Of a stretch of 29,514 nucleotides of DNA, positions 1 to 29,514 are shown piece after piece. The translations under genes and the position numbers were made by a program. Each line of letters opens with the position of its first letter. The first letter of the stretch is position 1. The notes below the pieces were generated by a model. The model searched no databases. It was given only the letters and a program-made list of their open reading frames with translations, and was not told the origin of the DNA. Origin of the DNA: a virus; the IMG/VR virus record IMGVR_UViG_3300045431_000248, positions 1-29,514 of that record; one strand, given 5' to 3'.

Positions 1-1
1 A

Positions 2-829
2 TTAATCCAAATTAAGAAGATGAGGACTATTTTTTATAAAATGCATACGAATATTATTCCAATAATCAAACACAGCAGAAGAATTATTTTCATTTATGTA
101 CAACTTCATATCATTTAATGTTTGCAATACTTTATAAAAATCTCCAATTTCATTTTTATAAACCGTATAGTCATATGGTTTATGATATACTCTATATTTT
201 TTTTGTCTTATAATTAAAAATGTTGAAAAAAGTCTTTCTATCAAAAATGGAAACATATTTAGCGTATTGTCTCTTGAATAATTTGCTTCGCTTTCATAAA
301 TTAATTTTACATCTTCTGGCAACTTATCTAGTGAATTCAAAATATTTTTTAAAAATTCAATATAATCCAACCAAAACTTTTTTCTTGCAACGAAATAACT
401 ACAATAACAAGTATTTTGCTCACTCATAAATGCATTAAGAGATGATATATTATACCCAGCAATTTTGAGTGCAGTTTTTGCAACTTCACTCAAACCTTTA
501 TGAAAATATTCACCTTGTTCCCAAACATTATATGTTAAAGAATTTACTACTCTGGCATGATTAAAAATCCAAACATCATTATTTAAATTATTCTCAATTG
601 ACTGACTAATATCGTGTGCGGAATATTTAAGTTTTACTTGCCATCTCGGACCAAAAAATCCCCAAGCATCTAAATCTTTTGTTATTCCAGTTTCAACTGC
701 TTTATTAAAGCAATGATATTCTCTGAGTTCTGGCTTTTCATTTGTTGTATTATCAAATGGCGTAAATGGAGATTCAACCAAGTCTAGTTGTCTTGGTTCA
801 AAGCAGATTTGAAAAATTTTATAGTTCAT
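2..829 (-). CDS. Conserved phage protein, possibly glycan-related
   Basis: 275 residues, stop codon at the window edge, so the gene is complete. The start is the ATG at 829, with GGAG about eight bases upstream and only two bases after the preceding stop; a GTG further upstream would overlap that gene. No catalytic motif is certain. The segment DAWGFFGPRWQVKLKYS at about residues 52-70 resembles a short aromatic pattern (yfG-fS-rf--Kt) that I associate with proteins in polysaccharide-synthesis clusters; this is recollection, not an alignment. Together with the preceding gene it looks like a two-gene unit that might modify sugars on the virion or host surface. Cys and aromatic residues are frequent, and there is no signal peptide or membrane segment. 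Function unknown. Confidence 0.75.
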   Translation of the reverse strand: MNYKIFQICFEPRQLDLVESPFTPFDNTTNEKPELREYHCFNKAVETGITKDLDAWGFFGPRWQVKLKYSAHDISQSIENNLNNDVWIFNHARVVNSLTYNVWEQGEYFHKGLSEVAKTALKIAGYNISSLNAFMSEQNTCYCSYFVARKKFWLDYIEFLKNILNSLDKLPEDVKLIYESEANYSRDNTLNMFPFLIERLFSTFLIIRQKKYRVYHKPYDYTVYKNEIGDFYKVLQTLNDMKLYINENNSSAVFDYWNNIRMHFIKNSPHLLNLD

Positions 830-831
830 AT

Positions 832-1599
832 TTACTCCATTATTGCATTGCCATTTGGCGCAATGTTTCCGCACACACCAATTTTATTTGGCATTACAAT
901 TAAAGTGTGATGCAAATGGTGATACAATAAATGTTCAATATCAATGTATCCGCCATCATTCAAACGTTCGTTCATATGATTAAACATGTCAATGTAAGTA
1001 TCTCGAATGTATTCAACATGAATTGAATCAAAACTCCATAATCTACTCATGTATTGTAGAGTGACTCCACCGGTAATTGTGGAATTAAACTGTGAAGTGT
1101 AAGGACCGCGAATGACAATTTTACCTTCTTGTTGAAGATGAAAATCATAATCAAAATCATCGGTCAAAGTATATCTACCACTCATCTTGAAAATTCTATC
1201 ATACTGCGGTAACTTTAAATTTTTAGTTGTCATTAAATCAAAGAATGATCCAAACATGACGAGTTCAATCATGTTTTTTACAACATCCCAATTATTAATT
1301 TTTTGTATTTGCTTTATTGTATCTTCTTCAGTAAAATCATAAAATCTAAAAATGTAATCGGATAAGTCTTTCTTTTCTTCGAGTGTCAATGATTGTTCGC
1401 CGCCATCAAGTAGAATAATGTCAGCATTACATTTTGTGCAAATTGATTTACAAGTATTAATTGTTTGTTCAAGTCTTTGTTTTGCATCATATACACCATG
1501 CTTGGTGTGAATCGCAGACGATACTAAAAATAAACTTTTATTATGTTGATTTTTTAGATTGTTTTTCAACTTTTCTGGGTTGTTTGGATTTTGACTCAT
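832..1599 (-). CDS. Putative glycosyltransferase-like protein
   Basis: 255 residues from the ATG at 1599. After a polar N-terminal stretch of about 22 residues, a hydrophobic strand (LFLVSSAIH) begins what looks like an alpha/beta nucleotide-sugar-type domain: a strand DIILLDGGE near residue 60 and a segment IFKMSGRYTL near residue 135. The KxSGRY pattern is one I recall from sugar-transferase-like proteins of marine phages and capsule loci; no DxD metal motif is obvious, so the activity is inferred weakly. The first 59 bases overlap the end of the ClpP-like gene in another frame, and the next gene starts two bases after this stop. The overlapping N-terminus is lysine/asparagine-rich and may be an overprinted extension; a later start near the first strand is possible. 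Confidence 0.7.
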   Translation of the reverse strand: MSQNPNNPEKLKNNLKNQHNKSLFLVSSAIHTKHGVYDAKQRLEQTINTCKSICTKCNADIILLDGGEQSLTLEEKKDLSDYIFRFYDFTEEDTIKQIQKINNWDVVKNMIELVMFGSFFDLMTTKNLKLPQYDRIFKMSGRYTLTDDFDYDFHLQQEGKIVIRGPYTSQFNSTITGGVTLQYMSRLWSFDSIHVEYIRDTYIDMFNHMNERLNDGGYIDIEHLLYHHLHHTLIVMPNKIGVCGNIAPNGNAIME

Positions 1600-2167
1600 T
1601 TTTTTGTGTCGCCCTTTTCAAAAATTTTTCACTCTTTAACTTAATTCGTTTAATAACTTCATTTCCATCCATCCAAATATCTTTATTATCAAGAATTGAT
1701 TTGATTTCATTTTCTGTTAAAAAATCTTCATACACGCCGCGTAAAATATTTTCCGACCATTTTCTTTCGTGTACGATATTATCATACATTTCTCCGCCTT
1801 TGCCCATTGCCATGCCTGAGTAGTTGTGAAACATGAACATAGAGTGATCTGAAACCTCAAATTGTTCTGCCGCCAAGAAAATCATTGTTGCTGCCGACAT
1901 ACATGCTCCTTCAACTGATACAACAATTGTTGCACTTGATTCTGCCATAACACGCATGAATTGTATTGCTGTAAATAAGTCTCCACCAGAAGAATTAATA
2001 TGAATTTTTATCGTGTCGGTATTGTTGGCGTTTCGAATCACATCAAACCATTCAATATATTCTTTAGGTTCTTCAATTGTTCCACTCAGATAAAGAGTGT
2101 GTAATAGTCCTACCGGTTTGCTATTGACATCACCGCCTAAAATATTAAATAAATTCAATTTTTTCAT
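1541..2167 (-). CDS. ClpP-like serine protease (family S14)
   Basis: 208 residues, close to the usual ClpP length. The start is the ATG at 2167 with GGA six bases upstream; a TTG nine bases earlier was not chosen. Family landmarks are visible: NSSGGD (58-63) matching the oxyanion-hole region, the nucleophile serine in ACMSAAT (S91), the histidine in MFHNY (H114), and an aspartate in NKDIW (D163) in the place of the third triad member. ClpP normally forms a barrel fed by AAA+ ATPases; no ATPase partner is seen here, so the phage protein may use host ClpX/A or act alone, as in maturation of phage heads. The C-terminal 25 residues are very basic and polar, and their coding overlaps the next gene. 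Confidence 0.88.
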   Translation of the reverse strand: MKKLNLFNILGGDVNSKPVGLLHTLYLSGTIEEPKEYIEWFDVIRNANNTDTIKIHINSSGGDLFTAIQFMRVMAESSATIVVSVEGACMSAATMIFLAAEQFEVSDHSMFMFHNYSGMAMGKGGEMYDNIVHERKWSENILRGVYEDFLTENEIKSILDNKDIWMDGNEVIKRIKLKSEKFLKRATQKNESKSKQPRKVEKQSKKST

Positions 2168-2193
2168 AAATTCCAATCATTTTTTGAATAAGT

Positions 2194-2751
2194 TTATAAT
2201 TTAGTTGTTAAGTTGTAACATCCGTACTTGCATATGTAGTATGCATCAATAATATCTGAAGAAGGATTCCATTGGTTTTCTGTCATGTGTAGAATATCTT
2301 TTAATCTTACTTTATTTTCTTGCTCAAATACTTTCTGCATTTTTTCTTTATTTGCATTACCTTTGCCCGTAGCAAATTTTTTAATTGCCGTCGGAGGAAT
2401 GGTTGTAACAATAAGTTGAAGTAGCCATAAACGATATTTTAGAACGCCAGTATTCTCTGCTATGTTAAATACTTTACCTTTTGATCCCATTGAGTAATCT
2501 TCAATAAATACATGGGCTACGCCGGCATCCAGTATTCTATCAACAAAGTAACTAGAAATCAAGTCATATCGATTCATGTTGTCAATGTAATCGAAATAAT
2601 GACCATTCACATTTTTTAGCGTCAAATTTTTATATTTTTTGAGCTGTGTCAGGAAATAAAATTCACAATTTTCAAATTTGAATTCATCATCTGTATTGTA
2701 AATACAGATTGCAGGAGATGTCATTGAATAATCAATACCGGCAATGATCAT
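2194..2751 (-). CDS. RuvC-like Holliday junction resolvase
   Basis: 185 residues, close to RuvC length. The fold is RNase H-like: GIDYSMTSPAI at residues 5-15 supplies the first catalytic aspartate (D7), FIEDYSMGSKGK supplies the acidic residue of the central strand (E84), and SSDIIDAYYI supplies the C-terminal aspartates (D166/D169). A lysine-rich PTAIKKFATGKGNANKEKM stretch (120-138) matches the helix-loop that contacts the scissile phosphate in RuvC relatives. In T4 itself, branched DNA is resolved by endonuclease VII (gp49), which is unrelated; RuvC-like enzymes take that role in marine T4-like phages (family knowledge). The likely job is debranching replicated DNA before packaging. It sits between a zinc-ribbon gene and the ClpP-like gene with short gaps. 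Confidence 0.85.
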   Translation of the reverse strand: MIIAGIDYSMTSPAICIYNTDDEFKFENCEFYFLTQLKKYKNLTLKNVNGHYFDYIDNMNRYDLISSYFVDRILDAGVAHVFIEDYSMGSKGKVFNIAENTGVLKYRLWLLQLIVTTIPPTAIKKFATGKGNANKEKMQKVFEQENKVRLKDILHMTENQWNPSSDIIDAYYICKYGCYNLTTKL

Positions 2752-2783
2752 TTTTTATCTTCGGCAATTCAATCTTTATTCTG

Positions 2784-3008
2784 TCACTTCCATTCTTCTT
2801 CATCAGAATCTAAAAATTCTTCTTTCAAGGAGTCCCAATCTTCATCGGCCCACTCACCTAAATCTTCTTGATTAACAATATTGCTGTCTTCAAGTTTTGA
2901 ACCGCAGAATGTGCATGTAGATGGAGAATATCTTAAGTTATCTCCTCCGCCACGAACCGAATATTCTGCATCACACTCGTCACAAAAAACTGTATAAAAA
3001 ACTGCCAT
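2784..3008 (-). CDS. Small zinc-ribbon protein with acidic tail
   Basis: 74 residues from the ATG at 3008, which has GGGAGAA eight bases upstream; longer readings would run deep into the preceding gene. Two CxxC knuckles are present, C9/C12 and C32/C35, an arrangement typical of a zinc ribbon. The last 25 residues are strongly acidic (many Asp, Glu and Trp). Such small proteins often bind DNA, RNA polymerase or another protein, but nothing in the sequence decides between these. The gene starts ten bases after the upstream stop and is followed by the RuvC-like gene, so it probably belongs to the same transcript as nrdB and the resolvase. Confidence 0.75.
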   Translation of the reverse strand: MAVFYTVFCDECDAEYSVRGGGDNLRYSPSTCTFCGSKLEDSNIVNQEDLGEWADEDWDSLKEEFLDSDEEEWK

Positions 3009-3018
3009 GAGTTTCTCC

Positions 3019-3642
3019 CTATTCGTACATAACTGTTGTCGTATCACCTAATGCCCATTTAGGTTTGGTCTCTACTGACCATCTTTTTGTTGCTACTTTG
3101 AAATCAGGTTTTTTTAATTCTTTCGGATTGCTACTTGGTTCTAGTACAATCATTCGATTGTTTGGCTGTGCGGCAAATTGCCCATTATCGCATTTAATAA
3201 AATTATATGATTTATGATCTTCAACATCCTCACTAAATCCTGTATCCAGAGTATTGAAATCTGGATGTGCAGAATCTACAGTAAACATATACTCACCGTA
3301 TTGCCATTCATTTGCTTTTGTTAAGAACTTACATCTCATCGATTGTAGTTGTGCTTTTTTGAGCACAGTAATATCATAAGACAAACAATCCCACAATTGT
3401 AAATAATCAAGTGGCATTTCGTTCTCTACGTGCTTCCAGCAAAATGCGTGTAGAGGTAACTTATCATATAATGCACCATATTCAGATAAATATGCTTCAA
3501 TGCGAAGTGCTTGTCCTCGTAGTGATTTAATTGTTATCCACCAACACGAAACTAGTTCTCCGTGACCTTTTTCAAAATCATAGAGAAATTCTTTTCTTAT
3601 AAAACATTTTACTGGAGGCAAATTTGCAATAATGTGTGCCAT
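3019..3642 (-). CDS. Conserved T4-like marine phage protein, function unknown
   Basis: 207 residues beginning at the ATG at 3642. I recall proteins starting with the same MAHIIANLPPxKCFIRKEFL pattern next to ribonucleotide reductase genes in T4-like cyanophages, so it seems a core accessory gene of that group (recollection). The N-terminal 20 residues, a tryptophan-rich stretch (SCWWITIKS, near 32-40) and YLQLWDCLSYDITVLKK (about 80-96) look like a compact globular fold; the last 40 residues are lysine- and proline-rich and probably flexible. No membrane segment and no enzyme motif were found. Its place directly after nrdB suggests co-expression with nucleotide metabolism, without proving a role there. 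Confidence 0.75.
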   Translation of the reverse strand: MAHIIANLPPVKCFIRKEFLYDFEKGHGELVSCWWITIKSLRGQALRIEAYLSEYGALYDKLPLHAFCWKHVENEMPLDYLQLWDCLSYDITVLKKAQLQSMRCKFLTKANEWQYGEYMFTVDSAHPDFNTLDTGFSEDVEDHKSYNFIKCDNGQFAAQPNNRMIVLEPSSNPKELKKPDFKVATKRWSVETKPKWALGDTTTVMYE

Positions 3643-3662
3643 AAACCACCTTAAAAAATTTA

Positions 3663-4655
3663 TTATACTGCTTTACCCCAAACATCGTCCCACTTACCTG
3701 TCAACGCACCTTTTGCATAATCGGTTGCACGATTTTCAAAGAAGTTTGTATGAGTTGGCGCATTAATCATTTCTTCGACCCAAATAAGAGGATTTCTTTT
3801 AACTTTAAAAATACCTTTCATGCCTAAAGAAATCAACCGCCTATCTGCAATATATCGAATGTATTGTTTGACTTCTTCTTTAGTTAAGCCTTCCATGTTA
3901 GTTTGTCCAAATGACAGATCAATAAATTTGTCTTCAAGTTCTACCATACGTTCAGCAATAGTATAAATCCTTGACTTCAACTCATCCGTCCAAATTTCTC
4001 TGTTCTCTTCTATATATGTTCTGAAGAGTTTAATCATAGACTCTGCATGTTGTGTTTCATCAACAATTGACCAAGTAACTATTTGTCCCATACCTTTCAT
4101 TTTTCCCATTCTAGGAAAATTCAATAACATAATGAACGAAGAAAACAATTGCATACCTTCAGTAAATGCAGAAAATACTGCAATGTGTGTAGCAGTAGAT
4201 TCTTTTGTGCCATTTTTTGATGAGAGATATAAAATATATTCGTGTTTCTCTCTCATTTCAGAGTACTCTAAAAATTCTGCATATGTGGATTCTGGCATAC
4301 CCAATGTTTCAATCAAATGAGAATATGCGGCAATGTGTAATGCTTCTCTTGCGGCAAATCCCATTAACATCATACGAACTTCTGGCTGAGGAAAATACGG
4401 CAAATAGTTTTTTACATATCCACCAGCAACATCGATGTCGCCCTGAGTGAAGAATCGAAAAATATTTGTAAGAAAATGTTTTTCTTCATTTGTTAATCTT
4501 TTCTTCCAGTCTTTTACATCTTCAGCCATAGGCACTTCTGTGTGTAGCCAATGCGATTGTTCGTGCTTTAGCCACGAATCATATGCCCACGGATAATGAA
4601 ACGGCTTAAATGAATCTCGCACATCAGTTAATTTACTTTCTACTTTTTTACTCAT
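3663..4655 (-). CDS. nrdB: Ribonucleotide reductase class Ia, beta subunit
   Basis: 330 residues, slightly shorter than E. coli NrdB. It makes the tyrosyl radical that the alpha subunit uses to reduce ribonucleoside diphosphates to deoxyribonucleotides. The di-iron ligands can all be placed: D73, E104 and H107 (REALHIAAY), E166 (AFTEGMQ), E200 and H203 (VDETQHAE). The radical tyrosine is Y111, four residues after H107, as in E. coli Y122, so this is a tyrosyl-radical enzyme rather than a Mn/Fe variant lacking the tyrosine. The C-terminal tail, which docks into the alpha subunit, is present. nrdA lies upstream with one small gene between; thyX is immediately beyond. Expression is presumably early or middle, to supply dNTPs during phage replication. 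Confidence 0.96.
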   Translation of the reverse strand: MSKKVESKLTDVRDSFKPFHYPWAYDSWLKHEQSHWLHTEVPMAEDVKDWKKRLTNEEKHFLTNIFRFFTQGDIDVAGGYVKNYLPYFPQPEVRMMLMGFAAREALHIAAYSHLIETLGMPESTYAEFLEYSEMREKHEYILYLSSKNGTKESTATHIAVFSAFTEGMQLFSSFIMLLNFPRMGKMKGMGQIVTWSIVDETQHAESMIKLFRTYIEENREIWTDELKSRIYTIAERMVELEDKFIDLSFGQTNMEGLTKEEVKQYIRYIADRRLISLGMKGIFKVKRNPLIWVEEMINAPTHTNFFENRATDYAKGALTGKWDDVWGKAV

Positions 4656-4661
4656 TTTTTT

Positions 4662-4964
4662 TTATTTTTTCTCCACTAATATGATTTTTCTACCAGGAAA
4701 TTTTTTTACGAAATAATCAACAACTTCTTCCATTGTTTTGCATTGAATCAAAAATTCTTGAGTTTCTTTGTTCCAAACATAAATTTGATTTTCAATAAAT
4801 TCTGTGTTACAAACCACAGGAGGTTTCATCGAATTTAAATATTCAGCTTCAATCAACTCGCCGCCCTTTTCTTTTGGCAATTCTTTATCAATCACACGAA
4901 TTCGAATTCGAGACATTATAAATAATATTGTAATAAATAAAACCATCCAATCGAAAGGGGTCAT
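4662..4964 (-). CDS. Small N-terminally anchored protein between nrdA and nrdB
   Basis: 100 residues, ATG at 4964, six bases before the end of nrdA and six bases ahead of nrdB, so it is clearly part of the nrd operon. Residues 5-18 (DWMVLFITILFIMS) form one membrane segment followed by an arginine-rich stop-transfer (RIRIRVIDK), predicting a short N-out anchor and a cytoplasmic C-terminal domain of about 80 residues. That domain has a pattern (CNTEFIENQIYVWNKETQEFL... MEEVVDYFVKKFPGRKI) of alternating strands and a helix and no enzyme motif. It could tether the reductase to the membrane, but this is only suggested by position. T4 has no equivalent at this place. Confidence 0.7.
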   Translation of the reverse strand: MTPFDWMVLFITILFIMSRIRIRVIDKELPKEKGGELIEAEYLNSMKPPVVCNTEFIENQIYVWNKETQEFLIQCKTMEEVVDYFVKKFPGRKIILVEKK

Positions 4965-4970
4965 ATTTTT

Positions 4971-6770
4971 TTATCCCTCGCAGGCAAGACAAGTGTCGCC
5001 TTCAATAATTGCTTTCATATCCAACTCTTTAATTACTTCACGCTCAATTCTTTTTGCAACTTTATCGGCTTTGCCAATTTTTTCTGAACGACAATAGTAA
5101 AGCGTTTTAAGTCCCTGCTTCCATGCCATAAAATGAACTGCATGAAGATATTTTATATTAACATCCGGCCGAAAGAAGAGATTAAGTGATTGTGCTTGAT
5201 CAATATAATTTTGTCTCTGTGCCGCGTGTTCTACTAGCCATCTTTGATCAATTTCCATTGAGGTTTTGAATACGTCTTTTGTCCATTCATCAAATATATC
5301 CAAATGTTGAATTGAACCATCATTTGCAATGACTGAAGACCAAATTTCATTGTAATCAAGTCTTGTATCTTCTTCACATTTTTTCTTAATGATTTTATCA
5401 AGATATTTATTCTTGTTCAACGAGGATCCGCTAAGTGTATCTTGTCTATACGCATTTGCACGAAGCGGCTCAATGCTTGGTGATGTGTTGCCCATAATAA
5501 TTGAACTGCTTGCATTGGGCGCAATGGCCATGACATGACTAAAACGCCTACCTGTCCCGATGGCATCAGGCGCTTCGCCGCGCTCGGCGCCCAATTTAAG
5601 ATTTGCTTCATCCAATCTGCGCCTGATGTGCTTAAAAATTTTGATATTTGTACCAGTTGCTTGTGCTGATTCCCATGGAGTATTTGTTTTTTGTAAATAT
5701 GCATGAAATCCTAATGCACCAATACCGATAGATCGCTCTTGTTTAGCAGAATAAATGGCTCTAGAAACCGTAGATGGTGCGTTATCAATAAAATATTGCA
5801 AAACATTATCCAACATTTCAGCAACATCACAAAGAAACTGTTTGTTTTCTTTCCATTCATCAAAGTATTCAAGATTCAATGAAGATAAACAACACACTGC
5901 AGTGCGCTCATTATTTGTGGGAAGAATAATTTCCGAACACAAGTTGCTCTGCCGAATCGAGAGACCAAGTTTCTTTTGAAATTCTGGCATTGCACGATTA
6001 CTTGTATCAATAAAATGAATATAAGGTTCGCCCGTCTGCATACGAATATCAAGAATTCTTTGCCAAAGTTCCTTTGCTGATATAACTTCTCGTACCGTTC
6101 CATCATGCGGATCTTTGAGTTCCCATGAATCATCGGCTTCTTTATCCAACATGCAACGTTCAATAATCTTCATGAATGCGTCTGAAATGTTAATACCATG
6201 ATGAAGATTAAGAGTTCTTAGATTTGGATCGCCCGTGGGCTTACGCATTTCTAGAAAAAGTAAAATATCAGGATGAGAAATGTCCAAATAAGTAGCATAG
6301 CTGCCTCTGCGAGTTCTTCCTTGTCTATAAGCAAGAGAAGATGCATCATATGTTCGCAAGTGCGGCATAATACCAACAGATTTATCATCGGCACTTCGAA
6401 TGCCGATACCGATACCAATACCACCACCTAACATACTTAACCAATTAACTTCGGATAAAGTATCAACAAGCCCCTCAGCAGTATCATCAAGATATGGTAA
6501 AAAACATGAAATAGGAAGGCCGCGCCTAGATCTACCAAAAGATAAGACAGGAGTAGAATAAGACAGCCAATGTCTAGAAGAATATTCATAAAGTCTTTGG
6601 GCGTGTTCAGAATTACTTGCAAATGCATTTGAAACATATGCAAATCTTTCCTGCGGAGAACTTTCGTCTTCGCGCATATAACTTTCTTTTAATCTTTTAA
6701 TTCCTAAATCATCAAATAAAATATCTTTACTGTAATCAATTTTAATTCCATGTACAAGTTCAGTTGTCAT
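4971..6770 (-). CDS. nrdA: Ribonucleotide reductase class Ia, alpha subunit
   Basis: 599 residues, much shorter than E. coli NrdA (about 760), because the N-terminal ATP-cone that senses dATP is absent. The catalytic apparatus is complete: first active-site cysteine C89 (PISCFLPY), thiyl-radical cysteine C278 flanked by N276 and E280 (SNLCSEI), partner cysteine at 293/294, radical-relay tyrosines Y558/Y559 (TLYYCRS), and the C-terminal shuttle pair C594/C597 (CLACEG). Absence of the ATP cone means the enzyme should escape shutdown by dATP, as expected for a phage making DNA at high rate. The gene begins two bases after thyX ends, and a 100-residue membrane protein separates it from nrdB. Confidence 0.97.
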   Translation of the reverse strand: MTTELVHGIKIDYSKDILFDDLGIKRLKESYMREDESSPQERFAYVSNAFASNSEHAQRLYEYSSRHWLSYSTPVLSFGRSRRGLPISCFLPYLDDTAEGLVDTLSEVNWLSMLGGGIGIGIGIRSADDKSVGIMPHLRTYDASSLAYRQGRTRRGSYATYLDISHPDILLFLEMRKPTGDPNLRTLNLHHGINISDAFMKIIERCMLDKEADDSWELKDPHDGTVREVISAKELWQRILDIRMQTGEPYIHFIDTSNRAMPEFQKKLGLSIRQSNLCSEIILPTNNERTAVCCLSSLNLEYFDEWKENKQFLCDVAEMLDNVLQYFIDNAPSTVSRAIYSAKQERSIGIGALGFHAYLQKTNTPWESAQATGTNIKIFKHIRRRLDEANLKLGAERGEAPDAIGTGRRFSHVMAIAPNASSSIIMGNTSPSIEPLRANAYRQDTLSGSSLNKNKYLDKIIKKKCEEDTRLDYNEIWSSVIANDGSIQHLDIFDEWTKDVFKTSMEIDQRWLVEHAAQRQNYIDQAQSLNLFFRPDVNIKYLHAVHFMAWKQGLKTLYYCRSEKIGKADKVAKRIEREVIKELDMKAIIEGDTCLACEG

Positions 6771-6772
6771 TC

Positions 6773-7447
6773 TTATTGTTCTCTTATTGTGTCAATCATT
6801 GGAAAAATTTTACTAATTACTTTGGCACATGCGTCAGCAATCTCAATATGTTCTAGTTGAGTTCCGTTTTCAGAACGTAGATCAATATAGTGTATCCACG
6901 AACGAAGAGTTCCATTTACATAAAGTCTTGACGCAGTATTGCCTTCTGGAAGTACACATCTTGCTTGTTCTTTTGCAATACCGTTTTCTATAGCCCACTC
7001 ATATGCATGTTTAGCTGATTCAATTACATGTTCTTGTTTAATTTTCCACAAAAGCTGTAAATTATTGTCATCAATTTTTATACTATTTTGTCGATTCTTA
7101 TCGTCTTGTAGTCTTGCTTCTCTAAAAACGAAAGAGAGTTCTTGAGTTGGGTCAGCATATCGTTGGGAGAACTCTTGAAAGGAGAATGATCGATGGCGTA
7201 GTAGTTGTCTTGCAATGTCTCTTGTGGTTTCAACTTCAAGACAGACTGAGACCATTTCCAAAGGAGACCAGTGTTTGCGTTTGATGAGGTATTTGATGAG
7301 TCTTTCTGAAGACTCGGTATTGGATTGATTGCTTGGATTTGATACGCGGGCGCAGTAGGCCACCAAGTCTTGTGCTGATTGTAACTGTTCAATATCATTG
7401 TCGCTTTCCTTATCGATTTGTGAATAACTTACCAATCTAACTTTCAT
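6773..7447 (-). CDS. thyX: Flavin-dependent thymidylate synthase
   Basis: 224 residues. ThyX methylates dUMP to dTMP with FAD and methylene-tetrahydrofolate, releasing tetrahydrofolate, so it does not depend on dihydrofolate reductase. The family signature RHRxxSxxxxSxRY is present as RHRSFSFQEFSQRY at 84-97. Other usual landmarks are KHWSPLEM near 58-65 and LPEGNTASRLYVNGTLRSW in the C-terminal half (nucleotide and FAD contacts). The ATG overlaps the stop of the primase gene by four bases (ATGA), and nrdA follows after two bases, giving a tight primase-thyX-nrdA unit. T4 instead encodes ThyA (td), so this is a marine-type replacement. Confidence 0.95.
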   Translation of the reverse strand: MKVRLVSYSQIDKESDNDIEQLQSAQDLVAYCARVSNPSNQSNTESSERLIKYLIKRKHWSPLEMVSVCLEVETTRDIARQLLRHRSFSFQEFSQRYADPTQELSFVFREARLQDDKNRQNSIKIDDNNLQLLWKIKQEHVIESAKHAYEWAIENGIAKEQARCVLPEGNTASRLYVNGTLRSWIHYIDLRSENGTQLEHIEIADACAKVISKIFPMIDTIREQ

Positions 7448-8463
7448 GTCATTCTCCAGTTATTAAATTCAAGTAGTGCCTGAAGTCCGAAAAAAGTATT
7501 TTTATTTATTGTGTGCACAATTTCATCTTGTGTTTTTCCTGCAAGCACCATATCATTAATATCTTTTTCCTTTACGTCTTTAGGCCAGATGCAAATAGAT
7601 GCATTTGCTTCAATTGCCGTTTTCATTTCACGAACAATCTCTTTATTGCGAGGTTCATTATCGTACACCAAAACCATATTGCCATTAATTTTATCTAGTG
7701 CATACTTTAAATTTGAATTACCAACTGCAATCGAATTTGGCAAAAATAAACTATCAATAGGACCTTCAGTTACATAAATTGTCTCTTTTGTATTTACACA
7801 ATCTAAATTATAGATGAAAGGCGAATCATCTTTTACCTTTATCACAACATATCTTTGTTTTTCGCCACGCAACGCGCGACAAGAAACTCCAGTAAGTTCG
7901 CCATTTATATCATTAAATATCATTACAATTCTGGGTTCATTTGTAACTAATTTTTCTTCATATTCAGGCGCAAGCAACTTCAGCTTAGAAATATCGTCCA
8001 CATAGTAAAGTGTTTTAATTTTAGCATCGGGAATATTTCTAGATTTTGCATAAATTACTGCTTCATGGTTTTGGGGCAAATTTGACAGTTTAACTAAAAT
8101 ACCTTTATAATTATCTGTTTTATTACTACCGAAAGTAATAGGTTTAAAAACAAAACTATGATCTTTATGTCCCTTTCTTCCTGTTTCGCCTGTCTTGTAT
8201 CTATCTAAACAATATTCTCTATAGAGAGCAGGATCAACACACTTAATTAAATTTCCCAATGATAGTGATACGGAACAATTATGACATTTAAAGTAAAGTC
8301 CGCCTTTGCCCGCAAATACATATCCCCGAGCCTTGTTTTTATTTGTTTGAGAGTCACCGCAGATGGGACAACGAAAGTTGTATAGGTAATTACCTTTACG
8401 CAAGAACTTATCTAGTTTTGGTGAAAGAGAACCTATATATTTTTGATCAATCCACATGCTCAT
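7444..8463 (-). CDS. 61: DNA primase (T4 gp61-type)
   Basis: 339 residues, the size of T4 gp61. Primase makes the RNA primers for lagging-strand synthesis and works with the gp41 helicase encoded at 20537-21940. An N-terminal zinc-binding domain has C32/C35 (CPIC) and C60/C63 (CHNC). A TOPRIM core follows: YVTEGPIDSLF near 230-240 with catalytic E233, and LVYDNEPRN near 265-273 with D268. The start could be the ATG at 8463 or the ATG two codons later; neither has a strong ribosome site. A sigma70-type promoter lies 39-67 bases upstream, so the gene opens an early unit with thyX and the nrd genes. Confidence 0.92.
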   Translation of the reverse strand: MSMWIDQKYIGSLSPKLDKFLRKGNYLYNFRCPICGDSQTNKNKARGYVFAGKGGLYFKCHNCSVSLSLGNLIKCVDPALYREYCLDRYKTGETGRKGHKDHSFVFKPITFGSNKTDNYKGILVKLSNLPQNHEAVIYAKSRNIPDAKIKTLYYVDDISKLKLLAPEYEEKLVTNEPRIVMIFNDINGELTGVSCRALRGEKQRYVVIKVKDDSPFIYNLDCVNTKETIYVTEGPIDSLFLPNSIAVGNSNLKYALDKINGNMVLVYDNEPRNKEIVREMKTAIEANASICIWPKDVKEKDINDMVLAGKTQDEIVHTINKNTFFGLQALLEFNNWRMT

Positions 8464-8501
8464 ACTATGTTCATTACTTTATGTAAAACTCGACACCATT
8501 G

Positions 8502-8530
8502 ATTTTACATGAGTTAAATTACTTTGTCAA
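8502..8530 (-). promoter_or_regulatory. Sigma70-type promoter for the primase gene
   Basis: On the minus strand the sequence reads TTGACA (8525-8530), a 17-base spacer, then TAAAAT (8502-8507): six of six and five of six matches to the host housekeeping consensus with optimal spacing. Transcription should start near 8495, about 30 bases before the primase ATG. It sits in the 68-base gap after the XhlA-like gene, separating the late lysis block from the early primase-thyX-nrd block. Confidence 0.75.
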
Positions 8531-8531
8531 G

Positions 8532-8963
8532 CTAATGAAATAATTTAGAGAGTGTCTCCAGATTTACCGTTGAAACTAACCATGCAAGAATAGCAATTGC
8601 TCCAGCTATCATCCATTTCCACTCAAGAATTTTTTTAAATTCGCCGTCTTTTATTTTATTATGTTGCGATATGTCGGCGCGCAAAGACTTAATTTCATCC
8701 ATAATCCTACGTTCAGTCAATTCTATCTTATCTGACAAATTTCTATCAACGGTAGTGATTCTAGAATGAAGTTCTTTGATATCGTGCGTTGTGTCTTTTT
8801 TTCTTTCGTTCATGTCGTCGTAAATTTGATTTACTATGCGGTCGTGATTATCCACCAGTTTCTCAATAACCGAATCCATTTTTTTACAAAGATCTGTAAT
8901 ATTAGTGAGTTGAGTTTTTAGAACCTCGACATCAACCTTTAAATCTATCATGTCGTTTGCCAT
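8532..8963 (-). CDS. Coiled-coil protein with C-terminal membrane anchor (XhlA-like)
   Basis: 143 residues, ATG at 8963 with GAGGAAAG upstream. Residues 5-105 are a charged, heptad-like helix (many Ile/Leu at a/d positions among Lys, Asp and Glu); residues 114-133 (EWKWMIAGAIAILAWLVSTV) form one membrane segment, followed by a short tail. This layout matches XhlA-type hemolysin/lysis accessory proteins of phages, which assist holins, and the holin-like, endolysin and spanin-like genes lie just upstream. The assignment rests on architecture and position; a structural or signalling role for a tail-anchored coiled coil is also possible. Confidence 0.65.
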   Translation of the reverse strand: MANDMIDLKVDVEVLKTQLTNITDLCKKMDSVIEKLVDNHDRIVNQIYDDMNERKKDTTHDIKELHSRITTVDRNLSDKIELTERRIMDEIKSLRADISQHNKIKDGEFKKILEWKWMIAGAIAILAWLVSTVNLETLSKLFH

Positions 8964-9126
8964 GATTTATCTTTCCTCTTTTTTAAACCGCTCTGAAGTT
9001 TCTTGTGGACTTTCATTTCTTTGCATTCTTAAATGAGTTTATTTGTTATTTTATTGATTACTAAATTAACTGAACAGCAAATGCAAGTATTATCATTCAT
9101 GACATAATTTGCAAAAATAATTTTTT

Positions 9127-9450
9127 TTATATTTCATAATCTTTAGTCTTGGGCAAAGGAGTTCCTTTAGTCTGTTTATTTATGGGAACATATGATTTTG
9201 ACGAATGCATAAATTGAGACTGTGTTTGAGGAACTGAAATTTTATTTGCAAATTTTTCTGATGCCGTCACACCTAATCCGGCAATTGCAATGTAAATCAT
9301 GCCATCAAATAAATTTGGTGATATTTTATATCCCCAAAATAAATCTGCAATGAATGCAATACTACAAAGTATGAACGCAAGAAAAGTTATGACACGTTTA
9401 CTACTAAGTGTGCCGTTGTGTCCATCGATTAACAGTGTATTTAATTGCAC
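9127..9450 (-). CDS. Putative holin
   Basis: 107 residues from a GTG at 9450 that has AGGA about ten bases upstream; the gene starts 12 bases after the endolysin stop. Two membrane segments are clear: about residues 18-39 (KRVITFLAFILCSIAFIADLFW) and 46-63 (LFDGMIYIAIAGLGVTA), linked by a short turn, followed by a basic, proline-rich tail of some 40 residues. The pattern of a leading SSKRVITFLA helix followed by ITASEKF-like residues is one I recall from phage holins. A holin would permeabilise the inner membrane at a set time and release the endolysin encoded next to it. No experimental homologue can be named from sequence alone. Confidence 0.68.
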   Translation of the reverse strand: MQLNTLLIDGHNGTLSSKRVITFLAFILCSIAFIADLFWGYKISPNLFDGMIYIAIAGLGVTASEKFANKISVPQTQSQFMHSSKSYVPINKQTKGTPLPKTKDYEI

Positions 9451-9462
9451 AAATATTTTTTC

Positions 9463-10083
9463 CTATTCTAGTATGTGTAATGCATGTTCATAATGTCTGA
9501 TTCTATCATCAATGCCATTAATTCCGCCATTAATGCGTTTTGTTAAAGTTACAATATCGCCAGTATCAGCAAATTTATTTAAATTATTTGTTTTCCAAAA
9601 CCAACATGCAGATTGGGTTGCGCCTTCAAAAGTTTCAAGATATTCAACCGCCTCTTCTAGAGAAATTTCTAAAGATGTAGCAAACCAATAATAATTCTGT
9701 TTACCTGTAAGTTGAATCAATCCCCGGCCGCAATATTTAAAACCATCACCCGAGGCTTCGTTTCCATTGCCCATGCGATTTGCATAAACTCTATTTGCAA
9801 TAGCTTCTTGTTTATTTGACATCGATGCATATTTTCTCGCGACAACATCATTAGGAAAATATTTAGGAAAAACTTTTCTGAGTGTTTCTGCTCTATAGTT
9901 TAAATTTTCTTTAAGAATTGTAAACCCCGCAGATTCATGTGAACATTGTGAAATAAATGCGGCAATACGTTTTGCCGTATTAATTTCATACTCGGGAAGT
10001 AGTTGTGTCAATGCACGGTGCCAATTTTCAACATAAGAATTTTTAGGCAGCAGTTGTTTTAATTGATCTAGTGTTAAATCCAT
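9463..10083 (-). CDS. Endolysin, glycoside hydrolase 19 (chitinase-like) type
   Basis: 206 residues from the ATG at 10083, eleven bases after the o-spanin-like stop; earlier starts would run into that gene. GH19-type lysins cleave the sugar backbone of peptidoglycan. Visible landmarks are SQCSHESAGF with E50, ENLNYRAETLRKVFPKYF with E59 and the usual pattern following it, NRMGNGNEASGDGFKYCGRGLIQLTGKQNYY (E109 and the CGRGLIQLTG substrate-cleft segment, 118-127), and TKRINGGING near 181-190. There is no signal peptide or anchor, so release depends on a holin, a candidate for which is encoded immediately downstream. Confidence 0.92.
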   Translation of the reverse strand: MDLTLDQLKQLLPKNSYVENWHRALTQLLPEYEINTAKRIAAFISQCSHESAGFTILKENLNYRAETLRKVFPKYFPNDVVARKYASMSNKQEAIANRVYANRMGNGNEASGDGFKYCGRGLIQLTGKQNYYWFATSLEISLEEAVEYLETFEGATQSACWFWKTNNLNKFADTGDIVTLTKRINGGINGIDDRIRHYEHALHILE

Positions 10084-10094
10084 AATTGATTTTT

Positions 10095-10364
10095 TTATTT
10101 TACTTGTTCGAATATTTTCCTTTGATTTGTATACCATTCTTGCCAACTTTCGAGTTTATTTTCACACTCATAATGTAATTGATAATTTCGAATGATTACT
10201 TTCATCATATCCGTAATTACAATTTTATCGTTTGATATTAATTCAAGTTTTTCACATTTTTGAAGTAATTCTTTTGGTGCATCAGGAAAATTTCTTTTGA
10301 TTGGTGTTGTTGAACATCCAACAAGAAATGTTAAAATCAAAATTACAGAAAGTATCATTCTCAT
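10095..10364 (-). CDS. o-spanin-like lipoprotein (Rz1/LysC type)
   Basis: 89 residues with a lipoprotein signal: a hydrophobic stretch at 4-15 and lipobox LVGC ending in C17, so the mature protein would be lipid-anchored, probably in the outer membrane. The mature part resembles Rz1-like LysC proteins in outline: a short proline-containing start (TTPIKRNFPDAPKELLQKC), a helix with NYQLHYECENKLESWQEWY near 58-76, and two extra cysteines. The ATG follows the i-spanin-like stop directly, with GGAAAA upstream. o-Spanins pair with i-spanins to fuse inner and outer membranes in the last step of lysis of Gram-negative hosts. Family placement is by pattern and context. Confidence 0.7.
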   Translation of the reverse strand: MRMILSVILILTFLVGCSTTPIKRNFPDAPKELLQKCEKLELISNDKIVITDMMKVIIRNYQLHYECENKLESWQEWYTNQRKIFEQVK

Positions 10365-10829
10365 TTATTTTCCTTTGCCGGTATCACTTAATTCAGTAAT
10401 CGAATTATTATGCACATTGATAATTTCTTTTGGAATAACACAATTTTCAGTAAACTTTACAACTTCCTGATTATTCACAACTTCTCGATCAATGTATTGA
10501 ATGATTTCGGTGCCCTTTTCTTTTATAATTTTATTTTTATAAACAATTTTTTCAACAATTTTAACATTTTCTTTAGCTGCATTTGTTTCTGCTTGTGCAA
10601 CTTTAATTTCCAACTCTTTTACTCTCGCTTGCCACAGTTCTTCGTTTGAAATTGCGCCAGACATGTATGTACCAATTGCAATGAGTATAATTGAAAAAAT
10701 TTGAATTGGTGTTTTATACAAATAAACTATAGGAGTAAACTGTAGAAATAAGGATACAACAACTCCCGCAATACCTATGATGATTGCGAAATAAAATATC
10801 CAGTGAGGTAACCATTCTAATATCCACAC
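10365..10829 (-). CDS. i-spanin-like membrane protein (Rz type)
   Basis: 154 residues starting at a GTG (10829) with AAGGA nine bases upstream, the latter overlapping the stop region of the mini-gene before it. Residues 9-32 and 38-60 are hydrophobic, followed by a coiled coil (62-105; WQARVKELEIKVAQAETNAAKEN) and a C-terminal CVIPKEIINVHNNSI stretch that resembles the conserved C-terminal motif of Rz proteins. A classical i-spanin has one N-terminal anchor; two hydrophobic segments here require the N-terminus to face the periplasm or one segment to be re-entrant. The o-spanin-like gene starts directly after its stop, the arrangement expected for a spanin pair. Confidence 0.68.
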   Translation of the reverse strand: MWILEWLPHWIFYFAIIIGIAGVVVSLFLQFTPIVYLYKTPIQIFSIILIAIGTYMSGAISNEELWQARVKELEIKVAQAETNAAKENVKIVEKIVYKNKIIKEKGTEIIQYIDREVVNNQEVVKFTENCVIPKEIINVHNNSITELSDTGKGK

Positions 10830-10841
10830 AATAAATATTCC

Positions 10842-10964
10842 TTATTTGTTCTTTTTTGATAAAACAGATTGAATTTTTTCTTGAATATTCTTTGCCCAAA
10901 ATGGTTGAGGAAAATTCCAACCGACAAAAACACCTAGAAAAATCCAAAATAAAATGTCTAACAT
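10842..10964 (-). CDS. 40-residue membrane mini-protein opening the lysis block
   Basis: 40 residues from an ATG at 10964 that has an excellent ribosome site (GGAGAG, eight bases upstream). Residues 2-15 (LDILFWIFLGVFVG) form a membrane segment, followed by WNFPQPFWAKNIQEK and a lysine-rich end. I recall short proteins with the same GWNxPQPxW motif in T4-like marine phages, which supports this as a real gene. Its stop lies 13 bases before the GTG of the i-spanin-like gene, whose ribosome site overlaps the end of this one. A role in lysis timing (pinholin or antiholin-like) is conceivable from size and position only. Confidence 0.7.
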   Translation of the reverse strand: MLDILFWIFLGVFVGWNFPQPFWAKNIQEKIQSVLSKKNK

Positions 10965-10977
10965 AGTGTTTCTCTCC

Positions 10978-11280
10978 TCATACTGTTAGTTTTTGATCAA
11001 TTGTCATGAAATTTTTCTTTCTCATAACAGTTTTAGCAATTAAATCTAATTCTTTTGTATCTCTATCCCATTTCAAAACAAACGGCATATTAATATCTGA
11101 CTGCATATCATTAATTACTGCTTCTGCGTCTGGGCCTAATTTAGGTATTTTCTTTCCATGTTTTTCGAACGTTTTTCTGAAAAGAGCAGTTAATTCATCT
11201 TTTGTAATTTCTTTCTTATTTCTTTCATCATTTACTCTATCTAAAAAATGTCGAGTAAATGAAACATCAATACCAATCAC
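10978..11280 (-). CDS. Conserved hypothetical protein
   Basis: 100 residues starting with GTG at 11280, whose GTGA overlaps the stop of the preceding gene, so translation is coupled. The sequence is compact and charged: FTRHFLDRVNDERNKKEIT at 8-26, a helix ELTALFRKTFEKHGKKI, then PDAEAVINDMQSDINMPFVLKWDRDTKELDLIAKTVMRKKNFMT. The FxRHFLDRxN opening followed by two strands recalls small RelE/BrnT-like folds, but no catalytic set is visible and the resemblance may be accidental. I recall similar proteins in T4-like marine phages as annotated hypotheticals. Confidence 0.68.
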   Translation of the reverse strand: MIGIDVSFTRHFLDRVNDERNKKEITKDELTALFRKTFEKHGKKIPKLGPDAEAVINDMQSDINMPFVLKWDRDTKELDLIAKTVMRKKNFMTIDQKLTV

Positions 11281-12143
11281 CTTAAATAGTTTATCTGCGT
11301 ATTGTTCAAATTTTTTAAATCAGACTGTGTAATTTCTTCAGATATAACATTTGGAGCAAAAGATTCAGTAAACATGCCGGCGCGACCATATCGCAAAAAC
11401 ATCATGGCTTGCGTTTGATTATCTTGAACAATAATTGGACGATTTGGATATTTACGTCCATATTCGCGAATTGCATTGCCTACATCATCGTTACCTACAT
11501 ATTTTTCATATTTAAGATATTTCTTTTTGCCCAATCTCGCTTGATTAAATCTTTGAGTATCCACTACAAATACATCATTATTTGCGAATCTTCGAATAAA
11601 TGCGGCTTGAGCCGTTTTGCCCATTGGAGGATTATCATCCAGTCCAGCAATTGCGCCTGATCCGGCAGAGTTTGCCGGCGCATCTTCATTCTTCTGTTTA
11701 CCTTGACAGTGCGCCCTTTGAGAAAATCCTTTTGGATTATCACAATCAATATTTCTTTTATATTTATCAGACCATTTTTCGTTCAACTCTTTATATTCAT
11801 CAAATTCTTTCCATCGATCATTATTCAAATATTCGATAAAAGATTTTTCAATAGTTTTTTCATTAATATTATTTTCTTCTTTAATTAAATATAGTGCTGC
11901 AGCAAATGATGCCAATCTAGTTTTACCAAACGGCAGAGTTTCTAAAAATTTTTTTAGTTTCAAAATAAGCAAATCAAATTTAGTAAATGATTCATTCTGT
12001 GCAATAGAACGCTTTTCTGCAGGAACGATAATATTTCCTTGAGCATCAATGACGCCTGTAGTATATGCAGTCCATTCAATAAATGGAGTAGTAAACAATC
12101 TTAATATTCGATAAACTAAGTAAATGTTAATCAAATTAGTCAT
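11277..12143 (-). CDS. Conserved marine phage protein with GFSQRAHCQGK motif
   Basis: 288 residues, ATG at 12143 immediately after the previous stop. The N-terminal 100 residues begin with a hydrophobic helix (INIYLVYRILRLFTTPFIEWTAYTTGVID) and contain LKKFLETLPFGKTRLASFAAALYLIKEE, a segment I recall in T4-like cyanophage proteins. The middle carries CDNPKGFSQRAHCQGKQK (about 134-151), a short Cys/His-bearing motif repeated across several large proteins of these phages. The C-terminal half (FVVDTQRFNQARLGKKKYLKYEKYVG...RPIIVQDNQTQAMMFLRYGR) looks like an alpha/beta domain. Possibly a virion-associated protein; function not known. Confidence 0.7.
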   Translation of the reverse strand: MTNLINIYLVYRILRLFTTPFIEWTAYTTGVIDAQGNIIVPAEKRSIAQNESFTKFDLLILKLKKFLETLPFGKTRLASFAAALYLIKEENNINEKTIEKSFIEYLNNDRWKEFDEYKELNEKWSDKYKRNIDCDNPKGFSQRAHCQGKQKNEDAPANSAGSGAIAGLDDNPPMGKTAQAAFIRRFANNDVFVVDTQRFNQARLGKKKYLKYEKYVGNDDVGNAIREYGRKYPNRPIIVQDNQTQAMMFLRYGRAGMFTESFAPNVISEEITQSDLKNLNNTQINYLR

Positions 12144-12497
12144 TTATATTTTTTCCAATTTGTTATATAAATTTAAATCTAAAATCTCTATATTTTTTAT
12201 GTCAATGTAATTTAAATATAAAAAAAATGCATTTAATACATCATGATTTTCTTTATCAATTTTAAACCAAAGCATAGCGACTGTTGCCTCGACGCCGAAA
12301 ACATTAGAAAGAGATATTATATGATTTAATATTAATCTTTCTTTTAATTCATTCTTATCAACATATTTGTTAATGTGTCTCTTAATATATTTGATAGTTT
12401 TTAAATCATCAAAAAATTCTAAAGTTGAAGTGCAATTTATATTTCTATAATTACTAATTGCATATTCATTGAAATTATCATTATTTAACTCAATCAT
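12144..12497 (-). CDS. Conserved T4-like marine phage protein
   Basis: 117 residues, start ATG at 12497, ending one base before the ATG of the next gene. The core LEFFDDLKTIKYIKRHINKYVDKNELKERLILNHIISLSNVFGVEATVAMLWFKID (about residues 26-80) is helical and matches a pattern I recall as very widespread in T4-like cyanophages and pelagiphages, where it is annotated as hypothetical. No catalytic residues stand out. It is positioned between virion-type genes and the lysis block, so late expression and a virion or assembly role are plausible. Confidence 0.75.
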   Translation of the reverse strand: MIELNNDNFNEYAISNYRNINCTSTLEFFDDLKTIKYIKRHINKYVDKNELKERLILNHIISLSNVFGVEATVAMLWFKIDKENHDVLNAFFLYLNYIDIKNIEILDLNLYNKLEKI

Positions 12498-12498
12498 T

Positions 12499-13035
12499 TT
12501 AGAATGAAGACAGTGCTACCCTCTTAATTGTTGAGGCATTAACTGCAATATACAAATAATTAGAATCCCATGTAATAGTTCCTGTACCCCAGTCTACTGC
12601 AGTATTATTTGATGATGCCGGAGTTTGTGCTGTACGAACACGAATTGCATCTGAATTAATGTCAAGTGCTTCTGTTGGGGCATTTGTCATAATACCAATT
12701 TTATCGGCTGAAGCATCAACAAAGAACATGTTTGCTTGGTTGTCTGATTCAATTCTTGTATCAGAGTCAGCACCATCTTCGTTGATAACTGTCCCGCGAG
12801 TTAAAACAAGTCCAGTGTTTGCGTCTAGAGTTAGTATGTTTGCGAATACAGTAGCATTGCCAGCTGAACCAAAGTTCATTGAGGTGTGTGTTACTGCTGA
12901 GGTTGCACCAAATAAATCTTCTAATTCAATCTTTTTGCTTACTGGTGATCCTGATGGATCATCAATGATTAATAACAAATCATTGTTTGCAGGTGCAGTC
13001 AATGCTGTTAACTGCGTTACTTTTTTGTCTGCCAT
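12499..13035 (-). CDS. Probable virion structural (fibre-like) protein
   Basis: 178 residues; ATG at 13035 with GGAGAAG upstream. The N-terminus (KVTQLTALTAPANNDLLLIIDDPSGSPVSKKI, residues 5-36) is a pattern typical of phage tail-fibre or baseplate-attached proteins. The rest is rich in Thr, Asn, Asp, Ala and short strands (NTGLVLTRGTVINEDGADSDTRIES... VDASADKIGIMTNAPTEALDI), as in trimeric beta-structured fibres. No chaperone or receptor-binding tip domain follows, so this may be a short fibre or decoration. Promoter for this gene was not found; it probably lies on the transcript from the late promoter at 13647. Confidence 0.75.
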   Translation of the reverse strand: MADKKVTQLTALTAPANNDLLLIIDDPSGSPVSKKIELEDLFGATSAVTHTSMNFGSAGNATVFANILTLDANTGLVLTRGTVINEDGADSDTRIESDNQANMFFVDASADKIGIMTNAPTEALDINSDAIRVRTAQTPASSNNTAVDWGTGTITWDSNYLYIAVNASTIKRVALSSF

Positions 13036-13111
13036 TTAATTCTTCTCCTATTTTATAAACCCAATTGAATGGGAATGCTACTTCCGGGACTCGGACCAAA
13101 ACTTTAATAAT

Positions 13112-13588
13112 TCAAGAATCTTCTAAGATTGTGTCGTCGGTGTTTGCGTCGCCCGATAAGGATGAAAATGCGACTAAAACTTCAGATTTATGTCTTACTC
13201 TAGAATTTGCATCAGTATAAGTTTTATATCTCACCCAACCTGGAGTATTTAATCCTCTTGATTGATTATTTGCTACTGCAGCTTCAGTAGAATTAACGCC
13301 AAAAATTAAATTTCCTGATATGTCAGAATTAAGAACATATTTTGGTGAATCTTGGCCTGTAATTGTTACGCCAGAAGCATTTGCAGTATCCCAAGCGGCA
13401 TCGATTGTTAGCGATGTATCGCTTGCAATGCCTACAACTTTACGATGGCGGCCATTAATAAAAATAGAATCGCCAAGCTCAAGTTGTGTGGTAAATGTGC
13501 TGTTTGTGCCTGTAACAGTTGACGACGTATTTACTACAGCAACAGTTCCTGCAATCGAGAATGAATCTCTGTTTCCCCAAAGTGCCAT
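13112..13588 (-). CDS. Virion structural protein, T4-like marine phage type
   Basis: 158 residues beginning MALWGNRDSF, a start I recall from virion proteins of T4-like cyanophages and pelagiphages. Ribosome site AAGGAG lies nine bases before the ATG. The composition is that of a beta-rich particle protein: many Thr, Ser, Ala and Val, with VAVVNTSSTVTGTNSTFTTQLELGDSIFINGRHRKVVGI (residues about 16-54) resembling repeated strand-turn units. An exact T4 late-type promoter box is located 60 bases upstream inside the end of the preceding gene, supporting late, high-level expression. Confidence 0.8.
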   Translation of the reverse strand: MALWGNRDSFSIAGTVAVVNTSSTVTGTNSTFTTQLELGDSIFINGRHRKVVGIASDTSLTIDAAWDTANASGVTITGQDSPKYVLNSDISGNLIFGVNSTEAAVANNQSRGLNTPGWVRYKTYTDANSRVRHKSEVLVAFSSLSGDANTDDTILEDS

Positions 13589-13605
13589 GGTTATTTTCTC
13601 CTTTA

Positions 13606-14094
13606 TTAATATCCTAATTTTCTAAGTTGTGAAATTGTATTCATACTATTTATATGCCGAATGGCAATTCCTTCTGCCGATCGCCACTCTCTGCAATTTT
13701 TGTCATAATCATCTATTAAAACATTTGGTTTTCCTTCAATCATTGCAAATTTTTGTTTATCTTCTCTCGGAATTAAATTAATTTGTTCAACATTACCCAA
13801 ATGTTTTTTGATCCATTCAATTTTTTCCTGTTTGCATGTGGGCATACGTTTTGATGGTGCCGACAAAATATAAGGTCCATACGGGCGAATAAATCTCCAC
13901 AGAGTCATTGCATCAGGCATAGGTTCTAAGTTTGCCCAAAACTTATGAACTTTTTTGAGTGCTTCCCATTTAGCATCCTTTTCTTCATTCTGAAATGATT
14001 TAAGTCCTTGTTTGGCAAGTTCTTTGTTTGCGCCGCCAATAAAATTCACAAGAACTTGATCCATATCACAATAAATCTGAGGCAATTCGTTCAT
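13606..14094 (-). CDS. HAD-like hydrolase, probable 5'(3')-deoxyribonucleotidase
   Basis: 162 residues. HAD phosphatase motifs are visible: motif I as CDMDQVLVN with nucleophile D10 and general acid D12, motif II as ILSAPS (S79), and motif IV as VLIDDYDKN with D128/D129. The size and the DMDQVLVNF start match small deoxyribonucleotidases, which dephosphorylate dNMPs; in phages they may adjust nucleotide pools or help base modification. The ATG overlaps the stop of the previous gene (ATGA). The late promoter for the downstream virion protein lies within the last 50 bases of this gene. Confidence 0.85.
   Translation of the reverse strand: MNELPQIYCDMDQVLVNFIGGANKELAKQGLKSFQNEEKDAKWEALKKVHKFWANLEPMPDAMTLWRFIRPYGPYILSAPSKRMPTCKQEKIEWIKKHLGNVEQINLIPREDKQKFAMIEGKPNVLIDDYDKNCREWRSAEGIAIRHINSMNTISQLRKLGY
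13647..13654 (-). promoter_or_regulatory. T4 late-type promoter TATAAATA
   Basis: Exact TATAAATA on the minus strand, the consensus recognised in T4 by the gp55/gp33-modified RNA polymerase. The expected start is near 13641, about 55 bases before the virion protein ATG at 13588. Its position, immediately ahead of a structural gene and inside the 3' end of an enzyme gene, is typical of T4-like genomes. Confidence 0.7.
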
Positions 14095-14714
14095 TTATTC
14101 TCTTCTTTTAATTCAGGATTTATTTCAACCGGCTCTTGTTTTCCTGAAAGTTTATTGCCAGATTTAATATTTTTATTATTATCTTTAGCGGTGACTTCGT
14201 TTTTAGTTTTTTTCATTGTTTCAAAAAATAGTTTGATTGTGTTAATTTTTTCAATTTCTTCTTTTTTCATTGAAGCACGTTTTACCCGGTTTTGTGCAAG
14301 CCCAGACACAAATTTAATCTTGGCGCCAGCAAGTGTTTTAAGATTGTCGATATTCATTTTGTCAAGCATAGCAATCAATTGTTTATATGCTGGTCCTGAC
14401 GGATCAATTGTATTAATTTTTCCGTATTCATCTCGCATTTTAGCAAGTTGTTGTGATGTAAATTCGCTTACTGCCTCATCAGTCGTTGTAGATTTTGGAA
14501 TTGCTTCATCAAGTTCTACTTTGTCTGATGACATATCAGCCAAATCGTTAAAAAATGCTTTCTTTTCTTCTGGCGACAAATCGCCTAGCGATTTAATGCC
14601 CTTCTTGGCCATAAGTGCTCTAACTTTAGCTTGGTGTTTTGTTTCCTTTTCCATTATATTTGTAATACAATCAAGAAGAGATTGCGAAACATTAAATTTA
14701 TTTGCTAGTGACAT
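14091..14714 (-). CDS. Conserved helical protein, function unknown
   Basis: 207 residues, ATG at 14714, two bases after the preceding stop, ending in an ATGA overlap with the HAD gene. An internal unit KVRALMAKKGIKSLGDLSPEEKKAFFNDL (about 30-58) resembles a short repeat-like motif common in several large proteins of marine T4-like phages. The rest is predicted helical and strongly charged, with a lysine/asparagine-rich, probably unstructured C-terminal 40 residues. There is no membrane segment or catalytic signature. Location between virion genes and the multidomain gene suggests a capsid-internal or assembly role, which is inference. Confidence 0.68.
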   Translation of the reverse strand: MSLANKFNVSQSLLDCITNIMEKETKHQAKVRALMAKKGIKSLGDLSPEEKKAFFNDLADMSSDKVELDEAIPKSTTTDEAVSEFTSQQLAKMRDEYGKINTIDPSGPAYKQLIAMLDKMNIDNLKTLAGAKIKFVSGLAQNRVKRASMKKEEIEKINTIKLFFETMKKTKNEVTAKDNNKNIKSGNKLSGKQEPVEINPELKEENK

Positions 14715-14716
14715 GT

Positions 14717-15025
14717 TTATTCCTCTCTGATTTTAAGAATTAAGTTTTCTTTGCCTTTCAAAATTCTATGATAAGTTTCTTTCGGAATCTTATACTGTTT
14801 ATTTTTTTCGAGTGTGATTGGTAAAAATTCATCAAGCTGCAATTTCCACTCTTTTCCTTCTATAACTGTTATAATTCGTGTTCTTTTATCTTTATGCCAT
14901 ATAAGTTTGACATCATCAATATCTTTATCAAATTTTCTAATAAATTGACAAGTATCAATTTGCCTATCAATATATGGCCTACCAGTAAAAATTTCCACCT
15001 CCACTGAGACCAAGTTGTTTTGCAT
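14717..15025 (-). CDS. Small conserved protein, start uncertain
   Basis: About 100 residues; the C-terminal 85 are the convincing part: FIRKFDKDIDDVKLIWHKDKRTRIITVIEGKEW, then LDEFLPITLEKNKQYKIPKETYHRILKGKENLILKI, a cupin-like strand pattern with a TYHR turn that I recall from small T4-like phage proteins. Start is unclear. The ATG at 15025 overlaps the previous gene by 47 bases and lacks a ribosome site; GTG codons at 15004 and 14998 also lack one. The only good Shine-Dalgarno (GGAGG at 14998-15002) is five bases before an ATT at 14992, in frame. The coordinates given use the ATG. Probably an accessory protein without known function. Confidence 0.55.
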   Translation of the reverse strand: MQNNLVSVEVEIFTGRPYIDRQIDTCQFIRKFDKDIDDVKLIWHKDKRTRIITVIEGKEWKLQLDEFLPITLEKNKQYKIPKETYHRILKGKENLILKIREE

Positions 15026-15518
15026 ATCGTGGTATATTACATGCCCAATACGCAGCGGTTGTTCTATCTTTTTGCATATCGCACCGATGCCGTGCAGCAA
15101 AAGATTTTCTTGCTTTTAGATTGTTTAATTTAATAGATAATCCGGTTGTGTCGCCCCATGTAACTTTTTTAATACTACCATCTGGTGTGCGAACATATAC
15201 ATAAAACTTTTTTGGTCCGCCTCGCTTCGGTTTTCCTATTTCAACATTATTTTCGTCCTCATACATAGGACAATCTAGTGGAACTGGATTATTCTCATAA
15301 ATCGCAAAAGTACCAATATCAGTTTCTTCTAGAAGGTATTTGTCCCAACTATCTTCTAGTTGAAGTGCGCCTTCTTCATAAAGTTTTCTGGCTTCGCGAT
15401 ATAATTCAAAGTAACTTTGAGAGCCAACACGAAAAACATTCTCGCTCAATGGAACTTGATTATCAAAATGCCATTGAAGTGCCTCACTAATTAAACTAAA
15501 AGTTTTAAACTTTATCAT
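14979..15518 (-). CDS. Conserved marine phage protein with C-terminal GLSGGGN(F/Y)W motif
   Basis: 179 residues from the ATG at 15518, overlapping the end of the multidomain gene by 14 bases; a GTG five codons upstream is the alternative. The C-terminal half is highly recognisable from T4-like marine phages (recollection): KKFYVYVRTPDGSIKKVTWGDTTGL (about 103-127), then KSFAARHRCDMQKDRTTAAYWACNIPRYAKQLGL with two conserved cysteines, ending in SGGGNFYW. It may be a compact Cys-bearing domain of virion-associated proteins; the same style of domain occurs as a module inside much larger proteins in relatives. The N-terminal half is helical and less conserved-looking. Confidence 0.75.
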   Translation of the reverse strand: MIKFKTFSLISEALQWHFDNQVPLSENVFRVGSQSYFELYREARKLYEEGALQLEDSWDKYLLEETDIGTFAIYENNPVPLDCPMYEDENNVEIGKPKRGGPKKFYVYVRTPDGSIKKVTWGDTTGLSIKLNNLKARKSFAARHRCDMQKDRTTAAYWACNIPRYAKQLGLSGGGNFYW

Positions 15519-17886
15519 CTTTCGTACTTTCACTATAAAGTTTAAATAATTTTTGTCTATTTACGTTATTCATCAATTTTAATGCTTCATCAGAAGAATA
15601 ATTTGCATTGTCAATTTTTTCACTTTGTCCGGGAGTTGCTGCAGCATACGCCTTACGCATTTCATCTGTGCCCCATTCGAGTGCTTCAATGAACTTTGAA
15701 AATTCTTCATTTTTCTTTACTTTATCGGCTAAATCGCTGTCTGCGCCGCTCCAAGTTCCTTTGCCCTTTGTGATAAAAGAATTCACTCTTGCAAAAGCCC
15801 ACTGTTGCGGAGTTGTTCCGGGACGATGGCCACCTTGCCACGCTGCCATGCCACGATTATAGACTTGTTTGAGAATACTATAAGGAATGCCAGACTTTTC
15901 TGCTTTCTTTTGAAGTCCTTCAATTTCTTCGAATATGATACGTACTTCTTCGTAAAGATCGCCTAACTCTTCTTTATCCATTGAAAGAAGTATTTGTTCC
16001 ATTTCCATTTCATATTCATCCTTATCTTCATATCCAGTATATTCGCCGTCTTCTTCTTCATCATCATAATCAAAATTATCTTCAAATTCAAGATAATTAG
16101 TTACTGTTTCAATGTAATCTACTGCTCTTGTAATTTTTGATAACACCCACGCATCAGGATCTTCATCCATATCACTTAAAATTTCCAATAATTTCTCTGC
16201 GTCTTGTAATAGGTTTGCAATTTCAACTTGAGCCATTCGAAGACCATCAACTTCTTTCCAATCGTCATCTTCTGAAAGATTGAAACTCTCGGCGCGAAAT
16301 TGCAATTTTTTTCCTGTTACTTTTGCAAGTAAATCTAGTGCATCTTCGTATTTCTTTTCGGCAATAAGTTTCTTCATCTCGGAGATTTGTTGTGGTGTTG
16401 CTGTTTGAAAAAAAGCAAACATTTCCATGACACCAATATTGCCTTTATATACAAGTTCATCTAACCGAACATCTTCTCTTTGCAAAGTTTGCTTTGTCAT
16501 TTTGAATAAAGAATCGGTCGATAAAACGACATCAAGCAAAGTCTGTAATAAGTCTTGTGTTGCAGTACGTTCTGCCGGATTGAGTGTTTCGCCTGAGTTC
16601 AATTTTTCAACTGAACGCTTGATCGTTGAAAGCAACTTTGCGTCTGCAAGTCCCATACGAACTAACTGATCTAATCTTGACAGTGATTTTTTACCTGTTG
16701 CTTCACCGAACATTTGATTGTATTTTTTAGTGTGCTTAGATAACGGCAACCCCTTTTCGCGAGCCTCTTTATCTCCGGGCGCGTCTTTATATGCATCGGG
16801 ATCAGAATCTGATTTCGGTCCAGTTTTTGCAAAGTGGGCCGAACGTTTTTCTTTCGTTTCTTTATCTAAGCCTTTGTAATACTTCGAGGGCTGTGTTCCT
16901 TGTCTTTTTGCAAGGTCTCTATCTTGTGCTACTTCAGTATCTTCTACAAATAAAGTAAAATGATCATTGATATCAAAGTCCTCTTTCTTCATGCGATTCA
17001 CTAAAAAATTTTGCCTGCGCTGCAAATCAGCTTTTCTTTCTTGAGGAATTAAACGAACCGCAAACTTACGAATTGCTGGAAGTAGTTTTTGCAACTTAGT
17101 ATCAATTGAAATTTTCTGTGATGTTCCAAGTTGTGCGTAATCTTGTCCGGCAATGCGATTGCGAAAAAATTTATAAGCAGATTTAATTGCTCTTTGTTTC
17201 AATCTCTGAGGATCAGCAACTTTTGTCATTTGTCGCAGTCTTGCTCTTTGAATTCTTGGTGCGAGTCTTTTAAAAATTGCCGCGCGTTTGCGTCTAGCTG
17301 TAAAATCTAATACTGCTTCTGTTTGTTGTTCTAATTCTTCTTTCAAATTCATTCCCTCCCTAACTGCAACAAATAGTGCTTTTGTGTCTTCGTCAGATAA
17401 TTTTGATGGTACACCTTTTTTGAAATTGCCAAAGTCATTATTTGCGGCGAAGCCGCGCAACTTTAAGCCTGACATTCCCTCTACGCCTTCAGTATCAGGA
17501 TCACGTTCGCCGGCTGACATAATTTCAATTGATTTGAAATTAAAATCTTTGCCGTTATATTTATTCAGCAAAGTTTTAAATTCTGAGATTCTATCACTGC
17601 CCACTACGACAACTAAATTGTCATACTTGCCTGTCAGTTCTTTTGCAACTTCAATGATTGTTCGTGCAGGAGAATTCTGCACCATAGTTCCGAATGCCTT
17701 CTTAGCAAACTTAACTTTAGTTGCAAAGTTTAATGGGTCTTTTTTTGAATTGGTACTGTGGGATAGATAAAGTTTAGCATCAGCATTGCGCTCCGATGCT
17801 TCCGACTTAATCTTGTCGACTAATTTTTCATGCCCATTTGTCATGGGATTCATTCTGCCGAATGAGAGGACTACTGTTTCTTTCAT
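15505..17886 (-). CDS. Multidomain protein with N-terminal HIGH-type nucleotidyltransferase
   Basis: 793 residues from the ATG at 17886 (AAGGA eight bases upstream; a TTG eight codons earlier was rejected). Residues 1-180 are a cytidylyltransferase-like fold: FGRMNPMTNGHEKLV (9-23, the HxGH-like nucleotide site) and VVVVGSDRISEF (92-103). Then follow a very basic helical part (195-300), a segment DLAKRQGTQPSKYYKGLDKETKEKRSAHFAKTG near 324-356 typical of marine phage polyproteins, helical and strongly acidic regions (490-660, with runs of Asp/Glu), and a C-terminal IPYSILKQVYNRGMAAWQGGHRPGTTPQQWAFARVNSF unit (667-704). Such fusions occur in T4-like cyanophages. The nucleotidyltransferase could work in NAD, lipid or nucleotide chemistry; the later parts may dock it in the virion. 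A late promoter precedes it. Confidence 0.85.
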   Translation of the reverse strand: MKETVVLSFGRMNPMTNGHEKLVDKIKSEASERNADAKLYLSHSTNSKKDPLNFATKVKFAKKAFGTMVQNSPARTIIEVAKELTGKYDNLVVVVGSDRISEFKTLLNKYNGKDFNFKSIEIMSAGERDPDTEGVEGMSGLKLRGFAANNDFGNFKKGVPSKLSDEDTKALFVAVREGMNLKEELEQQTEAVLDFTARRKRAAIFKRLAPRIQRARLRQMTKVADPQRLKQRAIKSAYKFFRNRIAGQDYAQLGTSQKISIDTKLQKLLPAIRKFAVRLIPQERKADLQRRQNFLVNRMKKEDFDINDHFTLFVEDTEVAQDRDLAKRQGTQPSKYYKGLDKETKEKRSAHFAKTGPKSDSDPDAYKDAPGDKEAREKGLPLSKHTKKYNQMFGEATGKKSLSRLDQLVRMGLADAKLLSTIKRSVEKLNSGETLNPAERTATQDLLQTLLDVVLSTDSLFKMTKQTLQREDVRLDELVYKGNIGVMEMFAFFQTATPQQISEMKKLIAEKKYEDALDLLAKVTGKKLQFRAESFNLSEDDDWKEVDGLRMAQVEIANLLQDAEKLLEILSDMDEDPDAWVLSKITRAVDYIETVTNYLEFEDNFDYDDEEEDGEYTGYEDKDEYEMEMEQILLSMDKEELGDLYEEVRIIFEEIEGLQKKAEKSGIPYSILKQVYNRGMAAWQGGHRPGTTPQQWAFARVNSFITKGKGTWSGADSDLADKVKKNEEFSKFIEALEWGTDEMRKAYAAATPGQSEKIDNANYSSDEALKLMNNVNRQKLFKLYSESTKDDKV

Positions 17887-17950
17887 GGAGTTTTCCTTAG
17901 ACTGATCCAAAACTGCAGGTTTGCCATAGCCTTACTGCTACATATGACTT

Positions 17951-17958
17951 TATTTATA
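17951..17958 (-). promoter_or_regulatory. T4 late-type promoter TATAAATA
   Basis: Exact TATAAATA on the minus strand in the 86-base gap between the PD-(D/E)XK gene and the multidomain gene. The expected start is near 17945, leaving a leader of about 60 bases before the ATG at 17886. An A-rich stretch lies just upstream. It implies late expression of the multidomain protein and the genes after it. Confidence 0.72.
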
Positions 17959-17972
17959 ATAATAAAAAAAAT

Positions 17973-18788
17973 TTACATTAAACACGTAAAATTGGCTTTA
18001 CTTTGTATAATTGATACATTCTGATCTCTGGAAATCGGAGCAATATTGTATGGTGTTGTATTTTTTGATAATGAAAATTCAATTGTAAATGTAAATTGAT
18101 AGCCCTGCGCACCAATTGAACGTTTTGATTTTTCTGCGGCTTCAGCTTTTGTAGTGCCTTTAGATTGACACCGAACGCGCGCCATAATTTTACAAACATC
18201 TTCGAATTTTGGAACTAAAGGTTTCCCCGCCTTTTTTAGTCTTTTGTTGATTTCTAACGGATCCATATTTCCTAAAAGATAAAATCCGTGTGTGCCAATA
18301 TTAATGTAGTATGTTTTTTTTAAGTTGTAATATTTCGTCATTGCGTTTGAAGGCAATATCACCTTAATGTCCGGACAAGTTTTCAAATCAGACATATATC
18401 TTTCTTTCAAAGGTATTTTTATCATCTGAAGTTCCCACTCCTCTGTTCTATCAGCAATATTGTAAATCGGAGTGTTCCATTTTTTATTAATTTCTTCTAA
18501 AACTCCAAATTGAGTTGCTAAATCCTTTAAAAACTGCTTTTCAGTTTCATCATGATCAATTTCTCCAAATTGCCAACGCGGGGTTTTATTTGCATATGCT
18601 TTAACAACTAAACTACCACCTGCGGTAGGAGAGATTTTCAATTCACATCCGGCGTTTTTGTCGTGTACAGTTAACATCAAGTCAGGACGAGTGTGCGATG
18701 CGCCGGCGGCAATGCCATCGGACAATTTAAATTTTTTTAAAAAATTTGTTGCATTTTTTTCATAAATAAATCCTTGTTGTATGGCCAT
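17973..18788 (-). CDS. Predicted PD-(D/E)XK-type nuclease
   Basis: 271 residues, starting directly after the stop of the KxDG gene. The N-terminal 70 residues have the layout of the restriction-endonuclease fold: a first helix with an acidic residue (GFIYEKNATNFLKKF, E10), then RPDLMLTV (P35, D36), and the strand GCELKIS (E49-x-K51), followed by a glycine-rich turn and a VVKAY strand. This gives the order E...PD...ExK expected for a metal-dependent nuclease. The remaining 200 residues are a less clear mixed fold (CKIMARVRCQSKG, YQFTFTIEFSLS). No nuclease function is documented by me for this family; annotation elsewhere is likely 'hypothetical'. It could cleave DNA or RNA, or be an inactivated fold. 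Confidence 0.72.
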   Translation of the reverse strand: MAIQQGFIYEKNATNFLKKFKLSDGIAAGASHTRPDLMLTVHDKNAGCELKISPTAGGSLVVKAYANKTPRWQFGEIDHDETEKQFLKDLATQFGVLEEINKKWNTPIYNIADRTEEWELQMIKIPLKERYMSDLKTCPDIKVILPSNAMTKYYNLKKTYYINIGTHGFYLLGNMDPLEINKRLKKAGKPLVPKFEDVCKIMARVRCQSKGTTKAEAAEKSKRSIGAQGYQFTFTIEFSLSKNTTPYNIAPISRDQNVSIIQSKANFTCLM

Positions 18789-20015
18789 TTATCGTCGCCA
18801 CCCTTTGATAATATCAGACGAAAAATTTGCATAGCTAAATTGTAGTCTATCCACCAGTTTAACTGCGTCACCTTTCAGTTTATCAATTGCAACATATCCT
18901 TCGGCGCCAGTTACTTCATATCCGTTCTTTGTCAGCAAAAATGTATTTAATGTTTTAACTTCATTCATTTTTTTAATTAGAATCAATTTTGCTTCAGCAA
19001 GCAAATTCATCATTGTAAAGATATTTTCGAGTGATGTTTTGTTTTTCGCAGAGAAAAATCTCAGAATGCGATTTCTTTTTAGTGTAATTGACAATTTATT
19101 CTTTTCATTTTTTTTACTTTCTTCTTCTTTTGAGTAAATGTCTTGTATATAATCGATCAATTCTTGCACATGTTGTTTTACATCTGTGATTTGTAATTTT
19201 GCTTTTATTTTTGTATTGTTAAATGTTTTAATTCTTTGCAAGAGTTCTTCATCTTCTTTAATTGAATTCAATATTGTAGCATCTAACTTCTGAAATATTT
19301 TACCTGCTTCAGATAAAATTGTCGTCACTTTTTCGGTTTCTTCTTGTGTCATAGTTGCTTTGCCTGACACATCTTTATAATTTACGTCTGTCATCCACAC
19401 GTTGTTATCTTTTTTAAGTGTAGATAAAATATCTGTGCCGAACACGGCGCCCATTGTTTCGAATGAATCGCCTTCATACATTGTATGCCACACAATGCCA
19501 ATTTTAGCCAATTTGATACTTTTGGCAAGTTCACTGTCCGCAGGCGCCGCATAGACTATTGTGTTTGGATGAAATGTTACATATTCTTCACCATCGATTA
19601 TGACGTTCTTCAAGTCTGCCCGGGTGAACAATAAGTCTCCCTGAATGACACCTTTGATACCAATTTTAGGTAGCCACATCAAACATACTTTGAGTTTATC
19701 TGCTAAATCGCCCGATGTATCGGCATCAATATCTGCATACGTTTTATATACTTTTGGATTTTTATTGAAGATGCCCTTTTTTGCAACGAAAAACTTTCCA
19801 TCACTTGGATCTTGTCCAGCAAAAATTGCTGGCGCGCCATCCCATTTAACTGTTACATTGACTTTCTTTTCTGAGTGGCCTGCAAGCATATCGCGCACCG
19901 CTCTAAGTATATTAATGCTGTCGCGAGTTCCATTCACGCCGCCATTTAGAACATCGTCTTCCGCGTGTTCCATGTGCGTGTTTTTCTGTTCTAAAATGTA
20001 TTCTTTAAATTTCAT
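18789..20015 (-). CDS. Predicted KxDG nucleotidyltransferase (ligase-like), marine phage family
   Basis: 408 residues; ATG at 20015. The stretch VNVTVKWDGAPAIFAG (52-67) contains K57-W-D-G60, matching motif I (KxDG) of covalent nucleotidyltransferases such as DNA and RNA ligases, where the lysine becomes adenylated. Later strands could form the other pocket motifs: FFVAKKG (75-81), VIQGDLLF (123-130), and KIGIVWHTMYEG (171-182). The usual arginine shortly after motif I is missing (APA instead), so activity is uncertain. The C-terminal half (220-400) is helical and lysine-rich. I recall the KWDGAPA-type protein as a conserved hypothetical in T4-like cyanophages. It abuts the predicted nuclease gene and has its own late promoter. 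Confidence 0.78.
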   Translation of the reverse strand: MKFKEYILEQKNTHMEHAEDDVLNGGVNGTRDSINILRAVRDMLAGHSEKKVNVTVKWDGAPAIFAGQDPSDGKFFVAKKGIFNKNPKVYKTYADIDADTSGDLADKLKVCLMWLPKIGIKGVIQGDLLFTRADLKNVIIDGEEYVTFHPNTIVYAAPADSELAKSIKLAKIGIVWHTMYEGDSFETMGAVFGTDILSTLKKDNNVWMTDVNYKDVSGKATMTQEETEKVTTILSEAGKIFQKLDATILNSIKEDEELLQRIKTFNNTKIKAKLQITDVKQHVQELIDYIQDIYSKEEESKKNEKNKLSITLKRNRILRFFSAKNKTSLENIFTMMNLLAEAKLILIKKMNEVKTLNTFLLTKNGYEVTGAEGYVAIDKLKGDAVKLVDRLQFSYANFSSDIIKGWRR

Positions 20016-20021
20016 ATCTTC

Positions 20022-20050
20022 TAAACAAAAAAGCCTGTATATACAGGCTT
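20022..20050 (-). terminator. Intrinsic terminator after the 20080-20418 gene
   Basis: On the minus strand a perfect 20-base palindrome (AAGCCTGTA and its complement, 20031-20050) can fold into an eight-base-pair hairpin with an AUAU loop. It is followed by a run of six T and TGTTT, the layout of a factor-independent terminator. It ends the early transcript of the small gene upstream. The 5' edge of the stem overlaps the late promoter at 20050-20057. Confidence 0.78.
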
Positions 20051-20057
20051 ATTTATA
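20050..20057 (-). promoter_or_regulatory. T4 late-type promoter overlapping a terminator
   Basis: Exact TATAAATA on the minus strand. The expected start, about six bases downstream (near 20044), is inside the 5' arm of the terminator hairpin. Transcripts starting here therefore lack most of that arm and should read through into the KxDG gene at 20015, while read-through from upstream would be stopped. The leader would be about 30 bases. Confidence 0.75.
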
Positions 20058-20079
20058 ATGAATAATAACTGATTACCAA

Positions 20080-20418
20080 TCATCTTCGCATTGTAGCTTG
20101 ATCTTTTGCTTCATCATCAGAAAAAATGGGTACTGCGTTTGACTTGTGTAAAGTGCCAATACCGATCATTTTTGTGCCGGTATATACTTTTCCGTGAATT
20201 GGTTTTGTGCAAGAGCCTTCAAAACTATTTAAACTAGGATATCGAATAGTCTCGCGCACAAAGGGCTTTGCTGCAACATATGGCACAAACACGTCTTTTG
20301 GCAATACTTTTTTAGATTCATACTTCTTAAGCATTGTTTCCCATTCTTTTTTTAATTCTTTCTGTTTTGCGTTAAGCTTCTGAGGCTTTCGTTTTTTGAA
20401 ATGAATATGTATGATCAT
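20080..20418 (-). CDS. Small conserved T4-like marine phage protein
   Basis: 112 residues from the ATG at 20418; a TTG seven codons upstream is less likely because it would sit at the predicted transcription start. The first 50 residues are basic and helical (HFKKRKPQKLNAKQKELKKEWETMLKKY). The C-terminal part GKVYTGTKMIGIGTLHKSNAVPIFSDDEAKDQATMRR (about 74-112) is a signature I recall from almost every T4-like cyanophage and pelagiphage, always annotated as unknown. It has its own sigma70-type promoter and its own terminator, so it is a single-gene early unit inserted between gp41 and the KxDG gene. Confidence 0.8.
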   Translation of the reverse strand: MIIHIHFKKRKPQKLNAKQKELKKEWETMLKKYESKKVLPKDVFVPYVAAKPFVRETIRYPSLNSFEGSCTKPIHGKVYTGTKMIGIGTLHKSNAVPIFSDDEAKDQATMRR

Positions 20419-20445
20419 AATTAGTTTGTTTAAATACAAGTCAAT

Positions 20446-20474
20446 ATGATATCTTATTTGAATGAACTTGTCAA
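20446..20474 (-). promoter_or_regulatory. Sigma70-type promoter for the 20080-20418 gene
   Basis: Minus strand: TTGACA (20469-20474), a 17-base spacer and TATCAT (20446-20451), that is six of six and five of six consensus matches. The start should be near 20439, about 20 bases ahead of the ATG at 20418. A hairpin (20476-20493) directly abuts the -35 element. Confidence 0.78.
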
Positions 20475-20475
20475 T

Positions 20476-20501
20476 ACTGTATGTTTATACAGTTGTTTTT
20501 T
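20476..20501 (+). terminator. Hairpin with T-run on the plus strand
   Basis: Plus strand: ACTGTAT, loop GTTT, ATACAGT (20476-20493), a perfect seven-base-pair stem, then TGTTTTTT. This is a factor-independent terminator in shape, but oriented opposite to all genes here. It could stop antisense transcription into gp41; on the minus strand the same hairpin lacks a T-run and merely adjoins the promoter. Confidence 0.45.
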
Positions 20502-20536
20502 ACTGAATTTCAGATCATTTACACCACAAATGACTC

Positions 20537-21940
20537 TTATAATTTAACATCATCAAAATTATATTGTTTATTTTTGCGACTAAGGTTCATCTCATCAAAA
20601 GGGTTGCTAACATTATTTTGTCCGCTATCAAGAATATCATTCTGCGCAAACTGTTCTACATCATAAAGTCTCATTTTTGATCTATCAATGCCGATAACAA
20701 ATCTTTTGTTTGTTGTTGGATCATTGTATCGATTTTTCAATTGTTTGACCATAATTTGATTGAGTTCTTCAAGTTCTTCAGTAGAAATTAGAGCAAACAT
20801 CAAATCTGCTGTTGCAGGCAAGCCAAAAGATTCAGAAGTGTCTGTCAATTCAACGTCTGTATTTTGATAGCCGCCGCGAGTTGTTTGTGTGGCAGAAACA
20901 ATGGGAAGATTATATTCAACAGCAAGACCCCGCAACTCTTCAGCAATTGCTTTGATATATGTGTAAGAATTAATACTTGCGCCCATTTTCATACGAGAGC
21001 TTGCACAAATATTCAAATAATCTACGTAGATAATATCAGGAACAAACCGACGCTTCAGCTTTAAATCATTCAATAAATGTCTAAAGTGTTGTACATTTGC
21101 AGATGCAGTTGGATATTCTTTAATGATCAGTTTGCCTGAGGTTTTTTCTTGAATTCTATCAACTTTTGTCATGTACGATTCTTTAGAAATACCAATCAGA
21201 CGATCAATTTCAACATTCATTAAATTTGCATCAATTCTTTCAGCAATTCTCTCTTCAGCCATTTCGAGTGTGATATACAATACATTTTTGCCAATTGAAA
21301 GATTTGATGCGGCGCAATGACACATGAATAGAGATTTACCAACACCGGTGCCCGCAAGAACAATATTCAAGGATTTTGGCGGCACACCATTCTTTGTAAT
21401 TCGATTGAAGTAGTCAAGATCAAACGGTATTCTCTTTTCAACTTTATGATAAAAATCAAAACGACTTTCAGCATCATCAATAAAATCATGGCCGACATGA
21501 TGATCAAAAGAAACAGCAAGTGCATCAGCAAGTATATTTGGAATGGCGCCTTTGTCTAGAGTTTGTTTTCCATCTTTGTTATCTAATATCTGAATAGACT
21601 GCATAATACCATTGTAAATGGCTTTTTCTTGGCAAAACCTCTCTGTGGCATCAACAAGCCATTCGCTGTCTGAAATTTCATTCGTTTCAATAACTTCACA
21701 AAGCAATTCAATTGTTTTTTTATGTTGATCGTCCGTAAGATTAATTTTCTTATCAATTTCAATTAGCAACGCCTCTTTAGTTGGCGTTGAATTGTATTTC
21801 ATTACATACGACGATACCTGTTCAAACAACAATTTTTCAGGTGAATTTAAAAAATATTCAGATTTAATAAATGGAAATACCTTTCGAGTATATTCATCAT
21901 CTAATATCAGATGCTTAAGTATTTTCTTCTCTAAATTCAT
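20537..21940 (-). CDS. 41: Replicative DNA helicase (T4 gp41, DnaB type)
   Basis: 467 residues, the T4 gp41 size. Hexameric 5'-3' helicase that unwinds the fork and couples with the gp61 primase. The RecA-like core has Walker A AGTGVGKS (196-203) and Walker B in PDIIYVDYLNI (about 308-318), with the arginine finger region further on (KMRLYDVEQFAQND near 430-443). The N-terminal 150 residues form the helical DnaB-N-like domain. The start overlaps the preceding small gene by 26 bases. The C-terminal tail (NPFDEMNLSRKNKQYNFDDVKL) is polar and probably contacts primase or the loader. Confidence 0.95.
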   Translation of the reverse strand: MNLEKKILKHLILDDEYTRKVFPFIKSEYFLNSPEKLLFEQVSSYVMKYNSTPTKEALLIEIDKKINLTDDQHKKTIELLCEVIETNEISDSEWLVDATERFCQEKAIYNGIMQSIQILDNKDGKQTLDKGAIPNILADALAVSFDHHVGHDFIDDAESRFDFYHKVEKRIPFDLDYFNRITKNGVPPKSLNIVLAGTGVGKSLFMCHCAASNLSIGKNVLYITLEMAEERIAERIDANLMNVEIDRLIGISKESYMTKVDRIQEKTSGKLIIKEYPTASANVQHFRHLLNDLKLKRRFVPDIIYVDYLNICASSRMKMGASINSYTYIKAIAEELRGLAVEYNLPIVSATQTTRGGYQNTDVELTDTSESFGLPATADLMFALISTEELEELNQIMVKQLKNRYNDPTTNKRFVIGIDRSKMRLYDVEQFAQNDILDSGQNNVSNPFDEMNLSRKNKQYNFDDVKL

Positions 21941-22238
21941 TCTTATATTTTCTCTCTGCTTCTTCTATTGTATACCGAAAAATACTATTCATGATTTGAC
22001 TAAGCACAGATTCAAATTCTTTATTTTTTTTAAAATGTGTATGCTTACTAATTATATCATAGTCAAACGATAAAGTAAATGTGCCGTCATCATTTTCTTT
22101 GTCTGGTATATAAACTGACCCAAAATAGAATTCAACGTCTTTATATTCGCCCCGCGTGATTTTAATTGTTGCAACAACATCCAAATCCCGATATCTAACT
22201 TCAGAGTCGGTGACAATAAAATCATCATCCATTTTCAT
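21915..22238 (-). CDS. Small protein between uvsX and gp41
   Basis: 107 residues from the ATG at 22238, which has GAGGAA eight bases upstream and overlaps the uvsX end by 14 bases; the longer reading starting at 22319 would lie inside uvsX. The central strand-rich region [54 protein letters not shown] looks like a compact beta domain, followed by a helix. I recall proteins of this kind between uvsX and gp41 in T4-like marine phages. It may accompany recombination or helicase loading (the position resembles that of accessory genes), but no motif proves it. Confidence 0.75.
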
Positions 22239-23295
22239 GATTGAGTTCCTCATGATCATCTTGTTTAACTTTAATGCCTTCCTGACCATATAAGAATTCT
22301 TTCTTACATGCCGAATCAATTAACTCAAGAATTTCTTTTGTGAAATACTTTTCGGGTTCTTCATTAATATTTTTGCCAAAAATTTTAGTTCCATCAGGCA
22401 GTTCATATCGAGTTGAGACTTTTTTGATGATTTCATACTTTTCTGCAATGTCTAAAAGACCATAATACCGATCAAGCCCTTTGCTATATGTAATTTTTAC
22501 TTCAACAACAGAATTTTCTTTTGTTAAACGAGACTTGAGTAGTTTTGCTTTAACAATATTACCGACAATTTCTGTGCCGTCCTTGTCTTTTTTCTTAGAA
22601 AGCATAACAATAGTTGATGCGGTGTATTTAAGTCCTGAGCCGCCGGACATTTCTTTTGTTGGAATATATGCGCCGACAACATCATAAACATGATTTGTAA
22701 CAAGTAATGGAACACCAATCTTTGCAAGTTTTAAATTGAGAACTCGAAATGTTGCTTTAAGCATTGATGCCTTAGTCATGTCTTTTGTTTCTTTACCTTC
22801 TGCGGTATCTTCAATTTCTTTTGAAGACGATAACTGGCCGAGTGAATCAAGCACCATCATCATGGGCTTGCGTTTTGCTTCAGGTTGTGCAACATATTTT
22901 TCTACAATTTGCAGTGCAATGTGGCGAAATTTTTGAATTGTATCAGGTTCAGAAATTACAACGCGCCGAGTATCTACCCCCCGACGTTCCATCATCGACT
23001 TTGTAACTGCAGCTTCAGTATCAAAGTAAATGATACCACTTTCGGGATTTTCATCTAAGAATTGTTTGATAATTCCAAGCATGAAGAAAGTTTTACCTGT
23101 TGAGCTTTCTCCCGCAAAAGCGGTAACTTTATTGTTAGGTACACCTCCGTATATGCTTCCACTAAGTAATGCATTGAGTGCATAAGATCCGGTGTCAATA
23201 CATCCCGAATATTCTGCAGATGCTTTTCCATTCGCAAGAATTTTCGTGTCGTCATCTTTCAGTTGTTCCACTAAATCATTAAAAAAATTATTCAT
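22225..23295 (-). CDS. uvsX: UvsX recombinase (RecA/Rad51 family)
   Basis: 356 residues. UvsX forms filaments on single-stranded DNA and drives strand exchange for recombination-dependent replication. Walker A is GESSTGKT (62-69), Walker B is MMMVLDS (145-151), and the conserved GSGLKY (about 219-224) and TNHVYD (about 196-201) segments of the ATPase core are present. The C-terminal tail is acidic and histidine-rich ([15 protein letters not shown]), as in RecA-like proteins that use it to modulate DNA access. A perfect sigma70 promoter precedes the gene, so it opens an early operon with the next small gene and gp41. Confidence 0.96.
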
Positions 23296-23325
23296 GTGGT
23301 GTCTCCATATTAAAGTATATTTTAA

Positions 23326-23354
23326 ATTATATCATGCACTTATAAAATTGTCAA
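23326..23354 (-). promoter_or_regulatory. Perfect sigma70-type promoter for uvsX
   Basis: Minus strand TTGACA (23349-23354), 17-base spacer, TATAAT (23326-23331): a full consensus match, the strongest early promoter seen in the window. Transcription should start near 23319, about 24 bases upstream of the uvsX ATG at 23295, with a GGAG ribosome site. It lies in the 87-base gap after the membrane protein gene. Confidence 0.88.
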
Positions 23355-23382
23355 TCACATAGTAGAATTATGATCTCTCATG

Positions 23383-24279
23383 TTATAGTTCAGTAGCATT
23401 TATAATTTCATCTTTATTCATTGGTATGGGATCAACAGAAGTTAAATTGACTTTCTTTTTATTATTTTTAAATTCGCCTCTTAGATTATTTATTTCAACT
23501 TTTGATTTAATTACTGGTTTTGGTTTTTGTGCTTGTTGTAGTGAATAATTTGCGGCAATCACCAGCAAGACTGCAAGAGGATCAAATACAATAATCAGCA
23601 AAATAATTACCCACCGAACGGCAGCATCAAAATAATTTTGTGATTCTTCTTTGCCATAAATAAGTTCTGCAATGTATTTAAGTGGTCCTACTTCCGCATC
23701 AATCTTTCTAACATTTGTGCGAATTGGTGCGGATTCTTCATTAAGAATGACAATTTTTTTTCGATTGGCATCAATTTCTTTAGCGAGTTCAATTCGACTG
23801 CGTTGCTGACTTTTACGTATAGCATTTGCTCTTTCGACGCCTTGTTCTGATGTGCTTCGTGCCATTGTTTGGTCCACCGCATCATCCATTTGTTTAAGTT
23901 GTTTGCGAGCATCTTCAATATTTTCTTTTGCAACTTTAATTTGTTCATCATAAATCTCTAATTTAGCTGAAACATCTTTTGTTGCAATTGTTTGATCTAG
24001 GTGTGCCTTAGATAAAAATCCAAAAATGCCGAGTGATGTAATGATCATCAGAATCACAATTGCGCCGGCGAAATAATATTTTAACAATTTGGGCGCTTCT
24101 TTCCAATTCTTATATAACCAAGATGCAACAATAAGTTTAGATGCTTCAAGTGATGCGCCCATAATTGCAATCGGTATGGGCGCAGAAGCAAAAATTGCTA
24201 CAAGACCTATGACAGAGTAATATGCCGCAATTGCCGATACAAATAACGCACACGCTAAAGTTAGCAATGCAAATAACAT
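23383..24279 (-). CDS. Membrane protein with central coiled coil
   Basis: 298 residues. Hydrophobic segments at about 3-32, 68-90 and 220-245 and a long helical charged region between them (100-200; KLEIYDEQIKVAKENIEDARKQLKQMD, then RIELAKEIDANRKKI) make a bilayer-anchored coiled coil. The motif GASLEASKLIVASWLYKNWK (41-60) is one I recall from marine phage proteins labelled 'coil-containing'. Layout is similar to DUF4407-type membrane proteins, though this is weak. It sits in the replication block between gp43 and uvsX, so it may anchor replication machinery at the host membrane; this is a hypothesis only. Confidence 0.78.
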   Translation of the reverse strand: MLFALLTLACALFVSAIAAYYSVIGLVAIFASAPIPIAIMGASLEASKLIVASWLYKNWKEAPKLLKYYFAGAIVILMIITSLGIFGFLSKAHLDQTIATKDVSAKLEIYDEQIKVAKENIEDARKQLKQMDDAVDQTMARSTSEQGVERANAIRKSQQRSRIELAKEIDANRKKIVILNEESAPIRTNVRKIDAEVGPLKYIAELIYGKEESQNYFDAAVRWVIILLIIVFDPLAVLLVIAANYSLQQAQKPKPVIKSKVEINNLRGEFKNNKKKVNLTSVDPIPMNKDEIINATEL

Positions 24280-24280
24280 T

Positions 24281-24688
24281 TTATTCTCTTGTTAAAGATA
24301 GTACTTTGTCTATATGGTCTTGAAGTTTCTCTCTACGATTAGGCCAATAAATATACTCTTTATCAGGATTTTTCATTAAATTGACTAACAAAGGCATGAT
24401 GAGTTGTTCAAGTTGAGTGAGTTTTAATCTCACGTCTTTATTCATTTTTTCTCGCTCTACATCAAGACCTAACTTATTTTCATTGTATAAATTTAAAATA
24501 GTATCCAATTTGGATTCTAAACGTGCCACTCCTTCAACGGATTGAGTAACTGTTTCGCGAATAACTGTAGTTTCTAGTGTATCTGGATTTACACTAGGCA
24601 TTAATTCAGTTTCATCAACCGCACTGAAACCGAAATCATCTTCTTTTCTGAAAGTTAAATATTCTGGTGGTATGTTTCTGATTGTCAT
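24281..24688 (-). CDS. Conserved helical protein downstream of gp43
   Basis: 135 residues; ATG overlaps the gp43 stop by four bases (ATGA), so translation is coupled. The first 40 residues are polar; the rest is helical with RLESKLDTILNLYNENKLGLDVEREKMNKDVRLKLTQLEQLIMPLLVNLMKNPDKEYIYWPNR (55-118), ending LTRE. The LIMPLLVNLMKNPDKEYIYWPNR segment is, as I recall, widely conserved in T4-like marine phages. No enzyme motif. Because the gene is coupled to the polymerase gene, a polymerase- or clamp-associated role is possible but not shown. Confidence 0.78.
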   Translation of the reverse strand: MTIRNIPPEYLTFRKEDDFGFSAVDETELMPSVNPDTLETTVIRETVTQSVEGVARLESKLDTILNLYNENKLGLDVEREKMNKDVRLKLTQLEQLIMPLLVNLMKNPDKEYIYWPNRREKLQDHIDKVLSLTRE

Positions 24689-27177
24689 ACGAAAAAACTC
24701 TCCAGTGTTGATTTCTTTTCTGTTGACCAGCCCATAGTGCTTACAATAATTCGTAACGGCTCAATATATGCTTTCTCGAATTGCATATCATAATCAATAT
24801 ACTTTTCGAGTGCAAATTCTTTAGGCAATACGTTCAAAATTGATAATACATTTTCTTGAATTGGGTTTGGCACTTTCATGTAACAAAATTTAATTTTGTC
24901 ACCATCTTTAATTTGCTGATACTTTTTAAGAAGTTTGTTCTTTTCCAATAATGAATTAAAGACGATTGCGCCTCTTACGTGAATGGGTGTTCCCTTGCCA
25001 TACATATTAAGAAAATCTTTATATTTAGTCATGTCCGAAATGCCTCGCGGAAATGCAACGTCTTCAAACGGAAGAGTCGTGAATTCTTCACGAAACTTAT
25101 CAACAAATTGATGAAAGTCTTCTTGTGTGCCTTCCATGACAAGATTTAATGCTTCCTTAATTTTCTTACGACATGCCATTGGTGTTGAGGATTTAACTGC
25201 TTCAATACCAGACATTTTCAGCTTAGGATTTTCATAACGAACACCTTCTGAATCCCATACATTCAAAATATATCGCTTTTTTGCAGTCCAAATGCCTGTG
25301 TCGGCGATAACTTCACGTTTCATAAACATTTTTTGTGCATAAGCATTCATTTTTACAGCAAGTTCTTCAAACGATCTATCAATGAACGGTTCGATTTTCT
25401 CTGAACATGCCTTGTCGATAAAATCAACAATCTTTTCTTTTGGAATATTTTTAGATTTGTAGACCATATCCACCAACGGACCAAGATGAAGATATACAGA
25501 GTCTGTATCCGACGCAATAACATAATCAACCTCGCTAGTTTTCAGTAATTTATTCAGATATTGATTTAATTTCATACCAATCCATCGAATGCTTAACTGA
25601 CCAGACAGAGTAATGCTTTCTGCTTGTCGAATATCAAAGAATCTGAAGTATTGGTTACCAAGTGCGCCATAGGCGGAGTTAAGTTGAATCTTCTTCGCCA
25701 TTTGAATGTTTTTATATTTTGAAATTTGTTTTTGAATTTCTTTTCGTTCTGATTTTTCTTTTGTTTTCTCGAGTTTCTTTTGTTCTTCAATCATTTTATT
25801 TTTGTATAACACTCGATCGTCATACATACTTTGCATCATTTCTGGTAGAAACCCCTGCACGTCTTTGCGAAAATAATGTCCATTTGCTGTCATGCAGTAC
25901 TCACTATCTACTGTGTGTTTGCTGTTGAGCAAATCATCAACGGTAACTTCTTTACGTATACCAGACACGATTGTATCGGGCGAAACATTGTATTGCATAA
26001 TCAAATGTGGGTACAGACTATTTAAATCAAATGAAACAACCCAATCGTACTTGCCAGGCACAGGTTCTTTTACATAAGCGCCAGCATATTGTTCGTTTTT
26101 TTGTGTACTTGCATTTTGAGGAACAACAATATTTCGAGATATCAAATGATTATGAATCAGTGTATCCCACATACGAACTTGGGTGAACACGTCCGTTAAA
26201 TTCACTTTTGCATCATATGCAAGTGCAAGCACCATGTCGATCAATTTCATTTTTTCATCGAGCCGGCTGACAAGCTCCACATCGTTGATGTTATACTCAA
26301 TAAATTTTTGATAATCAAGTCGATAGAGTTGATGTAGACTTTCATATTCTGAGTAGTCTAATTTTTGTTCGTCAAGTTCAATACTTGCAATTGTATCCAG
26401 ACGATAGTTTTCCTGTTGAGTGTATGTAAATTTTTTGTAGAGTTCTAGATAATCAAGAATTGCAATACCAACAAGATCAAATGCAGTTTGTTGTTTATTG
26501 TGAATTGTGGTTGTGCGTTCACCAATCTTATGCCAAGGAGAAAGTTTCTTTGCAACATCTTCATCAAATATACGACAGATTCGATTGTAGATATACGGAA
26601 TATCAAAAAATTGAATATTCCAACCAGTAATAATATCTGGATCAATTGACTGCCATAATTCTAGAAACTTAATTATAAGTTGATTTTCATCTCGACATTT
26701 TGTATAAGTCACATTTGCGCGCACATTATTAAATGATTCATAACCAAACACATAAGCATGTTGATTTATTTTTAACGTAATTGCGGTGATTGGTTCACTG
26801 GCATGTTCTGGTTCAGGAAAACCATTCTCAGAACCCACTTCAATATCAAGATTTGCAATACGCAATAGAGATAAATCATAATCAATCTTACCTGGATACG
26901 CTTCATTAATGTATACATACGGAAAATTTATTGATCCGTAAATTTTAAAATTATCTACTGATTCATATTGTTTGATGAATTCTCTAGCATCAGATAAAGA
27001 ACCCATTTGTGTGGGTGCAACAAATTTACCATCTAGAGTTTTATACCCCGTCGGTTTTTGTGATGGAAGATAAAGTACAGGATTGTAAATAATCTTTTCT
27101 GCAAATCTCTTGCCGTTCTGATATCCACGAACAAGAATATTATTTCCTTGTCGAATAAAATGAGTATAAAATTTCAT
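24685..27177 (-). CDS. 43: DNA polymerase, family B (T4 gp43)
   Basis: 830 residues starting at the ATG at 27177 (a TTG one codon upstream is also open). Replicative polymerase with 3'-5' proofreading. Exonuclease motifs: DIEVGSE (about 111-117), WNIQFFDIPY (187-196) and YNINDVEL (296-303). Polymerase motifs: DLNSLYPHLI (384-393), KIQLNSAYGALG (497-508) and SDTDSVY (556-562), with KKRY in the palm/thumb region. The last residues, TLESFFV, are a hydrophobic C-terminal tail like those that dock family B phage polymerases onto the sliding clamp. The 3' end overlaps the next gene. T4's own gp43 is about 900 residues, so this is a compact version. Confidence 0.97.
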   Translation of the reverse strand: MKFYTHFIRQGNNILVRGYQNGKRFAEKIIYNPVLYLPSQKPTGYKTLDGKFVAPTQMGSLSDAREFIKQYESVDNFKIYGSINFPYVYINEAYPGKIDYDLSLLRIANLDIEVGSENGFPEPEHASEPITAITLKINQHAYVFGYESFNNVRANVTYTKCRDENQLIIKFLELWQSIDPDIITGWNIQFFDIPYIYNRICRIFDEDVAKKLSPWHKIGERTTTIHNKQQTAFDLVGIAILDYLELYKKFTYTQQENYRLDTIASIELDEQKLDYSEYESLHQLYRLDYQKFIEYNINDVELVSRLDEKMKLIDMVLALAYDAKVNLTDVFTQVRMWDTLIHNHLISRNIVVPQNASTQKNEQYAGAYVKEPVPGKYDWVVSFDLNSLYPHLIMQYNVSPDTIVSGIRKEVTVDDLLNSKHTVDSEYCMTANGHYFRKDVQGFLPEMMQSMYDDRVLYKNKMIEEQKKLEKTKEKSERKEIQKQISKYKNIQMAKKIQLNSAYGALGNQYFRFFDIRQAESITLSGQLSIRWIGMKLNQYLNKLLKTSEVDYVIASDTDSVYLHLGPLVDMVYKSKNIPKEKIVDFIDKACSEKIEPFIDRSFEELAVKMNAYAQKMFMKREVIADTGIWTAKKRYILNVWDSEGVRYENPKLKMSGIEAVKSSTPMACRKKIKEALNLVMEGTQEDFHQFVDKFREEFTTLPFEDVAFPRGISDMTKYKDFLNMYGKGTPIHVRGAIVFNSLLEKNKLLKKYQQIKDGDKIKFCYMKVPNPIQENVLSILNVLPKEFALEKYIDYDMQFEKAYIEPLRIIVSTMGWSTEKKSTLESFFV

Positions 27178-27192
27178 CAAATATCAAGCATA

Positions 27193-27525
27193 TCACGCAA
27201 TAATCTTTTGTTGAGGCGGCACGACAATTCCTGTGCCATAAATCTCATTATACTTGTTTTTGATTTCGATTGCAACCGAAACATCATAAATGATGTGACT
27301 TCTATTTATTTCCACAACTTTTTGATCGGAAAAAATTAACATTGGCTGAATTTGCAAATTTGCTCTGCCATTCGAATTCATTGTAATGCCAAGTATGCAC
27401 GGATGTTCAATTCGATACGATGCACTATTTTTTTCAACTACATTTCCAACCAATTCCTCACCGGTAGACAATTTAATAATTCGAAGTTCGCCTTGCACAA
27501 TTTCTCTTATTAAAATGGGGGGCAT
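27193..27525 (-). CDS. Small beta-rich protein, possibly Sm-like, preceding gp43
   Basis: 110 residues if started at the ATG at 27525. The core RIIKLSTGEELVGNVVEKNSASYRIEHPCILGI (15-47) follows the Sm/LSm pattern of a strand with KLxxGEE(I/L)xG followed by further strands, as in Hfq-like or small RNA-binding proteins; several marine T4-like phages carry a similar gene by gp43 (recollection). The annotated ATG is inside a GC-rich hairpin (27516-27536). A GTG at 27498 with AAGAGA six bases upstream is an alternative start that leaves the hairpin outside the coding region. If it is an RNA-binding protein it could regulate gp43, in the manner RegA does. Confidence 0.7.
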   Translation of the reverse strand: MPPILIREIVQGELRIIKLSTGEELVGNVVEKNSASYRIEHPCILGITMNSNGRANLQIQPMLIFSDQKVVEINRSHIIYDVSVAIEIKNKYNEIYGTGIVVPPQQKIIA

Positions 27526-27536
27526 AAAGCCCCCCA
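27516..27536 (-). terminator. GC-rich hairpin with short T-run
   Basis: Minus strand: UGGGGGGC, loop UUUAU, GCCCCCCA, an eight-base-pair stem, followed by UUUUAAU. It looks like a weak terminator. The loop and stem also contain the ATG of the following gene (27523-27525), so the hairpin could equally control translation. It stands out in an otherwise AT-rich operon. Confidence 0.6.
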
Positions 27537-27540
27537 GTTG

Positions 27541-27609
27541 TTATTTCTGTTTAGGAAAATTTAATTGTTCCCGCGTTTCGTTTGTTACAGGCCACCATTG
27601 ATTATTCAT
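27541..27609 (-). CDS. 22-residue mini-protein
   Basis: Minus-strand ATG at 27609 overlapping the end of the 58-residue gene by eight bases (ATGAATAA), stop at 27541, directly before the GC-rich hairpin. The product begins MNNQWWPVTNETREQ and has two adjacent tryptophans. Codon use is like neighbouring genes. I recall short proteins with a similar NxQWWPVTxETREQLNFP pattern in T4-like marine phages, but cannot confirm it. No function can be proposed. Confidence 0.45.
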   Translation of the reverse strand: MNNQWWPVTNETREQLNFPKQK

Positions 27610-27778
27610 AAAAATAGTTTCTAACTTTCAATTTTTCTTCTCTTAATTTCAAATCTGCATGATCTACTGAACGAGAAAGATATTCATGAATTTTGCAATT
27701 GGCGAAATAGTATTTTGCGAAAATAAGTCTCACATAAATTCCCAAAAGAATATTTTTTATAAAACTCTTTTCAATCAC
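27602..27778 (-). CDS. 58-residue mini-protein coupled to hsp20
   Basis: GTG at 27778 overlapping the TGA of the hsp20 gene (GTGA), the usual sign of translational coupling. The 58 residues start with a hydrophobic helix (FIKNILLGIYVRLIFAKYYF, 6-25) that may be membrane-inserting or part of an amphipathic helix, then become charged (LSRSVDHADLKLREEKLKVR). The stop overlaps the next mini-gene. No family recognised. Confidence 0.55.
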   Translation of the reverse strand: MIEKSFIKNILLGIYVRLIFAKYYFANCKIHEYLSRSVDHADLKLREEKLKVRNYFYE

Positions 27779-28266
27779 AGAGTTGGTTCTTCAACTAAGA
27801 GTTCTTTTTTATATTTTTTGGAAGGCGTTTCTGTGTCTTTGACTTCGATTTTCTTTGACTTCTTGTGTTCAGGAATGATTCGCTCAAGCGCAATTTTCAA
27901 CATACCATTTATAAGCGACGCATCTTGAATTTCAATTTTGTCATCAAGCGCAAATGCGCGAGTAAATGCACGATTTGCAATGCCCTTAAACAAGAAGTTA
28001 TCGACATCATCTCTTGTATTTCCGGAAACAATTAACTTATTGTCCTCTAGAGTAATGTCGATTTCTTGTTTTGCAAACCCCGCAACTGCCAATTCAATCA
28101 CATATGTATTTTCATCAGTTTTACGAATGTTGTAAGGTGGATAATTAGGAATATCCTTTGTCATATCATCATGCATCTTATGCAAGCGATTGAATGTATC
28201 GTCAAATCCGACAAAAAATTTATCGAAATTTTTGAATACTGCTGGTACTTGTGGAATAAATGTCAT
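27775..28266 (-). CDS. Small heat-shock protein, Hsp20/IbpA-like
   Basis: 163 residues; ATG at 28266 with AGGAGAG nine bases upstream. The alpha-crystallin domain runs from about residue 40 to 135: YNIRKTDENTYVIELAVAGFAKQEIDITLEDNKLIVSG, then IANRAFTRAFALDDKIEIQDASLINGMLKIALERIIP, the A-x-x-x-G-x-L motif of the family being present as ASLINGMLKI. The basic, acidic tail ends EEPTL. Small Hsp proteins hold unfolded clients; in T4-like marine phages they are common and may help capsid or enzyme folding. A late-type promoter is located about 170 bases upstream, with a structured leader in between. Confidence 0.92.
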   Translation of the reverse strand: MTFIPQVPAVFKNFDKFFVGFDDTFNRLHKMHDDMTKDIPNYPPYNIRKTDENTYVIELAVAGFAKQEIDITLEDNKLIVSGNTRDDVDNFLFKGIANRAFTRAFALDDKIEIQDASLINGMLKIALERIIPEHKKSKKIEVKDTETPSKKYKKELLVEEPTL

Positions 28267-28267
28267 A

Positions 28268-28400
28268 ATAGTTTCTCTCCTATTTAAGCGAGTTAATAAA
28301 ATTTGCCACCCCAAAGGCGTAGCATTAGTCCTGCTTACTGATTACAGGGACACCATATCGTTGTGCCAGCATTATACGCTACTAAGGCAGTAGAATCTTT
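28268..28400 (-). other. Structured 5' leader of hsp20, no gene
   Basis: Non-coding stretch between the late promoter and the hsp20 ATG. On the minus strand it is fairly GC-rich and contains several possible stems: GCGTA (28375-28379) with TACGC (28316-28320), CCTG with CAGG around 28330-28348, and a GGCAC/GTGTCC partial pair between. A short open frame here is broken by a stop and has no start. A structured leader that controls hsp20 translation is possible; no known riboswitch matches by eye. Confidence 0.5.
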
Positions 28401-28424
28401 AAGTTATTTTCTAGAAAATAACTT
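28401..28424. repeat. Perfect 24-base palindrome
   Basis: Both strands read AAGTTATTTTCT followed by its reverse complement, giving a 12-base-pair perfect inverted repeat with a CTAG centre. It begins five bases after the late promoter box at 28430-28437 (minus strand), right where the transcript is expected to start. Confidence 0.85.
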
Positions 28425-28429
28425 TTACT

Positions 28430-28437
28430 TATTTATA
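28430..28437 (-). promoter_or_regulatory. T4 late-type promoter TATAAATA for hsp20
   Basis: Exact TATAAATA on the minus strand. The transcript should begin near 28424, the first base of the 24-base palindrome, giving an mRNA that starts with a stable hairpin followed by a 150-base leader. A weak sigma70-like -35 (TTTAAA, 18 bases upstream of TATAAA) overlaps, so early use is not excluded. Confidence 0.68.
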
Positions 28438-28440
28438 CGC

Positions 28441-28745
28441 AACTGTATGTTAAAGTTTAAAATATTTAGAAAAAGAGGTTTCAGTGACCAATATACATTT
28501 GAGAGTAAGTACAGCGGAGTTTGCAGACACGACTAGGGCTAGCGTACTTGTGACACTATAAATGGTGTGCTAATGACACCCTAACTCCAGAAATTGCCCT
28601 ATCTCTTCTCTGCTATCGCTTTTTTCGCCACCGAGGTGAGACGTTTGGATCAGGACAGTCTAGGCATCCCTCAGTTGGAGCAACTCTGTGATCAGTTTTT
28701 CCGTCCCCTTACCAAATTGTTCGCCTTATATCAATATTATTGAAG
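28441..28745. other. GC-rich non-coding island between dps and hsp20
   Basis: About 300 bases with no convincing gene. By direct count 88 of 180 bases in 28501-28680 are G or C, against roughly one third elsewhere in the window. Inverted repeats include AGTTG/CAACT (28673-28685, three-base loop) flanked by ACAG/CTGT and GATC/GATC, followed by TTTTT on the plus strand; GGTGT/ACACC (28564-28580); GGAGTT/AACTCC (28516-28588); AAGTAC/GTACTT (28508-28549); and CACC/GGTG at 28629-28638. It could be a structured RNA (either strand), an origin-like element, or a remnant of transferred DNA. Confidence 0.6.
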
Positions 28746-28749
28746 TGTG

Positions 28750-29190
28750 TCAAATAATTTTAAGAGTTGATTTTAGCATCCACGCATGCTTAAAAAATGC
28801 ACTTTGTCTTTCTGCCATAAGATTGCTATAACCATGATTGTTGTTTTGTTCAGCTAAATTATATGTATTTAGAATGCTAGACTGAACAATCTCAATATCA
28901 TTGTATAAACGGCGAATCATTTCCAGTGCCGGAGGAACATTTAATTCATCTTGAATCTGAGTCAATTCTGAAAATCGAGAAAAACTTGCTGGAGCATAAG
29001 AATCCATCGATCTTATTTCTTCAGCAAGAGTATCAATTACATTGCCGACTTCATTGTAAATTTTTCCAAAAAGTTTATGATATTGACTAAAATCTGGACC
29101 AGTCACATTCCAGTGATAATTTTGAGCTTTTAAATAAAAGGCATAATGATTGGCCAAAACAATTTTGGCGGCTCGAATAAGTTCTTCCAT
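28750..29190 (-). CDS. Dps-like ferritin-family protein
   Basis: 146 residues, no long N-terminal DNA-binding tail. The Dps signature is clear: NYHWNVTGPDFSQYHKLFGKIYNEVGNVIDTLAEEIRSMDSYAPAS (24-69), with ferroxidase-site residues H26, H38, D53 and E57. The acidic residue usually found four positions after the second histidine is glycine here (G42), so iron oxidation may be weakened. Dps proteins store iron and shield DNA from oxidative damage. The ATG overlaps the regA stop (TAATG), with AAGGAAG upstream, so the two are translated together. Known from T4-like marine phages; the role in infection is not established. Confidence 0.88.
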   Translation of the reverse strand: MEELIRAAKIVLANHYAFYLKAQNYHWNVTGPDFSQYHKLFGKIYNEVGNVIDTLAEEIRSMDSYAPASFSRFSELTQIQDELNVPPALEMIRRLYNDIEIVQSSILNTYNLAEQNNNHGYSNLMAERQSAFFKHAWMLKSTLKII

Positions 29191-29514
29191 TATACTTCCT
29201 TTTTCTTACCTATATTGTATTTCGTTATAAGTTGCCATTCTTTTTTTTCTTTGTGTGAAATAATTTTAATTTGTGATAATGGCGCACAAGGAAATTCGAC
29301 GGCATCCTTATTTACAATTTCAACCAATCCCCATTCGGCTAATAACTTTGCAATTGTATTTCGACGGCCCACATCATTATCTTCAAAGTCTGTGTTTTTT
29401 CCATCTAATGCAAATAACTCTTTGAAATGTACAATATAATATTTTCCACGTTTATGTAAAATATGACACGATTGATATAATATTTTATCTTTGCGAGATG
29501 ATATACCAATTCGA
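29190..29514 (-). CDS. regA: RegA translational repressor (partial, N-terminus beyond window)
   Basis: 107 residues are visible; the reading frame is open to the window edge, so the N-terminal 15 or so residues are missing. The sequence tracks T4 RegA closely: SRKDKILYQSCHILHKRGKYYIVHFKELFALDG, then RRNTIAKLLAEWGLVEIV, and the C-terminal WQLITKYNIG. RegA binds AU-rich ribosome sites of early mRNAs and represses their translation. In T4 it lies next to the polymerase gene and the clamp and clamp-loader genes (43, 62, 44, 45), so the latter genes are probably found just beyond the right edge. Confidence 0.93.
   Translation of the reverse strand, partial: RIGISSRKDKILYQSCHILHKRGKYYIVHFKELFALDGKNTDFEDNDVGRRNTIAKLLAEWGLVEIVNKDAVEFPCAPLSQIKIISHKEKKEWQLITKYNIGKKKEV

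Follow-up and report, generated by a model that had tools for sequence, protein, structure and literature searches.

The interval between the dps-like and hsp20 genes of a T4-like phage consists of two parts, a GC-rich island and an adjoining structured leader of hsp20. The island is probably lineage-specific DNA with no demonstrable function, and the leader probably joins a T4-type late promoter to a 5′ untranslated region (5′UTR) that includes a ROSE-type RNA thermometer. This assignment is supported directly by the conserved anatomy of the leader, the covariation in its hairpin I and in additional hairpins, its linkage to hsp20 and the predicted masking of the Shine-Dalgarno sequence.

Genomic setting and anatomy of the hsp20 leader

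The window, by which we mean the entire analysed virus contig of 29.5 kb, belongs to a T4-like phage with a DNA polymerase 54-55% identical to its Synechococcus phage counterparts. On the minus strand, hsp20 (27775-28266, with the ATG at 28266) encodes an IbpA-type small heat-shock protein, as judged from Pfam and PHROG matches, and its upstream neighbour is a gene for a dps-like ferritin (28750-29190, minus strand). A second contig of 10 kb, IMGVR_UViG_3300045421_000387 (loci L003 and L079), is taken to represent the same virus because the 2394 bases that it shares with the right end of the window are identical; it continues past the window end and extends the virus rightwards of dps.

Comparison of the intergenic region with other phages by blastn revealed that positions 28268-28394, outside the island, are 80-85% identical at the nucleotide level in more than 30 relatives, whereas the neighbouring polymerase and dps regions are only near 70% identical. 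Thus, a conserved phage RNA, which the sequence-only reading had sought within the island, is indeed present in the intergenic region but lies next to the island, on the minus strand at 28266-28437. This leader of about 160 nt extends from a T4-type late promoter (TATAAATA, 28430-28437, minus strand) to the hsp20 start codon. It contains hairpin I (28305-28323, minus strand), the first stem of the ROSE-like element, of the form GCUAC-G-CC-UUUG-GG-GUGGC with a bulged G and strong covariation across phages, and hairpin II (28275-28292, minus strand), the presumed thermosensor, in which UCGCU is imperfectly paired with the Shine-Dalgarno sequence AGGAG (28281-28277).

The exact TAAATA core of the late promoter is found in 92 of 160 phage leaders, whereas 5% of background blocks contain it; from its end to the hairpin I stem downstream, the median distance is 5 nt. 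With a promoter-to-start spacing of 6 nt borrowed from T4, transcription is predicted to start at the base of hairpin I, yielding a median predicted leader of 52 nt; these starts are predicted rather than mapped. Both hairpins are located downstream of the predicted late start.

The two-hairpin ROSE layout, the UYGCU helix and the IbpA-type gene together suggest that translation of Hsp20 would therefore be held in the cold and released on warming. In the proposed mechanism, the late promoter would produce an mRNA with a structured 5′UTR ending in the thermometer (28437-28266, minus strand). Hairpin I would frame or stabilise the leader, and hairpin II would pair the Shine-Dalgarno sequence imperfectly with UCGCU, leaving the conserved G unpaired. 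At low temperature, ribosomes would be kept off the late mRNA, and upon warming hairpin II would open, allowing the phage to make its small heat-shock chaperone. We infer transcription from both promoters of the interval, the late one and an early one described below, as well as how the leader responds to temperature and what Hsp20 does during infection.

A motif predicted to mask the Shine-Dalgarno sequence precedes hsp20 across T4-like phages

Protein-guided scans of viral contigs and phage records yielded 161 distinct hsp20 leaders, which were picked by gene position and the presence of a Shine-Dalgarno sequence, independently of the motif. UYGCU is located immediately 5′ of the Shine-Dalgarno sequence in 140 of the 161. 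When a stronger Shine-Dalgarno sequence was required, UYGCU was found to face it in 138 of 156 hsp20 leaders but in only 3 of 127 control genes from the same contigs, and the Shine-Dalgarno sequences of the hsp20 leaders were predicted to be less accessible than those of the controls (p about 1e-9). Several of the leaders without UYGCU have a small ORF inserted between the leader and hsp20, and many carry instead the variant AGACGCUU-AAGGAGGUCU, which is also able to pair around the Shine-Dalgarno sequence (second-hairpin variants in L174, L176, L183, L193, L195, L200, L203, L210 and L212). This variant may likewise mask the Shine-Dalgarno sequence and represent a second thermometer design.

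The last 60 nt of the leader have counterparts in the Prochlorococcus phage P-SSM2, the Synechococcus phages S-RIM2, S-RIM44 and ACG-2014f, and the methylophage Melnitz. The element is thus found ahead of hsp20 in phages that infect Synechococcus, Prochlorococcus and Methylophilales, and in weaker form in Pelagibacter phages: in HTVC008M, a phage of Pelagibacter, UUGCU is kept before the Shine-Dalgarno sequence and the model match is weak. A covariance model built from 38 leaders, with the window and its clade left out, recovered the leader of the window at E = 5e-7, far ahead of the next match, and also detected hsp20 leaders in the majority of 38 additional loci. When the same model was run on whole phage genomes, the top match in each annotated record was at or just before hsp20.

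To survey cellular genomes, we searched 84,980 species genomes with a strict sequence pattern and obtained 13 matches. Seven of these precede hsp20-type genes and have high model scores; judging from the likeness of their products to the phage proteins, they probably represent phage contigs within assembled bins. Another of the 13, from a betaproteobacterial lake bin (L307, 1673-1748), lies ahead of a small heat-shock gene; this ROSE-like leader has the same hairpin layout and is possibly a cellular cousin of the phage element. The pattern match in L066 was discarded, its context being unrelated.

Covariation and thermodynamics of the two hairpins

Hairpin I has the general form N5-G-CC-loop-GG-N5′ with a bulged G. 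Averaged over 155 leaders, 4.39 of its 5 outer pairs are formed, compared to 2.77 ± 0.07 after permutation, in which the 3′ sides were swapped between sequences, and all four Watson-Crick types are seen at 4 of the 5 positions. In a structure-blind alignment, 96.1% of the pair cells form, with 41 double-change cells versus 11.9 in shuffled data, and shifting the partners by one column abolishes the signal. RNAalifold returned no pairs from a 134-row MAFFT alignment, an outcome that we attribute to differences in loop length, which misalign the stems; we relied instead on anchored pairing tests that covered every leader, and on a subset with loops of equal length.

Hairpin II varies little and has little covariation support of its own because it is constrained by the Shine-Dalgarno sequence. 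In ViennaRNA melting calculations, the opening of the Shine-Dalgarno sequence with temperature is shallow and, for the leader of the window itself, nearly flat; this small effect was not counted as proof. Furthermore, in the predicted minimum-energy fold of a longer fragment of the window, the region is paired differently.

Likeness to ROSE-like thermometers

The short ROSE-like leaders of Pseudomonas ibpA are 61-62 nt long and fold into two hairpins; their published traits are the two hairpins, a helix between U(U/C)GCU and the Shine-Dalgarno sequence with an unpaired G, and an IbpA-type gene downstream (PMC3669281). The phage leader resembles them (PMC3669281) in fitting two hairpins into about 60 nt (about 52 nt as predicted, close to the 61-62 nt of Pseudomonas), in having U(U/C)GCU imperfectly paired with the Shine-Dalgarno sequence in hairpin II, and a downstream IbpA-type small heat-shock gene. 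It differs in being phage-borne, in standing behind a T4 late promoter where the bacterial leaders have a sigma32 promoter, in a hairpin I sequence that varies freely with compensation, in the three to four hairpins added upstream in the clade of the window, and in a temperature response that is here a predicted one.

The features by which ROSE-like elements are recognised (PMC3669281, PMC11182007) can be followed through the phage leaders. The element occupies the 5′UTR of a small heat-shock gene, a location that is typical of the class but not exclusive to it. U(U/C)GCU, in the window UCGCU, is paired with the Shine-Dalgarno sequence in the 3′-proximal hairpin, and the predicted folds of the window and of the aligned leaders show an imperfect helix with a bulged or unpaired G. 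The number of hairpins is two in marine phages, within the usual two to four; the clade of the window carries three more covarying hairpins, and with its palindrome the window is slightly above the usual number. The class is further defined by translation that increases with temperature as the last hairpin melts, for which the folding energies of the phage leaders show a weak trend.

The Rfam model ROSE_3 (RF02523) matches this part of the hsp20 leader from end to end in 6 of 20 loci tested, below the cut-off. Its full 69 positions align, with GAUGCC-loop-GGGUC as the first hairpin and ACUCGCU-Shine-Dalgarno as the second; unlike members of that family, however, all phage leaders score below the curated gathering cut-off of 43 bits (19.5 bits for the window and 34.1 bits for the best phage leader). 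By score, the leader thus lies outside Rfam ROSE_3, and it is placed behind a viral late promoter. Matching ROSE-like thermometers in anatomy, it probably, by analogy, also works like them.

A paper from 2024 described three phage RNA thermometers, those of lambda cIII, SPbeta blyA and a sigma70 gene of a gut Caudoviricetes phage, of which the latter two are of the fourU type (PMC11182007). As in these systems, thermosensitive control of translation is proposed here for a phage gene; in contrast, none of the three is at hsp20, whereas the ROSE-type motif recurs across a large group of T4-like phages. We found no report of a thermometer at a phage or cyanophage hsp20 gene, or of a viral one of the ROSE type, in a literature search that left subscription papers and preprints mostly uncovered, so that an earlier description is possible.

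Masking with and without temperature sensing

The observations that speak against a thermometer are the shallow computed melting, the ROSE_3 scores below the cut-off, the scant covariation of hairpin II and the alternative fold of the longer fragment. The leader might instead be an attenuator that masks the Shine-Dalgarno sequence without sensing temperature, setting a low level of Hsp20, answering to a protein or silencing early read-through, as with T4 genes e and soc. T4 late genes with masked Shine-Dalgarno sequences are known, and in e and soc transcription from the late start leaves out one arm of the hairpin at the ribosome-binding site. Besides this precedent and the shallow melting, the attenuator draws support from the early promoter upstream, which could yield read-through transcripts. 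What is shared with e and soc is that a T4-like phage has a masked Shine-Dalgarno sequence close to a TATAAATA late promoter. There, however, the late start drops the hairpin arm, whereas here the predicted late starts do not fall inside a hairpin: both hairpins lie past the late promoter, and the late mRNA would keep them. The UYGCU motif with its unpaired G and the linkage to a small heat-shock gene are, moreover, traits of ROSE thermometers. We consider an attenuator unlikely and favour the ROSE-type thermometer.

An extended leader in the freshwater clade

In the clade of the window, the late promoter is located about 110 nt upstream of hairpin I, and the extra segment forms three more hairpins on the minus strand: CUACU/AGUAG (28379-28393), GGCAC/GUGUC (28349-28367), for which relatives show compensatory changes, and the invariant CCUG/CAGG (28330-28348). 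Taken together with hairpin I, these are 99.7% paired, with compensatory change at six pairs. Just after the late promoter, the window carries a perfect 24-nt palindrome (AAGTTATTTTCTAGAAAATAACTT, 28401-28424, minus strand), which is absent from relatives and takes the place of their conserved 5′-most leader sequence; in the late mRNA, it would be expected to fold into a hairpin close to the 5′ end.

Several freshwater relatives have a small ORF, about 70-75 aa long, between the leader and hsp20, and there the leader heads a two-gene unit. The encoded protein (MLQALNMFIDTFQGAKSQF..., phasin-like by eye) was seen in L125, L132, L134 (1280-1504) and L135 and is not encoded in the window.

A wider proposal, that ROSE thermometers are the inherited control of hsp20 across ocean and lake T4-like phages and that the freshwater three-hairpin domain is a further sensor or stability module, strikes us as rather unlikely as a whole. 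If true, the freshwater leader would be a composite RNA, with a separate conserved three-hairpin domain atop the thermometer.

The GC-rich island occupies an early-gene slot

For the island (28441-28745), we could demonstrate no function, and its DNA is lineage-specific. The sequence-only reading had singled it out as GC-rich, structured and devoid of a plausible gene. The peak in GC content is genuine: G+C is 0.489 over 28501-28680 versus 0.339 in the window, a value reached by 0.3% of 180-nt windows. The label does not hold for the island as a whole, which has a G+C of only 0.413 (top 3% of 305-nt windows). Nor is this composition anomalous for the locus: in every relative measured but one, G+C in the same slot is 40-44%, and raised GC is therefore normal here.

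The claimed stable stems show no extra stability, with z = +0.99 on the plus strand and +0.18 on the minus strand relative to dinucleotide shuffles, and an unusually stable fold was accordingly rejected for either strand. A plus-strand stem followed by TTTTT had also been described; a terminator scan gave no plus-strand stem with a T run and listed just one weak stem, of 5 bp, for the minus strand. A plus-strand terminator was rejected as well.

That the island holds no plausible gene was borne out. The open frame P0001 (28585-28743, plus strand) does exist, but at 52 codons it is shorter than the mean longest frame of shuffled sequences (56), as expected by chance; it matches nothing in Pfam, NCBIfam, PHROG or PDB, and tblastn found no relative except in the same virus. 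No Rfam family, tRNA or tmRNA was matched, a HOTAIRM1_5 match in the Rfam scan being judged a chance one, and no sign of a replication or packaging site was seen.

At the sensitivity of our scans, the island has no DNA or protein relatives in phages, plasmids, the 84,980 genomes or viral contigs. Its only other copy is in the identical overlap with IMGVR_UViG_3300045421_000387, that is, in the same virus. Every relative examined is without the island, leaving no homologous fold to be conserved. Because of this and of the negative database scans, the functional island of the sequence-only reading essentially falls by that reading's own refutation test.

Between dps and the hsp20 promoter, relatives carry a gene for a small secreted Ala/Lys/Pro-rich protein and/or a gene of 75-81 aa whose product begins with MAFVNSSKTQ or similar. 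Both are absent from the window according to nhmmer and tblastn, which also led us to reject a decayed copy of these genes. Directly after dps, a sigma70-type early promoter (TTGACA-17-TATAAG, 28725-28753, minus strand) reads into the island and is kept in at least 12 of the 14 relatives measured. Most simply, the island is a lineage-specific replacement in an early-gene slot, with predicted minus-strand transcription and no evident function.

For foreign DNA, as had been suggested, no matching sequence was found in the collections scanned; the island may still be of foreign or lineage-specific origin, since it occupies the place of one or two small genes kept by relatives. Replacement of these genes by DNA of a host or another phage, with 28585-28743 as the frame of a broken gene, would fit the missing genes and the 49% GC peak. 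With no relative found in the collections scanned and a frame length expected by chance, we regard this origin as possible but doubtful. That the island instead encodes a lineage-specific small RNA transcribed from the early promoter is highly improbable. The promoter reads in on the minus strand and has been kept although the small genes are gone, and no open frame takes their place; the minus-strand fold, however, is average (z +0.18), no relative is available to show conservation and no RNA family is matched. Lineage-specific DNA with no evident function remains our preferred description of the island.

Potential roles of a proposed thermometer at hsp20

Cyanophage myoviruses are abundant in oceans and lakes. 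Their core genes include hsp20, the role of which is unproven, although an aid to capsid maturation has been suggested (PMC3037559). If the thermometer is real, virus development in these waters would have a built-in, protein-free temperature input, with a bearing on infection during warming, and whether phage Hsp20 acts in heat tolerance or in assembling the capsid could then be tested cheaply. The few phage RNA thermometers reported so far would gain a type that is structurally distinct and widely conserved, and its natural variants, which number well over a hundred, could be used to study the ROSE mechanism.

A separate RNA element was encountered in two loci. Strong matches to the Rfam manA RNA were obtained in L115 (P-SSM2; 1906-2103, 181.6 bits) and L217 (2014-2207, 133.1 bits), and in P-SSM2 the match is located between regA and a purL-annotated gene just upstream of hsp20.
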